NCBI GenBank assembly: GCA_039030075.1 | Contig: JBCCEW010000003.1 | Span: forward strand, 1 to 64,000 | Reading direction: 5' to 3' | DNA: 64,000 nt | Source: Myxococcota bacterium | GTDB lineage: Bacteria > Myxococcota_A > UBA9160 > SMWR01 | Shown here: positions 1 to 64,000 of the stretch, piece by piece | How positions within the stretch are numbered: the first letter of the stretch is position 1 | Layout of the letters: each line of letters opens with the position of its first letter | Position numbers and translations under genes: made by a program | The notes under the pieces: model-generated | The model's database searches: none | Seen by the model: only the letters and a program-made list of their open reading frames with translations | Told to the model about the DNA's origin: nothing

Positions 1-180
1 CAGCCGCGTACCAGGCGCGACCCGCAGCGATTGAGCTAGGTCGCCGCATGGCCACTAGAGGCGACCAGAGGGAGCTCCAGGATGCCCGTGTCGACAGCCA
101 AGCCCGAATCCGTTCTTCCCGTCTGCGGGCTGGTTGACGGCAACCGACCCGGACGATCCCTCGGAGAGCGCAAGACGCCA

Positions 181-268
181 TGGCGGAGAGAGTGGGATTC
201 GAACCCACGGTAGGTTGCCCTACACACGCTTTCCAAGCGTGCGCCTTAAGCCACTCGGCCATCTCTCC
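181..268 (-). tRNA. tRNA-Ser (anticodon GGA)
   Basis: Read on the minus strand this is an 88-base class II tRNA with encoded CCA. The acceptor arm GGAGAGA pairs with TCTCTCC, G is the discriminator base, the T arm carries GGTTCGAATCC, and there is the long variable arm typical of serine tRNAs. The anticodon loop CTTGGAAAG contains GGA, which reads UCC/UCU serine codons. A TATCCT element lies 11 bases upstream of the 5' end and is the likely -10 box. No tRNA neighbour is seen, so it is a single-gene unit. Confidence 0.97.
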
Positions 269-279
269 GCGGACGCAGC

Positions 280-285
280 AGGATA
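280..285 (-). promoter_or_regulatory. -10 box of tRNA-Ser(GGA)
   Basis: TATCCT on the minus strand, 11 bases before the tRNA 5' end. The same TATCCTG occurs 10 bases before tRNA-Ser(GCT), and TACCCTG lies before tRNA-Ser(TGA). The repetition at three independent tRNA genes supports a housekeeping -10 element. No convincing -35 box was seen. Confidence 0.5.
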
Positions 286-495
286 ACTCCGCCGGTTGGG
301 CAGGGCACCCTGACCGGTGATCTTCGGGCGACTTGCCGCCCCCCGCTGCCGGGTTGCACCCCACCGGGCGCGGCCCCGGCACGCTCGGGCCGGGCTGACC
401 GGCGGGCCCGGTGCCGTACACTCGACCCTTCGCCCCCGCCGTCGGGGCCCGCGAGACGCGCAAGCGCAGGAGCGGGCCGCGGTGCCGGATCGAGG

Positions 496-546
496 ATGAG
501 TCTGGGACGAGCATGATTCTGGGTCGAACATGAGTCTGGGTGGAGC
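496..546 (+). repeat. Three tandem 17-bp repeats forming a stop-start relay into the TetR gene
   Basis: Units start at 496, 513 and 530, and each begins with ATG followed by AGTCTGGG or ATTCTGGG. The first two units encode six-codon reading frames, MSLGRA-stop (496-516) and MILGRT-stop (513-533). Each TGA overlaps the next ATG as ATGA. The third ATG is the start of the regulator gene at 530. Because 17 is not a multiple of three, each ATG is in a different frame, yet the chain of stop-start overlaps delivers ribosomes to the gene. It may be a leader that tunes translation, or simply a duplicated start region. Confidence 0.75.
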
Positions 547-1123
547 CGAGGAGATTTCCGATGGGCGGGTGCGACGTGGTGCGCGCAACCGCGAGGCCAT
601 CGTCGAGGCGCTCTTCGAGCTGATCGGCGAGGGCGTCATCCAGCCCACCGCCGAGCAGGTGGCCGAGCGCGCCGGCGTCCGGGTGCGCACCGTGTTCCGC
701 CACTTCGACGACATGGCCGGCCTGAACGCCGAGCTCGACCGCCGCATCCGCAGCGAGGTGATGCCGCTCCTGAAGTGGGAGCCCACCGGCGACGTCGCCG
801 CGCGGACCCGCGAGCTGGTCCAGCACCGCGCCGCCGCCTTCGAGCGCGCCGCGCCCTACAAGCGCTCGGGCGACGCCCAGCGCTGGCGCCGCGACTACCT
901 CCAAACCCAGCACGAGACGCTCGTGCGCGAGCTGCGGCGCAGCCTGTTCGTGGTGCTGCCCGAGCTGCGCGACGCGGATGACGACCTCCAGGCCGCCTTC
1001 GAGCTGGTGGTGTCCTTCGAAGCGTGGATGCGCCTGCGCCACGACCAACGCCTGGGCACCGAGCGCGCCCAGGCGGCGATGGAGACCGCGGCGCTCGCGG
1101 TCGTCTCCCGCCTCGACGCGTAG
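530..1123 (+). CDS. TetR/AcrR-family transcriptional regulator
   Basis: 197 residues, the usual TetR length. The N-terminal helix-turn-helix covers about residues 39-62, with the TVFRHFDDMAGL segment matching the conserved TetR recognition helix and following helix. The rest is an all-helical ligand-binding type domain without recognisable specificity. The start at 530 is the third ATG of a 17-bp tandem repeat and the only one in this frame. The gene ends 67 bases before soxC on the same strand, so it could control the soxCD genes, but no operator could be identified. The inducer is unknown. Confidence 0.9.
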   Translation: MSLGGAEEISDGRVRRGARNREAIVEALFELIGEGVIQPTAEQVAERAGVRVRTVFRHFDDMAGLNAELDRRIRSEVMPLLKWEPTGDVAARTRELVQHRAAAFERAAPYKRSGDAQRWRRDYLQTQHETLVRELRRSLFVVLPELRDADDDLQAAFELVVSFEAWMRLRHDQRLGTERAQAAMETAALAVVSRLDA

Positions 1124-1190
1124 TCGGTCCGCCCCCTCCCCGCGCGCGCCGCGCTTGCCCGGCCGCGCGCGCCCTGGATAGGATGGCCGC

Positions 1191-2435
1191 GTGACCGAAT
1201 GGCGTGCGATCGCCGGCGGTGGCCTGCTCGACCGGCGGGCCTTTCTGACCGCGAGCCTGGCCGTGCCGGGCGCCCTGTCGCTGGGCGCCGCGCCGACGAA
1301 CGAGCCCTGGCTTTCACGCCCGGGCACGCCACCGAGCGGTTACGGCAACCCGGCTCCGGGTGAAGGCGGCGTCGCGCGGCTGATCCACACCGACTACCCG
1401 GGCATTGCTCCCGGCGCTGGCGTCTCCTTCACACCGCTGCACCAACTGCGCGGGCGGCTGACACCCAACGGCCTCCACTTCGAACGACACCACGCGGGCA
1501 TTCCCGCCATCGGCGCCGACCAACACCAGCTGGTGATCCACGGCGCCGTCGACCGGCCGCTCGCGTTCCGGGTGGAAGACCTGCTGCGCTACCCGATGGA
1601 GTCCGAACTCGCCTTCCTCGAATGTTCGGGAAACAGCCTGCTGCTCGCGGGCGACGCCGTGCCCGAGGTGCCGTCGGGCGTCATCCATGGGCTCCTCTCG
1701 TGCAGCGAGTGGACCGGCGTGCGCCTGGGCGTCCTGCTCGAAGAAGCGGGCATCCGTCCCGACGCGGCCTGGGGCATCGCCGAAGGCGGCGACGCGGCGC
1801 GCATGAACCGCAGCATCCCGCGCGCGAAGCTCCTGGGCGATGCGCTCGTCGCGCTCTACCAGAACGGCGAGCGGCTGCGGCCCGAGCAGGGCTACCCGCT
1901 GCGGCTGTTCCTCCCCGGCTGGGAGGGCAACACCAGCATCAAGTGGCTGCGCCGGCTCGAGCTGCGCGCGACGCCGGTGCACTCGCGCGAAGAGACGTCG
2001 AAGTACAGCGACCGCATGGCCGACGGCAGCGTGCGGCAGTTCAGCTTCGAGATGGGCGTGAAGTCGATCGTCACCCACCCCTCGCCGGGCGCCGGGCTCG
2101 CCGGCCCGGGGCTCTACGAGCTCTCGGGCCTCGCCTGGTCGGGCGCGGGGCGCGTGCGCCGCGTGGAAGTCAGCGCCGACGGGGGCGCCAGCTGGGCCGA
2201 CGCCGTCCTCGAAGAGCCGAACCTGCCGCGTTGTCTCGTGCGCTTCCGCTTGCCCTGGCGGTGGAACGGTGCGCCCAGCCAGATCGTGTCGCGGGCCACC
2301 GACGAGACCGGCGCCGTGCAACCCACCCGCGACGCCTGGCGCGCGGGGTATGCGGCGGGGCAGATCTATCACTACAACGCAGTGGGCGCCTGGCAGGTGC
2401 ACGCCGACGGCCGGGTGACGAATGCGTTCGTCTAG
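1191..2435 (+). CDS. soxC: Sulfane dehydrogenase molybdenum subunit SoxC
   Basis: 414 residues, GTG start. It is a periplasmic molybdenum-cofactor subunit of the sulfite-oxidase fold. A twin-arginine signal (DRRAFLTASLAVPGALS) lies at residues 14-31, consistent with Tat export of a folded cofactor protein. The block TPNGLHFERHHAGIP at about 91-105 is typical of SoxC rather than SorA. The Mo-ligating cysteine is C145 in FLECSGNS. The C-terminal half is the dimerisation domain. Its stop overlaps soxD by 14 bases. In Sox systems SoxCD removes six electrons from the SoxY-bound sulfane sulfur. No soxXYZAB is in this window, so the partner system is either elsewhere or the pair has another sulfur substrate. 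Confidence 0.92.
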   Translation: MTEWRAIAGGGLLDRRAFLTASLAVPGALSLGAAPTNEPWLSRPGTPPSGYGNPAPGEGGVARLIHTDYPGIAPGAGVSFTPLHQLRGRLTPNGLHFERHHAGIPAIGADQHQLVIHGAVDRPLAFRVEDLLRYPMESELAFLECSGNSLLLAGDAVPEVPSGVIHGLLSCSEWTGVRLGVLLEEAGIRPDAAWGIAEGGDAARMNRSIPRAKLLGDALVALYQNGERLRPEQGYPLRLFLPGWEGNTSIKWLRRLELRATPVHSREETSKYSDRMADGSVRQFSFEMGVKSIVTHPSPGAGLAGPGLYELSGLAWSGAGRVRRVEVSADGGASWADAVLEEPNLPRCLVRFRLPWRWNGAPSQIVSRATDETGAVQPTRDAWRAGYAAGQIYHYNAVGAWQVHADGRVTNAFV

Positions 2436-2976
2436 CGGCGCGTGGATCGCGCTCGCCGCGGTCGCGTGCGCAGCGCCACCGCCGGCGGTCGCGCCTGCAA
2501 GCCACGCCACCGGCCCCGGCCTCGGCACGCCGGTGAGCGCCGACGCGATCGCCGCCCGGGACATCGACGCCGACGCCTGGGGCGCAGGACTGCCGCCGGG
2601 CAGCGGCAGCGCGCGCGAAGGGAAGGACCTCTACGCGAGCCAGTGCGCGCGCTGCCATGGCCTCGCCGGCGACGACGGGCCCGCCGACGCGCTCGTCACC
2701 CGCGAAGGCGGCGCGCCGCGGCTCACCGTCGGCAACTATTGGCCCTACGCGCCCACCCTCTTCGACTACCTGCGCCGCGCCATGCCCTACGACCGCCCGG
2801 GCAGCCTCGACAACGACGCGCTCTACGCCCTCACGGCCTACCTGCTCGCCGAGAACGGCATCGTCGCCGACGACGCGGTGCTCGATCAGGAAACCCTGCC
2901 CCAGGTGGTGATGCCCGGTCGCGCGCGCTTCCCCGACCCGGCGCCCGCCGCCCATCCGGACGCGGCAGCACGCTAG
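2422..2976 (+). CDS. soxD: SoxD-like monoheme cytochrome c subunit
   Basis: 184 residues. It has a short hydrophobic leader ending LAAVACAAP, which could be a lipobox, and one haem motif CARCH at residues 75-79. The downstream block with YWPYAPTLFDYLRRAMP and ALTAYLLAENGI matches the cytochrome domain of SoxD. It is shorter than the two-domain SoxD of Paracoccus and carries a single haem. It overlaps the end of soxC by 14 bases, so the two are translationally coupled. Its role is to take electrons from the SoxC molybdenum site in the periplasm. Met ligand candidates include M149 region residues near the C terminus, but I cannot assign one with certainty. Confidence 0.88.
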   Translation: MRSSSGAWIALAAVACAAPPPAVAPASHATGPGLGTPVSADAIAARDIDADAWGAGLPPGSGSAREGKDLYASQCARCHGLAGDDGPADALVTREGGAPRLTVGNYWPYAPTLFDYLRRAMPYDRPGSLDNDALYALTAYLLAENGIVADDAVLDQETLPQVVMPGRARFPDPAPAAHPDAAAR

Positions 2977-3034
2977 TCTGACCCGACGCCGCGCCACCCC
3001 GGCGTGGCGCGCGAAGCGAGCCATCGGAAGACCC

Positions 3035-4264
3035 GTGTTCGACACCCTGCGATCCGTGCTGCGCTTCCGCCGCTTCGAACTCGACCCGGTGGAGCGACGG
3101 CTCCTCCGCTGCGCCAGTGTCGAAGATCTGCGCGCGGCGGCGAAGCGGCGACTCCCGCAAGGCGTCTTCGACTACATCGACGGCGGCGCCGAGTCCGAAC
3201 ACACCCTCGCCCGCAACACCGCGGCCTTCGACCGCCTCGAGTTCTCGCCGCGCGTTCTGCAGGGCCTGGAGAGCATCGACCCGAGCACGACGCTGCTCGG
3301 GAAGCCCCTGCCGATGCCGCTGGCCCTCGCGCCGACGGGCTTCACCCGTATGGCCGATCCGCTCGCCGGCGAGCTCGCGGTGGCCCGCGCCGCGAGCGCC
3401 GCGGGGGTTCCGTACAGCTTGTCGACGCTGAGCACGCGCTCGATCGAAGAGGTCGCCGAAGTCGCGTCCGGGCCGAAGTGGTTCCAGGTCTACGCCTGGC
3501 GCGACCGCGGCATGGTGAAGGAGATGGTCCAGCGCGCGGCGGCCGCGGGCTACGAAGCCCTGCTCCTCACCGTCGACACGGCGGTGCTCGGTCGCCGCGA
3601 ACGCGACGTGCGCACCGGCTTCACACTGCCGCCGAAACTGGGCCCCGAGACCCTCCTCGACGGAGTGCTCCACCCGGGCTGGACCTTCGATCTCTTGCGC
3701 TCGGAACCGATCGTGTTCGCGAACGTCGCCGGGCGCGCCGTCGGCGACGGCTCAGATCCGGTTTCGCTCGCCGACTACATCAACACCCAGTTCGATTCGT
3801 CCCTCGGCTGGGGTGACGTCGCCTGGCTGCAGTCGGTGTGGAACGGGCCGATCGTCTTGAAGGGCATCCAGTGCGTCGACGATGCGGTGCGCGCCGCCGA
3901 CGCCGGCATCCCGGCCGTCGCGCTCTCGAACCACGGCGGACGCCAGCTCGACCATGCACCGCCGCCCCTCGAACTCGTGGAAGCCGTCGTCGACGCGGTG
4001 GGCGACCGCCTCGAAGTGATCTGCGACGGCGGCGTGCGACGCGGCAGCGACGTGGCGAAAGCGCTGGCGCTGGGCGCGCGCGCCGGCTGGATCGGGCGCG
4101 CCTATCTCTATGCGGTGGCGGTCGGCGGGGAGCGCGGGGTCGCACGGCTGCTCGCCGACTTCGACGAGAGCCTACGCCGCACACTGACGCTGCTCGGCTG
4201 TTCGCGCGTCTCCGACCTGACGCGCGATCACGTGCGTTGGCGCGAGGTCGCGCTCGAGGCGTGA
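3035..4264 (+). CDS. FMN-dependent alpha-hydroxy acid dehydrogenase (LldD/glycolate oxidase family)
   Basis: 409 residues, GTG start 58 bases after soxD. This is the TIM-barrel family that oxidises L-2-hydroxy acids such as lactate, glycolate or mandelate, with FMN. The FMN-contacting APTGF is at about 99-103. The lysine of VLKGI is at 276. The family signature SNHGGRQLD at 298-306 holds the catalytic base H300 and R303. The N-terminal DYIDGGAE is also conserved. A membrane-targeting insertion cannot be told from sequence, so dehydrogenase versus oxidase is open. Its stop lies 7 bases from the convergent stop of the next gene, leaving no room for a terminator. Confidence 0.9.
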   Translation: MFDTLRSVLRFRRFELDPVERRLLRCASVEDLRAAAKRRLPQGVFDYIDGGAESEHTLARNTAAFDRLEFSPRVLQGLESIDPSTTLLGKPLPMPLALAPTGFTRMADPLAGELAVARAASAAGVPYSLSTLSTRSIEEVAEVASGPKWFQVYAWRDRGMVKEMVQRAAAAGYEALLLTVDTAVLGRRERDVRTGFTLPPKLGPETLLDGVLHPGWTFDLLRSEPIVFANVAGRAVGDGSDPVSLADYINTQFDSSLGWGDVAWLQSVWNGPIVLKGIQCVDDAVRAADAGIPAVALSNHGGRQLDHAPPPLELVEAVVDAVGDRLEVICDGGVRRGSDVAKALALGARAGWIGRAYLYAVAVGGERGVARLLADFDESLRRTLTLLGCSRVSDLTRDHVRWREVALEA

Positions 4265-4271
4265 GAAACAG

Positions 4272-5516
4272 CTAGGGCACGTCGCGGGTCATCGGCTCGA
4301 GCCAAGGATCGGGCTCGGCGTCTTCCCAGTCCTTGCGGCGGGCTTCTTCGGCTTTCTGCCGGGCTTCTTCCGCCTTCTCCTCGGCCTTGCGCCGGGCCTC
4401 GTCCGCTTTCTGCTCGGCTTCGCGGCGCGCCTCTTCGGCCTTCTCCTCGGCCTCGCGCCGCGCTTCACGCACCTTCTCGTCTTCTTCCCGTCGCGCTTCC
4501 AACGCCTTCTCTTCGGCCTCACGCGCACGCTCGGCGCGCTCCAGGGCCTGTTCGGCTCGGGCTTCGCGACGTTCCCGGCGTCGTTCACGGCGATCTTCAC
4601 GACGTTCACGCCGGCGCTCGCGCGCCTTGCCGTCGTCCTCCTCTATCCGCACGCCACCGCTGAAGCTCTCGATGTCGATGCGCGCGTTGCCCTCCCCCAC
4701 CGTGTTCCGCACCCGCTGGCCCCGCGGCGGCTCGAAGGTGCCCGCGAACTCCGAGCGCACCTCGCCGCTGAAGCTCTCGATCGAGAAGCGCGCCGAGGTG
4801 TCCTTCGGCAGCCGCATCTGCACCCGGCCGCTGTAGCTCTTGCTGTGGACCCGCGCGTCCTCGGCGAGCGATGCATCGAGCTCGATGTTCCCAGCCATCG
4901 TCTCGAGGTCGACGCGTTCGAGCTCCTCGCCCTCCACTTCGATGCGACCACTCATGGTCGACACGTCCACCTCTCCCCCCACACCGCGCAGCTCGATGTT
5001 GCCGTTGATGCTGCGCGCCACCACTTCACCGCCATCGCCCTCGTAGTCGATCTCGGCGTTCAGCGTCTCGAGGCGCGCTTCACGCGGAGCGCCGGTCACT
5101 TCGATGCGGCCGCTCGCCGCGTGGAGGTCGAGCACCCCGTCGACGTCTTCGACCTCGATCGGGCCGTGCACCGTCTTCACCGTGAGGTCGCTCTGGTAGG
5201 GCACCTCCAGGCGCAACCGCACGCCTTGCCGCTTCCAGTTCCAGGGACGGAAGCCCCGCACCGGGACGCGGATCGAGAGCTGGTCTTCGTCGCCCTCCAC
5301 TTCGAGGTCGCCCCCGTGCGCGCGCACGCGTACGACGGGGCTGGGCGACCCCTGCACCTCGACGCGACCGTGCAGGATCTCGATGTCGATGTGGGGTTCG
5401 GGCGAGACCGGGTAGAGCTCCTCGAAGCGATCGGCCCGCGCCGGGGCCAACCCCAGCAGCAGGATGCCGATGCCGAGGGCCATGCCTCGCCAGGCGGGGG
5501 TGAGCGTCTGCTTCAT
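4272..5516 (-). CDS. Secreted DUF4097-like beta-repeat protein with charged coiled-coil tail
   Basis: 414 residues. I chose the ATG at 5516 because it overlaps the anti-sigma stop as ATGA and directly precedes a signal peptide (GMALGIGILLLGLAPARA). Residues 25-290 are repeated short beta-strand units rich in IE/VE and G, for example GRIEVTGAPR and GNIELRGVGG, as in DUF4097/putative adhesin proteins that form beta-helix-like folds. From about residue 297 to 398 the protein is almost all E, R, K and A, with an 11-residue period (EEARRKAEEKA), predicting a long coiled coil. It is the third gene of the sigma/anti-sigma operon. Function unknown; a cell-envelope location is inferred. Confidence 0.85.
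   Translation of the reverse strand: MKQTLTPAWRGMALGIGILLLGLAPARADRFEELYPVSPEPHIDIEILHGRVEVQGSPSPVVRVRAHGGDLEVEGDEDQLSIRVPVRGFRPWNWKRQGVRLRLEVPYQSDLTVKTVHGPIEVEDVDGVLDLHAASGRIEVTGAPREARLETLNAEIDYEGDGGEVVARSINGNIELRGVGGEVDVSTMSGRIEVEGEELERVDLETMAGNIELDASLAEDARVHSKSYSGRVQMRLPKDTSARFSIESFSGEVRSEFAGTFEPPRGQRVRNTVGEGNARIDIESFSGGVRIEEDDGKARERRRERREDRRERRRERREARAEQALERAERAREAEEKALEARREEDEKVREARREAEEKAEEARREAEQKADEARRKAEEKAEEARQKAEEARRKDWEDAEPDPWLEPMTRDVP
4336..4468 (-). repeat. Imperfect 33-bp tandem repeats encoding a hendecad coiled coil
   Basis: About four degenerate copies of a 33-base unit within the 3' part of the DUF4097-like gene. Each encodes 11 residues of the type EEARR-x-AEEKA. The repeat is coding and in frame, so copy changes would only lengthen or shorten the coiled coil. 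Confidence 0.7.
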
Positions 5517-6106
5517 GACCGCGCCTCCTCGCGCGTCTGGGTCCACCATTCGAGCCGCTCGAGGAGCTCGGCTTCGTGGCGGTAGGCCTCAGCCAACAAG
5601 AACTGGAGCGTCGGGTTGTCGGGATGCTCCTGGAAAGCCAGATGGAGCTCGGCGATCGCGCGATCGATCTGCGCGAGATTCGCCTCGATCGAGGTCACCA
5701 CCTCGGGCGGCAACCGGTCGCGGCGCTCGGCGAGTAGCGCCTGCAGGTTTGCGTGCACCTCGCCGGTGCCATCGCGTTCTCGCAGCTCGGCAGCGAGCAT
5801 GCGCACCGCTTCCGGATCATCCAGGGAAATCTGGGGCGAAGTGAGCCAGAGCGCCGAACCGACGGTGGTGACGGCGAGCAGCACGACCGCCGCGCTCGCC
5901 GCCCAGACCGGGATTCGGAAGCCGCCACGCCAGGCGGCGTCGGGTTCGGCTTCTCGTGAAGTCGCATCGGCCGTGATCTGATTGCGGATGCCCAACCACA
6001 GGTCGCGCTCGGGCTCGGCCTCGCGCGGCAACTGGGAGAGACGCTCCCGCAGAGCGTCGTCGAGGGGTTCCTCGTTCGGCGTGCGCCAGCGATCCAACCA
6101 ACCCAT
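5513..6106 (-). CDS. Membrane-anchored anti-sigma-factor-like protein
   Basis: 197 residues. The ATG at 6106 shares its A with the TGA of the sigma gene, so the two are tightly coupled. A cytoplasmic N-terminal segment of about 64 residues is followed by one membrane helix (residues 65-88, VWAASAAVVLLAVTTVGSAL) and a periplasmic, helical, acidic C-terminal domain with a heptad-like RERDGT...LERLEWW region. Position and topology fit an anti-sigma factor. However, the HxxxCxxC zinc-binding motif of ZAS-type anti-sigmas is absent, so family assignment rests on context. Heptad-rich periplasmic domains in such proteins often sense envelope stress; that is inference here. Confidence 0.7.
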   Translation of the reverse strand: MGWLDRWRTPNEEPLDDALRERLSQLPREAEPERDLWLGIRNQITADATSREAEPDAAWRGGFRIPVWAASAAVVLLAVTTVGSALWLTSPQISLDDPEAVRMLAAELRERDGTGEVHANLQALLAERRDRLPPEVVTSIEANLAQIDRAIAELHLAFQEHPDNPTLQFLLAEAYRHEAELLERLEWWTQTREEARS

Positions 6107-6681
6107 CAAGACAGCTCCTCTCTCAGCAAGCGGCGCGCGCGATGCAGATGTGCCTTCGACGTCCCGACGGCGAGACCGGTCGTGTCGGCGATTTCCTGAT
6201 GCTTGTACCCGAGCACGTCGTGCAGCCAGAAGACGAGGCGCGCCTGGGTCGACAGCCCCGCGATCGCCCGTTCGAGGTCCAGGTCCGTGCCTTCGAGGGC
6301 GCCGGTTGGCAGCGACACCAGATCCGTCGGCACCTCGTCGGTGTGGCGTTCGCGCCAGCGTCCGCGCGCGCGCATCTCGCTGATCACGACGTTCACGGCC
6401 ACGCGGTGCAACCAGGTGGAGAAGGCGGCGTCGCCGCGAAACGACCCCAAGCGCTCCCAGGCGCGGACGAAGGTCTGTTGGGTCAACTCGTCGGCCTCGT
6501 TGCGGTCCCGCGCCATCCGGAGGCAGAGCCCGTGGATGCGGGGCACGTGGGTGCGGTAGAGGGTTTCGAAGGCCTCCACGTCGCCGGCGGCAGCGCGGCG
6601 CACCACCTCGGCGTCGCTGCCCGAGCGATCCCGCGACGACTCCTCTGCGGGGTCGCGATCTTCGATGGAGGTCTCGCTCAA
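6106..6681 (-). CDS. ECF-type RNA polymerase sigma factor
   Basis: 191 residues, TTG start at 6681 preceded by AGAAGG. Region 2 spans about residues 30-98 with FETLYRTHVPRIHGLCLRMA and the DELTQQTFVRAWERLGSF core-binding and -10 recognition segment. Region 4 is near 135-188 with GYKHQEIADTTGLAVGTSKA as the -35-recognising helix-turn-helix. The pair of regions without region 1 or 3 defines the ECF group. It leads an operon with an anti-sigma-like gene and a DUF4097-like gene. It probably recognises the matched GGTTAAACCC/GCGTCGGAC elements in front of itself and of the divergent gene. Confidence 0.95.
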   Translation of the reverse strand: MSETSIEDRDPAEESSRDRSGSDAEVVRRAAAGDVEAFETLYRTHVPRIHGLCLRMARDRNEADELTQQTFVRAWERLGSFRGDAAFSTWLHRVAVNVVISEMRARGRWRERHTDEVPTDLVSLPTGALEGTDLDLERAIAGLSTQARLVFWLHDVLGYKHQEIADTTGLAVGTSKAHLHRARRLLREELS

Positions 6682-6717
6682 GCGCCTTCTCGGTCACCGG
6701 GGCGTTCCCGGACAGGG

Positions 6718-6750
6718 GTCCGACGCGGCAGGTGGGCCGAGGGTTTAACC
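6718..6750 (-). promoter_or_regulatory. Predicted ECF-sigma promoter of the sigma/anti-sigma operon
   Basis: On the minus strand GGTTAAACCC, 14 bases, then GCGTCGGAC. Read as core motifs this is AACC, 16 bases, CGTC, which is the common layout of ECF promoters (-35 AAC, -10 CGTC). The same two blocks with the same spacing face the other way at 6871-6903. Predicted transcription would start some 30 bases before the TTG of the sigma gene, giving autoregulation. Confidence 0.75.
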
Positions 6751-6870
6751 CCCGACCCGAGAAATCCGCGCTCTGGCTCCGGGAACTCCACGGTCCGGCC
6801 GCCGCCGAGGGGCGACGGTCGGGGCCGCGACAACCCCGGCCCCGGAAATTCTACGCCCGGGTGGTTTCCC

Positions 6871-6903
6871 GGTTAAACCCAGGCGCCGCGGGCGGCGTCG
6901 GAC
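6871..6903 (+). promoter_or_regulatory. Predicted ECF-sigma promoter of the divergent DUF4097-like gene
   Basis: On the plus strand GGTTAAACCC, 14 bases, then GCGTCGGAC, identical in both blocks and in spacing to the minus-strand element at 6718-6750, while the spacers differ in sequence. Selective identity of only the two blocks argues for function rather than duplication. Transcription would begin about 50 bases upstream of the ATG at 6961. Confidence 0.75.
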
Positions 6904-6960
6904 TGTCGATTGCCCGCGCAGGGACTGGACGACCCCTCGCGACGGAGCCCGGAGGATGCC

Positions 6961-7992
6961 ATGACCAGCTCACTCACCCTGCCCATGCTCTCCCACCTGC
7001 GACCGACACTGGCCGGGGCCACGCCGCCGAGGCGGGCGCGGCGCGGGCGCGGAATCCAGAACGGCCTCGGGGTGGGCGGCGCCCTCGCCCTGTTCTTGAT
7101 GGGGAGCGACGCCCAGGCCGAGTGGACCGAGCGCGAATTCGACGTGAGCCAGGGCGGCCGTTTGGTGCTCGACGCCAGCATCGGCTCGGTCCACGTCCAG
7201 ACCCACGACCGCGACCAGGTCGAAGTGCTCGTCGCGCGGCGCGGCCCCTTCCCGCTCCCCGATCTCGAGATGCGCCAGGAAGGTGGCGACGTCTACATCG
7301 AGTCCCGCGACGTCCCCGTCGTCGACTGGCTGCCGGCCTGGGCCGGACGTCGCGTGCGCTTCGAGGTGACGGTTCCGGCGCACTACTCGATCGAGATCGA
7401 GACCGGTCGGGGCTCGATCACCGTCGAGGATGCGGCGGGGCACATCGAAGCGCGCACGGGGCATGGGCGGGTCCAGTTCCAGAACCTGGAGGGGACGCTC
7501 GAGGCACGTAGCCAGGGCGGCGCCATCGAGATCGACGAGTGTCGCGGCAGCGTCGACCTCGTGACCGGGGGCGGGGCGATCGACATCGAAGACGTGGAAG
7601 GCGACATCACGGCCCACACCCAGGGTGGACGCGTACGGGTGCGCGATGCCCAGGGCGACCTCGACCTCCGCACCGGCGGCGGTTCGATTCGCATCGACGG
7701 GGCCCAGGGAAACGTCGTGGCCCACAGCGGCGGCGGCTCGATCCACGTGCATTTCGAAGACGGGCCCGAGGGCAACCTCGAAACGTCGGGGGGCGACATC
7801 GAGGTCTGGTTCCCGGCCGGGGAAGCAGCCTCGCTCGAGGTGGCGGCAGGCGGTGGCCCGATCGAGGTGGAGCACCCGCTGCACCTGAACGGCGCCGCGG
7901 TGCAGGGCGCGCTGGCCGGTGACGTGAACGGCGGCGGTGGAGCCCTCGAACTGCGAACCGGCGGCGGCTCGGTGCGGGTGCGCGAGCTCTAA
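6961..7992 (+). CDS. DUF4097-like secreted or membrane-anchored beta-repeat protein
   Basis: 343 residues from the ATG at 6961, chosen for the GGAGGA ribosome site 9 bases upstream; a longer in-frame start at 6910 lacks one. A basic N-region of about 33 residues precedes a hydrophobic stretch GLGVGGALALFLMGSDAQA, so it is exported. The rest is a run of short beta units (GGRVRVRDAQGDLDLRTGGG, GGSIHVHFEDG) with GGG turns, typical of DUF4097 beta-helix proteins. It is divergent from the ECF operon and shares its promoter type. It is paralogous in fold to the gene at 4272-5516 but lacks the coiled-coil tail. Role unknown. Confidence 0.85.
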   Translation: MTSSLTLPMLSHLRPTLAGATPPRRARRGRGIQNGLGVGGALALFLMGSDAQAEWTEREFDVSQGGRLVLDASIGSVHVQTHDRDQVEVLVARRGPFPLPDLEMRQEGGDVYIESRDVPVVDWLPAWAGRRVRFEVTVPAHYSIEIETGRGSITVEDAAGHIEARTGHGRVQFQNLEGTLEARSQGGAIEIDECRGSVDLVTGGGAIDIEDVEGDITAHTQGGRVRVRDAQGDLDLRTGGGSIRIDGAQGNVVAHSGGGSIHVHFEDGPEGNLETSGGDIEVWFPAGEAASLEVAAGGGPIEVEHPLHLNGAAVQGALAGDVNGGGGALELRTGGGSVRVREL

Positions 7993-8300
7993 CGCGACAC
8001 GGATGGGCCGAGACGCGCACGGCCCGTTCGACCCATTTCGGGTGGAATCGCGCGGTCGGGTGCGCGTTCGCGCCGAGCGAAAGAGCATCCCCTCGGGTCG
8101 AGACGGAAACGGGTTTCCGCGATCGTGGAAGAAGCGAAGCGTCTTCCCCCGGCTGGCCTGCCATGTGCCGTTTCCAGCACGCAGGCGCCTTCGAAAGCCC
8201 CTGATTTCACTTCGCTTTTCGGGTCCGGTTTCGGTTGCATCTGGCATGCGACTTGCTTGTTAATAGGGAGCCCTCACTTCTGGGAAGGAGTGTTGTCCCT
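7993..8300. other. Intergenic region with sigma-54 promoter
   Basis: 308 bases without a gene between the DUF4097-like gene and a PEP-CTERM gene. The first 240 bases show no convincing ORF, terminator or repeat. The last 60 hold a sigma-54 promoter (8242-8257) and a GGAAGGAG ribosome site (8283-8290). Upstream activator sites for an enhancer-binding protein would be expected at roughly 8100-8180, but I could not recognise a palindrome there. Confidence 0.6.
8242..8257 (+). promoter_or_regulatory. Sigma-54 (-24/-12) promoter
   Basis: TGGCATGCGACTTGCT matches the consensus TGGCAC-N5-TTGCW with one difference; the invariant GG (8243-8244) and GC (8255-8256) have the required spacing. It sits about 45 bases upstream of the PEP-CTERM gene start at 8301. 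PEP-CTERM genes in other bacteria are known to be controlled by a PrsK/PrsR two-component system acting with sigma-54, which makes this match more credible. Confidence 0.8.
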
Positions 8301-9074
8301 ATGTCTCTCGTTGTCCGATCCCTCCGGACGCATTGGCTGCTCCCGATCGCGCTGGTCTTCTGGGTTCTCCCGAGCCTCGCGTCCGCAGCCGGAATCACGG
8401 GCCTGTCCATCCAGGCCGGCATCGTCGACAACCCGGCGGCGCAGATGACCATCACCGACGCGATGATCCAGGGCCGGATCGACGCGGAGGAGCTGGCCCT
8501 GACGAACAACCCGGACGGCACCATCACGCTGTCCGGCAACACGACGTTCGCGATGGGTGCCTGGTCGCTCGACATCTCCGAGATCACCTTCGACCCCGAC
8601 CCGATCGTGTCGATCGTCGGCGGGCTCACGAACCTCTCGGGCGTCAACCAGGACTTCTTCGTTCAGACGAGCATCCCGATCGTACCGGTCGCACCGAGTT
8701 CGCTGATCGGCGGGTCGACCGTGCTCTCCTACGTCGACGCGAACCTCAACGGCGGCGGCATGACGAACGTCACCGGCGGCGCCTCGGGCTTCGCGGGTCT
8801 GATCGACGGGATCGAAGTGTTGACCCTGCTCGACACCTTCAACCTCGTCCCGATCACCGACAGCGCGTCCGAGACCCTCGGTCTGCCCGGGCCGACGATC
8901 CCCGGCCCGGCCGGCAACGTCTCGATCGGCGTGCTCAACCGGTTCAACCTGAGTCCCGGAGACCAGGCCACCTACAACAGCATCTTCCAGGTCGAGATCG
9001 TTCCCGAGCCCGGCACGGCAGCGCTGCTGGGCCTGGGCCTGGTCGCGATGAGTTGGGTGCGCCGCAAGGCCTAG
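8301..9074 (+). CDS. PEP-CTERM sorting-domain protein
   Basis: 257 residues; ATG at 8301 with GGAAGGAG 10 bases upstream. The N-terminal signal peptide (LPIALVFWVLPSLASA) is followed by a Thr/Ser/Asn/Gly-rich, all-beta secreted domain with no known family. The C terminus has the full sorting signal VPEPGTAALLGLGLVAMSW followed by VRRKA: PEP motif, hydrophobic helix and basic tail. Such proteins are processed by an exosortase and usually released or anchored with exopolysaccharide. No exosortase gene is in the window. A sigma-54 promoter lies directly upstream and a strong hairpin terminator downstream, so it is a single-gene unit. Confidence 0.93.
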   Translation: MSLVVRSLRTHWLLPIALVFWVLPSLASAAGITGLSIQAGIVDNPAAQMTITDAMIQGRIDAEELALTNNPDGTITLSGNTTFAMGAWSLDISEITFDPDPIVSIVGGLTNLSGVNQDFFVQTSIPIVPVAPSSLIGGSTVLSYVDANLNGGGMTNVTGGASGFAGLIDGIEVLTLLDTFNLVPITDSASETLGLPGPTIPGPAGNVSIGVLNRFNLSPGDQATYNSIFQVEIVPEPGTAALLGLGLVAMSWVRRKA

Positions 9075-9121
9075 CCGGCGGAACACACCCGCGGCCCTCG
9101 GCTGCGGAACACGGCAGTTCG

Positions 9122-9149
9122 ACGGCCGCGTCCTTCGGGGCGCGGCCGT
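9122..9149. terminator. Bidirectional hairpin terminator
   Basis: ACGGCCGCG (9122-9130) pairs perfectly with CGCGGCCGT (9141-9149) around a 10-base loop. It lies between the convergent ends of the PEP-CTERM gene (9074) and the Tad operon (9192) and is followed by a T-containing tract on the plus side. Confidence 0.75.
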
Positions 9150-9191
9150 TCTGCTTTGGGGGAGCGTCCGACGCCGACGAAGCGAGCCGCG

Positions 9192-9917
9192 CTAGCGGCT
9201 GCGGGGCGTCGACTCCAAGCGCAGGCCGCGCAGCCGAGACGCCGCCGGTGAGCCACCCGGGTTCAGGCTCACGGCGCGTCCGTAGTAGAACTTCGCGTCG
9301 TCGAGCCGACCGGCGGCTTCGGCCACCAGGCCCTGGTGGTAGGCGATGCGACTCTCGGGCACGCCGAGTTCGAGCGCCGCTTCGAGGTCACGCGCCGCAC
9401 CGTCGTAGTCCTTCGCCAGGTAGCGCACGGCGGCGCGCGCCTCGCGCAGCTCGCCGTGGTCGGGCGTCAGCTCGATCTGCTCGTCGACGAAGCGCCGCGC
9501 GAAGCGGAGGTTGCCCTCGCGCACGGCGAGACGGGTGCGCAGAACGGCCGCATCGGCGTGCACCCGCTCCAAGTCGAAGAGCGCGTCCAGGAACATCTGG
9601 CTGCGCTGGTAGCGCTTCACCTGGTAGGACACGACCGCGTTCGCGAGCAGTACCGGCACGTCGCGCGGAAACTCGAGGGCCAGCCTCTCGAGGTCGATCC
9701 GGATGCGCTCGCAGTCGACGACGGGCGTCTCGCGCGCCGCGTTCTCCTCGCAGGCCCAGCCGTTCTCCTGGACATGACGCCAGCGGGCCACCAGCTCGGC
9801 GAGGCGCTCGCTCGAGTCGTAGGGATTCTGGTTGGGGTTCGACGCGCACGCGACCCCGAGGCACGCGATCACGCAGGCGGTGAGCCCGCGAAGACGCTGG
9901 GGCTGAAAGAAGCTCAT
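9192..9917 (-). CDS. tadD: TadD-like TPR lipoprotein
   Basis: 241 residues from the ATG at 9917, which overlaps the cpaF stop as ATGA. A lipoprotein signal ends CVIACLGVAC-ASN. The body is helical with degenerate tetratricopeptide repeats, for example the ELREARAAVRYLAKDYDGAA and SRIAYHQGLVAEAAGRLDDA segments. A TPR lipoprotein at the end of a Tad operon corresponds to TadD, the pilotin-like protein that helps the outer-membrane secretin assemble. Sequence identity to characterised TadD is not obvious by eye, so the name rests partly on position. It is the last gene of the operon, just before a terminator. Confidence 0.75.
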   Translation of the reverse strand: MSFFQPQRLRGLTACVIACLGVACASNPNQNPYDSSERLAELVARWRHVQENGWACEENAARETPVVDCERIRIDLERLALEFPRDVPVLLANAVVSYQVKRYQRSQMFLDALFDLERVHADAAVLRTRLAVREGNLRFARRFVDEQIELTPDHGELREARAAVRYLAKDYDGAARDLEAALELGVPESRIAYHQGLVAEAAGRLDDAKFYYGRAVSLNPGGSPAASRLRGLRLESTPRSR

Positions 9918-11329
9918 GCGCGGAACCAGGCCACCGGGAGGTCGGCGCCGCGTTCCCGCAGCGCGGCGGCGCACTGGGGCACGATGCCCGTCGATGCAAA
10001 CTCGCCATGCACCCGCCCGCGTTCGATCCCGCTGCGCTCGAAGCGGAAGATCTCCTGCAGGAGCGGTGTCTCGCTCTCCATGCCGACCACTTCCACCACG
10101 TGGGTGACCCGGCGGCGGCCGTCTTCGCTGCGCTCCAGGTGCACGATCAGGTCGAGGGCCGCCACGATCTGCTCGCGGATCGCGCGCGAGGGCAGGTCCA
10201 TCCCTGCCATTAGCACCAGGGTTTCGAGGCGCGAGAGGGCGTCGCGCGGGGAGTTCGCGTGAATGGTGCTCAGGCTGCCGTCGTGGCCCGTGTTCATGGC
10301 CTGGAGCATGTCGAGGGCTTCGCCGCCGCGCACCTCGCCCACGACGAGGCGGTCGGGGCGCATGCGCAGACTGTTGGCGACGAGCTCGCGCTGGGTGATG
10401 CGGCCTTCGCCCTCGGCGTTCGGCGGTCGGGCTTCGAGGCGCACCACATTGGGCTGATCGAGTTGAAGCTCGAGGGTGTCTTCGACGGTGAGGATCCGCT
10501 CACCAGCGGGGATCGCATCGGCGAGCACGCCGAGCAGCGTCGACTTCCCGGCGCCGGTGCCGCCGCTGATCAAGACGTTGCGGCGGTAGTGGACGCACTC
10601 GGCCAGGAAGGACGCCATCGTGTCCGACCAGCTGCCGCTCTTCGTGAGGTCGCCGGCGCGCAGGCGACTGCGTGCGAAGCGGCGAATCGAGAGGGTCGGT
10701 CCGTCGGGCGAAGCCGGCGGAAGCGTGGCGTTGACGCGGCTGCCGTCGGGGAGCCGGAGGTCGGCCATCGGCGACGATGCATCGATGCGACGACCCACCC
10801 GGGCGGCGATGCGTTCGATCACACGCATCACGTGCTCGGCCGAGCGGAAGCGCAGGTCGGCGGGCTCGAGCCGGCCATGGCGCTCGACGAAGACCTCGTC
10901 GGGCCCGTTGACCAGGATGTCGGTGACCGCCGGGTCGGCGAGCAGCGGCGCCAGGGGCCCGACACCGAGCACTTCTTCCGAGAGCTCCTCGACCAGGACA
11001 CGGCGTTCCGACTCGTTGAGCGGGACTTCTTCTTCGGCGAGCACCTGCTCGACGAACTCGGCGACGAAAGCCGCGATGTCCGAATCGGAGCCGCCGAGCA
11101 GATCCTGGCGCGAGATCTCCTCGAGGAGTCGCCCCTGCAGCTCGGCGCGGAAGCCGAGCAGGTCGCCCTGCCGACCCGACGTCGGGCGCGCGACCTTGGT
11201 GGCCCGCTGGAACGACGAGCGTTCGGTCGGCTTCGTGCGCTCGCGGTCCCAGCTGCGCAGCTCGACCGACTTCGAGGCCCGCAGTCGTCGCCGCAGCTCG
11301 GCGGCGCGATCGTTTCCCTCGACGCTCAC
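9914..11329 (-). CDS. cpaF: Tad pilus ATPase CpaF/TadA
   Basis: 471 residues from the GTG at 11329 (GTGA overlap with cpaE). It is the hexameric secretion ATPase powering Flp pilus assembly and possibly retraction. The N-terminal domain to about residue 125 is helical. The central region has [19 protein letters not shown], characteristic of CpaF. The ATPase core has Walker [10 protein letters not shown] (256-264), the Asp-box [10 protein letters not shown], a Walker B region ([15 protein letters not shown]) and a His box ([14 protein letters not shown]). It is located in the cytoplasm on the TadBC platform. All motifs are intact. Confidence 0.96.
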
Positions 11330-12552
11330 GGGCGCTCTCCCAGGTCGGCGAAGTCGCGGGCGTCGGCACCACGGCGCTCTTCCGCGAGGGCAGCGGCGCG
11401 CTCCTCGATGTCGTCGGCGATGGCATTCAACACGCGGGGCCAGGTGGCCCAGGGCAGCCGGCTGCTTTCGAGCACCCGGGGTTGGCCGAGGTTCAGCGCC
11501 GTGAACACCTTGCGGTCGTAGGGCACTTCGAAGTCGACGGGCTGGTTGAGTCGCGCCGACACTTCGGAGGCGGCGAGGCGTCCGGGGAAGCGCGGCATGG
11601 TGCGGTTCAAGACGATGCGGCGGCGGCTCGCATCCACGCCGATCTCGTCGAGCACCTCGAGCAGGCGCGCGGCACCGATCACGTCGGGCACGGTTCCCTG
11701 GTTCACGAGGTAGACCGCGTCGGAGAGGTCGAGGATCGTGAGCATCACGCCGTCGACGATCGGCAGGGTGTCGACGACGACGTGGCGGAAGGCGCGTCGC
11801 GCCAGCCCCAGCACCCGGGCCATGCCCTGGTCGTCGACGTCGCTGGCTTCGATGGCGTCGCGCGGAGCGGCGAGGATGCGCAGGCCCGTCTTCGGGTGCG
11901 GCTCGGCGAGCTCGCGCAGGAGTCGGGTGTCGAGGCGGTCCTGTTCGCGCACCGCGTCGGCCACGCTGCTCGCGCCGGGCAGATCGAGGGCGGCCGAACA
12001 AACGCCGAGCTGAAGCGAGCAGTCGACGAGCAGCACGTCGTCGGGGTTGCGCAGCGCCAGGGCGCAGGCCGTGTTGATCGAGAGCGTCGACTTGCCGACG
12101 CCGCCCTTCGTGCTGTGGAAGGCGGTGACGTGGCCCGTGCCCGCGGAACTACGACCGCCCTCGCCGACGCGCGCGAGCGCGGGGAGCAGGTCGCGGCTCG
12201 AGACTGGGCGCTCCACCACGTCGGCCAGGCCCGAGCGCACGGCTTCGACGAGCAGCGGCGACTCGTCGCGTTCGTCGAGGCGCGGATCGCGCACGCCCAC
12301 CAGCTGGGCGTCGGGATCGAGGGCGCGCACGTCGCGCACGAAGCCGGCGAAGTCCGCGACCTTGCCGGTGAGCGCGACACAAACGAGGTCGGGCGACACG
12401 GTGCGGAAGGCGCCGGCCCCCTCGTGGAAGCTGTCGGCGAAACGCACGACCGTACGGGCGGGGGTCGCACTCTCGAGGGCCACCTCCACCTCTTGCGCGA
12501 GCTGGGGGTCGTCGCCGACGACGAGCACCGAGAGCGAGTGGAGCGCGCTCAC
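11326..12552 (-). CDS. cpaE: Tad pilus localisation protein CpaE/TadZ (MinD/ParA type)
   Basis: 408 residues from a GTG at 12552 that overlaps the previous stop as GTGA. An N-terminal receiver-like domain (residues 7-130, SVLVVGDDPQ start) lacks a full phospho-acceptor set. It is followed by a MinD/ParA ATPase domain with deviant Walker A KGGVGKST at 149-156 and a VVVDTLPIVDG Walker B region. TadZ/CpaE proteins target Tad machinery to a cell pole or focus. Both domains are complete, and the gene sits between tadG-like and cpaF genes as usual. Confidence 0.93.
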   Translation of the reverse strand: MSALHSLSVLVVGDDPQLAQEVEVALESATPARTVVRFADSFHEGAGAFRTVSPDLVCVALTGKVADFAGFVRDVRALDPDAQLVGVRDPRLDERDESPLLVEAVRSGLADVVERPVSSRDLLPALARVGEGGRSSAGTGHVTAFHSTKGGVGKSTLSINTACALALRNPDDVLLVDCSLQLGVCSAALDLPGASSVADAVREQDRLDTRLLRELAEPHPKTGLRILAAPRDAIEASDVDDQGMARVLGLARRAFRHVVVDTLPIVDGVMLTILDLSDAVYLVNQGTVPDVIGAARLLEVLDEIGVDASRRRIVLNRTMPRFPGRLAASEVSARLNQPVDFEVPYDRKVFTALNLGQPRVLESSRLPWATWPRVLNAIADDIEERAAALAEERRGADARDFADLGERP

Positions 12553-13595
12553 GGGGTGCCCCCGGTACCGGTGGGCGTTCTCGGGGGATCGATCGGCGTG
12601 CGGGCGCTGACGATGGCGGGCACGCACAGGAGTCCGTTGGCACCACAGCTGAACGAGGCCGGGACCGGCGCGCCGCCGGCATCGGGAACGGCGCTCGCGT
12701 TGCGCGCCGAGGGTGCGTTCGATGCCTCGATGGTGGTGCCGCTCGCCCCGAGGTTCAGCCCGCGGCGCAGGTTGAGGAACGCGACGACCCGGAAGGTGGT
12801 GTTCGTGCAGTTCCCGTCGATGACGGGGACGTAGACCTGGTTGGGGTCGAGCTGGTCGAGGGTCCAGGCGCCCGGGTCCATCGACTCGACTTCGTTGATG
12901 CCGAGGGCGGCGCCCCCGACGATCGGGGCGATCGTGCGACCGACGCATTCTCCCGTCGCAACGACGCGCACTTCGTCTTCATCCAGTTCCAACGGGAAGC
13001 CCGGTCGCCACAACGGCAAGTCGGGGTCATAGGCCTGTGCGGTGATCGCGACCCGCCCCCCGACGCCGGGCCATCCCGGGGCGACTCCCGGCGGCCCAAC
13101 GCGTGCCGCCGGCCGCAAGCGGACGGTCAGCTCCGTCTGAGGCCGGAACCCGTTGGCGCGCAGGCCGCCGGTGGTGGTCGTCGCGTTCGGCTCGCCCGAC
13201 GCGCGCGCGTCGAGCAGGTCCGTCACCGAGAGGCCGTCTTCCAGGCGGCCGTCCGGGCCGACGGCCTGGGGAAGCAGCGCCGCGAAGGCGAAGCGTGACT
13301 CCAGCGGGGTCGCACCCGCGGTGACACCGGGGGCCGCCTCCCAATCTTCCCAGGTGGCTCCCTGCGCGTCGGGGCCCAAGAGAGCGATCTCGAGTTCGCG
13401 GGCGCGGTCGGGCCAGTCCGCGAGATCGACGGCGGGGTTCGTCGCGGCCTCCACCCGAAATCGCTCGTACTCGAGCGCGAGCGTCCGCCCCGTCGACTCG
13501 AGCTGAGCCTGGGTCGTGAACGCCAGGCCGGCGTCGATCGTCAGCGCGGCGATGCCCATCACCGCGAACAGAATCACTGCGAAGAAAGGGAGCAT
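12549..13595 (-). CDS. TadG-like pilus assembly protein
   Basis: 348 residues. The N terminus MLPFFAVILFAVMGIAALTIDAG is the TadG-type membrane segment, here almost at the first residue, without the usual preceding RRRGSV stretch. The rest is a predicted extracytoplasmic domain with several Cys (TGECVGRT, GNCTNTTF, FSCGANGLLC), which may form disulfides. A von Willebrand domain, present in many TadG proteins, is not evident. It lies 7 bases after cpaB and overlaps cpaE by 4 bases. Pilus biogenesis or minor pseudopilin function is inferred from position and N terminus. Confidence 0.75.
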   Translation of the reverse strand: MLPFFAVILFAVMGIAALTIDAGLAFTTQAQLESTGRTLALEYERFRVEAATNPAVDLADWPDRARELEIALLGPDAQGATWEDWEAAPGVTAGATPLESRFAFAALLPQAVGPDGRLEDGLSVTDLLDARASGEPNATTTTGGLRANGFRPQTELTVRLRPAARVGPPGVAPGWPGVGGRVAITAQAYDPDLPLWRPGFPLELDEDEVRVVATGECVGRTIAPIVGGAALGINEVESMDPGAWTLDQLDPNQVYVPVIDGNCTNTTFRVVAFLNLRRGLNLGASGTTIEASNAPSARNASAVPDAGGAPVPASFSCGANGLLCVPAIVSARTPIDPPRTPTGTGGTP

Positions 13596-13602
13596 CGGAA
13601 GA

Positions 13603-14535
13603 TCAGGAGCCGGGCTCGGGCGGGCCTGCCGAGACCGCGCCCGGGACCTCGAGGAAGCTGCGCTCGCCGCCCTGGATGGTGTCGACCATCACGCGTCGCT
13701 GGCGGCCGAACGCCGAGCGATCGACGCGCGAGGCGCTGCGCGAGATGGCGTCCTGGTTGGCGAGATCGGTCATGGGACGGCCCGAGCGGGGCACACAGTC
13801 GACGCGCGTAGCGAGCTCGAGGGCTTCGGTGACGCGGGCGATCTCGTCCGGGTTCACCGCGATCACCATTTCTTCGAGGGTCGCGCCGGGACGCCCCCCG
13901 GCACCGGCGGGCAGCTGGCGCTCGGAGAGCGGCGTCACGACCGCGGCGTTCTCGGCGACGAGGTCCACGTCGGCGCGAGCGCCGGTCGCACTGCCCGGGA
14001 TGCTGCCCACGGCGTTCGCGTCGCGACGCCAGGTCGCCACCAGGTCGAAACGATCACCGCGTCGGAGCCCGACGCTGCCGGTCACCTTCCGCGCTTCGAT
14101 GCGCAGCGCGACCTTGCCAGCGGGGATGCCCGCGACGAGCCCGGGCCGGGTGCCCTCGGGCAGGAAGTCGGGATTGCGGAACACGCGACCCGGTTGCTTG
14201 TCGCGGGCGAGGACGCGGCCGAGGAGATCGCGCGCTTCGGTGACCGTCTCGGGCAGGATCGACTCTTCGGGCAGGTGCACCACCGAGAGTTTCGAGGTGC
14301 GCGGGTCGAGCAGGTCTTCGAGCTCGAGGGCCTGGTAGGCCGCGACGGGCCGACCGGCGACGGGTACGGCGACGGTTCCCGGCGGCGGCGCGGACGACGC
14401 GGAGTCGTCCCCGAAGCCACCGAAGGAACGTACCAGCAGCACGCCGCCCAGCACCGCGACGGCCACCAGGCCGAGCACCGGAGCCCAGGGGATCGGCGCG
14501 CCGCGCGCGCCCTGTCGACGGGGTCGCGCAGCCAT
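13603..14535 (-). CDS. cpaB: Flp pilus assembly protein CpaB/RcpC
   Basis: 310 residues, ATG sharing a base with the previous TAA. One N-terminal membrane helix (PVLGLVAVAVLGGVLLVRSF) precedes a SAF-type domain (AYQALELEDLLDPRT) and the RcpC-like beta domain with VALRIEARKVTGSVGLRRGDRFD, the recognisable CpaB core. It acts in the periplasm, probably at the secretin. The length is typical. It is flanked by TadE- and TadG-like genes. Confidence 0.9.
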   Translation of the reverse strand: MAARPRRQGARGAPIPWAPVLGLVAVAVLGGVLLVRSFGGFGDDSASSAPPPGTVAVPVAGRPVAAYQALELEDLLDPRTSKLSVVHLPEESILPETVTEARDLLGRVLARDKQPGRVFRNPDFLPEGTRPGLVAGIPAGKVALRIEARKVTGSVGLRRGDRFDLVATWRRDANAVGSIPGSATGARADVDLVAENAAVVTPLSERQLPAGAGGRPGATLEEMVIAVNPDEIARVTEALELATRVDCVPRSGRPMTDLANQDAISRSASRVDRSAFGRQRRVMVDTIQGGERSFLEVPGAVSAGPPEPGS

Positions 14536-15419
14536 TACTCGAACACCTCACGGCGGAAGGCGGCGCTCGCGGTCAGGACGCGGCGAAAGGGTCGCACCTC
14601 GCGGCCCATCGCGAAGAGTCGGCCGAGCCCGAACCGGCCTGCGTAGGCACCCTCCTCGGAAGGGAACGACACGAAATCGAAGCCCAACGGCGGCCCATCT
14701 GCGGGATCGACGGCGTCGATCATGCTCTGCCCGCCACTCGGGCCCGTGCGCCAGCCCTGCATGCCGACGGCCTGGAAGGGGTACCGCACCTCGAGCGCGG
14801 CCCAGCCTCCGTTCGCCAACGCGAACGGATCCTGCCGGCCATCAACAGGCAGTGGCTCGACGACCGCGCGCCACTGGTAGCCGCCCGTCGCGTCCCGTTC
14901 GGGAATCTGCACGGTGTAGGGCGAGCCGTCATCACAGCCGCCGGTGGCGGTGGGCCGCACCAGCACCGCCCCCGGGTAGCGGAGCATCTCGACGCCGTTG
15001 ACGACGTCGCGCACCCACAAGGGCAGCAGGAGCTGGTTCAGGATCGGCGCGTTGTGTTCCTGGAAGTAGGCGCGGACCCCATTCAGCGACAGCTCCTGCC
15101 GCTGCGGATCGGTCACGCAGCGCGCCAACAGCGCCGCGTCGGCGACCAGGAATCCGTCGTCGAAGATGCGGCCCCGGGCTGCGGTGAAGTCGTTGCTGGC
15201 CGGCAGCGCCTGCAACGCCAGATCCCGCGCCGCCGACGAAGCCGCGTTCTGCAACACGTGCTGGGCCGCGAACGCGCGGCCCAGCTCGAGGATTCCGGCC
15301 AGCAGGAGCCAAAGGAGGATCGAGACCACAGCGAACTCCGCGATCGCCGCGCCGCGTTCTCGACGCGTGCCGCGTGTCGCGAACCCTGCGTCCCGATAGA
15401 CCTCCTGGCTCCCGCGCAT
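14535..15419 (-). CDS. TadE-family minor pseudopilin
   Basis: 294 residues from the ATG at 15419, four bases after the pilin stop. The segment RRERGAAIAEFAVVSILLWL contains the TadE-type GxxxxEF processing motif and hydrophobic helix. The C-terminal extracytoplasmic part is about 220 residues and larger than usual for TadE. Prepilin peptidase would cut after the G of RGAAIAEF. No peptidase gene is in the window. Confidence 0.85.
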   Translation of the reverse strand: MRGSQEVYRDAGFATRGTRRERGAAIAEFAVVSILLWLLLAGILELGRAFAAQHVLQNAASSAARDLALQALPASNDFTAARGRIFDDGFLVADAALLARCVTDPQRQELSLNGVRAYFQEHNAPILNQLLLPLWVRDVVNGVEMLRYPGAVLVRPTATGGCDDGSPYTVQIPERDATGGYQWRAVVEPLPVDGRQDPFALANGGWAALEVRYPFQAVGMQGWRTGPSGGQSMIDAVDPADGPPLGFDFVSFPSEEGAYAGRFGLGRLFAMGREVRPFRRVLTASAAFRREVFE

Positions 15420-15423
15420 CGAC

Positions 15424-15828
15424 CTAGTTGGAGACGTTGCGATCGCCGAGCTGGTAGAGGTGCGAAGCCTCGCTCGGGTCGTCGAGACCCATGGCGGCGC
15501 CCAGTCGGCTGGTGGGGCGTCCACCGCTCGGTCCCATTTCGTGGAGCATCTGCTCGTCGAGCTTGATCACGGTGCCGCCGTTGCCGCCCGAGGAGGTCTG
15601 GGTCTCGATCAGGCGACCCACCTGCACGGTGCCGTTGTCCTCGGCGGTGGCGCCCGGCAGCAGCGTCGCGACCGACGCCACCAGGCCACCCACCTTGCCG
15701 CCCAGCACCGACACGGCGACGAGCGCGGCGAGCGTCACGCCGGCCACGAGCAGGCCGTACTCGGCGAGTGCCGCCCCGCGCTTGCGGCGGTTGGTGCGCA
15801 GATCCGAAGCCCCCTTGGAATGCTTCAT
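15424..15828 (-). CDS. flp: Flp-type major pilin with C-terminal extension
   Basis: 134 residues; ATG at 15828 chosen for AAGGAGGATAGGAAC immediately upstream, the strongest ribosome site in the operon, as expected for an abundant pilin. The leader is basic (NRRKRG), then ALAEYGLLVAGVTLAALVAV carries the E and Y of the Flp motif. Known Flp pilins are only about 50-60 residues mature; here about 85 residues with Gly/Thr/Ser and a TSSGGNGG linker follow. The extension might be a surface-exposed domain. A small hairpin upstream (15862-15883) may shape expression relative to the secretin. Confidence 0.85.
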   Translation of the reverse strand: MKHSKGASDLRTNRRKRGAALAEYGLLVAGVTLAALVAVSVLGGKVGGLVASVATLLPGATAEDNGTVQVGRLIETQTSSGGNGGTVIKLDEQMLHEMGPSGGRPTSRLGAAMGLDDPSEASHLYQLGDRNVSN

Positions 15829-15861
15829 GTTCCTATCCTCCTTCATCTCTGGTGTCTCTCA

Positions 15862-15883
15862 CTCGTGGCGGAAGGCACACGAG
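15862..15883. other. Small hairpin between secretin and pilin genes
   Basis: CTCGTG and CACGAG form a perfect 6-bp stem around a 10-base loop in the 61-base gap between cpaC and flp. No T-run follows. It could be an mRNA stability or processing element that allows higher pilin expression; chance is possible at this length. Confidence 0.35.
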
Positions 15884-15889
15884 TCGAAA

Positions 15890-17908
15890 TCATCTCCTAG
15901 GTGCCCGCGAGGCTACCGGAGTTTCCCCCTGGCGTCGGCTCGGCCCCCGGGCCACGGCCACTCCGAGGAGCTCGGCCGGGTCCGGAAAGACCCACAGCTC
16001 GGACCGGGAGTGCCGCTCCCGGACGATCGACGGGCTCACCACGATCACGAAATCCGTATCGTCGGCGGCATCTTGGCGGCTTTTCGCGGTCCAGCCGAGG
16101 CCCGGCACCTGGTGGAGCCCGGGCGTGAAGCGCGAGCTGTTCGTCGACGAAGACTGGACGAAACCGGCGATCAGGAAGCTCTGACCGTCCCGGAGCCGGG
16201 TAGTGGTCGTGAGCGAGCGGGTCTCGAAGGCCGCGGTGTTCTGGCCCGTCCCGGTGGCGTTGGTGATGTCCGCCGTCAGCTCGAAGTCGGGCTGCGAGAC
16301 CGACGGGGTCACATCGAGCGTGATCATGTCGTCTTCCGCGACCATGGCCCGGACGGACACGTCGACGCCGAAGCTGGCGAAGACGGTGCTGGAGATCAGG
16401 GTGTCGGAAGCGGCCGAGGTCTGCGTATCGATGGTGACGTTGATCGGGATCACCCCGCCGGCGTTGAAGCGCGCCACCTCGCCCGACAGCACGGTCAGAG
16501 CGGGTCGCGCCAGGCTGCGCGCGATGCTCGCGTCCTCGAGCAGGGTCAGCGTCGCGTCGAGCGCGACGTGCTCGGCGACGTACTGGACGCCCGTCGCAAC
16601 CGCTCCTCCCTGCAGCACCGAAGCGGCCGCCTGCACCTGGGTGGGCGTCACGGGCATTGCCGCGTCGCCCTGCAGGATCTGGGAGGTCGGCCCGGGAATC
16701 AGCGCGAAGTCGTCGAGCTCGTCGCCAAAGAGCACGTTGAGGTTCGGCTCCCAGGTGCGCAGCCGAGACCGACTGATCTCGTAGATCCGCGTCTCGAGCC
16801 GCACCTGGGGCAGGTCCGTCACGTCGATGAACGCGAGGATGCGGCCATCGGCCACCGACAGTGCTTTCGCCCGCGCGACGTTCGACGAGAGATCGTTGCC
16901 GACGCTACTGCCGAGCGATTGTCCGCCACCCCCCCCGCCGAAGCCGCCGAGGCTGTTCAGCTGGAAGCCCGGCTCGCCAGCGTTGTTGCCGGTGGCGAGG
17001 GAGCCCGCCTCGTTGGCCACGACCTCGATCGACGCTTCGGACACGTTGCGTCCGGAGACCAGGCGCGCCGCCGCGAGCAACACGCGCACCAGCTCGACCT
17101 GTCCGCGCACCTCGCCTTCGAGCACGAAGGTGTCGTTGCCGTCGTTCGGAATGCTCCCCTGGAAGAGCCGCCGCACCCGGACCTTCTTGCCGCCGATCGG
17201 CCCGATCGCGGCCTGGATCCGCGCTTCGAGAGAAGGCGGCAGCCCTTCGATCTGGATCAGATTGACGACGTCGGCGTCGCCGCGACGGTCGTCGGCGTTC
17301 AGGAAGATCGGGTTCGCTTCGGCGCCGCCGTCCGACGCGCCGTTGCCGTTTCCATTCCCGTTGCCGTTGCCGTTCCCGCTGGTGCTGGCAGACGTCGTGG
17401 CGTTGCCATCGCCCCCGCGCGTGGAGACGTAGAGTTCGCCGTCCGAGCGTCCGCGCGACTCACCGAGATAATCGAGGGCCATCGCTTCGGCCGCACTCGA
17501 GTAGCGCGCTTCGGGCACGCGGCCGCGCAACACCACGGCGTCTCGATCCGGCGCCGCAGAGACGCGAATGCCCGGATGGATGTCGCGGAGCGCCGCGGCG
17601 AGGATCGACAGGTCGCGCTGCACGTAGAGGACGAGCTCTTCGACACTGCCGTCGGCCGTCCAGAGCAGGACGTTGGTGCGCCCGACGCTGCTCCCGAGCG
17701 CGAGGAGCTCGCGGCTCGTGAGCAGATGCACCTGGGTCACGCGCGGGTTTCCGACGGCCACGCGCGTGACGTCGGAGGGAAGCGCGACGCGACGCTGGGA
17801 CCCGAGCACGATCCGCAGCGACTCGGCGCTCGCGGCGAGCGCGCCGGCCAGAACGACCAGCAGCGTGAGGCCGGCGATGAAGGTGGGGAGGGGGGCGAGG
17901 CGACGCAT
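15890..17908 (-). CDS. cpaC: Tad outer-membrane secretin CpaC/RcpA
   Basis: 672 residues. A signal peptide (AGLTLLVVLAGALAASAES) is followed by a BON-like/N0 pilus-secretin domain (VPSDVTRVAVGNPRVTQV-type block, residues 40-75), N1-like domains and the C-terminal secretin beta-domain with SLARPALTVLSGEVARF, IPINVT and the GQSFLIAGFV signature. It is longer than typical CpaC because of two low-complexity inserts: a (GN)n tract at 178-190 and a Gly-rich patch FGGGGGGQSLG. It forms the pilus exit pore. Its ATG shares a base with the TAA of the preceding ECF sigma gene. Confidence 0.94.
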   Translation of the reverse strand: MRRLAPLPTFIAGLTLLVVLAGALAASAESLRIVLGSQRRVALPSDVTRVAVGNPRVTQVHLLTSRELLALGSSVGRTNVLLWTADGSVEELVLYVQRDLSILAAALRDIHPGIRVSAAPDRDAVVLRGRVPEARYSSAAEAMALDYLGESRGRSDGELYVSTRGGDGNATTSASTSGNGNGNGNGNGNGASDGGAEANPIFLNADDRRGDADVVNLIQIEGLPPSLEARIQAAIGPIGGKKVRVRRLFQGSIPNDGNDTFVLEGEVRGQVELVRVLLAAARLVSGRNVSEASIEVVANEAGSLATGNNAGEPGFQLNSLGGFGGGGGGQSLGSSVGNDLSSNVARAKALSVADGRILAFIDVTDLPQVRLETRIYEISRSRLRTWEPNLNVLFGDELDDFALIPGPTSQILQGDAAMPVTPTQVQAAASVLQGGAVATGVQYVAEHVALDATLTLLEDASIARSLARPALTVLSGEVARFNAGGVIPINVTIDTQTSAASDTLISSTVFASFGVDVSVRAMVAEDDMITLDVTPSVSQPDFELTADITNATGTGQNTAAFETRSLTTTTRLRDGQSFLIAGFVQSSSTNSSRFTPGLHQVPGLGWTAKSRQDAADDTDFVIVVSPSIVRERHSRSELWVFPDPAELLGVAVARGPSRRQGETPVASRAPRR
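17339..17377 (-). repeat. Hexanucleotide tandem repeat encoding Gly-Asn tract
   Basis: About six copies of GGCAAC/GGAAAT-type hexamers in the secretin gene encode residues 178-190 as alternating Gly and Asn. The unit is a multiple of three, so slippage would change linker length but not the frame. Confidence 0.8.
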
Positions 17909-18477
17909 TACGTCGTCTCGAGTTCGGCGCGTAGCGCGCTGCGCGCGCGGTTGAGCCGTGACCGCACCGTCCCGACCGGGAGCGAGAGTCGCTCGGCGAT
18001 CTCGTGGTACTCGAGGCCCTCGACCCGCAAGGCGACGACCATGCGGTGCTCGTCGCAGAGCGCATCGAGCGCGCGGTCGAGCTCCTGCTGCAGCTCGCCG
18101 TTCTCGAAGGCTTCTTCCGGATCACAGAGCGGGCAGGTCGTGACCCAATCGATCCCGGCGCGCTCCTCCCACTTGCGACGGCGCTGGGCGGTGCGGCGTG
18201 CGTGGAGGCTGCGGTTCACGACGGTGCGGACGAGCCAACCGCGCGGGTTGGGCGGCGTGACCTCGGCCTTCCACAGCGTCACCAGCGCTTCTTGCACGGC
18301 GTCGTCGGCCTCGGCCCCGGAACCCAGGATGCGCTCGGCCACCTCGACGAGACGTCCGAGGTGGGGAGCCACCAGCTGGTGCAGGTCGTCGCAGGGTTCG
18401 GCCGCGGACGGACGGGTGGTGTCGGAGTCGGGAACCGGGAGGAGGGCGGCGCCCCGCGCAGACTGCGCGAAATTCAT
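17908..18477 (-). CDS. ECF-type sigma factor leading the Tad operon
   Basis: 189 residues from the ATG at 18477 (GGAGAGG 7 bases upstream; a longer start at 18543 lacks one). Region 2 (LVEVAERILGSGAEADDAVQ, then ALVTLWKAE and NPRGWLVRTVVNRSLHARR) and region 4 (GLEYHEIAERLSLPVGTVRS) are clear. Between them is a segment with a CPLC pair that might bind metal or respond to redox state. It overlaps the secretin start by one base. No anti-sigma gene follows, which is unusual. It most likely activates the Tad operon and perhaps the neighbouring surface-protein genes. Confidence 0.93.
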   Translation of the reverse strand: MNFAQSARGAALLPVPDSDTTRPSAAEPCDDLHQLVAPHLGRLVEVAERILGSGAEADDAVQEALVTLWKAEVTPPNPRGWLVRTVVNRSLHARRTAQRRRKWEERAGIDWVTTCPLCDPEEAFENGELQQELDRALDALCDEHRMVVALRVEGLEYHEIAERLSLPVGTVRSRLNRARSALRAELETT

Positions 18478-18489
18478 GGTCTGACCTCT

Positions 18490-18509
18490 CCGCCGCGGGG
18501 GGGCGGCGG
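18490..18509. other. GC hairpin just upstream of the sigma ribosome site
   Basis: CCGCCGC and GCGGCGG form a 7-bp stem around GGGGGG-type loop bases, ending about 12 bases before the sigma gene start region on the minus strand. It could hinder or time translation of the sigma gene. Such GC stems also arise by chance in this sequence. Confidence 0.3.
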
Positions 18510-18594
18510 ATGCGATGGACGAAGGCAGGCTCGCGGCGGTCATGCGCGCGAACCCCGTCGGCGCGCGGTGAGCGCGTCGGGTCCTGAGCGAGGG

Positions 18595-18903
18595 TCAGTC
18601 GGCGGGAGGAGCGCGCGGCGGAGACGAGCGCGCCTCGAAGCGCGCGACGGTTCCGTCGGAGGCTCCGATCCAAACCGACGGCGTCCGCTGCGGCGTGACG
18701 TCGATCGATCGTTCCGGCGCGCAGGCGAGTTCGTCGCGAACGCCTGCCGCGCAAAGGGCGCAGGGAGTGGTCGCGTGTCCGGCCGTCGGCTCGAACGTCC
18801 CCGGCTCGAGCACTTCGCTGGCGTGCGCGGGCTCGCCGCAGTGGGCGTGGGTGTGCACGACCGCGGTGGCCGAGGAGGCCAGCAATGCAAACGAAAGCAG
18901 CAT
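18595..18903 (-). CDS. Hypothetical small exported protein with CALC motif
   Basis: 102 residues from the ATG at 18903; a GTG at 18927 is an alternative and neither has a clear ribosome site. The N terminus MLLSFALLASSATAVVHTHAHC is signal-peptide-like. A His- and Cys-containing stretch (HTHAHCGEPAH, then TTPCALCAAG) resembles metal-binding DUF2946-type proteins. It ends about 117 bases before the sigma gene on the same strand and may be the first gene of the Tad transcription unit. I do not recognise a specific family; expression is not certain. Confidence 0.5.
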   Translation of the reverse strand: MLLSFALLASSATAVVHTHAHCGEPAHASEVLEPGTFEPTAGHATTPCALCAAGVRDELACAPERSIDVTPQRTPSVWIGASDGTVARFEARSSPPRAPPAD

Positions 18904-19205
18904 CGCCACGATCTGGGGGAAGGACACGAACGCCGTTTGGTTTTTTCGCAGAGATCCCGTGATCACGGGGTGCTCCCAGCCGGGGTTTCGAACTCGGCAA
19001 ACTATCTGATGGCCCTGCCCGAACGCAACTCCCCGACGGAGGGAGGTAGGCAGCCGACCACCGACGGGCGGACGTGCTGGAGAAACGTGCCCCACCGACG
19101 GGGATCTCGGAACTCGGAACGCCGGGGCGGCACACACCCACTAAGAAGACTCTCGTGGTGCCATGTTAGGCGCCATTTTTGACCCAAGTTGGAGGAGTTG
19201 TTGTC
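18904..19205. other. Divergent promoter region between Tad operon and PEP-CTERM/tadBC genes
   Basis: About 300 bases without a gene. It holds a perfect palindrome (18956-18969) and, on the minus strand, AACC (18987-18984) separated by 16 bases from CGTG (18967-18964), close to the ECF promoter layout. On the plus side GGAAC occurs twice at 19109-19120 but without a convincing -10, and the ribosome site GGAGGAG is at 19191. No sigma-54 match with correct spacing was found. Confidence 0.5.
18956..18969. promoter_or_regulatory. Perfect 14-bp palindrome, possible operator
   Basis: CCCGTGATCACGGG is perfectly self-complementary. It lies about 50 bases before the small CALC protein gene and overlaps the possible -10 (CGTG) of a minus-strand ECF-like promoter. 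A dimeric regulator could bind here and control the divergent Tad units. Confidence 0.45.
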
Positions 19206-20057
19206 ATGACTGGGAATGGGCGATTCGCGCGCAGGTTCGCGCAGTTGCTGGGCGCGATGGCCGCGCTTGGAATGATTTCGGGGGCCGCGACGGCCCAGGA
19301 GCACTTCGACGTGCTGTTGTACGAGGATGCCGGCGGCAACCTCGCGGCAGGCGGCTCTGACGTCGATACGGCTGAGGCGTTCCCGAACCAAAACGTGTTC
19401 GAGGCCGAGCTCCTCGGCGATACGCTGTTGCCGACGCCGACCTTCGTTGGAGACGAGCCGGGGTTCTTCAGCTACTCCGACACGGCCGTGGGCGGCCCGC
19501 CGGTGGGCTTCCCCGCGGGTGCCGACAACCTGCCGGGCAGTGCGGACGTCCGCCTCAACTTCCGCGTCGAGCCGACGCTGGGCTTGAGCTTCGCCCGCTG
19601 GAACGACGGCCTCGGCATGTTCGAGGCGCCCGGCGCCGGCGAGTCGATCATGCTCGACACGCTGCTCGATCCGGGCGGAAGCATCGACGGCACCTCCGAA
19701 GTCCTGAACCTGCTGCTCGGGCCCACTTCGGCGACCGGCGCCCTCGACGATCACCCGGACTACGAGCTGTCGACCGCGGCCGGCACGGGCGTGTTCCTGG
19801 GATACGGGGATGCGAGCGTCGACGGCTTCGGTGCCCCGACGAACCCCTTCTGGATCGTCTTCGGCACCATCGACGAGTGTGAAGAGACGGAAACGTGCAA
19901 CGCCATGCAGGAGGCGTTCAACGTGAGCATCGAGGAGCAGATCGAGGCCGCGATCCTCTACACCGAGACGGTGCTCGTGCCCGAGCCCAGCACCGCCCTG
20001 CTGGTCGGCCTGGGAATGCTCGCCATGGCCGGCCGCCGTCGCGCACAGCGCGCCTAG
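19206..20057 (+). CDS. PEP-CTERM sorting-domain protein
   Basis: 283 residues from the ATG at 19206 (GGAGGAG upstream). A signal peptide (LLGAMAALGMISGAATA) precedes an acidic, Gly/Asp-rich secreted domain. The C-terminal sorting signal is VPEPSTALLVGLGMLAMAG followed by RRRAQRA. The domain, beginning QEHFDVLLYEDAGGNLA, shares its opening pattern with the next gene (QHIDVTFQENESDGRLSV), so the two are diverged paralogues. It is the first gene of the plus-strand unit leading to tadBC, although a terminator-like hairpin follows. Confidence 0.92.
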   Translation: MTGNGRFARRFAQLLGAMAALGMISGAATAQEHFDVLLYEDAGGNLAAGGSDVDTAEAFPNQNVFEAELLGDTLLPTPTFVGDEPGFFSYSDTAVGGPPVGFPAGADNLPGSADVRLNFRVEPTLGLSFARWNDGLGMFEAPGAGESIMLDTLLDPGGSIDGTSEVLNLLLGPTSATGALDDHPDYELSTAAGTGVFLGYGDASVDGFGAPTNPFWIVFGTIDECEETETCNAMQEAFNVSIEEQIEAAILYTETVLVPEPSTALLVGLGMLAMAGRRRAQRA

Positions 20058-20062
20058 GCCAG

Positions 20063-20090
20063 CGCTCCCGCCCTCGGGCGGGGCGTTTCT
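20063..20090 (+). terminator. Hairpin terminator after the second PEP-CTERM gene
   Basis: CGCTCCCGCCC and GGGCGGGGCG form a strong stem with a TC loop (one mismatch), followed by TTTCTCTC. It would end most transcripts 30 bases after the stop codon, with partial read-through to the next genes. Confidence 0.65.
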
Positions 20091-20098
20091 CTCGAAAT

Positions 20099-20136
20099 GC
20101 GGAGGCCCGGTGCCGAGATTCGGCCCGGGCCTCCGC
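20099..20136 (+). terminator. Second, perfect 12-bp hairpin
   Basis: GCGGAGGCCCGG (20099-20110) and CCGGGCCTCCGC (20125-20136) pair perfectly around a 14-base loop, followed by TACTTTCC. Two strong hairpins in 75 bases, with no obvious promoter after them, suggest an attenuation point between the two PEP-CTERM genes. Confidence 0.55.
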
Positions 20137-20190
20137 TACTTTCCGGGCGCCGGCGCAGAGCCGCGACCCGATAGCCAGGAGGAGATCTCG

Positions 20191-21228
20191 ATGCTTCGCC
20201 AGCAGATGTGGGGCCCCATCGACTGGACGCGATTCGTCTCGACCCTCGTCGCCGCGATCTTCGTCGCCGCGAGCGCGTCCGCTCAGCACATCGACGTGAC
20301 GTTCCAGGAGAACGAATCCGACGGGCGCCTCAGCGTCCACGGACGCGACTTCGATCAGCTGCCGGCGTTCCGCCACGTCAACGGCAAGCGCGTGTTCGGC
20401 CGGAGCTTTCTGCTCTCGGGCAACACGCTGGTACAGGACGACCCGGGCTTCACCGCATCGGCTTTCGGCCCCGAGATCGATCCGTTCTTCCTCGATCCGC
20501 CTGTCCCCAACGAGAACCTCCACTTCCAGATCTCGGCCGCGCCCTCGTTTCTGACCGAGCTCGGTGGCCGGAACCTGAGCTACTGGGATGGCTCGGGAAG
20601 CGTCAGCTGGGGCCCGCTTCCCGCGGGAACCGACGGCATCACCATCAGCGTCGACCGCAGCAATTCGATGTTGCCCATGGCCACCGCGGACGGATCGACG
20701 AGCGACATCCCGGGTTTCGTCATTTCCGCCTCCGACGGCGCCGGCAGTATTCACACCCATATCGATTTCGAGCTGGATCCGGACAGCGGCGCCGACGGCG
20801 TCTACCTGATGATGCTCGAAGGGACGTTCGATGAATACGCCGAGTGGGTTCCGTTCTGGATCCTGTTCGAGGGATTCGCCGGCGGTGCCTCATCCGTCGC
20901 CCTCGCGATCAGCGACGTCGAGACCGACCTGCTGTTCCCGCTCTGCAGCGACGGCATCGACAACGATCGCGATGGCAACATCGACTTCCCCGCCGACGGC
21001 GGCTGCACCGATGCGAACGACATGTCCGAGCGCGACGTCATCGACGAGTGCGACAACGGCCTCGACGACGACATGGACGGTCTGATCGACCACCCGAACG
21101 ACCCGGACTGCGTCACGGCGACGGGCACGGAGATGCCCGAGCCGGGTGTCGCCGTGAGCCTGCTCGCCGGCGGCGGCCTGGTCGGGCTGCTCGGACGGCG
21201 TCGCTCACAGCGCGCGCGCGGCGCGTGA
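20191..21228 (+). CDS. PEP-CTERM protein with Asp-rich DGIDND-type repeats
   Basis: 345 residues; ATG at 20191 with AGGAGGAG 7 bases upstream. Signal peptide (FVSTLVAAIFVAASASA), an all-beta domain paralogous to the previous gene, then two Cys-bounded acidic repeats (CSDGIDNDRDGNID and CDNGLDDDMDGLIDHP), a Ca-binding-like motif common in secreted deltaproteobacterial proteins. It ends in the sorting signal MPEPGVAVSLLAGGGLVGL with a RRRSQRARGA tail. Its TGA overlaps the tadB start as GTGA, so surface protein and pilus platform are translated from one message. Confidence 0.92.
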   Translation: MLRQQMWGPIDWTRFVSTLVAAIFVAASASAQHIDVTFQENESDGRLSVHGRDFDQLPAFRHVNGKRVFGRSFLLSGNTLVQDDPGFTASAFGPEIDPFFLDPPVPNENLHFQISAAPSFLTELGGRNLSYWDGSGSVSWGPLPAGTDGITISVDRSNSMLPMATADGSTSDIPGFVISASDGAGSIHTHIDFELDPDSGADGVYLMMLEGTFDEYAEWVPFWILFEGFAGGASSVALAISDVETDLLFPLCSDGIDNDRDGNIDFPADGGCTDANDMSERDVIDECDNGLDDDMDGLIDHPNDPDCVTATGTEMPEPGVAVSLLAGGGLVGLLGRRRSQRARGA

Positions 21229-22067
21229 ACGACGCGCTGACCGCCCTCGCGTTCGCGCTCCTCGTGGGCGCGGGGGCGTTCGCGGCGCACCGCATCTGGG
21301 TGCGCACGCGGGCGGTGCGCCGCCTCGACGCGGAAGGCGCAGAGCTCACGACCTCACTTCAGGACGGCGCGATCCCGGCCTGGGTGCCGGCGGGCGTGGG
21401 CGCCGTAGTCGGCTTCAGCATCGCGTCGGTGTTCTTCGGAACGTCCGTGATGATCGCGCTCGCGGCCGGCTTCGACCTCGCCGCGCTCGTCTACGTCGGC
21501 TTCGCGGTGCGCGCTTCGAGCCGCGAACTGCGCTCCGAGCAGCAGCTCGGCGATGCCCTGCGTCTGATGACCGCAGCGCTGCGTGCGGGGGCCAGCCCGA
21601 ACGACGCCCTCGAACGCGCCGCGGCCCAGGTGGGTGCGCCGATCGGGCCGCGTCTTGCGGAGGCCGCCGGCAAGCTGCGCCTCGGCGAAGACGCGAAGGA
21701 AGTCCTGGGCGCCCTCGGTCGCGAGAGCCACCTCGACTCGCTGCGCCTCTTCTCCCAGGCCCTCGCCGTCCAGTGGCGCGCCGGCGGTAGCCTGCAGCGC
21801 ACGCTGACCACCGTCGGTGCCTTCGTGCGCGACCGTGTCGAGCTGCAGCGCCGCATCGAGAGCCAGATCGCACCGACGCGTTCCTCCGTATTGATCCTCG
21901 CCGGGGCCACCGCCGCCGTGGCGTTCTTGAGCTGGTCGAACGACCCGCTCAACATCGAGCGCTTCGTCGCGTCGTCGGTCGGCAACCTGGGGATCGCGAT
22001 CTGTCTCGGCCTGCAAGGGCTCTCGTTCCTCTGGATGTGGAACCTGAGCCGGTTCGAGAACGGCTGA
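21225..22067 (+). CDS. tadB: Tad inner-membrane platform protein TadB
   Basis: 280 residues, GTG start overlapping the PEP-CTERM stop. An N-terminal hydrophobic helix (TALAFALLVGAGAFAAHRIW), two helices near residues 50-100, a cytoplasmic T2SS-F domain with GDALRLMTAALRAGASPNDALE and AGGSLQRTLTTVGAFVRDR, and C-terminal helices match TadB. It pairs with TadC to anchor the CpaF ATPase. It is encoded on the opposite strand from the rest of the Tad operon. Confidence 0.92.
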   Translation: MNDALTALAFALLVGAGAFAAHRIWVRTRAVRRLDAEGAELTTSLQDGAIPAWVPAGVGAVVGFSIASVFFGTSVMIALAAGFDLAALVYVGFAVRASSRELRSEQQLGDALRLMTAALRAGASPNDALERAAAQVGAPIGPRLAEAAGKLRLGEDAKEVLGALGRESHLDSLRLFSQALAVQWRAGGSLQRTLTTVGAFVRDRVELQRRIESQIAPTRSSVLILAGATAAVAFLSWSNDPLNIERFVASSVGNLGIAICLGLQGLSFLWMWNLSRFENG

Positions 22068-22960
22068 TGGATCTCTTCGGCGCCATCGCGGGGGGGTCCC
22101 TGCTGGCCGCGGCCGGCGTGTCGAGCCTCGAGCTCTGGCGGCGGGCGCAGGTGCGTCGCCGCCTCTTCGAGGACGACGCCAGCGAGGAGATCGAGCCGAC
22201 GCTCCTCGAGGACCGCTCGCGCCTTGGCACCTGGCTGGTCCGCGCGGGCTACCGCGATCGCAGCGCGCCCCTCACCTTCATCGCCGCGCTGGCGACGAGC
22301 CTCGTCGCCGCGGTCGGGACGATCCTGCTGGCGCTGCAGTCGCCGGTGGTGCCGGCGCTCGCGAACCAATTGCTCGCGCTGCCGGTGGTCGGGGGCGGCG
22401 CGGCCACCGTGATCGGGCTGCTGCCCTGGTTCCTGGGAATCGCGCTGGCGGCGGCCCCGATCCTCTGGGTGCGACGTCAGCGCCGCGAGCGCGTCGCCTC
22501 GGTCGAACGCGATCTGCCGCTCGCCCTCGAAATCCTGGCCACGCTGGCCGAAGCCGGTTCGGGCTTCGATTCCTCGATCGCCCAGCTGCTCGACGCCCAG
22601 GCGAGCGATCGCCCGCTGCCGCAGGAGCTGCGCGTATACCAGCTCGAGATGCAGACCGGCGCGGGCCGCGCGCGCTGCCTCGAACGCCTGAGCGATCGCG
22701 TCGGTGTGACCCAGATGACCGACCTGGTGCGCTCGCTGACCCACGCCGAAGAGACGGGCAGCGGCATCGCCGGGATCCTGCGTCCCCAGGCCGAAGACCT
22801 GCGACAGCAGCAGCGCGAACGCGCACTCGCGCGCGCGGAAGCGCTCCCCGAGAAGCTGGTGTTGCCGCTGCTGGTGGGCTTCCTGCCCGGCCTGATGGTC
22901 TGGACCCTGGGCCCGGCCTTCCATCAGCTCTTCGGCATGCTCGACGCCGCGCTGGGCTGA
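22067..22960 (+). CDS. tadC: Tad inner-membrane platform protein TadC
   Basis: 297 residues; its ATG shares the A of the tadB TGA. Membrane helices near 1-20, 75-125 and the C terminus enclose the T2SS-F domain with DLPLALEILATLAEAGSGFD and THAEETGSGIAGILRPQAED, typical of TadC, then an EALPEKLVLPLLVGFLPGL segment. It forms the platform with TadB. Length is normal. Confidence 0.93.
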   Translation: MDLFGAIAGGSLLAAAGVSSLELWRRAQVRRRLFEDDASEEIEPTLLEDRSRLGTWLVRAGYRDRSAPLTFIAALATSLVAAVGTILLALQSPVVPALANQLLALPVVGGGAATVIGLLPWFLGIALAAAPILWVRRQRRERVASVERDLPLALEILATLAEAGSGFDSSIAQLLDAQASDRPLPQELRVYQLEMQTGAGRARCLERLSDRVGVTQMTDLVRSLTHAEETGSGIAGILRPQAEDLRQQQRERALARAEALPEKLVLPLLVGFLPGLMVWTLGPAFHQLFGMLDAALG

Positions 22961-22972
22961 GGCTTCGCTCCC

Positions 22973-25591
22973 ATGTCCGCGGGCCTCTTCTTCTGCGCCA
23001 TTGCGCTCGCGATCTCCGGAGCCGCAGGCCTCGGCTACCAGATCGTGTGGACCCGTACCCTCGGCGTCGGCCTGGGCCACGAGATCATTGCCCTGCTCGC
23101 GGTGGTGAGCGCGTTCTTTGCCGGCCTGGCCCTCGGCGCCTGGGCGTTGGGCGGCCGGGTCCGGTCGAGTGCGGTGCCGGGACGCTGGTACGTCGGGCTC
23201 GAGATCGCCGTGGGAGTGTGGGGACTCGCGCTGCTGCCCATCCTTTCCTGGATCGTCGATCGGTCGCCCCTCTGGCTCGGCGCGACACCGACGCTGGCCC
23301 AGCAGCTCGGTGTGGTGTTCGTGCTGCCGGCCCTCGCCTTCGCACCCGCCACGGTCGCGATGGGCGCCACGGTCCCGGCGATGGAGCGCTTGCTGACCCA
23401 GTCGGCGCGCGCGCGTCACATCGCCCTCATCTACGGGGTGAACACCTTCGGCGCCCTCGTGGGCGTGCTCGGCTTCACGTTCTGGGCGATCCCCGCGCTC
23501 GGGTTTCGCGCGGCCACCTTCGCGCTGGTGTCGCTCAGCTTCGGTTCGGCGGCGCTCGGCGCGGTCGGCGCGCGTCGGCTGCTTCGGGAGACGCGGGACG
23601 AAGCGCCCGAGCACAGCGATGCACAACCATCGGTCGCGACCCTCGGCACGGTGGCCCTCGGGCTGGCCCTCGTCACCACCGGGTTTCTCGGCATCGCCTA
23701 CGAGTCGCTGGTGGTGCGGGTCATGTCCCAGGTCTTCGAGGGCGCGATCTACAGCTTCGCCGCCGCGCTCTCCGTGTATCTGCTCGGGACCGTGCTGGGG
23801 GCCGGCGCCTACCAGCGCTGGGGCCGCCGCACCCGGGACTTCGCGCGCACCCAGGGATGGCTCGCGCTCGGAACCGCGCTCACCATCACGGCCGGGATCG
23901 CGGCGCTCTACGGCGCCTTCGACCTCTACCGAAGCTTGCGCCTGGCTCTCGGCGACACGCTGCCCGCCGTGGCGACGGCCGAGTTCACGATGGCCCTGCC
24001 CATCCTGCTCCTGCCCAGTGCGTTCATGAGCGCCCTGTTCTGCCATCTCGTCCAGGCCGCGGAAGACACCGGGAAGGGCGTGGGCTGGGGCATCGCCTGG
24101 AACACGCTCGGGTCGGCGCTCGCCCCGGCGATCGCGGTGCTCGCCGTACTGCCCCTCGTGGGCGCGAAGTGGGCACTCGTCGCGACGGCGCTCGGCTACC
24201 TCGGTCTCGTGTCGTGGCCGAGTTCGAGTGGAGCGATGCGGGTCGCGGCCGCCGCGGCGCTCTTGCTCGTCGCGGTCCTGCCGCCGGCGCTGCGGATCGT
24301 GACGCTGCGCGACGACGAGCAAGTGCTCGCCTACCGCGAGGGCGCCCTCGCGTCGGTGGCGGTCGCCGAGCGCGAGGAGGGTCGGAACCTCCGGGTGAAC
24401 AACCGCTTCCAGATGGGCGGAACCACACCCGACGGGATTCGGGTGCAGCGCCTGCAAACGCACCTCCCGCTGCTCTTCCACCCGAACCCGAAACGCGCCC
24501 TGTTCCTGGGCGTCGCGAGTGGGGTCACGGTGGGCACCGCGCTCGAACATCCGGATCTGCGCGCCGACGCCGTCGAACTCGTCCCCGAAGCGCTCGAGAT
24601 GTTGCCCTACTTCGCGCCCGAGAATCGCAGCGAAGACTACGGGGAACGCGTCCGACTCTTCGCGGCCGACGCGCGACGCTTTGCGCGGTCGAGCACGGAT
24701 CAGTACGACGTCGTCATCGCCGACCTTTTCCATCCCGGACGCGACGGCAGCGGATTCCTGTATACGCGGGAGCACTTCGCCGCGATCGAAGCGCGGCTCG
24801 CCGAGGATGGACTCTTCTGTCAGTGGCTACCGCTCTTTCAGCTGGACACGCCGATGCTGCGCGCGATCATCGCGAGCTTCGGCGAGGTCTTTCCTTGGGG
24901 CTTCGCCGTCATGGCCGACCTCGACATCCGATACCCCGCGCTGGGCCTGATCGGTCGCCGGGGACCCGGCGATTTCCCGCCCGACTACGTGCGTCAGCGC
25001 TTCTCCCACCCGGCGCTCGCCCCGGTCGCGCGCAGCACACTGCTGCACGACGAGCGGCGTTTGTTCGGGTTGATGCTGTTGGGCCCGGACGACCTGAAGG
25101 AGCTGGCGGAAGACGTCTCCCCGAACACGGACGATCACCCCCATGTGCTCTTCGAAGCGCCGCGCTTCACCTACCAGCGCGACGTGCCCTCGTACCGACA
25201 GCTGCGCTGGCTCCTCGATCGCGGTTCCGTCGACGTCGAGGGCGCGCTCGGGTCGGCTCCCGCCGCCGGCGAAACGGCGACCGGAACGCGCCGCGCCGCC
25301 GAGGTGCGCCGCTACCAAGAGGCCCGCGACCTGTACCTGCGCGCTCTGATCGCCGAGCGAGAGGAAGGTTGGGAGCGCGCGCTCCCCCTCTACGAAGCGA
25401 GCGTGCGGGCGAGTACGGCGTTCACGACCAGCTTCGCGAAGCTCTTCGCGGTGGGACGCGCATGGATGCAGACGGACCCCGCGCGAGGTCGCGCCCTCTT
25501 GGAGGAGCTGGCCAAGGCGCGCCCCGGCGTCCCTCGACTGGAAGCGTTGCTGCGCGAGGCGCCCCGGCGTGATGCGGCCGGAGTTCCCTGA
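22973..25591 (+). CDS. Fused polytopic membrane / spermidine-synthase-like protein
   Basis: 872 residues, ATG 12 bases after tadC. Residues 1-440 form about 12 membrane helices, starting with the typical GAAGLGYQIVWTRTLGVGLG. Residues 470-740 are a Rossmann methyltransferase-like spermidine-synthase domain (FLGVASGVTVGTALEHP, DAVELVPEALEM, YDVVIADLFHP). The last 110 residues are helical and TPR-like. Such fusions are common in Myxococcota-like genomes but their reaction is not established; polyamine synthesis should not be assumed because key motifs are altered. It may be co-transcribed with tadBC. Confidence 0.85.
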   Translation: MSAGLFFCAIALAISGAAGLGYQIVWTRTLGVGLGHEIIALLAVVSAFFAGLALGAWALGGRVRSSAVPGRWYVGLEIAVGVWGLALLPILSWIVDRSPLWLGATPTLAQQLGVVFVLPALAFAPATVAMGATVPAMERLLTQSARARHIALIYGVNTFGALVGVLGFTFWAIPALGFRAATFALVSLSFGSAALGAVGARRLLRETRDEAPEHSDAQPSVATLGTVALGLALVTTGFLGIAYESLVVRVMSQVFEGAIYSFAAALSVYLLGTVLGAGAYQRWGRRTRDFARTQGWLALGTALTITAGIAALYGAFDLYRSLRLALGDTLPAVATAEFTMALPILLLPSAFMSALFCHLVQAAEDTGKGVGWGIAWNTLGSALAPAIAVLAVLPLVGAKWALVATALGYLGLVSWPSSSGAMRVAAAAALLLVAVLPPALRIVTLRDDEQVLAYREGALASVAVAEREEGRNLRVNNRFQMGGTTPDGIRVQRLQTHLPLLFHPNPKRALFLGVASGVTVGTALEHPDLRADAVELVPEALEMLPYFAPENRSEDYGERVRLFAADARRFARSSTDQYDVVIADLFHPGRDGSGFLYTREHFAAIEARLAEDGLFCQWLPLFQLDTPMLRAIIASFGEVFPWGFAVMADLDIRYPALGLIGRRGPGDFPPDYVRQRFSHPALAPVARSTLLHDERRLFGLMLLGPDDLKELAEDVSPNTDDHPHVLFEAPRFTYQRDVPSYRQLRWLLDRGSVDVEGALGSAPAAGETATGTRRAAEVRRYQEARDLYLRALIAEREEGWERALPLYEASVRASTAFTTSFAKLFAVGRAWMQTDPARGRALLEELAKARPGVPRLEALLREAPRRDAAGVP

Positions 25592-25718
25592 CTCCCTGGC
25601 AGCGGTAACGGCGTGATCGAGGGCAAATACCCACGCCTTGTCACTGCATGCTCCCCCGGTTCCCTTTGCCGGGGATGCCGGGTGTCCCGTACCCTGGAGC
25701 GAGTCACAGGGGGACACC

Positions 25719-26063
25719 ATGAGCCACAAGATCCACGACGCGCACGACCATCGTCACGAAGCCGGCTGCGGCCACACCGCGATCCAGCACGACGGTCACG
25801 TCGACTACCTGCATGACGGGCACCTGCATCATCCGCATGAGGACCACGTGGACGAACACAGTCTCGCGGTGGGCGACGCCAACCCCGACACCTGCACACC
25901 GAGCCATGCCTGCTCCGGTCACGACGCTGGGCATCAGCACGGACCGGGTTGCGGCCACGAAGCCGTTCCCCATGGCGATCACCACGACTACCTGGTCGGC
26001 GGGCATCTGCACCACCCGCACGGCGGTCACTGCGACGATCACGGCGCCGTTCAGGTCGGCTAG
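25719..26063 (+). CDS. Histidine-rich metal-binding protein
   Basis: 114 residues from the ATG at 25719; no signal peptide or membrane segment. About a quarter of the residues are His. Two related blocks can be aligned: CGHTAIQHDGHVDYLHDGHL at 19-38 and CGHEAVPHGDHHDYLVGGHL near 79-98, each followed by HHPH. It matches small His-rich proteins often labelled zinc transporter permease in databases, though there is no membrane part, so a soluble metal chaperone or buffer is more likely. Its neighbourhood also includes MerC- and DmeF-like genes. Confidence 0.8.
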   Translation: MSHKIHDAHDHRHEAGCGHTAIQHDGHVDYLHDGHLHHPHEDHVDEHSLAVGDANPDTCTPSHACSGHDAGHQHGPGCGHEAVPHGDHHDYLVGGHLHHPHGGHCDDHGAVQVG

Positions 26064-26096
26064 CGCCGGGCCGCCTCACGCGGCGCCTCCCCCTTC

Positions 26097-26423
26097 CTAG
26101 TTCGCGTCCATCCCAAGGGCGATCGCAACCACGAGGGCTGCGAGCGCCAGGGGGAAGAACGCGACGTTCATAGCGCGCAGGATGCCGACCACGCGGTCGA
26201 CCCGCGGGTCGCCGAGTGCGCGGTGCTCCTTCGCACGCACGAAACGTCGGATCCGTTCCGTATCGCCGGCACCCAGCGAAGAGCCAGGACGTCCCAGCTC
26301 TTCCCACACCGCCGCATGGTGCGCGGCAAGGTGCGACCAGAGCCGCTTCGACACGAAGAAGATCGCGGTTCCCAGCAAGAGCTGACCCCCGACGAGGGCC
26401 GCGAGCACGATCACGAGCTCCAT
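26097..26423 (-). CDS. Small two-helix membrane protein
   Basis: 108 residues; ATG with AGGAGAAACGCGC upstream. A first membrane helix (residues 2-24, VIVLAALVGGQLLLGTAIFF) is followed by a soluble loop with HLAAHHAAVWEELGRPGSSL, a pattern also seen in UspB-type small membrane proteins, and a second helix at the C terminus (FFPLALAALVVAIAL). It is the last gene in the minus-strand group headed by the octaheme cytochrome. Function unknown. Confidence 0.75.
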   Translation of the reverse strand: MELVIVLAALVGGQLLLGTAIFFVSKRLWSHLAAHHAAVWEELGRPGSSLGAGDTERIRRFVRAKEHRALGDPRVDRVVGILRAMNVAFFPLALAALVVAIALGMDAN

Positions 26424-26487
26424 GCGCGTTTCTCCTGCTCTCGGGGTGGGCCCGTGCGCGGCGAGGGTGGGGGCAGCGGGCGTCGCT

Positions 26488-27090
26488 CTACTCTTCTTCT
26501 TCCGACCCGTAGTAGAGCAGCGCGACCGGAACGCTGAGCAGCTTGTCGACGTCGAGGTACGCGTAGATCGGGGCGCGCACGAAGGTCATGCACGCGTTGA
26601 CCAGGGTCACCCCGGGCTGAAGCAGCGTGTAGACGACCTTCTCGCCGGCAGAGGCGTCCGACGCCCAGAGCCGGTAGGGAACGATCTCGATCACGCCCGC
26701 GTCGATCGTGTCGAACCAGAAGGACTTCTCGTGTCCGCCCACGACGGTGGTCTCTCGCTGGTATTGCACCGCCTGGCCGGTTCGCTGGGCCTTCTCCCAG
26801 GCTTCCATCGCCGCCGCTTGTCCGCGATCCGTGTTTACCCGGCGACGCGGATAATGCAGCCCTCCGACCGGCTGGAAGACGACTTCGGGAAGGCGGAAGT
26901 GGCCGTAGATCGCGGGGCGCTCTGCGTAGATCGTCTTGGTGCCGAAGGCGCCGTCGAACCCCGGATCTCCGACGTACCAGTCGGCGAAGCTGTGGTGGTC
27001 GTCCAGCTCGAAGGTCGCGCAGCCGACGCCGAAGAGCAGGAACCCGGCGCAGGCGGCGAGCCGAAGCGCGCGGTTCGTTCGTGTAGTCAT
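26488..27090 (-). CDS. Lipoprotein of unknown function
   Basis: 200 residues from the ATG at 27090 (GGGAGGGACGAA upstream). The signal CAGFLLFGVGC-ATF carries a clear lipobox. The mature part has no family I recognise; it includes aromatic patches (FADWYVGDPGFDGAF) and a hydrophobic C-terminal region with YTLLQPGVTLVNACMTFVRA and VALLYYGSEEEE. It begins 37 bases after the SUMF1-fold gene. A periplasmic or outer-membrane role linked to the cytochrome group is inferred from location only. Confidence 0.75.
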   Translation of the reverse strand: MTTRTNRALRLAACAGFLLFGVGCATFELDDHHSFADWYVGDPGFDGAFGTKTIYAERPAIYGHFRLPEVVFQPVGGLHYPRRRVNTDRGQAAAMEAWEKAQRTGQAVQYQRETTVVGGHEKSFWFDTIDAGVIEIVPYRLWASDASAGEKVVYTLLQPGVTLVNACMTFVRAPIYAYLDVDKLLSVPVALLYYGSEEEE

Positions 27091-27127
27091 TTCGTCCCTC
27101 CCCTGGGTGCGGACATCGCCAGACCCG

Positions 27128-28132
27128 TCATTGGGTTCCGCTGGATGCACCCGCTCCTTCGGCGGGGATCTCCCGCACCAGTCGGAAGCCGGTATCACCC
27201 CGGGCGTCGAGCTCGGTCTTGGTGCGGCGCGCCACGGTCGCGCGTTCGGCCGACGCGATCCAGGAGCCGCCGCGTGTCGGGCGTGTATTGCAGTCGCCGT
27301 CGGCCCCGAACAGGAACCGTTTCGTCACCGTGCGCCAGGCGGAGCCGTCGGTGGGCGCCTTCCCGTAGTTGTCGTGCCAACAGTCCTGGGTGTACTCGCT
27401 GACGTTGCCGGTGGTGTCGAAGAGTCCCCAGGCGTTCGGTGCGTAGGAGGCCACCTCCGCGGTTCCGAAGCCCACCCCATCGTTGCAGGGGATCTTCCAG
27501 CTGAACTCGGTCTCGGCGTCCGCGATGTTCGCGTGAACGCAGAGACCCGCCTGGGAGTTGCCGAAGGAGAAGAGGCTTCGGGTGCCCGCGCGCGCCGCGT
27601 ACTCCCACTCGGCTTCGGAGGGCAGCCGGTAGGTATGCCCCGTCTGGTCGCTGAGCCACTGCGCGTAGGCCTCGGCGTCGTTCCAGGTGACGCAGACGAC
27701 GGGCCAACGCAGGTTCTGCTTGAAGGGCATGATGCGCCAGGAGTACTGCGGGTCCCGCTGCTTGAAGTTCCACGGGTAGCAGTCGAGTTCCGTGCGCTCG
27801 ACTTCCGTTCTGTAGTCGGTGGCCTGCACGAAGCGCGCGAAGTGGGCCTGGGTGACCTCGGTGACCATGATCGCAAAGGGCCGCGCGAAGGTGACCGTGT
27901 GCTCCGGCGCGGAGCTGTCGAGCGCGACCTCGTGCTCGGACCCCATCACGAACGATCCGGCGGGCAGGTTCACGACGACGGGCGCCTTTCCGCCGTCTCG
28001 CAGCGTGTCCTGGTAGTAGGTGTCGAGCTGCACGGAGCCGGGCTCGCCAGACACCGGGGGCGACACCGCGAAGAGGAGAACGGCGGCAAACCTGCCAAAG
28101 CCTGCCCAGCGCGGATTCCGACGACTCTGCAT
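27128..28132 (-). CDS. SUMF1/formylglycine-generating-enzyme-fold protein without the catalytic cysteines
   Basis: 334 residues, ATG at 28132 with GGGAAGG upstream, signal peptide (FGRFAAVLLFAVSPPVSG). The FGE-sulfatase domain covers residues 50-325: AGSFVMGSE, EVTQAHFARFVQ, LPSEAEWEYAARAG, WGLFDTTGNVSEY and RGGSWIASAERATVARR, then DTGFRLVR. In true formylglycine-generating enzymes two Cys occur after the GGS motif; here that segment has none, so it should not modify sulfatases. Similar proteins act as binding or scaffold modules. It is exported and lies within the cytochrome-associated gene group. Confidence 0.88.
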   Translation of the reverse strand: MQSRRNPRWAGFGRFAAVLLFAVSPPVSGEPGSVQLDTYYQDTLRDGGKAPVVVNLPAGSFVMGSEHEVALDSSAPEHTVTFARPFAIMVTEVTQAHFARFVQATDYRTEVERTELDCYPWNFKQRDPQYSWRIMPFKQNLRWPVVCVTWNDAEAYAQWLSDQTGHTYRLPSEAEWEYAARAGTRSLFSFGNSQAGLCVHANIADAETEFSWKIPCNDGVGFGTAEVASYAPNAWGLFDTTGNVSEYTQDCWHDNYGKAPTDGSAWRTVTKRFLFGADGDCNTRPTRGGSWIASAERATVARRTKTELDARGDTGFRLVREIPAEGAGASSGTQ

Positions 28133-28218
28133 GCGACCTTCCCCTTCCGCCCTCGAGAGTCCCGCGTCCCAGCGCGACGGCCCGTGAAGCGCTTCACGCC
28201 GCTGTCCTTTTTGAAGCC

Positions 28219-29199
28219 CTACTCGATACTCACCAACTCGATGTCGTAGGCGAGCGCTGCGCCGGGCGGGATCCTCGGCCCGCCCCTTTCGCCGTAGGCG
28301 ATCGCGGCCGGGCACACGAGGCGAGCCTTGCCGCCGACCCGCATGCGCGCGATCCCTTCGGTCCAGCAGGGAATCACCTGATCCAGAGGAAACGCCATCG
28401 GCTCGTCCACCTCGTGGGCCAGGCTGCCGTCCCGCAGAGTGCCGCGGAAGCGCACACGCACCTGATCCGTCGGCTGGGGCTGTGCACCGCTGCCCGGTGT
28501 GACGTCGGTGAAGACCAGACCCGAAGCCGTGCGCACGGCGCCGGGCTTCTTCGCCTCCTGGTCGACGAAGGCCTCGGAAACGACCAGCTCCTCGGCGGTT
28601 GCCGCGTACAGCTCGAGCTGCTCGCTCTCCGGCGCCAGCCGTGCCGCTGCGCGGTAGTCGGGCGCCGCTTTCGCGAAGTTCCCCTGCCGGGCGTAGAGAA
28701 GCCCACGACCGAGGTGTGCTCCGACGCTGGGCTTCAGGGAGAGCGAGGTCACATAGGCCGCAAGCGCTTCTTCGGTTCGACCCAGCTGCAGCAGCATGTT
28801 GCCGCGGTTCGCGTGGGCCTCGTAGATCCAGCTGTAGCCCGGGTCGGGGCCCGCGAGGGCACGGTCGAAGGCGGCGAGCGCTTCGTCCGTGCGCTGCAGG
28901 ACCATGAGGGCCGTGCCGTGGCGGTGGTAGAGCGTCGGCACGTCGGGAGCGAGTGCGATGGCCTCTGCGTAGCGCTGCTCGGCCAGGGCCACGTCGCCCT
29001 GCCGAAATGCTTCGTCCCCCGCCAGCGCCTTCTGGCGCGCGGGCTCGCTCTGCCTCGCGACGTGGAGCCAGGCGTCTTGGACGAGCTCGTCGGCAAGCGC
29101 CTTGGTCGCCGCGCCGACCTCGTCCTCGGCCTCGACCCGCGCAGGCGCGCCGCACAAGACGAACAGGGACAACACGCCGAGGGCGAGACGTCGGGACAT
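28219..29199 (-). CDS. Periplasmic TPR-FKBP-type peptidyl-prolyl isomerase
   Basis: 326 residues; signal peptide (ALGVLSLFVLCGAPARVEA). Residues 50-200 hold tetratricopeptide repeats (AEQRYAEAIALAPDVPTLYH, EEALAAYVTSLSLKPSVGA). Residues 215-326 are an FKBP domain of the FkpA/Mip type (TASGLVFTDVTPGSG, VRFRGTLRDGS, VIPCWTEGIARMRVGGKARL, GERGGPRIPPGAALAYDIEL). It probably assists folding of exported proteins such as the neighbouring cytochrome. TPR at the N terminus of an FKBP is a less common arrangement. Confidence 0.88.
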   Translation of the reverse strand: MSRRLALGVLSLFVLCGAPARVEAEDEVGAATKALADELVQDAWLHVARQSEPARQKALAGDEAFRQGDVALAEQRYAEAIALAPDVPTLYHRHGTALMVLQRTDEALAAFDRALAGPDPGYSWIYEAHANRGNMLLQLGRTEEALAAYVTSLSLKPSVGAHLGRGLLYARQGNFAKAAPDYRAAARLAPESEQLELYAATAEELVVSEAFVDQEAKKPGAVRTASGLVFTDVTPGSGAQPQPTDQVRVRFRGTLRDGSLAHEVDEPMAFPLDQVIPCWTEGIARMRVGGKARLVCPAAIAYGERGGPRIPPGAALAYDIELVSIE

Positions 29200-29323
29200 C
29201 GAGGGCTCCCCGTGCGCCCGACGACGCGATGCAAGGCGTCGCGCGATCGGTCCGCGACACCAGCATACGTCAGGCGGCGCGCGCCGTGGCCGCGGATGCG
29301 GCGGGCGGTACGGCCTCGCCGCC

Positions 29324-29779
29324 CTAGGGCTTGCGGCCGCGCTGCAGGGCCCACGCGGTGCGGAAGGCGGCCACCACCAGGCAGACGCCACCCACGGGTG
29401 CCAGCAGGATGCCCGGGCCCGGATCCCCGCCATAGATCCAGACGCCGCCGAGGAAGAACCCGAGCGAAAGCAGGAAGCTGGCGAACAGCAAGCGGGAAGT
29501 CAGGCCGAGGCCACCGCGATCCTGCGGCCAGGACGACACGGTCGCGGCGAACCCGAGCTGCACCAGCGACAGCAGCGCGCCGTGGGCATGCGCAAGCCGC
29601 CAGAGCAGCCGACGCGTCTCGAAGGCCGGGTCGAGGAACCAGGGCGCCTTGAAGCCGTGCAGCCCTTCGAGCGCGAGCCCGAGCAGCGCGAAGCCAGCGA
29701 GCGCCCACCAGCCCACGAGCAGGTGGCGCTGTCGAACGCGTTCCGCCAGCGCGAGAGATCCGTCTTCGCTCTCACTCAC
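29324..29779 (-). CDS. Four-helix integral membrane protein
   Basis: 151 residues, GTG start 8 bases after the octaheme cytochrome stop. Hydrophobic segments lie at about 20-40, 64-85 (AHGALLSLVQLGFAATVSSW), 98-118 and 122-143. A conserved-looking RLLWRLAHAHGALLSL stretch places two His at a helix start. No known family identified. Close coupling with the cytochrome suggests a membrane partner, for instance a haem or quinol contact, which is inference. Confidence 0.75.
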   Translation of the reverse strand: MSESEDGSLALAERVRQRHLLVGWWALAGFALLGLALEGLHGFKAPWFLDPAFETRRLLWRLAHAHGALLSLVQLGFAATVSSWPQDRGGLGLTSRLLFASFLLSLGFFLGGVWIYGGDPGPGILLAPVGGVCLVVAAFRTAWALQRGRKP

Positions 29780-29787
29780 GTCGTGTC

Positions 29788-31749
29788 CTATTCCGCCAGG
29801 ATCACCGGCGGATCCAACCGTCGGCCCCGCAGCTCACGAAAACGATCGTCCATCAAGTGGCCCTCGGCGTCGATCAGCAGCGCCTCCGATGCGCTGGGCC
29901 GATCGGCGCCCTCCCGCCACTTCGCTTCGGCCCGCAGGCGTCGGGCACTCCGGAACGCTTCGGGGTCGACGAAGTCGTACTCGAAGTCGGCGTAGCCGGG
30001 TAGCCGTTTCAAGGACTGCTGGCCGATGAATCGCACCACGTCGTAGCGGTCGGTGAGGAGCTCGGCCAGGTAGATCCCCATCCATTCCGTTCCCGAGGCC
30101 TCTTGGGCCGGTTCCCAGCCGTAGTGCCAAGCGGCGATCGCGCGCTGCCCCGCGTCGCCCTGGAGGATCCAACGCACCGAGGACGCCACGCTGCGCTGCT
30201 CCTCACTCAAGGCCGGAGGCGGGATCTCGTACCACGCTGAGAGGTGGTCGGCCGTCCACGCGAGGGTCTTGTCCAGGTGGCAGAGGTTGCACGCGTTGGG
30301 CCGGCCCGTCGCCATCGTCGTCGCCACGTCGGGACTGTCGACGGTGTGGCTGCGCATCGCCTTCATCAAGCCGAGGGTCGTGTGGGGCATGTGGCAGTTG
30401 GTACAGCGGCTGCCCGCGGAACTCGCCGGGTGGTGGGTGTGGCGAACGAGTTCGGCTTCCGCCTCGTACTGCTCGTGGCATTGGAGACACGCCGGGTTCC
30501 CTCGCATCCCGGGTTTCAGCTGGTCGTTCGCCCACTCACCGCGGGGACGGCGATCGTCGGTTCCCGGGTGCATGGAATGACACGAGAGACACGACATCGT
30601 GCCACGCTGATGGCAGGGCGTCTCCAGCATGCCGTTGTACTCGCGGCCGCTCACCCGAACCATGCCGTCGGACCAGAACCGACGCTCGAAGTACTGCGGT
30701 GTCTTCTCGAGGTTCCTCGCGACGACGGGGTCGGCACGGTCCTGGCCGAACTGGAAGACGTGGCGCGAGGCGTGGAGATCGCCCCCGGGTCGATACGCGA
30801 AACCCTGGTGGTCGTAGGCGGCTTCACTCTCGGCGTCGAAGAAGTCGAAGACTGCATGGCACTGGCCACAGACCTGGGACGACCGTTGGTGGTCGAGGTC
30901 CGCGACGTTGACCAGCGTCGGGTCGTCCTCGGTCGAGAAGTGTTCGCGGTAGCGGTGCAGCGGGTTCCGGTGGATCGCCGCGTGCTCCTCGGCCGCCCCG
31001 TGGCAGGCTCCGCAGGCGATGCCGAACTCCGCCACCCGGGTATCGGGGCTCGGCTCCGCCTCCCAGCGCGGCTGGCCTCGCACGACGTGACACTTGATGC
31101 ACGTCTTGTTCCACAGGCCCGTCTGCATGTTCGGGCGCGAAGGAGGAGCAACGAAGATCGATCCGTAGGGAACCCAACGCTGCTCGGACGTGATCCAGAT
31201 GAACGGGAGCTTCCCGAGGTTGCGCCCCTCCCCGGTCCGGAACCAGAAGGCCTGCTGATGATGGGCGCCGGTCGAGAGCACCAGCTCGAAGGTCCGGCCC
31301 GGCAGCGCTTCCCCTGAGGTCGGTGAACGTGCCGCCTTCATCTCCATGAAGAAGCCGTTCCCTTCGCGGTAGAAGCGGAACTCCCGACCGAAGTGGACGA
31401 GCCTGCGATCGTCGAAGTCGGCGATCACCGTGTCCTCGGACACGACCTGGGTCATGGTGCGGTGGTGGGACGCGTGCCAGGTCTCGTATTGGCTGGGATG
31501 GCAGGCGCGACACGTCTCCGAAGCGACGTAGCCGTCCTCGTCCACGGCCACGGGTCGATGGGCCGTGCTCGTCTCGGACGCGGCATCGGGGAGGAACCAC
31601 GCGTTCCAGCCAGCGCCCAGGCCGGCCGCGCCGAGGGCCGCCGCGAGCATCAGGACCGACCCCACGCGTTCGCGTCTCACGTCGGCGTACCCACGGGCAT
31701 CATCGCGGTCTTCCTCGCCGAGAGCCGGTTCGGGATCGGAATGCGCCAC
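29788..31749 (-). CDS. Membrane-anchored octaheme cytochrome c
   Basis: 653 residues, GTG start. One N-terminal anchor helix (residues 30-52). Eight haem motifs are visible: CRACH 80, CIKCH 217, CGACH 246, CGQCH 294, CLSCH 387, CLQCH 421, CTNCH 449 and CNLCH 487. The first is followed by PSQYETWHASHH, and the region after the last haem is helical and may contain HEAT-like repeats. This layout fits the cytochrome c554-related multihaem family. It heads a minus-strand gene group and is divergent from metal-transport genes. Extracytoplasmic electron transfer is likely; the substrate cannot be predicted. Confidence 0.93.
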   Translation of the reverse strand: MAHSDPEPALGEEDRDDARGYADVRRERVGSVLMLAAALGAAGLGAGWNAWFLPDAASETSTAHRPVAVDEDGYVASETCRACHPSQYETWHASHHRTMTQVVSEDTVIADFDDRRLVHFGREFRFYREGNGFFMEMKAARSPTSGEALPGRTFELVLSTGAHHQQAFWFRTGEGRNLGKLPFIWITSEQRWVPYGSIFVAPPSRPNMQTGLWNKTCIKCHVVRGQPRWEAEPSPDTRVAEFGIACGACHGAAEEHAAIHRNPLHRYREHFSTEDDPTLVNVADLDHQRSSQVCGQCHAVFDFFDAESEAAYDHQGFAYRPGGDLHASRHVFQFGQDRADPVVARNLEKTPQYFERRFWSDGMVRVSGREYNGMLETPCHQRGTMSCLSCHSMHPGTDDRRPRGEWANDQLKPGMRGNPACLQCHEQYEAEAELVRHTHHPASSAGSRCTNCHMPHTTLGLMKAMRSHTVDSPDVATTMATGRPNACNLCHLDKTLAWTADHLSAWYEIPPPALSEEQRSVASSVRWILQGDAGQRAIAAWHYGWEPAQEASGTEWMGIYLAELLTDRYDVVRFIGQQSLKRLPGYADFEYDFVDPEAFRSARRLRAEAKWREGADRPSASEALLIDAEGHLMDDRFRELRGRRLDPPVILAE

Positions 31750-31837
31750 GCGCGGATCGTCGCCTCACAAGCCTTCGAGAGTAGTCCGCACCCGGCGTTC
31801 CGCCCTCGGGCGGGCGCGCAACCGGGCCTGGAATTCT

Positions 31838-31851
31838 GGGAACTGGTTCCC
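31838..31851. promoter_or_regulatory. Inverted repeat in cytochrome/MerC divergent region
   Basis: GGGAAC-TG-GTTCCC, perfect arms of 6, in the 180-base gap between the divergent octaheme cytochrome gene and the MerC-like gene. It lies about 85 bases from each start and is a candidate operator for a metal- or redox-responsive regulator; no regulator gene is adjacent. Confidence 0.4.
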
Positions 31852-31929
31852 GCCGACCGGCACCCTCCGGGTACTGCCCTTCGATCGACCCCTGCGCGTC
31901 GAAGGTTTGCTTGGAAGGGAGAGCACCCG

Positions 31930-32364
31930 TTGGAAGAAACGAGGACACCCGGCCTCCGGTCGTTCGCCGACGGGGTCGGCATCGCGGGCTCGGCCATCTG
32001 CGCATTGCACTGCGTGGGTGCACCGCTGCTGCTGGTGGCGGGTACGGCGGTTCCGGCCTCCTTCCTCTCGGGCGAGCAATTCCACCAGCTGTTGCTCTGG
32101 GGAACGCTGCCTGCGTCGGCGCTCGCCTTCGGCCTGGGGTGCTGGCAGCACAAGGACCCGCGCGTGCTCGCCCTGGGCATCCTCGGGCTCCTGGGACTGT
32201 CCGCCTCGGTGGTCGCGCACGACTGGGTCGGCGAGGGGGGCGAGCGTGCGCTGACCCTCGCGTCCGCCGGTATCCTGATCGCGGGCCACCTCCTGAACTT
32301 CCGTCGGTGCCGCGACACGGGATGCGACCACGAAACCGAGGCGCACGAAGCCGGGGCGGGCTAG
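31930..32364 (+). CDS. MerC-family membrane protein
   Basis: 144 residues; the TTG at 31930 is chosen because GGAAGGGA lies about 9 bases upstream and no ATG or GTG fits. Four membrane helices start with GIAGSAICALHCVGAPLLLV, whose CALHC pair matches the MerC family (SxxCAxHC). The C-terminal tail RRCRDTGCDHETEAHEAG adds Cys and His. MerC proteins transport mercuric or other soft metal ions inward, but many homologues outside mer operons have unknown substrates. It is followed 12 bases later by a DmeF-type exporter, so a metal-handling pair is likely. Confidence 0.8.
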   Translation: MEETRTPGLRSFADGVGIAGSAICALHCVGAPLLLVAGTAVPASFLSGEQFHQLLLWGTLPASALAFGLGCWQHKDPRVLALGILGLLGLSASVVAHDWVGEGGERALTLASAGILIAGHLLNFRRCRDTGCDHETEAHEAGAG

Positions 32365-32376
32365 CAGAGGCGACCG

Positions 32377-33291
32377 ATGCACACGATCGAGCTCTCCCAG
32401 TGGCAGCACGAGCACGACTACCTGCCGCACGGCCACCGCCACAGCGAGCGCCAGACCCGGCGGGTAATCGCGCTCACCGCGGTCATGATGGTGGTCGAGA
32501 TCCTCGCCGGCACGGCCTGGGGATCCATGGCCCTGCTCGCCGACGGGTGGCACATGGCGAGCCATGCCTCGGCGCTGAGCATCACGGCCTTCGCCTACTG
32601 GTACGCGCGCCGTCACGCGGGGAACCCGGAGTACACCTTCGGGACCGGCAAGGTCAGCGTTCTCGGAGGCTTCACCAGCGCGGTCGTGCTCGGGGTGATC
32701 TCGATCTCGATCGCCTGGGAGTCGATCACGCGGCTCGTGCAGCCGGTCCCCATTCGCTTCGACGAGGCGATCGTGGTGGCCTTCCTGGGCCTCGCCGTCA
32801 ACCTCGTCTCCGCCTGGATGCTCCGCGGCGACCATCATCACGGAGGCCACGCTCACAGCCACGACCACAACCTGCGCGCGGCCTACCTGCACGTACTGGC
32901 CGATGCGCTCACGTCGACGACGGCCATCGTCGCGCTGACGGCCGGGAAGTACGCCGGCTGGGTGTGGATGGATCCGGTGATGGGCGTGGTCGGGTCGATC
33001 GTGATCGCGCGCTGGTCGCTCGGGCTGATCCGGGACACCTCGAGCATCCTGCTCGACTGCAGCGTCGACGAGGAACGCGAGACGCAGTTGGCGCGCGAAG
33101 CCATCGAAGCGGACGGCGATGCGCGCGTCGCCGACATCCACCTCTGGCGGATGGGCCCGGCGCATCTGGCGGCCGCGATCTCGGTGGTGGCGCACCACCC
33201 GCGATCACCGGATCACTACCGGGGTCGCCTCTTGAAGGCGGTTCCGCTCTCGCACGTGACCATCGAGGTGCACGACTGCGGCGACGGCTAG
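32377..33291 (+). CDS. dmeF: CDF-family divalent cation efflux transporter (DmeF-like)
   Basis: 304 residues. The N terminus ELSQWQHEHDYLPHGHRHSE and then VIALTAVMMVVEILAGTAWG with ALLADGWHMASHASAL match DmeF, the Co/Ni exporter subgroup of cation diffusion facilitators. Six membrane helices are predicted. The HD-type metal residues on helices 2 and 5 are present (ADGWHMASH and HVLADALTST), and a His-rich loop HHHGGHAHSHDHN lies between helices 4 and 5. The short C-terminal cytoplasmic domain is complete. It exports Co, Ni or Zn out of the cytoplasm. Confidence 0.88.
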   Translation: MHTIELSQWQHEHDYLPHGHRHSERQTRRVIALTAVMMVVEILAGTAWGSMALLADGWHMASHASALSITAFAYWYARRHAGNPEYTFGTGKVSVLGGFTSAVVLGVISISIAWESITRLVQPVPIRFDEAIVVAFLGLAVNLVSAWMLRGDHHHGGHAHSHDHNLRAAYLHVLADALTSTTAIVALTAGKYAGWVWMDPVMGVVGSIVIARWSLGLIRDTSSILLDCSVDEERETQLAREAIEADGDARVADIHLWRMGPAHLAAAISVVAHHPRSPDHYRGRLLKAVPLSHVTIEVHDCGDG

Positions 33292-33293
33292 GG

Positions 33294-33308
33294 CGCTTCC
33301 GGGAAGCG
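33294..33308 (+). terminator. Possible hairpin terminator after dmeF
   Basis: CGCTTC-CGG-GAAGCG follows the dmeF stop by 2 bases. There is no T-run after it, so termination may be weak or Rho-assisted. Confidence 0.35.
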
Positions 33309-33330
33309 GACGAGCCCCGCGGAGCCAGAG

Positions 33331-33418
33331 TGGCGGAGAGGGAGGGATTCGAACCCTCGATGGGTTGCCCCATACTCCCTTAGCAGGGGAGCGCCTTCAG
33401 CCACTCGGCCACCTCTCC
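33331..33418 (-). tRNA. tRNA-Ser (anticodon GCT)
   Basis: An 88-base minus-strand serine tRNA with encoded CCA. Acceptor GGAGAGG pairs with CCTCTCC-type 3' bases, the anticodon loop CTGCTAA contains GCT for AGC/AGU codons, and a long variable arm and GGTTCGAATCC T arm are present. TATCCTG lies 10 bases upstream. Confidence 0.97.
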
Positions 33419-33428
33419 GGGACGGCGC

Positions 33429-33434
33429 AGGATA
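33429..33434 (-). promoter_or_regulatory. -10 box of tRNA-Ser(GCT)
   Basis: TATCCT on the minus strand, 10 bases before the tRNA, identical to the element before tRNA-Ser(GGA). Confidence 0.5.
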
Positions 33435-33501
33435 CCGCGCGCCCGGGCCGCCAGCACCCGTTCCTGCGCTGGCTCCGACCCGGGCCCGGCCCCTGGCGCG
33501 G

Positions 33502-34965
33502 TCAGCCCAGGGACTCCCCGAGCGCCCGCACCACGTGCTCCAGAACCGCCACCCGGGCGAAGCGCTTGTCGTTCGCCGGCACCAGGTGCCAGGGCGCCGC
33601 CGGCGTATCGGTGCGCACCACCATTTCGTGCACGGCCTCGGTGTAGGCCGCCCATTTCTCCCGGTTGCGGTAGTCCTCGTCGGTGATCTTGTGGCGCTTG
33701 TGGGGGGTGTCCTTGCGGGCCTCGAAACGACGCAGCTGTTCCTCGGGATCGATGTGGAGCCAGAACTTCAACACCACCGACGGCGCCGCCGCGAGCTGTG
33801 CCTCGAAGTCGTTGATCTCCGCGTAGGCGCGGCGCCAGTCGGCTTCCTGGGCAAACCCCTCGATCCGCTCCACGAGCACGCGCCCGTACCAGCTGCGATC
33901 GAAGATCGCGAGCCGCCCAGCGGGCGGGAGCCGACGCCAGAAGCGCCAGAGGTACGGATAGCGATGCTCTTCCCCGCTCGGTGCCGCGATCGGAAACACC
34001 CGGGTATCCCGCGCGTCGACGGCCTGCGTGATCCGGCGGATCGCACCGCCCTTGCCGGCGGCGTCCCAGCCTTCGAAGACGAGCACCGTGCGCAGACCCC
34101 CGTGTTCGGCGCGATTCACCAACTCGAAGAGCGTGCGCTGGGCGGCGTCGCGGCGTTCGCGGTAGTCGGACTTCTCGAGAGAAGACGACAGGTCCACACG
34201 GTCGAGCACCGTCGGCGATGGGGAGGAGTTCGGAGACGGTGAGGGCGGCGGCGGGGCCTGGGCGACGGCCGCGCGCTCGAGGGCGGCGAGGGCGATCTCT
34301 CCAGCCCGCCAATCGCGCCCCTGGGCATCTCCCCCATGCAGCACCTGCCAGGGCGACTCGGCGCGGTCGGTGCGAAGCAGCAGCGCTTCGGCCTCGGGCC
34401 GCAGGGTTTCGAAGTCGTCGCAGATCTTCCAATCGAGCTCGTCGAGGCGCCACTCGCCGTTCGGGGTCTCCGCTTCCTTCAGGCGCTTCTCGTGATCCTC
34501 GGCGGGCAGGTGCACCCAGAGCTTCACGAGTTCGACGCCGTCGGCCGCGAGGCCGCGCTCGAACGCCTCGAAGTGCTCGAGCTCGCGCGCGTAGGTGGCG
34601 TCGTCGAGTTCGCCCCGCACACGCTTCGCAAGCTGGGCCTGGGGCCAACCACCGAACCACACGCCGACACGCCCCTTCGCCGGGAGGTCCCGCCAGTAGC
34701 GCCAGAACGCGGGGTACGCGTCTTCTCCGGCGAAGGCGGGCCCGAAGGCACGCGAGACCAGGTAGCGCGCGTCGAGCCACTCATGGAGGCGGTTGAAGAC
34801 CGAAGTGGCGCCGGGCCGGTCGTCCCCGGCAATCATCAGCAGCACCGACCGCTCGGCGGCCTCGCGCAACGCCCGCTGCGCCATGAGCAGGGCGACGCGC
34901 AGCTCGGGAGTGCGCGCCTCGAATTCCTTCTTCGACAGCCGCGTTTCCGGCACCGACTCGAGCAC
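33502..34965 (-). CDS. pap: Polyphosphate:AMP phosphotransferase (two-domain PPK2)
   Basis: 487 residues, GTG start. Two PPK2 domains are fused. The N-terminal one has a degenerate P-loop (GDDRPGATS, 47-55). The C-terminal one has the intact GWDAAGKGGAIRR (299-311), the lid FDRSWYGRVLVERIEG and the KTPHKRHK-type block (ARKDTPHKRHKITDEDY). This is the class that phosphorylates AMP to ADP using polyphosphate. A Pro/Ser linker (PPPPSPSPNSSPSPT) joins the domains. It is a cytoplasmic enzyme, apparently monocistronic between tRNA-Ser(GCT) and pbpC. Confidence 0.92.
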   Translation of the reverse strand: MLESVPETRLSKKEFEARTPELRVALLMAQRALREAAERSVLLMIAGDDRPGATSVFNRLHEWLDARYLVSRAFGPAFAGEDAYPAFWRYWRDLPAKGRVGVWFGGWPQAQLAKRVRGELDDATYARELEHFEAFERGLAADGVELVKLWVHLPAEDHEKRLKEAETPNGEWRLDELDWKICDDFETLRPEAEALLLRTDRAESPWQVLHGGDAQGRDWRAGEIALAALERAAVAQAPPPPSPSPNSSPSPTVLDRVDLSSSLEKSDYRERRDAAQRTLFELVNRAEHGGLRTVLVFEGWDAAGKGGAIRRITQAVDARDTRVFPIAAPSGEEHRYPYLWRFWRRLPPAGRLAIFDRSWYGRVLVERIEGFAQEADWRRAYAEINDFEAQLAAAPSVVLKFWLHIDPEEQLRRFEARKDTPHKRHKITDEDYRNREKWAAYTEAVHEMVVRTDTPAAPWHLVPANDKRFARVAVLEHVVRALGESLG

Positions 34966-35041
34966 GGGCGCAGTATAGACCGGGACGCGCCGCGACCCGG
35001 TGTGCAGGAAGGGCGTCAGGAATGGCGCCCCGGAAGAACGT

Positions 35042-37396
35042 TCAGGAAGAGCGCCGGCGGCCTTCCACGTGGTATTCCACGCGATGCGAACGCCCGGCGT
35101 CGTCCATCACCACGACGCGATGCGCCCCGGGCTCGAGGGGAACGAAGACCGCGCGCTCGGGCGGCGCGATCCCGACGAGCGACCCGTCCTGATACCAGTA
35201 GAGGGTCTCGGTACCCGGCGCCGCGTCGGCCGCCAGTCGCAGCTGGCTGTAGGCCGCGGGCGCATCGTGCCGTTGGCGGTAGGGGGTCTTCGCGTCGGGC
35301 GAGGAGATCCGCGGACCCGATGCCACGTAGACCTCGCGACATTCCGGGTGGAGGGACGGCAGGGCCCGGGACGGCTGACCCGTCGCGAGCCACCAGGCGC
35401 GTAGTGCGGCCGGGAAGACCGTGAGCACCTCCGGACGGTGCGGCCGCTGCTCGAGACACGCGCCTTCGAGACGTTCGCCCGACTCGGCGTCGACGAACAC
35501 GCGGCGATGGTGGGTGCAGCGCGCGAGCCGCGATACGCCAGGCAGGGTCGGTACGCGGATCCTCGCCGGACAGTAGGCCCCGGGCAGCTCGTGGCTCACG
35601 GAACACACTTCCGTGTCGACGATGCGGGGATGCACCTTCGCCAGCCGAGCGCCTTCGGGCTCGACGGCGCGGAACACGTCGAAGAGCAGCGGCGCCGCGT
35701 GCTCGGCGACGGAGATGCCCGGCCGCGGGCTGCCGTCGAGGTTGCCCACCCAGACGCCGACGCTCATGCGCGTCGAGTACCCCACCGCCCAGGCGTCGCG
35801 GTGGCCGTAGGAGGTGCCCGTCTTCCAGGCCACCTCGGGAACGTCGCGCGCCAGTGCCACCGCCGCCGGCGGGAAGTCGGGGCGTCGCACGTCGCGCAGC
35901 ACGTTGGTCACGAGAGCGACCGCCGCCGCGGGCAGCAGGCGCTGGGGCTTCGCGGCGGGGCCGGGCTGCCAGCGCACCGGCTGGTGGAGACCCTGGGACC
36001 CGAGCGTCGCGTAGGCGTTCGTCAGGTCGAGCAGGGTCACCTCGCCCCCGCCGAGCACGAGCGGCAACCCGTAGCGCGCCGCCGGTCGATCGAGGGTGGC
36101 GAAACCCGCGCGCTGGAGCAGCGCGAGGAACGGCGCGACACCGAGTTCGGCCAGGGTGGTCACCGCCGGCACGTTGCGCGACTCGGCCAAGGCCTCTCGC
36201 AGGGTCATGCGGCCGCGGTAGCTGCCGTCGTAGTTCTCGGGCAGGTAGCCAGCGTAGTCGACGGGGATGTCCAGGGTGATGGTGTCCGGCACCGCCAATC
36301 CCTGGGCGAAGGCCTGGGCGTAGACCCAGGGCTTGAGGGTCGAGCCAGGCGAGCGACGGGCCAGCGCGCCGTTCACCTGACCGGGTCGCTCGGTGTCGAA
36401 GAAATCCGCCGAGCCGACCATGGCACGCACCGACCGGGTCTGGTTGTCGAGCACGACGACCGCAGCGTTGCCGATGCCGCTCTTGCGCAGGGCGCGCACG
36501 CCGTCGGTCACGAGCCCCTCGACCTGGCGCTGGAGGTCGGCGTCGAGCGTGGTCGCGACCGCGCGCGAGGCCGACTGACCCGCCGCCCAGCGTGCGAAGT
36601 GGGGCGCAGTGAAGGGCGTGGGCTGCCAGCGCTCGGGTAGCGACTGGCGCTTCGCGCGCGCGACTCCCGCCGCATCGAAGACGCCACGCGCAGTGAGCTG
36701 GTCGAGCACCCGGTCGCGCGCGCGTCGTGCTGCGTCGGGGTGTCGACGCGCGTCGTAGGCAACGGGCGCCCGCGGTAGCGCGGTGAGGTACGCGGCTTCT
36801 CCCAGGGACAGCTCCGCCGGCGACTTCCCGAACCAGAACCAGGCGCCCGCGCCGACGCCTTCGAGATTGCCACCGAAGGGCGCCAGCCCGAGATAGGCCG
36901 CGAGCAGCTCCTCGCTCGAGTAGGCGCGCACGAGTTGGTGGGCCCGAAAGGCCTCGATCGCTTTCGCCCGCCAGGTGCGTGCGCGCGGCTCCACCAGCCG
37001 CGCGAGCTGCATGGGAATCGTCGACGCGCCCGACACGACCCGCCCCGCGCGCAGGTTGGCGAGCGCCGCCCGCGCGACGGCGAGCGGGTTCACGCCCGGG
37101 TGCCACCCGAGGAAGCGATCCTCGGATTCGCGCAACGACCGGACCAGCTTCGGCGATACCGCATCGTGGGGCACCGGCCAGCGCGCACTTCCGTCGGGAG
37201 CCAGGAAGAGACGCAGGGGCTCACCGTCGGCGCTGGTCACCACCCGCGCCGGCGACCGCTCGAGGCGTTCGTGGGGGAAGGGGAAGGCCGCATCGAGCCC
37301 CCGGAACCCGATCTCGATCCCCAGCAACGACAGGACGCCGAGCGCGAGGAAGCGCAGCGCGCGCCTGCTTCTCGACGAAACCGCAGCCGTCGTCAC
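35042..37396 (-). CDS. pbpC: Penicillin-binding protein 1C
   Basis: 784 residues; GTG at 37396 overlapping the alpha-2-macroglobulin TAG by one base. It has an N-terminal membrane anchor (ALRFLALGVLSLLGIEI), a glycosyltransferase 51 domain with catalytic E92 in SEDRFLGWHPGVNP and GASTIPMQLARL, a transpeptidase domain with S352-TLK355, SRN and KTGTS motifs, and a C-terminal BiPBP_C domain ending at about 770. It polymerises and crosslinks peptidoglycan in the periplasm. Pairing with a YfhM-type macroglobulin is the conserved arrangement for PBP1C. Confidence 0.95.
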   Translation of the reverse strand: MTTAAVSSRSRRALRFLALGVLSLLGIEIGFRGLDAAFPFPHERLERSPARVVTSADGEPLRLFLAPDGSARWPVPHDAVSPKLVRSLRESEDRFLGWHPGVNPLAVARAALANLRAGRVVSGASTIPMQLARLVEPRARTWRAKAIEAFRAHQLVRAYSSEELLAAYLGLAPFGGNLEGVGAGAWFWFGKSPAELSLGEAAYLTALPRAPVAYDARRHPDAARRARDRVLDQLTARGVFDAAGVARAKRQSLPERWQPTPFTAPHFARWAAGQSASRAVATTLDADLQRQVEGLVTDGVRALRKSGIGNAAVVVLDNQTRSVRAMVGSADFFDTERPGQVNGALARRSPGSTLKPWVYAQAFAQGLAVPDTITLDIPVDYAGYLPENYDGSYRGRMTLREALAESRNVPAVTTLAELGVAPFLALLQRAGFATLDRPAARYGLPLVLGGGEVTLLDLTNAYATLGSQGLHQPVRWQPGPAAKPQRLLPAAAVALVTNVLRDVRRPDFPPAAVALARDVPEVAWKTGTSYGHRDAWAVGYSTRMSVGVWVGNLDGSPRPGISVAEHAAPLLFDVFRAVEPEGARLAKVHPRIVDTEVCSVSHELPGAYCPARIRVPTLPGVSRLARCTHHRRVFVDAESGERLEGACLEQRPHRPEVLTVFPAALRAWWLATGQPSRALPSLHPECREVYVASGPRISSPDAKTPYRQRHDAPAAYSQLRLAADAAPGTETLYWYQDGSLVGIAPPERAVFVPLEPGAHRVVVMDDAGRSHRVEYHVEGRRRSS

Positions 37397-40300
37397 TAGC
37401 GCGCCTGGATCACGAACTCGCCCCGCGGCCCGACCGCGCGCAAGCCCGGCGCGTACATCGCCTCGACCTGGACCGGCGGGAGCCGGAAGCGGCCCGGGTT
37501 CACCGCGCGCAGCAGCAGATAGGCCTCGCGCCAGTCGCCGCGACCGATGCGCGTGAAGAGCAGGATGCGGTCGTCGCGCGCGTCGAGATACTGGGACGAC
37601 AGCTGCTTCTGGTTCGCGACCCACGGCAGGGTTTCGCTCGATTGAAGCCGCGGGTTCTCCACCTCGAAGCCCGCGGGCAGCAGCTGCTGCACCACCAGGT
37701 TCTCGATGCGCCCGCGCACGCTCCGCAGGCGGAGCTTCGCGACCACGAGCTCGCCCTGGGACACCGTGTTGTCGGTGATCGCCACGCCGTTGCGATCGAG
37801 CCAGCTGCGCTCGATCTCGAGACCGCGCGACTCGGTCTGGAAGGCCGCGTCGGTCGGCGTTCCCCGATGTCGCAGCACGTAGTAGGCCCGTGTCCGCGCG
37901 TCGCCGCCGTCGATCAGGATCTCGATGTCGCCCTCGGGCAACCACTCGAAGACCCGGGTGTCCTGATCGAACTGACCGATCTGCTTGCCGCCGACGAAGA
38001 CGCTGCCCTGGTAGACCGCCGAGCCGGCCTCGCGGAAGAGCTGCCCCAGCGCGATCAGTGCGAGCGCCGACTCCTGGGTGTTCCAACGCTCGTCGAGGGC
38101 GTCTCGTCCCAGCTGACTGGCGAGCTTCGGAATCCGCGGATCCTCGGGCGCCGCGTCGAGCAGCCCGAGCAGGAAGAGCGAACGGTTCCGCGTGGTGGAC
38201 GCGAAGTTGCCCCCGGTCTGGCGGCGCACGGTCTCGGTGTCGTCGAGGGCCGTCGCCAGTTCGGGGAGGACGCTCGGATCTCCGCTCGCGGCGTAGGCCG
38301 CGCCGAGCAGCACGCGCGACGTCGCGGTCAAGGCGTCTGCGTGGCGCTCTCGCAGGAAATCCATCGTCGCGCGATCGGGATCGCCGGCGCGCGCCAACAC
38401 GTAGAGGGCGTAGACCACCCGTTCGAGTTCGGGGGCGGAGTAGCGCGGCTTCGCCACCGCCTCGCGCTTCGCGTAGGCGAGGGCGCCGGGGAGCGCGGTC
38501 TGGGCGCTGGTGTGCCCGGCGCGCTCCGCCTCGACCAGGAAGTGAGCCGCGTAGACGCTCGCCCAGGGGTGCGCTTCTCGGCCGCGCGGCCATAGGCTGA
38601 ACCCGCCGCGTGCCAGCTGCATCGATGCGATGCGGCGCACCGCCGCTTCGACCCACAGCGCCGGGTCGCGGTCTTCGAAGAGGCCGGGCTCCATCGCTTC
38701 GGCCCACTCGCCCAGACCCACCAGGGGAAACGCGCGCGACACGGTCTGCTCGAGGCAGCCGTAGGGGTAACGGAGCAGATCGCCGAGCCGTCCGTAGAGC
38801 TGAACCGCCGGATGGGGACCGATCCACAGACTGCGGGTGCGGCCGTCCTTGCGGAGACCGTCGTCGATGCTGCGCAGCAAGACGCCCGACTGGGTCACGG
38901 CGCCCACGGTCTCCAACGTGCGGTTCGGAAGATCGGGGCGCAGTCCGAAGCTGCGCTCCACCCGCGCCTCCTCGTCGCCAGCCTCGGCGAAGACGCGCAA
39001 CACCACCTCGCCTTCGGCCTCGCCGGAATCCAGCGGAAAGCGCACGGTGGTCTCGCTGCCGTCGGCAATCGCCAGCGTCTGGAGCGCCTCGCCCTCGAAG
39101 GTGACCGGGCCCTCGACCTCGAAACGCACCTGGACCTCCGCGTCCTTGCCCGTGTCGTTTCGCACCGTCACCGGGACCTCGACGCGTTCGCCGAAGGAGA
39201 GGAAGCGCGGGGGCGTGGGCGTCAGCATCAAGGGCTGCCGCACCCGGGTGAGCTCGGTGGCGGCGCCGAAGTCCGCGTCGCGATAGGCGACGGCCATGAC
39301 CCGCAGGGCGCCCTGGAATTCGGGCAGCTCGAAGCGCACCTGGGCGCGTCCGCTCGCGTCGGTCTGCAGCGGCCCGGACCAGAACGCGACGGGCTTCACC
39401 CGGCGAATGCCCTCGGTGCGCAGGAACTGGGTACGCCCGGCGCCGCCACTGCCGCCGCCGGCGTCCGCCTCGCCCTCGAGATCGAGGTCGGGCAGCAGGA
39501 ACGAGAACACGTCATGGGACGACACGCTCAGGGCGCGTCGACGATAGAAGTGGCCGAACGGATCGGGCGACTCCTGACCCACCAGCTGCAGGACCCCTTC
39601 GTCGACGGCCGCCACCGTGACCCAGCTGCGCGGTGCCGCGGTGACGGCGAACTCGAGGGGTGCGCTCGGGCGCAGTTCGTTCGGGAGCTCGAGCGCGACG
39701 GGCATCCGATGGCGTTCCCGATCGACGGACAGCGGCACGGCTCCGAAGGCACGTGCGGCGCTGCCGGGCTCGAGCTGATCGGCGCCGCGCACCAGGGTCG
39801 CCGTGACGTAGACGTTCGGTCGCCAGTCGGCCCGCACCGGGAGTTCGAGCCGGGCCGTATTCCCTTCCAGCTGACGCACTTCTTTGTGCAAGACGCCGTT
39901 GCGCTCGACCGTCACGAGCAACTTCCCGGGAAACGGAGCGCGGACCTGCACGACCGCCGACTCGCCGGGCCGAAGATCGTCGCGCTCCAGGTCGAGCTCG
40001 ACGCGGCCCGGATTCTCGACCGCCCAGGGCGCGAAGCCCCAGCCGCTGGCGTAGAAGGTGAGCCGCGAGGAAGCGCCGGTCTTCGGGTCGGTCACGACGA
40101 CCCGGTAGCGACCGTACTCGGGTGGGGTCACCTCGAAGGAATGTCGCGTGCGACCACCGGGAAGGGTCTGGCGGCCGAAGACGTGGGCCTCGAGGACCGA
40201 CTCGTAGCGATAGCTGCCCGACGCCGTGCGGCGCAGGACCGTCTGCCACTCGTCGCGCAGGAACTCGACCTGCAGCGTGCCGGTGTCGACCTCACTGCCG

Positions 40301-42882
40301 TCGGGAGCCGCGCCCACCAGCTCGAAGGAGACCGGCTGCCCGGGTTCGGCGTAGCCCGCTTCGCGCTGCCGCAGCCCGAGGTAGTAGGGATAGGGATGAA
40401 CGGGAATGCGCGTATGGGCGGCGACTCCGCGGCCGCCGCTCTCCCGCACGCGCGCCGTGACGACGGCCACGAGGGAGGACGGCACTTCGAGCCCATCCGG
40501 AACGGCCACCTCGAAGCGCTGCTTCCCCTCTTCGTCCAGCGACCCCTCTCGGGCCAGTAGCTCGCGACGGGAGAACTTGCGGTCGTCGTTGCGGAAGGAG
40601 AAACCGGTGTGACCCGGCGGTACGAAGGGCGCCGCCTCGAGCGAGACGCGGCTCTCGACGGCCAGCCCCGAGGCCGGCGCGCCGAACAGGTAGTGGCTGG
40701 CCACCTGGTAGCGGAGCGCCGCTCCGGGCTGAGGCAGTGCTTCGCCCTCCGAGTCGATCTCGACCGCGATGCGATCGGGAACGAACTCCTCGACCTGGAA
40801 GCGGTAGCGGCCGACCACGTCCTCGCCGACGACGAGCTCGAGGCGATGCGCACCCGTGAAGCTCGTCTCTTCGAGGAACACGCTCCACTCGGCGGCGCCC
40901 TGCGCACCGAGCGCGAGGCGTTGAGTGCTGCGCTCCTGGCCCATCGGGTCCTTGTGGCGCAGGAGCAGGGGCATGTCGGGAGGCACGCGCAGCTCGGCGT
41001 CCCGCAACAGCGCGACGCCCCGGGCGGTCTCGCCCGGGCGGTAGAGATCGCGCTCGCCGTAGAGCAGGGCGTCGTAGCCGTGGGGCGCTTCGGAGGACCC
41101 GTGGACGTCGAGCCCGGATGTCTCGATGCGGGTGCGGTCGAGCGCGAGGAAGCTCCAGTCGTCGCCGCGTTCCACGAGCACGTAGGCCGGGCGGTGTTCT
41201 GCGAAGTGCTCCTCGAGCCCACGGAAGTGCAGCATCCCGCGCGGGTCGGTGCGGCCCGACGCGATCTCCTGGTTCTGATCGCTGACCACCCGCACCCGCG
41301 CCCCGCGAATCGGCGCCAGATCGTCGAAGGACGACGCCCAGACCAGCAGATCGCCGGTGCCGCGCTTCGCCACCAGACCGAGGTCGGTGATCAGGACCCA
41401 GCGCTGCTCCAGGTGATAGCTGCCCTCGCGGCGCAGACCCACGCGGTAGAAGCCGGGCTCACCGTCCTCGAGCCAGTCATCGATACGCAGCTCGGTCGTC
41501 TGCGTCTGATTGCGCGGACCTTCGATGCTGAGCTTCTTCTCGACGATCCGATCGCCGAAGACGCGGTCGACACCTCCGTAGCCGCGGTTCCGGTACACCT
41601 GATAGCCGCGCTGCTGCACCAGGTAGAGCACGTTGTTGCGGTAGACCCGGTCGATGCTGACCGTCACCTGATCGAGGTTCATGGTCTCGATGCCCAGGCT
41701 GCGACGACCGCGGGCCGACAGGAACATCCCCTCGCCGTGGAAGCGGGCGGAGGCCGGGAGATCGGGAAGTCGCACCTCCTCTTCGTGCTTCCCGCGCAGC
41801 ACCGCACCGTCGCGAGAACGCAACCCCTGGAGCAAGGCGACGCGATAGCGCTCGCCGGGCTCGAAGGCGCCGACGAGGTTCAACTGGTTGCGTTCGGCGG
41901 TTGCGCGAAATTCCACCGCCGGCTCGACTTCGAGGTGATCGCGCGCGAGTTCGAGATCGACCGCCGAGCTGAGCTCGATCTCGATGCGGCTCTCCGACTC
42001 GCCAGGCCGACTGCGGATGCCACGCACCGCGAGTACGCCCCGCGACCCGAGCGGCAGGGTCCGGCTCCACTCGGCGCCGAGTTCGACGTTGCCCTCGGCC
42101 GGGGTGAGCGAGGGTCCGACGGCCAGCACCAGCTCGCGAGAGGCGGCCCCCTTCTCGACCGGCGCGCTGCGCCAGCCGATGATGCGCGACGCGTACGAGA
42201 GTTCGAGCTCGATCGGGACGTCTTCCCCGGAGCCCTCGGGATCCCGCAGCACGAGCAACGGCGCGAGCTCGCGCGGTTCGACGTCGTAGTTGAAGCGCAG
42301 CTCCCCGCGCAGGCGGACGCGGTGGGCGGCGTCGGGGACGGGCTCTTCGTGGGAGAGCGCGCGCTCCACCTGGAAGGCGTCGGTCTCGACTTCGACGCGT
42401 GGATCACCGAGCAGTGCGCGTTCGGGGCCCAGCAGTGCGTCGGTCAGGAGCTCGATCTCGTAGCGCGTCGCCGGTGCCAGGCGGTGGGTCGGCGTGAAGC
42501 GCAGCACGTTCGCCGCGTTCCAGGACCAGATGCCGCCGGTGTGGGGAGTCAATCGGACGGGGGGCGGCGCCAACACCTCGCCTAGCTGGTCGTCGCCGAG
42601 GGGCCGGTCGAACACCAGATCGAGGTGACGCCGGTGCTCGCGGTCGACGAGCACGTCGACCCAGGTGACGGGTTCGCGATCGAGCAGGGCTTCCGCGGGA
42701 GGCGGCCCCGCCTTGGGGTTGCGGTTGCGCTCGCCGATCCAGAGCACCGCAAAGAGCAACGCCAGGCCCGCGAACACCACGAGGCCCCAGGTCTTCGCGC
42801 TTTCCGCCGGTCCACCCTCCGGCTCGGCGCCAGCGGCGCCGGGAGTCCGTTCCGGATCTTGATTCGAAGTGTCGTCCGCCAA
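37396..42882 (-). CDS. yfhM: Bacterial alpha-2-macroglobulin (YfhM type)
   Basis: 1828 residues, TTG start (no better start nearby). An N-terminal membrane helix at 31-49 replaces the lipobox of the E. coli protein, so it looks signal-anchored. Repeated MG-type beta domains follow, then the bait region, and a thioester domain with the intact motif YGCLEQT, C1376 to Q1379. The C terminus has the macroglobulin complement-like beta domain. Such proteins trap proteases that breach the outer membrane, and PbpC is thought to repair damage to the wall at the same site. It is larger than E. coli YfhM (1653 residues). Confidence 0.94.
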   Translation of the reverse strand: MADDTSNQDPERTPGAAGAEPEGGPAESAKTWGLVVFAGLALLFAVLWIGERNRNPKAGPPPAEALLDREPVTWVDVLVDREHRRHLDLVFDRPLGDDQLGEVLAPPPVRLTPHTGGIWSWNAANVLRFTPTHRLAPATRYEIELLTDALLGPERALLGDPRVEVETDAFQVERALSHEEPVPDAAHRVRLRGELRFNYDVEPRELAPLLVLRDPEGSGEDVPIELELSYASRIIGWRSAPVEKGAASRELVLAVGPSLTPAEGNVELGAEWSRTLPLGSRGVLAVRGIRSRPGESESRIEIELSSAVDLELARDHLEVEPAVEFRATAERNQLNLVGAFEPGERYRVALLQGLRSRDGAVLRGKHEEEVRLPDLPASARFHGEGMFLSARGRRSLGIETMNLDQVTVSIDRVYRNNVLYLVQQRGYQVYRNRGYGGVDRVFGDRIVEKKLSIEGPRNQTQTTELRIDDWLEDGEPGFYRVGLRREGSYHLEQRWVLITDLGLVAKRGTGDLLVWASSFDDLAPIRGARVRVVSDQNQEIASGRTDPRGMLHFRGLEEHFAEHRPAYVLVERGDDWSFLALDRTRIETSGLDVHGSSEAPHGYDALLYGERDLYRPGETARGVALLRDAELRVPPDMPLLLRHKDPMGQERSTQRLALGAQGAAEWSVFLEETSFTGAHRLELVVGEDVVGRYRFQVEEFVPDRIAVEIDSEGEALPQPGAALRYQVASHYLFGAPASGLAVESRVSLEAAPFVPPGHTGFSFRNDDRKFSRRELLAREGSLDEEGKQRFEVAVPDGLEVPSSLVAVVTARVRESGGRGVAAHTRIPVHPYPYYLGLRQREAGYAEPGQPVSFELVGAAPDGSEVDTGTLQVEFLRDEWQTVLRRTASGSYRYESVLEAHVFGRQTLPGGRTRHSFEVTPPEYGRYRVVVTDPKTGASSRLTFYASGWGFAPWAVENPGRVELDLERDDLRPGESAVVQVRAPFPGKLLVTVERNGVLHKEVRQLEGNTARLELPVRADWRPNVYVTATLVRGADQLEPGSAARAFGAVPLSVDRERHRMPVALELPNELRPSAPLEFAVTAAPRSWVTVAAVDEGVLQLVGQESPDPFGHFYRRRALSVSSHDVFSFLLPDLDLEGEADAGGGSGGAGRTQFLRTEGIRRVKPVAFWSGPLQTDASGRAQVRFELPEFQGALRVMAVAYRDADFGAATELTRVRQPLMLTPTPPRFLSFGERVEVPVTVRNDTGKDAEVQVRFEVEGPVTFEGEALQTLAIADGSETTVRFPLDSGEAEGEVVLRVFAEAGDEEARVERSFGLRPDLPNRTLETVGAVTQSGVLLRSIDDGLRKDGRTRSLWIGPHPAVQLYGRLGDLLRYPYGCLEQTVSRAFPLVGLGEWAEAMEPGLFEDRDPALWVEAAVRRIASMQLARGGFSLWPRGREAHPWASVYAAHFLVEAERAGHTSAQTALPGALAYAKREAVAKPRYSAPELERVVYALYVLARAGDPDRATMDFLRERHADALTATSRVLLGAAYAASGDPSVLPELATALDDTETVRRQTGGNFASTTRNRSLFLLGLLDAAPEDPRIPKLASQLGRDALDERWNTQESALALIALGQLFREAGSAVYQGSVFVGGKQIGQFDQDTRVFEWLPEGDIEILIDGGDARTRAYYVLRHRGTPTDAAFQTESRGLEIERSWLDRNGVAITDNTVSQGELVVAKLRLRSVRGRIENLVVQQLLPAGFEVENPRLQSSETLPWVANQKQLSSQYLDARDDRILLFTRIGRGDWREAYLLLRAVNPGRFRLPPVQVEAMYAPGLRAVGPRGEFVIQAR

Positions 42883-42981
42883 GCCTGCCCCCCCAACCTT
42901 CCGAGAGCGCGATTCTAACCAGGTGACGCCTGCGGGTGTCCGTGATCCGCCTCACTCCGGACGCAACCGATCCCAGCTGCA

Positions 42982-44319
42982 CTAGGGCGCGGGCGACTCC
43001 TCTGCGTGTACTTCCAGCCGGCGGTCCTGGGCTGCCCGAATGCGTGCGCGTTCACGCGCGAGAATGTTGTCGTAGGTCTCCGAGTCGTCGAAGACCAACT
43101 CGAAGGGCAACGCCGCTTCGCGCCCACCGCTCATCCGCGCGCGCACTTCCAACGCGTTGATCCCGGGCACGACGGGGACATGGGCGACGAAGCGCCCCTC
43201 ACGTGTCACCTCGGCTTCGATGCGCCCGCGGCCGTCGGGAAGTTCGACCCAGACCGATTCCGCGACCGGCAACTCCAGCACCGAGGCGTAGGCCGATCCG
43301 TAGGAACGCGGCGCGATCCGCCGGAAGCTGCCGCGTACCCGATCGAGCGAACGACGGGCGAGGGCCGGGTCGTCGGCGGCGAAACCGCCCAGCGCAAACC
43401 AATGGAGTTCCGCTTCGGCTTCGGCAATCCGCTCGGCGGCCTTCAGCCAAGGGTGGTCGGGGGAGGGCTCGGCGTTGTCGTCGAGCTGGTCCCCGTCGAT
43501 CCCCAACACCAGTACGCGCCGGGCGTCGTCGCGGCCAGCCTCGAACTCGACGAGCGCCGCGTCGATGGCTTCGGGCAGGCTCGGCGGCGCGATCACCGCC
43601 GCGTCGCGGAGCCGGTAGAGCGCCCTGTCGATCGCCGCCGCGTCCGCGCTGAGCCCCAACTCCTGGCGAAAGCTCGCGAACTCTCCGGGGCCGGGCGGGA
43701 CGTTCGGGTAGGAGAGGACGGCGATGCGCAGCGCCCCGAGCCGCGGCCGGACCCGGTGCAGGAAGGCGCGGCCCGCCGCGACCTGAGCCGCCACGGCCTC
43801 GGCCGGCGCCGAACGATCGATCAGCCAGACCACTTCGTAGCGGGTGCCCTCGCGCGCATCGACGGCGACCGTGCCCTCCAGCGTGATCTCGGGTGTGGGC
43901 GCCCGCACCGGCACCCCCTCCTCGGGCGAGGTCACGCTGATCGCCGAGGCGCGCCCTTCGGAAGGAATCGGCACCACGGCGCAGTGGGAGGTGACGGACG
44001 GGTTGAACACGTCGAGGGGACGCCAGGGCCCCGGCAGCTGGCCCAGGCGGGCGGAGCATCTCCAGCGCAGCTCGTTCAGGAGCCCGCCGGCCTCTTCGAC
44101 CTGGCAGCTCGGGATGCGCACCAGCGGGTGCTCCGGGTGGGGCTTCCAGAGCTCTTCGACCCGATCGAACACCTGGATATCGATCTGGGGATCGGGGCAG
44201 GCGGCGCCCTCGTAGTAGACGTGGATGCGGTCCGAGGGCGCGGCGTCCTCGGCCAGCAGCGCCCAGGGAAGGAGCACCAGCGCCACGCCAAGGGCGAGCT
44301 GGAAAAGGAGCGGGGGCAT
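42982..44319 (-). CDS. Secreted von Willebrand A-like protein
   Basis: 445 residues from the ATG at 44319 (GGAGCGGGGGC upstream), signal peptide FQLALGVALVLLPWALLAEDA. The core between about 165 and 350 reads like a von Willebrand factor A domain (YEVVWLIDRSAPAEAV, then LRIAVLSYPN and ARRVLVLGIDGDQLDD). The MIDAS motif is changed from DxSxS to DRSAP, so canonical metal binding is doubtful. A beta domain (VWVELPDGRGRIEAEVTREG) follows, then a charged helical tail. It begins about 80 bases after gpsA. Function unknown; extracytoplasmic binding inferred. Confidence 0.75.
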   Translation of the reverse strand: MPPLLFQLALGVALVLLPWALLAEDAAPSDRIHVYYEGAACPDPQIDIQVFDRVEELWKPHPEHPLVRIPSCQVEEAGGLLNELRWRCSARLGQLPGPWRPLDVFNPSVTSHCAVVPIPSEGRASAISVTSPEEGVPVRAPTPEITLEGTVAVDAREGTRYEVVWLIDRSAPAEAVAAQVAAGRAFLHRVRPRLGALRIAVLSYPNVPPGPGEFASFRQELGLSADAAAIDRALYRLRDAAVIAPPSLPEAIDAALVEFEAGRDDARRVLVLGIDGDQLDDNAEPSPDHPWLKAAERIAEAEAELHWFALGGFAADDPALARRSLDRVRGSFRRIAPRSYGSAYASVLELPVAESVWVELPDGRGRIEAEVTREGRFVAHVPVVPGINALEVRARMSGGREAALPFELVFDDSETYDNILARERARIRAAQDRRLEVHAEESPAP

Positions 44320-44398
44320 GGCGTGCGAGGATATCGCTCCGTTCCTGGGCCGGCGTGCATCGCGAACGGGCGCCCCAGGCCGAGCCCGGAGGAGAGGG

Positions 44399-45400
44399 CT
44401 AACCGTCGTCCGTTTCGGCGCCGGGCATGCGTCGGGTGAGGCCGCGGTAGGCCTGCTCGGCGGTGTGGCCGTCATGGACGACGCCCTTCACCTCGCTGGC
44501 GATCGGCAGCTCGACGTGGTGTCGGTCGGCGAGTTCGAGGACCACCTTCGAGGTCTTCACGCCCTCGGCCACCATGTGCATCTCTTCGATGATCTCGTCG
44601 ATGGTGCGACCGCGGCCGAGCTGCTCGCCGACGTGGCGGTTGCGGCTCTGGGGGCTGACGCAGGTGGCGATCAGGTCGCCCATGCCCGCGAGGCCGGCAA
44701 AGGTCCCGGCCTGACCGCCCATCGCGACGCCGAGCCGGGTCAGCTCGGCGAGGCCGCGGGTGATCACCGCGGCGCGGGTGTTGTCGCCGACGCCGAGTCC
44801 GTCGCCCATGCCCGTCGCGATCGCGATCACGTTCTTGAGCGCACCGCCGAGTTCGCAACCCACCACGTCCTGGTTGGTGTAGACGCGGAAGAGCCCGGAG
44901 TGGAACACCCGCTGGATCTGCCGGGCGACGCGCGCGTCGTCGATCGCGATCACACTCGCCGCCGCGAAGCCGGACATGATCTCGCGTGCGAGATTCGGCC
45001 CGGTGAGCACGCCCGCCAGATGGTCCGGCACCTCCTGCTGGATCACCTCGGTCATGCGCAGGTGGCTGTCCTGCTCGAGACCCTTTGCGAGGCTCACGAT
45101 CGGGACCCAGGGGCGCAGGAACTTCTTCACTTCGGCCAGGGTGCTGCGCACGCTCTGGGACGGAACCCCCATCACGAGGACGTCCGCGTCGCGCACCGCC
45201 TCTTCGATCGAATCGGTCGCGCGCAGGGTGCGGGGCAACTCGGCGTCGGGGAGGTAGCGGGCGTTGGTGTGGGCTTCGTTGATCTCCTGCACCACTTCGG
45301 GGCGGCGCGCCCACAAGGTGGTGGGCGCGTTGTGGGACGCCAGCGTCGCCACGGTCGTGCCCCACGATCCCCCTCCCAGCACCGCGACCCGCAGCTGCAC
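44399..45400 (-). CDS. gpsA: Glycerol-3-phosphate dehydrogenase [NAD(P)+]
   Basis: 333 residues from the GTG at 45400, two bases after the acyltransferase stop. Rossmann motif GGGSWGTT at 9-16, the ELGGALKNVIAIATG block with the catalytic Lys, and FAGLAGMGDLIATC followed by SRNRHVGEQLGRG are all intact. It reduces dihydroxyacetone phosphate to sn-glycerol 3-phosphate, the backbone of phospholipids, in the cytoplasm. Together with the upstream acyltransferase fusion it forms a phospholipid-synthesis pair. Confidence 0.97.
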   Translation of the reverse strand: MQLRVAVLGGGSWGTTVATLASHNAPTTLWARRPEVVQEINEAHTNARYLPDAELPRTLRATDSIEEAVRDADVLVMGVPSQSVRSTLAEVKKFLRPWVPIVSLAKGLEQDSHLRMTEVIQQEVPDHLAGVLTGPNLAREIMSGFAAASVIAIDDARVARQIQRVFHSGLFRVYTNQDVVGCELGGALKNVIAIATGMGDGLGVGDNTRAAVITRGLAELTRLGVAMGGQAGTFAGLAGMGDLIATCVSPQSRNRHVGEQLGRGRTIDEIIEEMHMVAEGVKTSKVVLELADRHHVELPIASEVKGVVHDGHTAEQAYRGLTRRMPGAETDDG

Positions 45401-45402
45401 GC

Positions 45403-46827
45403 CTAGCCCTCCAAGACTTCCAGGTATTGATCGCGGACCGCCGCGATCTCCTCGTCGAGGTTCTCGACGGTCCAGCCGCTGGTATCGACCGGCGGCAGCA
45501 CGACGGCCTCGACGGTCGCGGGGTGGATCACCAGGGCGTTCTTCGGGAGCGCGTCGAGCACGTTGCGGAACACGACGGGCACGATCGGCACACCGGCCTG
45601 CATGGCCAGGTGGAAGGCGCCTTTCTTGAAAGCTCCGAGGTGCGGCGTCGGCTGACGGGTTCCCTCGGGCGCGATCGCGATCGAACGCCCTTGTTTCAGC
45701 GCTTCGAGTGCCGGCTCCATCGCGTCGATCGCCTTGCGCGTGTTCGAACGGTCGACGAACACCACGCCGGCGGCCGAGAAGAGCGGGCCGAAGACCGGGT
45801 TGGACTTGATCTCCTGCTTCGCGATACCCGTGACGTCGCGGCGGATCATCTTCATCATGAGGGGCGCGTCGAGCCCACTCTGGTGGTTGAAGATGAACAC
45901 GGCCGGACGGTGGGACCAGAGATGCTCTTCGCCATCCACGCGCAGGTCCACGCCCGCCAACGCCGTGGAGAGATCCGCCCAGAGCGATCCGGTGGTGTTC
46001 ACCGCGTCGCGGTGGGAACGGTTCAGCAGCCCCACGCCCAGCCCGGTGAGCACCGACGGCACGAGGCTGGCGTAGGCGAGCGCGGTGCGGCCGATGGTCT
46101 CGAGATCGGGCGTGCCACGGCTGTGGAAGCGGCGCACGGGCCAACGGCGTTCCTTCGCGATCTGGGCAAGGGGACGATCGGGGTTGGTGGGACGCGGATG
46201 GCCGACGTTCTCGAGGAGCGGCAGGTCGTCGATGCTGTCCGTGTAGAAGAAGCTCGCGTCGAGATCGATGTCGTGGTCCTCGGCGAGCTGCTCCGCCGAC
46301 GTCAGCTTCCCGCGCCCGAAGCAGGTCGGGTGGATGACGCGGCCGGTGAGGGTGCCGTCTTCGACTTCGAGCCGGGTGCACAGCACGTGTTCCACGCCGA
46401 GGCTGCGCGCCACCGGGTCCACCTGATAGGGAGTGGCCGAGGACACGATCGCCACCGTGTGACCGCGCTCCTGATGCGCGCGGACGAGCGCACGCGACTC
46501 GGGGTAGATCTCGGTGGCGAGGTGCTTGTCGAAGACTTCCTGGCCGAGTTCATCCAGGGAGCTCTCTTCGAGGCCCCGATAGGCCGCGGTGTGGGCGGCG
46601 ACGAACCCCGAGAAGCCCGTGCGCCCCAGGGCGAAGGACAGCGTCCCGAGCAGGGATTGGGCGAGCTCTTGCGGGCCCGCGCGACCGCTGGTGATGCGCT
46701 CGCGCATGAAAGAGACGGCGGAGAAACCCGCGAGCAGCGTCCGGTCGACGTCGAAGAACGCGCCGACCTTCGGGCCGCTCGGACTCTCGCGAATCTCTTG
46801 GGTCAGCTTGTCGTAGAGCACGGACAC
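45403..46827 (-). CDS. HAD-IB phosphatase fused to lysophosphatidic acid acyltransferase
   Basis: 474 residues from the GTG at 46827. Residues 20-235 are a HAD subfamily IB hydrolase with DVDRT (26-30), the VSSATPYQ motif II and SFFYTDSIDDLPLLE motif IV. Residues 280-470 are a PlsC-type 1-acylglycerol-3-phosphate acyltransferase with the HQSGLD (HX4D, 315-320) and PEGTR (387-391) motifs. The fusion, known as a family in proteobacteria and actinobacteria, likely works in phospholipid or glycolipid assembly at the inner membrane. It is 2 bases upstream of gpsA. Confidence 0.92.
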   Translation of the reverse strand: MSVLYDKLTQEIRESPSGPKVGAFFDVDRTLLAGFSAVSFMRERITSGRAGPQELAQSLLGTLSFALGRTGFSGFVAAHTAAYRGLEESSLDELGQEVFDKHLATEIYPESRALVRAHQERGHTVAIVSSATPYQVDPVARSLGVEHVLCTRLEVEDGTLTGRVIHPTCFGRGKLTSAEQLAEDHDIDLDASFFYTDSIDDLPLLENVGHPRPTNPDRPLAQIAKERRWPVRRFHSRGTPDLETIGRTALAYASLVPSVLTGLGVGLLNRSHRDAVNTTGSLWADLSTALAGVDLRVDGEEHLWSHRPAVFIFNHQSGLDAPLMMKMIRRDVTGIAKQEIKSNPVFGPLFSAAGVVFVDRSNTRKAIDAMEPALEALKQGRSIAIAPEGTRQPTPHLGAFKKGAFHLAMQAGVPIVPVVFRNVLDALPKNALVIHPATVEAVVLPPVDTSGWTVENLDEEIAAVRDQYLEVLEG

Positions 46828-47009
46828 CTGGGGTGCCCCCCCGTGGGTCAGTGTACGACGGGCCCTCTGGGAATCCCACCCGAAGCAGCGCGGAAAGAGT
46901 GGGCCGTTCCCCTGCAAGTGGACTGGCGATCTCCGCGCAGGCCACATGCACCCCGTGCGCACCCGGCCTCGGCGCCCGTGATAGGCTGGCGCGCGTTGGA
47001 GGTATTGGC

Positions 47010-47669
47010 ATGCCTTCCCTCACGCCGGCCTCACAGCATCTGGTGCTCGTCGTGGGTCTCGCCGCTGTCTGGGCCGTGGCACCCGAGGCGCGCGCGCAGG
47101 CGCCGGGCTGTGACCCGGCCGACGTCTGCTGCTCCCAGTGCGACACGTCGGGCATCGCGACGTGCCCGAACGACATCCCCTTCGAAGCCTACGACGACCT
47201 CACCGACCAGCGGGCCGAGTGGTTGGGTGAGCTCGCGGCCGACGGGTGTGGGGACGACCTCTTCGGAACCCTGGGTCTCGTGGAAGGCACGTGCCTGGGA
47301 CTCAATCGCCGCTTCCTGCTGCAGCAGCGACTGAACCAGAGCGAGGGTCACTTCTTCGACGGCACCGGCGCCTTTCTCGGCAGCGGCATCGGCGGCGACT
47401 CGCTCCACCCAGTCTGTGGGCTCGAGACCTACTACCCGTCGCGCACCGTCTGCACGCCCGTGATCGACACGATCCACTGCGGCTACTTCTGGGAGACCTT
47501 TACCTCGGAGCCGCTGCAGAACGGCGGCACGGTCGGTGTGCCCGGGGCGACCGCCTCGTCGCCCACGCCGGTCCCGAGCCTGCACCCGCCGTTCGGTACG
47601 CGTCTCGCTGCGGGTGTGGTGTTGCTCGTGGGGAGCTGGGTGGCCCTGCGCCGCCGCGCACGCGACTAG
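47010..47669 (+). CDS. Secreted protein with sorting-signal-like C terminus
   Basis: 219 residues; ATG at 47010 with TTGGAGG upstream. Signal peptide (LVLVVGLAAVWAVAPEARA), then a Cys-rich domain (CDPADVCCSQCD near 39-50, CGDDLF, CGLETYY, CTPVIDTIHC) probably stabilised by disulfides. The C terminus is VPSLHPPFGTRLAAGVVLL followed by VGSWVALRRRARD: short polar motif, hydrophobic helix, basic tail, as in PEP-CTERM or IPTL-CTERM signals but without PEP. No known domain recognised. Its stop codon TAG lies in a CTAG shared with the convergent decarboxylase gene. Confidence 0.8.
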   Translation: MPSLTPASQHLVLVVGLAAVWAVAPEARAQAPGCDPADVCCSQCDTSGIATCPNDIPFEAYDDLTDQRAEWLGELAADGCGDDLFGTLGLVEGTCLGLNRRFLLQQRLNQSEGHFFDGTGAFLGSGIGGDSLHPVCGLETYYPSRTVCTPVIDTIHCGYFWETFTSEPLQNGGTVGVPGATASSPTPVPSLHPPFGTRLAAGVVLLVGSWVALRRRARD

Positions 47670-49111
47670 ACCCCAGGCGCGCGGTAGAGCTCGTTCAGGT
47701 ATTCGACGAGGAGTCGCTCGCGCAGTGGAACGGGCAGGGCGTTCAAGACCTCGTTGATCTCGGCCATGCGTCCCGGTAGTGCACTCCCGGTCACGCCCGC
47801 CATCGCGAGCATCCCGGCGAAGACATCTTCGGTGAGGTCCTCGGGGGCGAGGTTCCCGAAAGCCTCCTGGATCTTCGGAGCGAGCTCACCGCTCGGGAGC
47901 TGTTTCGCCGCGTCGGTGCTGACGCGGAGATCGTCGAGCATCGGCTTCACCCACTTCACGCTCTCGGGGTTGATCGAGAGGTGGATGTTCTCGGGCGAGT
48001 CGCGGAAGGAGAGCTGGGGCTGGACGTACCAGTTGCGCTCCTTCATCTCGTCGGCGATGTGGAAGACGCTCACGCCTTCGCCGGCGAAGGCCACCAGGTT
48101 CATGTCCGGCCGGCCGAGGATGCGCAGCTCGGGCATGGCGTCGACGGCGGTGACGATCTCATCGGTGGCCTGCTTCACCTTGCGGGTGATGTCGAGATAG
48201 CCGTCGTCACCGATGAAGTGCAGCGCGGCCCAGGCTCCGGCGATCGGTCCCGCCGACTTCGTGCTCTGCACCGTCGGGTTGATCACCGTGTAGCCGCTCC
48301 AGTTCGAGCAGGCGTACATCTGGTAGCGCCGCAGCGCCTTGTCGCGGTAGAGGATCGTCGAGGCGCCTTTGGCTGCGAAGGCGTACTTGTGGAGGTCCAT
48401 CGAGATCGAGGTGACGCCCGGCACGCGGAAGTCGAAGTCGGGTACGGGCGCGCCGAGCCGCTGGAAGTAGGGAAGCAGGAAGCCCCCCATGCAGCCGTCG
48501 ACGTGAAGCAGAAGGTCGTGCTCGAGCGCGATCGCACCGAGCTCGCGGATCGGGTCGACCACACCGTGGGCATAAGAGATCGCAGATCCGACGAGGAGCA
48601 CCGTGTTGTCGGTGATCGCGTCGCGCACCGCGTTCGGGTCGGCGCGGAAGGTCTCGGGATCGACGGGCACCAGCACCGGCTTCACGCCGAGGTAGTGCCC
48701 GGCCTTCTGGAACGACGCGTGCGCGGTCTCGGGCAGCACCATCTCGGGCACCCCGACCTCCGGGCGCTGTTCGCGGGCCCAGTCGCGCGCTGCCTTCACC
48801 GCGAGGATCAGGCTCTCGGTGCCGCCACTCGTGAAGCTGCCGACGGTTTCCGCGTCGCCCGAGAGATGGTGGGCGGCCATCGCGACCACCTCGTTCTCCA
48901 TCTGGAGCGCGCTCGGGAAGGCGGTCGGGTCGAGACCGTTCTCGGAGAGGTAGCTCGCGAAGGCGTCCTTGATGACGCCCTCGGCCTCGGGGCCTGGATC
49001 GTAGACGTAGGCCCAGGTGCGCCCTTCGCGCCACGGCGTGTCGTGCTCGCGGTAGCGCTCGAGCTGCGTGAAGACCTGGTCGCGGCTCCAACCCTGTTTC
49101 GGAATCTCCAC
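47666..49111 (-). CDS. PLP-dependent group II decarboxylase, sphingosine-1-phosphate-lyase type
   Basis: 481 residues, GTG start with AAGGAGG upstream. A fold-type I PLP enzyme: TSGGTESLILAVKAARDW (94-111) for phosphate binding, HVDGCMGG with D205, and SMDLHKYAFAAKG with the Schiff-base Lys K242 preceded by H241. The overall pattern matches sphingosine-1-phosphate lyases and related tyrosine/glutamate decarboxylase-like proteins. If the name holds, the product is a long-chain aldehyde plus phosphoethanolamine. The gene starts 113 bases from the divergent marR gene, whose operator lies between them. Confidence 0.85.
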   Translation of the reverse strand: MEIPKQGWSRDQVFTQLERYREHDTPWREGRTWAYVYDPGPEAEGVIKDAFASYLSENGLDPTAFPSALQMENEVVAMAAHHLSGDAETVGSFTSGGTESLILAVKAARDWAREQRPEVGVPEMVLPETAHASFQKAGHYLGVKPVLVPVDPETFRADPNAVRDAITDNTVLLVGSAISYAHGVVDPIRELGAIALEHDLLLHVDGCMGGFLLPYFQRLGAPVPDFDFRVPGVTSISMDLHKYAFAAKGASTILYRDKALRRYQMYACSNWSGYTVINPTVQSTKSAGPIAGAWAALHFIGDDGYLDITRKVKQATDEIVTAVDAMPELRILGRPDMNLVAFAGEGVSVFHIADEMKERNWYVQPQLSFRDSPENIHLSINPESVKWVKPMLDDLRVSTDAAKQLPSGELAPKIQEAFGNLAPEDLTEDVFAGMLAMAGVTGSALPGRMAEINEVLNALPVPLRERLLVEYLNELYRAPGV

Positions 49112-49190
49112 GGCCAGGCCTCCTTGGAACGCGCCGTGAACCCGGCGCGGGGGACGCCAGCCTACCGGAGACGGCCGCCTGCGCGGGGCC

Positions 49191-49219
49191 TTGCATTATT
49201 TGTATATGCAACTAATATG
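49191..49219 (+). promoter_or_regulatory. Sigma-70 promoter with overlapping MarR operator
   Basis: TTGCAT (49191-49196), 16-base spacer, TAATAT (49213-49218): a near-consensus promoter in an AT-rich island. The inverted repeat TTGTATATGCAA (49200-49211) fills the spacer, and TTGCAT/ATGCAA arms (49191-49196 and 49206-49211) form a second symmetrical arrangement. MarR dimers commonly bind such sites, so autorepression is expected. Transcription would start at about 49225, the first base of the GTG start codon, giving a leaderless message. Confidence 0.8.
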
Positions 49220-49224
49220 GACCC

Positions 49225-49722
49225 GTGGCCCGACGTTCCGCCAAGACCCCGCAGTCCAGGAGAGAGACCTCGCATGAGCTCGCGCGCGAGCTGGGTCGTT
49301 CGTGCCTGCTTTTCCGCGCGCGGGCGCTATCCCGGAAGCTCACGTCGCTCTACGACGACGCGGTGCGCCCGCTCGGACTCAAGTCGACCCAGGTGAACGT
49401 CATGACTGTGATCGGCTTGCGCGAGGGCGAAGCGCGGCTCACCACCCTGGCCCAGATGCTCTCGCTCGAGCCCTCGTCCCTCTCTCGGATCGTGCGCGTC
49501 ATGGAGCGCAACGGCTGGGTCGAGTCCCGCCCCGATCCCGAAGACGAACGCGCCCGCCGGATCCGCCTGACCGACGCGGGTGTGTCGCTTTATGCCCAGG
49601 CCGTCGAGCGCTGGCGCGAGTCCCAGGAAGAGGCTCGCACGCTGCTCGGCGCCGACGGTGCCCTGCTCTTCACCCAACTCGCCAACGACACCCTGTTCCC
49701 TCGCGCGCCCGGATCGGTATGA
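49225..49722 (+). CDS. MarR-family transcriptional regulator
   Basis: 165 residues, GTG at 49225. The winged helix lies around residues 55-120: RLTTLAQMLSLEPSSLSRIV is the helix-turn-helix and RPDPEDERARRIRLT the wing with the typical D-x-R-x4 pattern. Dimerisation helices flank it. The gene leads a likely three-gene operon with an RND pump (3-base gap to the fusion protein). It should repress the operon through the inverted repeat in its own promoter until a phenolic or similar compound binds. No ribosome site precedes the start, in keeping with a leaderless transcript. Confidence 0.92.
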   Translation: MARRSAKTPQSRRETSHELARELGRSCLLFRARALSRKLTSLYDDAVRPLGLKSTQVNVMTVIGLREGEARLTTLAQMLSLEPSSLSRIVRVMERNGWVESRPDPEDERARRIRLTDAGVSLYAQAVERWRESQEEARTLLGADGALLFTQLANDTLFPRAPGSV

Positions 49723-49725
49723 GTC

Positions 49726-50856
49726 ATGTCACTACGACAGCGGGGCGCCCTGCTCGGCGCTCTCTTCTTTCTCGCCGGAGCCGGCGCGCTCGGGTTGCGC
49801 AGCGGCGGGGCAGCTCCCCCCTCTGACTCCAGCGCCACGTCGCTCGCCGTCCGCGTCGCCCCCGCACGCATCGAGGCGGGCTACACGAGCGACCAACGCT
49901 TCGTGGGTCGCGTGGAGTTCGCCCAGACAGCCGAGCTGAGCTTCGAGCTCGCTGGAAAGCTCGCGGCGCTGCGCGTCGACGAGGGCGACCGCGTCGCGCC
50001 CGGGGACGTCCTCGCCGAGCTGGATACGGCGCGTCTGCGGGCACGCCGCACCGAACTGGTGGCTGCGCGTCGCGAAGCCCAGGCCCAGCTCGAGCTGGCG
50101 CGGCTACGCGACCGCCGCGCCCGGGCGCTCGTTTCCGAAGACGTGATCTCTCCCCAGCAGGGTGACGACGCCCGGCTCGAAGCCGCTGCTCGGCGCGCTT
50201 CGGTGGCGCGGGTGCGCGCTCAGATCGCGAGCCTCGACGTCGATCTCGAGAAGTCTCAGCTACGCGCGCCCTTCGCCGGCGAAGTGGCGGCACGCCACGT
50301 CGACTCGGGCGTGGTGGTCGACCCGGGAGCACCGGTGCTCCGCCTGCTCGAGAGCGCCCGACCCGAAGTGCGCGTGGGCGTCTCCCCCGAAGTCGCGGCG
50401 GCGCTGGCGTCGGGAGAGGCCGTGACGGTGGCCATTCACGACGTGCCGATCGAAGGAAGTGTGATCGCGGTGCTGCCCGAGCGCCGCAGCGAGACGCGCA
50501 CCGTCGCCGTCCGCATCGCGCTTCCCGACGCCTCCGAGACCGACGCGACGTTCCGGGAGGGCGACCTCGCCGAGCTGCGTTGGCAGCGACCGGTCGACAC
50601 CCCGGGCTTCTGGTTGCCCCGCAGCGCGTTGACCGAAGGGACGCGCGGGCTCTGGGCCGTCTACGTGGCCGCGCCCGGCGAGTCCGAATCGCAGCATCGC
50701 CGCCTCGCGCGACGCCCGGTCGAGGTGCTTCACGAGAGCAACCGGCGCGTCTTCGTACGCGGGGCCATCGAGGCCGGGGAAGACGTCGTACAGGAAGGCG
50801 TCCACCGGCTCGTTCCCGATCAGCACGTGCGCGTGGCGGGGGGCGACCCGTCGTGA
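49726..50856 (+). CDS. RND efflux periplasmic adaptor (HlyD/MFP family)
   Basis: 376 residues, ATG three bases after marR. An N-terminal hydrophobic segment (GALLGALFFLAGAGALGL) is followed by a lipoyl half-motif (FELAGKLAALRVDEGDRVAPGD), a helical hairpin rich in Arg/Ala (residues 90-170), the second lipoyl half (LRAPFAGEVAARHVDSGVVV) and beta-barrel and membrane-proximal domains. It bridges the RND pump and an outer-membrane channel. The order matches AcrA-type adaptors. Its stop overlaps the pump gene as GTGA. Confidence 0.93.
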   Translation: MSLRQRGALLGALFFLAGAGALGLRSGGAAPPSDSSATSLAVRVAPARIEAGYTSDQRFVGRVEFAQTAELSFELAGKLAALRVDEGDRVAPGDVLAELDTARLRARRTELVAARREAQAQLELARLRDRRARALVSEDVISPQQGDDARLEAAARRASVARVRAQIASLDVDLEKSQLRAPFAGEVAARHVDSGVVVDPGAPVLRLLESARPEVRVGVSPEVAAALASGEAVTVAIHDVPIEGSVIAVLPERRSETRTVAVRIALPDASETDATFREGDLAELRWQRPVDTPGFWLPRSALTEGTRGLWAVYVAAPGESESQHRRLARRPVEVLHESNRRVFVRGAIEAGEDVVQEGVHRLVPDQHVRVAGGDPS

Positions 50857-53800
50857 TCACGCGTCCCGCCGAATCGTTGCTGCGCAACCGCCACCTGATC
50901 GTGATGGTGCTGCTGGTGATGCTCGCCGCCGGTGGCAGCTCGATGCTGTCGCTCCCGGTCACCGAAGACCCGCGCATCACTGGACGCAACCCGCTGGTGC
51001 TCACCGCCCTTCCGGGTGCTTCGCCGGAGCGGGTCGAGGCGTTGGTCTCGGAGAAGATCGAAGAGAAGCTCAAGGAGATCGCGGAAATCCGGGAGGTCGA
51101 CTCGACCTCGCGCGCGGGCATCTCGATCGTCTCGATCACGCTCCACGACGACGTCTACGACAACGACGAAGTCTTCGCCGAGATCCGCGACCAACTCGCC
51201 GCCGCGGTGCCCGAGCTGCCCGCCGAAGCCGGCGCGCCGGTCTTCGACGAGAAGCGCGGTGCCACCGCCTTCTCGCTGATCGTGGCGCTCACCAGTCGAG
51301 ACGAGGCCTTGCTCGGCATCTTGTCTCGGCTCTCGGAGGACCTGGCCGACCGGCTGCGCGCCGTTCCCGGGACCGAGCTGGTCCGTCTCTACGGCGAGCC
51401 CGAAGAGGAGTTCACCGCACTCGTCGACGATGACGAGCTCGCCGCGCTGGGCCTCACACCGGCCGACGTCGCGGCGGCGCTCCGCGCCGCGGATGCGAAG
51501 ACACCCAGTGGTCGATTGCGAGGCGCGAGCAGCGACCTGGTCCTGGAGGTGCAGGGCGAACTCGATTCTCTCGCGCGCGTGCGCGAGGTTCCACTGCGAC
51601 GCGCGTCCGACGGCGCGCTGGTTCGGGTCGGCGACGTCGCGGAGATCACGCGCCGCTGGCGGGAGCCCGCGAGCGAGACTGCGCTCTACGAAGGCGACCG
51701 CTCCGTTTTCGTCGCGGCGCGGATGGAGCCGGGCGAGCGCGCGGGAGCCTGGGCCGAACGCTCGCGCGCGATCGTGGCGGAGTTCGAGACGGAAGTCGGC
51801 GGACCCATCGCGCAGCACATCGTCTTCGACCAGAGCCACTACACCACCGAACGACTCGGATCGCTGGGCGCCAACCTGCTGCTCGGCGCCGCGGTGGTCA
51901 TGGTCGTGGTGCTGCTCACCCTCGGCTTGCGCGCCGGCCTGGTGGTGGGGGCAGCCCTGCCTCTCACGGTGGCCCTTGCGCTCTTCGGGCTGCTGTTGAC
52001 CGGGGGCTCGCTCCAGCAGATGTCGATCTTCGGGATGATGATGGCGCTGGGCCTGCTCATCGACAACGCGATCGTCGTCGTCGACGAGGTGAGTGCACGC
52101 CTGCAACGCGGCGACGAGCGCGACCAGGCCGTAACGGGCGCCGTGCGGCACCTGTTCGGTCCGCTGTTCGCCTCGACGCTGACGACGGTGCTCGCCTTCG
52201 CTCCGATCCCGCTCCTGATCGGCAACGTCGGCGACTTCGTCGGGCCGATCGGCGTCTCGGTGATCCTGGCGCTGGTGGCCTCCTTCGCGATCTCGATGAG
52301 CCTCGTGCCGGCGCTGGCCGGGCTCTTCCTGCGGCGGCCCGAGCCCGGCGAGCGCGCAAGGCGCTGGTGGCACCATGGGCTCCAGCTGCCACGGATCGCG
52401 GCCCTCAGCCGCACGGCCCTCGATGCAGGGCTGCGCCGCCCTTGGCGCGCCCTCGCCGTCGCCGCCGCGCTCCCCGCCCTGGGCTTCGCCGTTGCGCCGC
52501 TGCTCGGCAGCCAGTTCTTTCCGGCGGTCGATCGCAACATGTTCGACGTCCAGGTGTGGCTGCCGCGAGGCACCTCCCTCGAGCACACCCGCGCCGTCAC
52601 CGCAGAGATCGAGGCGCGCATTCGGCGCCATGACGAAGTGAAGCGCGTGGCCTGGCTGGTGGGAGGGAGCTTCCCGAGCGTCTTCTACAACCTGGTGATG
52701 AACCGGGACGATGCGGCCTATTACGCCCGCGGCATGGTCGAGACGGGCACGGCCGCCGAGGTGAAGGCACTGTTGCCCGTGCTTCAGGCCGAGATCGACC
52801 GCCAGGTGCCCTCGGCCCAGGTGGTGATGCGTCCCTTCGGGCAGGGCCCCCCGGTGGAGGCCGAGGTCGAGTTCGAGATCGTCGGGCCCAGTCTGCCCGT
52901 GCTCCAGGCACTCGGTGAAGAGGTCCGCAGTCGCTTGATCGAGCGACCCGAGGTGCTGCACACGAAGACGTCGCTCGAGAGTGGGGCGCCGAAGCTGTGG
53001 GTGGACGTCGACGAGGACGAAGCGCGGCTCGCCGGGCTCTCGCTCCGCGACGTCGCGCGCCAACTCGAGCACCGCCTCGAGGGCCGGACCGGAGGATCGG
53101 TGCGCGAGGGCTACGAGGAGCTGCCCGTGCGCGTTCGAACCGTCGACGCCACGCGGCGCAACCGGGGGGGCCTCGCGAACACCGCACTCCTCGGCGAGGC
53201 GCGCGGCGAATGGCTGCCGCTGAGCGCCCTCGGTGGTCTGACGCTACGGCCCGAGCTGGGTGGTATCACGCGTTGCGAAGGCGAACGCTGCAACCGCGTG
53301 CAGGCCTACCTGCGACCGGGAACCTTGCCCATCGAGGTCTCGAACGCGCTGCTCGAACGGCTCGACGCTTCGGGGTTCACCCTGCCCACCGGCTACACCC
53401 TGCGCACGGCCGGCAGCTCCAAGGAGCAGCAGAAGTCGATCTCGAGCCTGCTGCGTTACGCGCCGGTGCTGGGCGTGCTGATGATCGCCACCGTCGTGCT
53501 GTCGTTCCGGAGCGGTTTGCTCGCCGCGGTGCTCTTCGCGGTGGCCGGTCTCTCGGCCGGTGTCGGATTGTTGGCCACCTGGATTGCCGGGTTCCCGTTC
53601 AGCTTCAACTCCATTTTGGGGATCGCCGGCCTGATCGGCGTGGCGCTCAACGATTCGATCGTCGTGCTCGCTGCGATCCGCGAGGACCCACGCGCCCTAC
53701 GCGGGGAGCGCAGCGCGATCGTCGACGCGGTGCTCGGCTGCGGGCGACACGTCACCTCGACCACCCTCACGACCATCGGCGGTTTCCTGCCGCTGCTCGT

Positions 53801-53984
53801 GTTCGTCGGCGGAGACTTCTGGCCGCCGCTCGCGGTGGTGCTGGCCGGGGGAGTCGCCGGAGCGACACTGCTTGCCGTGCTCTTCGTCCCGGCGAGCTAC
53901 GTGCTGCTGGTGGGCCGCAGGGTGAGGCCCGCCGTCGAACCCGTGCCGACCGGTGGGACCCGCCCGCTCGAGGCCGCCGCCTAG
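50853..53984 (+). CDS. RND-family inner-membrane efflux pump
   Basis: 1043 residues, GTG start. Typical RND order: helix 1 (HLIVMVLLVMLAAGG), first porter domain with ITGRNPLVLTALPGASPERV, helices 2-6 with GMMMALGLLIDNAIVVVDEV containing the proton-relay Asp (the second Asp of AcrB is Asn here), helix 7, second porter domain and helices 8-12 with GIAGLIGVALNDSIVVLAAI. Substrates cannot be predicted, but the regulator suggests small aromatic or amphipathic compounds. An outer-membrane TolC partner is not in the window. Confidence 0.95.
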   Translation: MITRPAESLLRNRHLIVMVLLVMLAAGGSSMLSLPVTEDPRITGRNPLVLTALPGASPERVEALVSEKIEEKLKEIAEIREVDSTSRAGISIVSITLHDDVYDNDEVFAEIRDQLAAAVPELPAEAGAPVFDEKRGATAFSLIVALTSRDEALLGILSRLSEDLADRLRAVPGTELVRLYGEPEEEFTALVDDDELAALGLTPADVAAALRAADAKTPSGRLRGASSDLVLEVQGELDSLARVREVPLRRASDGALVRVGDVAEITRRWREPASETALYEGDRSVFVAARMEPGERAGAWAERSRAIVAEFETEVGGPIAQHIVFDQSHYTTERLGSLGANLLLGAAVVMVVVLLTLGLRAGLVVGAALPLTVALALFGLLLTGGSLQQMSIFGMMMALGLLIDNAIVVVDEVSARLQRGDERDQAVTGAVRHLFGPLFASTLTTVLAFAPIPLLIGNVGDFVGPIGVSVILALVASFAISMSLVPALAGLFLRRPEPGERARRWWHHGLQLPRIAALSRTALDAGLRRPWRALAVAAALPALGFAVAPLLGSQFFPAVDRNMFDVQVWLPRGTSLEHTRAVTAEIEARIRRHDEVKRVAWLVGGSFPSVFYNLVMNRDDAAYYARGMVETGTAAEVKALLPVLQAEIDRQVPSAQVVMRPFGQGPPVEAEVEFEIVGPSLPVLQALGEEVRSRLIERPEVLHTKTSLESGAPKLWVDVDEDEARLAGLSLRDVARQLEHRLEGRTGGSVREGYEELPVRVRTVDATRRNRGGLANTALLGEARGEWLPLSALGGLTLRPELGGITRCEGERCNRVQAYLRPGTLPIEVSNALLERLDASGFTLPTGYTLRTAGSSKEQQKSISSLLRYAPVLGVLMIATVVLSFRSGLLAAVLFAVAGLSAGVGLLATWIAGFPFSFNSILGIAGLIGVALNDSIVVLAAIREDPRALRGERSAIVDAVLGCGRHVTSTTLTTIGGFLPLLVFVGGDFWPPLAVVLAGGVAGATLLAVLFVPASYVLLVGRRVRPAVEPVPTGGTRPLEAAA

Positions 53985-54019
53985 ACGCGCGCTGCAGGAG
54001 CCGCGGGGTGGGCCCGGCT

Positions 54020-54109
54020 TGGCGGAGAGGGTGGGATTCGAACCCACGAGGGGCGTAAACCCCTGGCGGTTTTCAAGACCGCTGCCTTCAACCGCTCGGC
54101 CACCTCTCC
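54020..54109 (-). tRNA. tRNA-Ser (anticodon TGA)
   Basis: A 90-base minus-strand serine tRNA with CCA encoded. Anticodon loop CTTGAAA carries TGA for UCA codons, the acceptor GGAGAGG and T arm GGTTCGAATCC match the other two serine tRNAs here, and the variable arm is long. TACCCTG 15 bases upstream is the likely -10 element. Confidence 0.97.
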
Positions 54110-54124
54110 GCGTTTCGAAGCCAC

Positions 54125-54130
54125 AGGGTA
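54125..54130 (-). promoter_or_regulatory. -10 box of tRNA-Ser(TGA)
   Basis: TACCCT on the minus strand, 15 bases upstream of the tRNA; one change from the TATCCT seen before the other two serine tRNA genes. Confidence 0.4.
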
Positions 54131-54187
54131 GCGCCTTGCCGATCGGCGGAGGAAAGCGCGAGCAGCTGGGGCCTCCCCGCGTCGATC

Positions 54188-55315
54188 TCAGGCGCGTTCG
54201 AATGCCGCGGCGAGCGCGCCCAACCCTTCGAGTTCGGATGCGGTCTCCGGCAGCTCGGGCAACGCGAGCACGAAGCCCGCGCCCTTTCGTGCGCCCAACT
54301 CCGTCTCGAGCGCCTGGTGTCGGCGCGCGCTGTCGGCTTCGGCGCGGGCCAGGGGATCGAGCTTCGCGAGCGCGCGTACGAGGGCGTCCGGCGCCTTCGA
54401 CTTCTCGAGGTCTGGGTAGGCCTCCGAAGGAAGCGGCCGATCGACGGTCCACGCCCGGCTTCGATTCAGAACGGTGCCGGCGAGCGGGAGCTCGAGCTCG
54501 CGCGTCCGCTTCGCGAAGTAGCGCGCCTCTTCCTGCGCGGCCGCCGTCGGCGACGATACGAGCAGGAAGGCCACCTGCGGACCACCGAAGAACGCACGCA
54601 TGTCTCCCTGGCTGCGAGACAGATGCAGGAGCACGTGCTCGAAGAGTACGAAGAACTGCTGGATCTCCGCCCTCGCGCGCTCTCCGAAGGCGAGGTCGAG
54701 GAGGCGCTCGAAGACCCGGGTCGCGGCCTGGCGCAGGCGATTCTCCGAGGACGGGAGAAAGAGGCGCAGCACGCGTCGGTCGAGGAAGGCACCGGCTCGC
54801 GACGGCGCGTCCAGAAAGCGCAACGCGTCGCGCGACGGCGGGGTGTCCAGGACGATCAGGTCGTAGCGCTCGTCTGCGACGAAGCCCTGCAGGGCCTCGA
54901 CCGCCATGTACTCCTGCATGCCCGCGATCATCGAGGTGATGTGTCGGTAGACGCGATTGCCCAGCAGCTGCTGCGCGCTCGAGGCGTCGCTCGAGATCCG
55001 ACGCACCATCTCGTCCGACACGGCCTGGGGATCGAGCATCCAAGCGGACAGGCTGCCGGGCGGATCGATGCCGACCGCGCGCAGCCGCTCGGGGGAGAGC
55101 AGCGTGGGGTCGCGGTCGTTGGGCGAGACGCCCAGCGTCTGCGCCAGGCGCTTGCTCGGATCGATCGTGATCACGAGCACGCGCCTTCCGGCGCGGGCCG
55201 CCGCCAGGGCCAGCGAGGCGGACGTGGTCGTCTTCCCGACGCCACCCGCACCGCACACGACGACGATGCGCCGGTCGTGCAGCAACGCCTGCATCTCTGC
55301 AGCGTGGTTCGTCAT
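54188..55315 (-). CDS. ArsA/Get3-like ATPase, subunit with canonical P-loop lysine
   Basis: 375 residues; ATG overlapping the previous stop as ATGA. P-loop CGAGGVGKTTT at 21-31 retains the canonical lysine (K28) but lacks the signature lysine of the deviant Walker A (Ala at 23 instead of Lys). VITIDPSKRLAQTLG and IVLDTPPSRDALRFLDAP match switch I and switch II of the ArsA/Get3 family. A long helical insert follows, as in Get3. No arsenite exporter is nearby, so arsenic resistance is not supported. It is the last gene of the ole operon. Paired genes of this type are known in actinobacteria (Rv3679/Rv3680). Confidence 0.88.
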   Translation of the reverse strand: MTNHAAEMQALLHDRRIVVVCGAGGVGKTTTSASLALAAARAGRRVLVITIDPSKRLAQTLGVSPNDRDPTLLSPERLRAVGIDPPGSLSAWMLDPQAVSDEMVRRISSDASSAQQLLGNRVYRHITSMIAGMQEYMAVEALQGFVADERYDLIVLDTPPSRDALRFLDAPSRAGAFLDRRVLRLFLPSSENRLRQAATRVFERLLDLAFGERARAEIQQFFVLFEHVLLHLSRSQGDMRAFFGGPQVAFLLVSSPTAAAQEEARYFAKRTRELELPLAGTVLNRSRAWTVDRPLPSEAYPDLEKSKAPDALVRALAKLDPLARAEADSARRHQALETELGARKGAGFVLALPELPETASELEGLGALAAAFERA

Positions 55316-56262
55316 GACGGGCTCCGATCCAGGCGCTCGCCGAGCCGCGCCACGAGGGCCTTCTGCAGTGCATCCGTATCGTTCGCGGAGAGGTCGGGGT
55401 GGTCCGGGAGCTCGACCACGGGAAGGTCGCTCGCCTCGACGAGACGACGCCGCGCGTCCCGGGCCAGGCTGGTGCGACGGAAGGCCAGTTCGCCGTGGAT
55501 CTCTTCGCGGGCGAGGAGCTCCTCGAGCGCCGCGCGCTCCTCGGCATCGAAAGGATCCTCGGGCACGCGATTCAGGAAGACGCCTGCCGGCTGAACGTGG
55601 GTGGCGCGCAATCCCTCGATGAGTTCCTCCGCCTCGGTCACCGGGAGGATCTCGGGAAGCGTGACCACCCAGGCCGCGCACTGCGCCGGGTCGTTCAGGT
55701 ACGACTGGCCCTCGCGCATGTAGCGCGGGATCGGTCCGTCGGGGAGCGCGTCGAGCAGGATCTCCGGCAGACTCGTCAGCGCCAGCGTCTGACCGGTCGC
55801 GGGCATGTCGGCGACGATCACCTCGTGCTGGGGTGCTCCGTCTTCGCGCGTTTCCTTCAGGAGCGTCAGCAGGTGGAAGAAGACCCCGAGCTCGTAGAGG
55901 GAAGGCACGGCAGCGACGAACTTGCGCAGGGTCTTCGAGCGCAGTGCGGTCCGGATCAAGGGGCCCGCCGGGACCACGCTGTGGGCGAAGAGCTCGTGAC
56001 CGCGCGTGGCCCAGACGTGACAGCCGAAGAGCCGTTCGGGTCCGAGCGGCTCGGGGTCGGGAGTCAGCTGCTCGCGGCCGAACAACCGCCCGAGCGGCGA
56101 AGGCCCTCCCTCGGGATCGCCGATCTCACAAACCAGCACCCGCTTGCCGCGCTGGGCCGCCAACGTGGCGAGCGCCGCCGCCACCGTCGTGCGGCCCACG
56201 CCTCCCTTCCCCGTCACGAGGTGGATGCGGTGGGAGAGCCCAGCGTGAAGATCCTGCGTCAC
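55312..56262 (-). CDS. ArsA/Get3-like ATPase, subunit with signature lysine
   Basis: 316 residues, GTG start overlapping oleD as GTGA. The P-loop reads VTGKGGVGRTTV (17-28): the signature lysine is present but the canonical P-loop lysine is replaced by Arg. Switch regions VCEIGDPEG and VIVADMPATGQTLALTSLP are recognisable. Together with the next gene it has one complete set of lysines, suggesting an obligate heterodimer in which this subunit reaches into the partner's nucleotide site. It overlaps the downstream ArsA-like gene by four bases. Cytoplasmic, membrane-targeting role inferred from the Get3 family. Confidence 0.88.
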   Translation of the reverse strand: MTQDLHAGLSHRIHLVTGKGGVGRTTVAAALATLAAQRGKRVLVCEIGDPEGGPSPLGRLFGREQLTPDPEPLGPERLFGCHVWATRGHELFAHSVVPAGPLIRTALRSKTLRKFVAAVPSLYELGVFFHLLTLLKETREDGAPQHEVIVADMPATGQTLALTSLPEILLDALPDGPIPRYMREGQSYLNDPAQCAAWVVTLPEILPVTEAEELIEGLRATHVQPAGVFLNRVPEDPFDAEERAALEELLAREEIHGELAFRRTSLARDARRRLVEASDLPVVELPDHPDLSANDTDALQKALVARLGERLDRSPS

Positions 56263-57278
56263 GGGAGGCCGTTCCCTTGCGCGACGGCGTCCGCGCGAGC
56301 GAAGTACTCGCGCAGGCGCGCCATGCCCTCGGCCGTCGAAACCGACGGGACGTAGCCGAGATCGCGCCGCGCCGCCGTGAGATCGTACCAGTGAGCGGTC
56401 GCGAGCTGCCTGGCCGCGAAGCGCGTGATCGGGGGCTCCTCCCGCCGGCGTAGCAGGGCGTAGACCGTCTCGGCGGCAAGCCCCGCCCACCACGCCAGGC
56501 GCGCGGACACGCGGCGCTCGACCGGCGGCAGACCGGCGGCGTCCAGCACCGCATTGATCCACTCCCGCGCCGGCGCGGGCTCGCCCTGGGCGATGAAGTA
56601 GGCGCGTCCCGCACACGCGGCCCCGGGTGCGAGACGATCCGCGGCGAGGAGGTGGGCCTCGGCGGCGTTGTCGACGTAGGTCGCGTCCACGAGCTTGTCC
56701 TCCGGGCCAACCAGACGCAGCCGCCCCGCACGGGCGCGTTCGAGCAGGCGCGGCACCAGCTGGGCATCGCCGGGGCCCCACACGAGATGCGGACGCAGGG
56801 CGACCGTCGCGAGAGTGGCGTCGTTGGCGGCCAGTACGATCCGCTCGGCCGCCGCCTTCGACTCGGGATACGCGGCCTCGAAGTGCGTGGCGTAGGGGAG
56901 GGACTCGTCGGCGCCTTCGATGTCGCCCCCCGCGTGGGCCACGCTGGGGGTGCTGGTGTAGACGAGCCGACCCACGCCGTTTCGCCGACACGCTTCGATC
57001 ACGTGCTCGGTGCCGGTGACGTTCGTGCGCCGATACTCGGCCCGTGCTCCCCAGCCACCCACCCGCGCAGCCACGTGGAAGACCACGTCACGGTCGCGCG
57101 CGGCCCCGGCGACGGCGTCGATGTCCGCGAGATCGCCGCGCACGGATTCGATGCCCAGGGCTTCGAGCTCGGGGTGTGCGCCGCGCGAGAAGCTCCGCAC
57201 CCGATCCCCGCGCGCGACCAGCCGTTCGGAGATCGCCCGGCCCAGAAAGCCCGCCCCCCCGGTGACGAGCGCTCTCAC
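56259..57278 (-). CDS. oleD: OleD, 2-alkyl-3-ketoalkanoate reductase
   Basis: 339 residues, GTG start overlapping oleC as GTGA. An extended short-chain dehydrogenase: NAD(P) motif GGAGFLG at 7-13, the Y137-PES-K141 catalytic pair and the VYTSTPSVAH block of 3-beta-hydroxysteroid-dehydrogenase-like proteins. A hydrophobic C-terminal region (LAWWAGLAAETVYALL) suggests membrane association. OleD reduces the beta-keto acid from OleA to a beta-hydroxy acid with NADPH. Placed directly after oleC as in an ordered pathway. Confidence 0.93.
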   Translation of the reverse strand: MRALVTGGAGFLGRAISERLVARGDRVRSFSRGAHPELEALGIESVRGDLADIDAVAGAARDRDVVFHVAARVGGWGARAEYRRTNVTGTEHVIEACRRNGVGRLVYTSTPSVAHAGGDIEGADESLPYATHFEAAYPESKAAAERIVLAANDATLATVALRPHLVWGPGDAQLVPRLLERARAGRLRLVGPEDKLVDATYVDNAAEAHLLAADRLAPGAACAGRAYFIAQGEPAPAREWINAVLDAAGLPPVERRVSARLAWWAGLAAETVYALLRRREEPPITRFAARQLATAHWYDLTAARRDLGYVPSVSTAEGMARLREYFARADAVAQGNGLP

Positions 57279-58960
57279 GGGGAAACCGGACGACGGCGGC
57301 CGAGCTTACGGGCCGCCCAGCGCGCGAGCTCGGGGCGCCCGATCTTCGCGTTGTGGCGGATGTCGACGGGGAAGCGGCGGTGGAAGAAGAAGGTGGCGAC
57401 CGCGCGCGTTCCCTCGTGCGTCTCGGCGATCGCGCGCAGCTCCCGTTCGATTGCGTCACGCTCACGCCGCGGCGTGCCCGACAAGAGCTCGACGCAGAGC
57501 ACGGGCTCCCGGTCTTCGCCGCCGGACGCGCGCGGAACCCCGACCAGAGCGGTGCGCCGCACCTTCGGGTGAGCGTCGAAGATCGCCTCGACGGGAGCGG
57601 TGTGCAGGGTTCCCGCGGCCGTCGGCACGCGATCGGCCTTGCGGCCGCAGTACCAGAGGCGTCCGTGCGCATCGAGGTACCCGACGTCGCCCATCCGGTG
57701 CCAGCTGCCGCCGCCGTCCGACGCCGGGAGCTTTGCGATCGCGTCGGCCTCGGGCCTTCCGTAGTACCCACTCGTGGCCTGCGGACCGCGCACGATGATC
57801 TCGCCGATCTCGCCCGGCGGAAGCACGACCGCCAGGTCCCACGCCGCGATCGGCCGATCGTCGATGCGGATGATCCGAAGCTCGATCGAGGGGACCGGCG
57901 CACCGACGCAGATGCCAGCGCCCTGCTCGGTTCGCGCGGCGGTGTCGGTCAGCACCTCCCGGCTCGAGATGCACGACACGGGCAGGCATTCGGTGGCGCC
58001 GTAGGGCGTGAAGATGGTGGCACCGTCGGGCAGCATCCGCAGGAAGCGCGCCATCACCTCCGCCGGAACCGGCGCGCCGGCCGAGACCACGCGGCGCAGC
58101 GTCGACAGCTTGCTCCCGTGGACGTCGCCGTAGCGCCCGACCGTGTCGAGCAGCGCGGGGGACCCGAAGAGATTGGTGGCCCCGAAGGCCTCCGCAGCGT
58201 CCAGGATCACGCGCGGATCGACGTCGCCCGGACGCGTCGCATCCATGTCCGGTACCACGGAGCTCATGCCGAGCGCGGGATCGAAGAGCGCGAAGAGCGG
58301 GAAGGTCGGGACATCGACCTCACCGGGCTCGATCGCCGCGAGGCCTCGGATCGCCTCGACCTGCGCGGCGAAGTTGCCGTGGCGATACATGACGCCCTTC
58401 GGCGGCCCCGTACTCCCGCTCGTGAACAGGATGGCCGCGATCTCGTCGTCGTCGGTCTCCGCGACCGCATAGGGTTCGTCGCCGCCACCGCGTGCGATCA
58501 GCTCGTCGAGCGTGACGTCGCCGAGGTTTCGGGCCCAGCGCGGCCCGACCGTCACGGCGATCCGCACGCTCGCGCGCCCCCACCCCAGCGCGAGGCGCGC
58601 CATCTGGGCCTGGGGGATCGCGATGAAGGCCTCGGGCTCGGCCTCGTCGAGGCAGCGCTTCAGACGGCGGATGCCGATGCCCGGATCCACCAGCACGGGG
58701 ACCGCACCCGTCTTGAACAGCGCGAGGGTGAGCGCGAACATCTCGACGCTCGGCTTCACCAACAGCGCCGTGCGCACACCGCGGCCGATGCCGACGCTCT
58801 CGAGACCACGCGCGATCCGGTCGCTCAGCTGATCGAGTTCGCCGTTCGTCGTCGACGCGTAGCGAACCCGCCCCCCGGAGCCGCGTCCGGCCGGAGTGTG
58901 GATCGCCGCCGCCTCGGGCGCGCGACGGGCCCGTTCGAGGACGAAGGAGGCGACGTTCAT
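57275..58960 (-). CDS. oleC: OleC, beta-lactone synthetase
   Basis: 561 residues, ATG at 58960. An AMP-binding enzyme with SGSTGPPKGV at 181-190, PYGATECLPVSCI and the GDVGYLDAHGRLWYCGRKAD hinge region. OleC converts the 2-alkyl-3-hydroxyacid to a beta-lactone using ATP, not to a CoA ester as other members do. The neighbours identify it: oleB upstream by 13 bases and oleD downstream with a 4-base overlap. In some lineages oleB and oleC are fused; here they are separate. Confidence 0.93.
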   Translation of the reverse strand: MNVASFVLERARRAPEAAAIHTPAGRGSGGRVRYASTTNGELDQLSDRIARGLESVGIGRGVRTALLVKPSVEMFALTLALFKTGAVPVLVDPGIGIRRLKRCLDEAEPEAFIAIPQAQMARLALGWGRASVRIAVTVGPRWARNLGDVTLDELIARGGGDEPYAVAETDDDEIAAILFTSGSTGPPKGVMYRHGNFAAQVEAIRGLAAIEPGEVDVPTFPLFALFDPALGMSSVVPDMDATRPGDVDPRVILDAAEAFGATNLFGSPALLDTVGRYGDVHGSKLSTLRRVVSAGAPVPAEVMARFLRMLPDGATIFTPYGATECLPVSCISSREVLTDTAARTEQGAGICVGAPVPSIELRIIRIDDRPIAAWDLAVVLPPGEIGEIIVRGPQATSGYYGRPEADAIAKLPASDGGGSWHRMGDVGYLDAHGRLWYCGRKADRVPTAAGTLHTAPVEAIFDAHPKVRRTALVGVPRASGGEDREPVLCVELLSGTPRRERDAIERELRAIAETHEGTRAVATFFFHRRFPVDIRHNAKIGRPELARWAARKLGRRRPVSP

Positions 58961-58973
58961 GTCCGCCCCCCGC

Positions 58974-59876
58974 TCACGCCGGGTGCTTCGCGAGGAAGTC
59001 CCGCACCCGCGGAATGATCTCGCCGCTCGCTTCCTCGAGGACATAGTGGCCGGCGCGCGGGAAGCGATGCGACTCGGCGTGGGGCCAGATGCGCTCGAAG
59101 ACGTCGAGCACCGCTGGCTTGAAGACGAAATCCCTCTCCCCCCAGAGCAGCAGCGTGGGCGTCCGCACCTCGGCGAAGTGTGAGAGCCCGTGTTCGATCT
59201 CGCTGACCGTGGCGTAGGCCGGATCGCCAGGCGCGAGCGGGATGTCCTGCACGAAGCGAAGGGTCGCGATGCGGTGTTCCGGGGTGTCGTAGGGAGCGCA
59301 GTAGGCGTCGCGCAGTGCCTTCGGCAGCGGGCGTGCGGGAGCCATCCAAGCGGCACCGCGGGCGAACAGATTCAGATGCCGCACCATCCAAGAGGCGAGT
59401 CGCGTGCCGCGTACGAAGGCAAGCGACGCCGGCATCGCCATATCGTCGGGCAGATGGAAGGCCGCGGTGTTCATGAGCACGAGGCGCGCCACGCGATCGG
59501 GGTGACGTACCGCCCAGCCCATCGCGATCATGCCACCCCAGTCGTGGGCCACCAGGGTGAGCTTGCGCTCCGGTTCGACGTCCGCGAGCAGCGCTTCCAG
59601 ATCGTCGATCCGTGACGACAGGGTGTAGGTGTAGCGCGCGTCGTCGGGCTTCTCGGAGTAGCCGCAGCCGAGATGGTCGGGCACGAGTACCCGATGGTCC
59701 GCAGCGAGCGCGCGGGCGAGGTCGCGGTAGTAGAAGGACCAGGTCGGATTCCCGTGGACCATCACCACGGGTTCGCCCGCGCCCTCGTCCAGATAGTGCA
59801 TGCGCAGCCCGTCGCGGTCGAAGAAGCGTCCTTCGAAGGGATAGAGCGCGTGGGGCACGGTGGGCAGGGTGCTCAC
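58974..59876 (-). CDS. oleB: OleB, beta-lactone decarboxylase
   Basis: 300 residues, GTG at 59876, four bases after the oleA stop. An alpha/beta hydrolase of the haloalkane-dehalogenase type with HGNPTWSFYYRDL for the oxyanion hole, the nucleophile D112 in VAHDWGGMIAMG and the catalytic His near the C terminus (RAGHYVLEEA). OleB splits CO2 from the beta-lactone to yield a cis-olefin. It could be taken for a dehalogenase in isolation, but gene context supports OleB. Confidence 0.92.
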   Translation of the reverse strand: MSTLPTVPHALYPFEGRFFDRDGLRMHYLDEGAGEPVVMVHGNPTWSFYYRDLARALAADHRVLVPDHLGCGYSEKPDDARYTYTLSSRIDDLEALLADVEPERKLTLVAHDWGGMIAMGWAVRHPDRVARLVLMNTAAFHLPDDMAMPASLAFVRGTRLASWMVRHLNLFARGAAWMAPARPLPKALRDAYCAPYDTPEHRIATLRFVQDIPLAPGDPAYATVSEIEHGLSHFAEVRTPTLLLWGERDFVFKPAVLDVFERIWPHAESHRFPRAGHYVLEEASGEIIPRVRDFLAKHPA

Positions 59877-59880
59877 CGCT

Positions 59881-60897
59881 TCACCAGATGACCTCGCCGA
59901 CCGAGCAGTTGAGCCCGCTTCCGATCCCGGCGAGCACGACGCGGTCGCCGCGGCGAATGCGGCCGAGGTCTCGCGCCTTCGACAACACGATCGGCACCGA
60001 GGCCGGACCGATATTCCCGAACTCCCCGACGATCATCAGTGCCCGCTCGAGATCCACCTCGAGATTGGCGGCCAGCTGCTCCGCGTGTCGCGCACTCACC
60101 TGGTGGATGCAGTATTCGTCGACCTCGGTCTCGTCGAAGCCCAACGCCTCCTGCGCGCCAGCCCAGGTCTCCTTCGAAAGGCCGACGCCCGCGACGAGCA
60201 AGCCCTTCGTATCGGTGACGCCTCGATCGACCTGGCCGACGCAGAGATGGTTGTACTCGGTGGCGGCGCGAGAGAAAGTGCCGCGAAAGCGGTGCCCGTC
60301 CGGAGCCAGGTCGGCGCGCGCCAGGATCATCGCGACCGCCCCGGATCCCGTCGTCAGCGATGCGAACTCCTCGCGGAAGGTCGCCATGTCGGTCTCGGGT
60401 CGCTTCAGGCGCGCGATCGTCGACTCGATCAGAAAGCGGCTCGACTCGCCGTCGACCACCATGCCGTAGTCGATCTGACCGCGTTCGATCATGTTGCCCA
60501 CGATCTCCATCCCGTTCAGGAAGGCGAGGCACGCGTTGCCGACGTCGAAGTTCATGCAGGTGTCGGCCAGCTTGAGGTTGCCGTGCACGAGGCAGGCGGT
60601 CGAAGGCTCGACATAGTCGCGGCAGACGGACGTGTTGATCAGCACGCCGAGCTTCGAGCGATCGAGATCGGCATCTTCCAGCGCGAGCTCGGCCGCCTGG
60701 GTCGCCGCGTCGCTCGGCTGGGTCTGCTCGTTCCAGAAACGGCGCTCCTGGATCCCGGCGACCGCTTCGAGCAGGTTCGGCGGCAGTCCGAGCCTGGCCA
60801 TCGTCTCGCTGAGCTGATCCTGGATCTCGGCGGAGGTCACCCGATGCGGTGCGTCGACGTGGCGCACGCTCAGGATGGAAAGGTTCTCGAAGTTCAT
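59881..60897 (-). CDS. oleA: OleA, acyl-CoA head-to-head condensing thiolase
   Basis: 338 residues; ATG at 60897 with AAGGAG upstream. Thiolase-fold protein with the active-site C123 in NACLAFLNG, E97 in CRDYVEPST (the Glu that distinguishes OleA from FabH and promotes non-decarboxylative condensation), His in YCIHQVS and Asn in GNIGPAS. It joins two fatty acyl-CoA molecules to a 2-alkyl-3-keto acid. First gene of the ole operon; products would be very long internal olefins in the membrane. All catalytic residues are intact. Confidence 0.95.
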   Translation of the reverse strand: MNFENLSILSVRHVDAPHRVTSAEIQDQLSETMARLGLPPNLLEAVAGIQERRFWNEQTQPSDAATQAAELALEDADLDRSKLGVLINTSVCRDYVEPSTACLVHGNLKLADTCMNFDVGNACLAFLNGMEIVGNMIERGQIDYGMVVDGESSRFLIESTIARLKRPETDMATFREEFASLTTGSGAVAMILARADLAPDGHRFRGTFSRAATEYNHLCVGQVDRGVTDTKGLLVAGVGLSKETWAGAQEALGFDETEVDEYCIHQVSARHAEQLAANLEVDLERALMIVGEFGNIGPASVPIVLSKARDLGRIRRGDRVVLAGIGSGLNCSVGEVIW

Positions 60898-61218
60898 GGG
60901 GCTCCTTGGCTCGCCGAGGTGGCAAGCGATCGGCAGCGGTCCCCGAGGCGGAAAACGGGAGGCTCCGGGGAAGAGCTCGGGAAGCCGAAGCGTAGCGCCC
61001 TGTGGGTAGGCGACCTGCGCCAGACCCCGGGCCCGAACCCGATGCGCGCGGGTTCGGAGAAGCCGGAAACCGAAACGATCGGGGGATCGGACACCCGTTT
61101 CGGAATCCGATCGGTACCCCCCAAGGGGAATCCGCGAGCAAGGGGTTCGACCCAGGTGGGCGCAGGGGATCGAGCAGTCCGCGTCGAGGGCCGGTCACCT
61201 CGGTGAACCCGAATCGTC
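60898..61218. other. Divergent oleA/MFS intergenic region with inverted repeats
   Basis: 320 bases without a gene. Two perfect 8-bp inverted repeats lie side by side, CCGAACCC/GGGTTCGG (61033-61057) and CCGAAACG/CGTTTCGG (61070-61103). CCGATCGG (61108-61115) and a nearby repeat of GGAATCCG follow. These could be operators or a structured leader. No standard promoter or uORF could be assigned with confidence. Confidence 0.45.
61033..61103. repeat. Two tandem perfect inverted repeats
   Basis: Arms 61033-61040/61050-61057 with a 9-base loop and 61070-61077/61096-61103 with an 18-base loop; the arms share the CCGAA core. The arrangement resembles paired operator sites for a regulator of the ole genes and/or the MFS gene. 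Confidence 0.5.
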
Positions 61219-62514
61219 TTGCTCGTCGGCACCGGCGAAACCATCGCGAACATCGGATACTGCGCGGCTTCCGTGCGAGAACGATCCCGCCGTGTCTTCG
61301 CGCTCTCCGCCTTCGTCTGGGCGGGCGAGAGCATCTATCTGCTGCCGTACACCCTGCGGCGGGACTATCGGGGCACGCTCATCGAAGTGCTCCAGCTTCC
61401 CGACGAGGCGGCGCTGGGCGCGATCTACAGCGTCTTCGGCGCGCTCTGTCTCGGCGCCTATGTCGCGGGTGGGTGGCTGGCAGATCGGGTCTCGCCGCGC
61501 GTCCTGCTGCCCTTCTCGCTGGCGCTGACGGCGATTGGCGGCGGAATCCTGGCGACCTTCCCCACGTCGCCGATGGTGCTCTACGCGCTGTTCGCGCTCT
61601 GGGCGTTTTCCACGATCCTCACGTTCTGGGCTGCCCTCATCAAGGCAACCCGCGCCTGGGGCGGCGACTCGGAGCAGGGGCGCGCCTTCGGCTTGCTCGA
61701 CGGGGGCCGGGGCCTGGTCGCGGCGGTGGCGGCCTCCGTCGGTCTCCAGCTCTTCGCCGCGCAAGGCGGTGGCGCGACGGGGTTGCGCGCGGTGATCGCG
61801 CTGTACACGGCAGCGTGCCTGATCGGGGCGGTCGCCACCTGGTTCGCGGTACCGGGTGGATCCGAAGAACCCGAGCCGCCCGGCGAGCGTACCGATGCCA
61901 GCAGCGGCGCCAAGCTGCGCGCCGTGCTGCGCCTGCCGAACGTCTGGCTGCTCGGCGGCGTGATCTTCTGCGCCTACACGGCGTACTACGGCACCTTCTA
62001 CTTCGCCGGCTTCGCCATGGCCGCCCACGGCCAGAGCGCAGCGGGTGGCGCCGCGGTGAGCGTCGCGAGTGGCTGGCTGCGCGCGCTCGTGCCCGTCGTT
62101 GCAGGTCTTTCTGCGGACCGCGCGAGCTCGCGGAACGTGATCGTGGCGAGCTTCGCGGTGCTCGTCGTCGCGTTCGCGAGCATGGCGGCGCTCCGCCCCG
62201 AGGTCGGGGGGATCGGGCTGCTCTACGTCCAGGCCGCCACGATCGCGGCGGCCGCCTTCGCGCTGCGCGGCGTGTACTACGCGCTCCTCGAAGAAGGAGG
62301 CCTGCCGACGCATCTCACCGGAACGGCCGTGGGCGTTGTCGCACTGATCGGCTACACCCCGGATGTGCTGACGCCCTACCTATGGGGCGTCCTGCTCGAT
62401 GCCCGACCGGGTGCCGCAGGCTACCGGACGCTGTTCGGCTCGCTGGCCGTGAGTTCCCTCCTCGGGGCGTTCCTCGCTGCCCTGCATCGTCGGAAGCGCA
62501 GGAGCGACCTATGA
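61219..62514 (+). CDS. Major facilitator superfamily transporter
   Basis: 431 residues with the TTG at 61219, or 413 from the GTG at 61273, which leads into VRERSRRVFALSAFVWAGES; neither has a clear ribosome site. Twelve membrane helices can be drawn, with the MFS loop motif GGWLADRVSPRVLLPF after helix 2. The second half (AYTAYYGTFYFAGFAMAAHG) is also typical. Related to nitrate/nucleoside-type permeases only loosely; substrate unknown. Its TGA overlaps the next start as ATGA, so it is coupled to a dioxygenase and a methyltransferase gene. Confidence 0.85.
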   Translation: MLVGTGETIANIGYCAASVRERSRRVFALSAFVWAGESIYLLPYTLRRDYRGTLIEVLQLPDEAALGAIYSVFGALCLGAYVAGGWLADRVSPRVLLPFSLALTAIGGGILATFPTSPMVLYALFALWAFSTILTFWAALIKATRAWGGDSEQGRAFGLLDGGRGLVAAVAASVGLQLFAAQGGGATGLRAVIALYTAACLIGAVATWFAVPGGSEEPEPPGERTDASSGAKLRAVLRLPNVWLLGGVIFCAYTAYYGTFYFAGFAMAAHGQSAAGGAAVSVASGWLRALVPVVAGLSADRASSRNVIVASFAVLVVAFASMAALRPEVGGIGLLYVQAATIAAAAFALRGVYYALLEEGGLPTHLTGTAVGVVALIGYTPDVLTPYLWGVLLDARPGAAGYRTLFGSLAVSSLLGAFLAALHRRKRRSDL

Positions 62515-63515
62515 CCGAGCCCGAACGCGTCAGTGCCTTTGCCTTCCTCGACGCCGCCAACGCGGCAAGCGACGGCATCGACGAGCAATGGGTGGCGAGC
62601 AACGAGCAGTGGTGGAACTGGTATCTGTCCCTCGCCCATGACGATGGGAGCCCGGCGCGCCCTTCCGTCGATGTACCGCCCCTCCCCGAGCTGCCCGCCC
62701 CGTCACTTCCCGAGCTGGAATCGGAGCTCGACGCGCCCTACCGCCTGGCTCCGGCGGCCGTCGAGCGGTTCCGGAGCGACGGCTACGTGAAGCTGCGGGA
62801 CGTCTGCTCGCCGGAGGCGCTGCTGCTCCTACGTCGCCACTTCGAGGTCCTCTTCGCACGAACGCTCGCCGATGCGCCAGCGATGCGGTTCCCGAGCCTC
62901 GAAATGATGTGGGTGACCGATGCGATCGTCGCTGCGTTCGTGCGGAGCCGTCGCCTCGCCCGGATCGCCGCCGAGCTCCTCGGGGTACGCGCGGTACGCC
63001 TCTACCACGACAACGCGCTCTCGAAGCTGCCGGGCTGCGGCCGGACACCCTGGCACTACGACGCTCACCACTACCCGATCGCGTCCGAGAGCGTGGTGAC
63101 GGTCTGGGTGCCGCTCCAGCCGACGCCCGAGGCGATGGGACCCTTGGCGTTCGCGCGCGGGATCGAGGCCTGGCGACGGGTCGCCGATCTGCCGTTCAGC
63201 AAGTACGACGACTCATACGATCGCGGGATCGCCGACGCGTTGCGGGACGGCGGGGTGCCTGTCGACGACGGCCCCTTCGAGCTCGGGGAAGTGAGCTTCC
63301 ACCACACGCGCAGCCTCCATACGGCGGGACCGAACCGGACGAACCAAGCACGGATGGCGCTGGCGACCACCTATCTCGAGGATGGAGCCCGGCTGGTCGA
63401 CTCGCCCACGCTGATCAGCGGCGACTTCGAGAAGTTCATGCCCGGCGTCGCGCCGGGCGATCCGATCGCGAGCCGGCTGAACCCGATCCTCTACGACAGC
63501 GAAGGAGAGTCCTAG
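62511..63515 (+). CDS. Phytanoyl-CoA dioxygenase (PhyH) family oxygenase
   Basis: 334 residues. The Fe(II)/2-oxoglutarate oxygenase core begins near 85 (VERFRSDGYVKLRDVCSPEA). The metal-binding H182-x-D184 is in TPWHYDAHHYP and the distal His is H270 in HTAGPNRTNQAR, with R281 for 2-oxoglutarate. The N-terminal 80 residues are specific to this protein and rich in Trp and Pro. It lies between a transporter and a methyltransferase, a small-molecule-tailoring arrangement. The substrate cannot be read from sequence. Confidence 0.9.
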   Translation: MTEPERVSAFAFLDAANAASDGIDEQWVASNEQWWNWYLSLAHDDGSPARPSVDVPPLPELPAPSLPELESELDAPYRLAPAAVERFRSDGYVKLRDVCSPEALLLLRRHFEVLFARTLADAPAMRFPSLEMMWVTDAIVAAFVRSRRLARIAAELLGVRAVRLYHDNALSKLPGCGRTPWHYDAHHYPIASESVVTVWVPLQPTPEAMGPLAFARGIEAWRRVADLPFSKYDDSYDRGIADALRDGGVPVDDGPFELGEVSFHHTRSLHTAGPNRTNQARMALATTYLEDGARLVDSPTLISGDFEKFMPGVAPGDPIASRLNPILYDSEGES

Positions 63516-63516
63516 C

Positions 63517-64000
63517 GTGAGTCGGGAAGCCGGAGACACCCACGAGCGCAGCCTCGCCCACTGGAGTGAGCAGGGCCGGGACGAGATGGATGCCTTCTAC
63601 CGGGTGGCGAGCCTCGACTACCGAGAGCTCGCACAAGCCTGGGACTGGGACACGTTCCTGCGGCAGCGCGTGGCAGCGCGCTCAACGGTCCGCATCCTCG
63701 ACGTCGCGTGCGGCAGCGGCAAGTTCCCCACTGCGCTTCGGGCTCACACGGCCCTCGGATCCCTCGACGGAAGCCGCTTCGTCCTCGACCTGCTCGATCC
63801 CAGCGCGTTCTCCCTCCGTGAGGCGCGCGCTTCCCTCGCACCTCCGATGGTCGGTGGTCGCGATTTCGAGTGCACGCTGCAGGCGATTCCCGCCGATGCC
63901 ACGGGCTACGACGTGGTCTGGGCCGTGCATGCCCTCTACGCGCTCCCCGAGGCCGAGCTACCCGCCGGCGTCGAGGCGTTTCTCGGCGCCCTTGCCAGCG
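63517..64000 (+). CDS. SAM-dependent methyltransferase, partial
   Basis: GTG at 63517, one base after the PhyH stop, with GGAGAG upstream; the frame is open to the end of the window (161 codons). The N-terminal segment ERSLAHWSEQGRDEMDAFYR is typical of small-molecule methyltransferases. Motif I ILDVACGSGKFP at about 63-74 binds S-adenosylmethionine, and a motif IV-like region reads YDVVWAVHALYALPEAE. The C-terminal third is missing from this window. It is very likely co-transcribed with the two genes before it. Confidence 0.88.
   Translation, partial: MSREAGDTHERSLAHWSEQGRDEMDAFYRVASLDYRELAQAWDWDTFLRQRVAARSTVRILDVACGSGKFPTALRAHTALGSLDGSRFVLDLLDPSAFSLREARASLAPPMVGGRDFECTLQAIPADATGYDVVWAVHALYALPEAELPAGVEAFLGALAS

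Follow-up and report, generated by a model that had tools for sequence, protein, structure and literature searches.

Mirrored ECF-type promoter motifs between a sigma factor operon and a divergent Toastrack gene in a Myxococcota bacterium

The question raised by this locus is why the same two sequence blocks, at the same spacing, occur twice in a single intergenic region and face outward, one copy toward a sigma factor operon and the other toward a divergent gene for an exported protein. The motif GGTTAAACCC-N14-GCGTCGGAC, with the core AACC-N16-CGTC, is present in two exact copies at positions 6718–6750 (minus strand) and 6871–6903 (plus strand) of the window, i.e. the whole stretch of 64,000 nucleotides that was analyzed; both lie within the intergenic region 6682–6960 (279 bp), and their upstream edges are 120 bp apart. 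The preferred reading, to which we assign a probability of roughly 0.88, is that the adjacent ECF sigma factor recognizes these sites as the −35 and −10 elements of two divergent promoters, the first (predicted promoter P1) serving the sigma operon and the second (predicted promoter P2) the divergent Toastrack gene.

The sigma factor (191 aa; 6106–6681, minus strand) has a TTG start codon preceded by GAGAAGG and contains Sigma70_r2 (residues 41–108) and Sigma70_r4_2 (residues 135–186) domains by Pfam; it scores 86 bits against TIGR02937 (sigma70-ECF), for which the cut-off is 42.9. It thus has sigma2 and sigma4 domains only, separated by a short linker, as is characteristic of ECF (group IV) factors. 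Two further characteristics of the group can be recognized in the sequence, namely a putative promoter of the −35 AAC/−10 CGT type, whose AACC-N16-CGTC layout is conserved among orthologs, and a putative co-encoded anti-sigma factor, the product of an overlapping downstream gene that is orthologous to zf-HC2 anti-sigmas. This anti-sigma-like membrane protein (197 aa; 5513–6106, minus strand), the start of which overlaps the sigma stop codon, has one predicted membrane helix at about residues 68–87. Although it does not itself match any Pfam family strongly, the zf-HC2 zinc finger is present in its same-slot orthologs at three loci (L033–L035). It should be noted that the H-x3-C-x2-C motif of class I zf-HC2 (ZAS) proteins is absent both from the window protein and from its counterpart at locus L144; these two have lost the finger and kept an LPxxxxPxRDLW helix, the membrane helix and a helical outer part. 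The N-terminal part of the structure model of the window protein is mostly poor and does not reveal a sigma-binding fold. From its position and orthologs we infer an anti-sigma function for this middle protein. The third gene encodes an exported Toastrack (DUF4097) protein of 414 aa (4272–5516, minus strand) with a charged, coiled-coil-like C-terminal tail; its start overlaps the anti-sigma stop, it has same-slot orthologs, and the three genes are joined into a leftward operon by overlapping start and stop codons.

The AACC-N16-CGTC core had been called a known ECF layout, and it does equal that of the experimentally mapped Tt-RpoE1 promoter, tGTTAC-N16-CGTC, in which CGTC occupies positions −13 to −10 (PMC3397946). 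With Tt-RpoE1 numbering, transcription would start near 6712 on the minus strand, giving a leader of about 31 nt, and near 6909 on the plus strand, giving one of about 52 nt. The position and conservation of P1 agree with putative positive autoregulation of the sigma factor.

The two copies share blocks, spacing and outward orientation but not their spacers, as the preliminary description had stated: only 6 of 13 compared spacer positions are alike, which is the level of unrelated GC-rich DNA. The dissimilarity of the spacers indicates that the 33-mer as a whole was not recently duplicated, and such a duplication was therefore rejected as the origin of the second copy. The symmetry of GGTTNAACC, the near-palindromic character of GGTTAAACC on its own and the outward mirror layout could instead suggest that the blocks are operator half-sites for a repressor or activator, forming a long inverted repeat with no promoters. 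However, the orthologous −35 elements TTCCAACC, TCTAAACC and TTCAAACC are non-palindromic, so that the palindromy of GGTTAAACC appears incidental; in addition, the −10 block and the N16 spacing are conserved and the distance to the start codon is promoter-like. The operator interpretation was rejected on the basis of the non-palindromic −35 elements and is considered highly improbable.

Further evidence for divergent promoters comes from orthologous loci. Orthologs of the sigma factor are sparse (43–60% identity): a search of 80 genomes revealed one in only a single other member of the order (G319), and they occur in seven further genomes among 379 drawn from across the phylum, in ten genomes of one other class and on Acidobacteriota and Gemmatimonadota contigs. 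The order sigma/anti-sigma/Toastrack recurs at most of these loci. AACC-N16-C[AG]TC is found upstream of the sigma gene at 14 of 17 loci in the phylum, as compared with 0.38 expected from the remainder of the loci, and lies 11–64 nt before the start codon, taken as the position aligned with the start of the window's sigma. Other sigma-side spacings (8–15 and 17–25) give 0–2 matches each among the 17 loci. The forward motif is absent before the sigma gene at three loci (L146, L149 and L196), in two of which the gene abuts an upstream reading frame, and in the Acidobacteriota orthologs (L034 and L035) the site has a spacing of N17. A mirrored AACC-N16-C[AG]TC is present at 6 of the 17 loci, again versus 0.38 expected (binomial P about 1e-6), always with N16, and other spacings on the opposite strand give 0–1 matches; these counts overstate independence, since some orthologs are related (e.g. 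L190 and L192). The six are the window, L144 (G319), L148 (G363), L191 (G468), L194 (G470) and L195 (G453).

Within each of these six loci the two sites have the same type of −10 element, CGTC in the window and L144, the variant of the window's order, and CATC, a variant seen in another family, in the other four. When the forward and reverse sites were re-paired among loci, only 17 of 720 permutations gave pairs as alike as the true ones, a result that is confounded by descent. The suggestion that the mirrored copy arose by chance or was left over from a duplication, the sigma-side promoter alone being functional, draws on its absence from 11 of the 17 loci and on L144, where no Toastrack lies behind it. 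It fails to account for the excess of mirrored sites at a uniform N16, for a spacer that was not copied or for a −10 variant that matches its partner in every genome, and we regard it as very improbable. With respect to −10 recognition, column 110 of the sigma alignment is Arg in 5 of 6 sigmas associated with CGTC and in none of those associated with CATC, a weak lead that is likewise confounded by descent.

The same data bear on which sigma factor reads the sites. A first look at the genome gave about 37 sigma-like candidates, and AAC/CGT layouts are common to many ECF groups (PMC8103513), so the sites might be real ECF promoters served chiefly by another of the genome's sigma factors, or by a set of them whose specificities overlap. 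This is unlikely, although less so than the other two alternatives, because the site adjoins this particular sigma at 14 of 17 orthologous loci with a constant spacing and the extended motif is absent from the rest of the genome. Together, the ECF domains, the footprint upstream of the sigma gene and its mirrored copies support, at the level of sequence, the original proposal that the sigma drives both its own operon and the divergent gene.

Scanning for the motif was the test that had been suggested for this proposal, with many random matches as the outcome that would count against it. Allowing up to three mismatches, GGTTAAACCC-N14-GCGTCGGAC has two matches in the window (shuffle mean 0.01) and is confined to the same two sites across the complete set of draft contigs (5,758,225 b in 55 contigs, genome about 95% complete). 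These are also the only genomic matches to TTAAACC-N15..17-CGTC (reversed control, 0). The shorter GTTAAACC-N16-CGTCGG is matched exactly twice and never with a single mismatch; at two mismatches there are 13 sites, compared with 7 for the reversed control. All but one of these 13 sites overlap reading frames, the exception having CTTC instead of CGTC. A larger regulon was rejected because the sites at two mismatches come close to the control in number and are almost all located inside reading frames. Contig C34 carries a third TAAACC-N17-CGTC site, which no gene follows closely. These scans support a compact regulon in which the two sites would be the only targets in the genome at the searched stringency, weaker sites being possible; the output would then consist almost purely of two Toastracks and the regulator. 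In three relatives with complete-looking single contigs of about 12–13 Mb, there is one exact extended-motif match each, at the sigma gene, and imperfect matches are no more numerous than in the control, so that a narrow regulon looks like a trait of the family. In G319, four other CTAAACC..CGTC sites occur, some of which precede genes of unrelated predicted kinds; no Toastrack was seen among them.

The divergent gene (6961–7992, plus strand; GGAGG before the ATG) encodes an exported Toastrack of 343 aa. It had been described as a DUF4097-like surface gene: the DUF4097 assignment holds, the window's two Toastracks matching PF13349 with 53.5 and 38.2 bits (gathering cut-off 22.9), and the N terminus is signal-peptide-like, but the surface location is presumptive. 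A tree built from 45 Toastrack domains places the divergent protein in a clade of tandem pairs from its own order (support 100/100), in the part designated pair-B (94/99), its exact position inside pair-B being moderately supported. The tandem pairs of the relatives are located away from this sigma and have no motif in front of them. Such tandem DUF4097 pairs recur in the window's order (L131–L143) with no ECF sigma adjoining.

At the other mirrored loci the divergent slot has varied contents, most often a Toastrack gene. It holds a DUF4097 gene in L148 and L195 and a DUF2807 gene, which belongs to the same Toastrack superfamily as DUF4097 (PMC11237479), in L191; in L194 the divergent reading frame is cut by the contig end and, although similar in sequence, has no Pfam match. 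At L193 a divergent DUF4097 gene lies behind a variant AACG-N16-CATC site, and in L144 all that lies behind the mirrored promoter is a reading frame of 69 aa, which has a good ribosome-binding site; no Toastrack is present there. In family f34, to which loci L148, L193 and L195 belong, the divergent Toastracks form a separate clade close to the operon Toastracks in the tree. At these three loci the N termini resemble lipoprotein signals, and the ATG codons are only about 10–15 nt past the −10 element, which suggests that the transcripts may be nearly leaderless. A search of G319 for a homolog of the window's divergent protein (P0004) found none; this result and the tree rule out a divergent gene that is orthologous at all loci. 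The location of divergent Toastracks on unrelated branches suggests repeated recruitment, and these sequences point to at least two independent fillings of the slot, or three if DUF2807 is counted.

Two other features lie to the right of the divergent gene. A sigma-54-like −24/−12 element, TGGCATGCGACTTGCTT (8242–8258, plus strand), is directly upstream of a gene for a PEP-CTERM-type exported protein (ATG near 8301, end at 9074) and is the one match in the window to TGGCAY-N5-TTGCW (0.03 expected). Between 9914 and 17908 on the minus strand, genes resemble a Tad/Flp-type pilus or secretion locus, their translations being those of CpaF-like ATPase, CpaE-like, TadE-like, CpaB-like, Flp pilin and secretin proteins.

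The arrangement most likely represents an anti-sigma-gated, self-amplifying circuit with two predicted Toastrack outputs. A presumed envelope signal would relieve inhibition by the membrane anti-sigma; the freed sigma would transcribe its own operon leftward (sigma, anti-sigma and Toastrack), providing both positive feedback and fresh inhibitor, and would transcribe the second exported Toastrack gene rightward. The Toastracks may sense or buffer the envelope signal. Because the arrangement is kept by relatives across the phylum, it is probably a real and very compact circuit of a broadly known type. A more extended proposal is that the circuit is self-contained, its whole regulon being one mirrored pair, and that Toastracks of separate ancestry (own-order pair-B, DUF4097 of the Polyangia type and DUF2807) have come to occupy the divergent slot on three or more occasions. 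This would imply selection for having another Toastrack under a matched promoter, perhaps as a signal sensor or buffer relative to the operon-encoded one. This proposal is tentative, and we consider it somewhat more likely to be wrong in some part than right. If correct, the circuit would be among the smallest complete sigma factor circuits, with one intergenic region as the entire regulon; repeated recruitment of Toastracks to one slot would connect ECF signalling with a domain that is widespread and little understood, and the sigma, anti-sigma and two promoters would form a testable module with natural CGTC and CATC −10 variants for studies of promoter specificity.

A literature search with partial coverage found no published description of a sigma/anti-sigma/Toastrack operon with mirrored promoters. 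Related systems are known. Toastrack domains (DUF4097/DUF2807/DUF2154) are known from envelope stress modules, including LiaG/PSP partners, and a context with an operonically linked sigma has been mentioned; the classical lia and related Toastrack modules differ in having LiaRS or PadR-type regulators (PMC11237479). The same study argues that Toastrack is intracellular, whereas the proteins described here have signal-peptide-like or lipobox-like N termini. The Tt-RpoE1/Tt-TolB system of Thermoanaerobacter tengcongensis is similar in promoter spacing, −10 element and downstream membrane anti-sigma, and Tt-RpoE1 is autoregulated in vitro, but the anti-sigma has a TolB-like domain, the −35 element is different and the portion of the report drawn on here describes no divergent target (PMC3397946). 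In the RpoE7-EcfR7 system of Sinorhizobium meliloti (ECF16), the sigma appears to activate its own anti-sigma operon, the regulon is small and the strongest targets of RpoE7 are genes divergent from it; however, its four targets are conserved hypothetical genes, and Toastrack is not mentioned (PMC6180224). An autoregulated ECF sigma with divergent targets is therefore already known from RpoE7, and the mirrored Toastrack version is a new twist on it.
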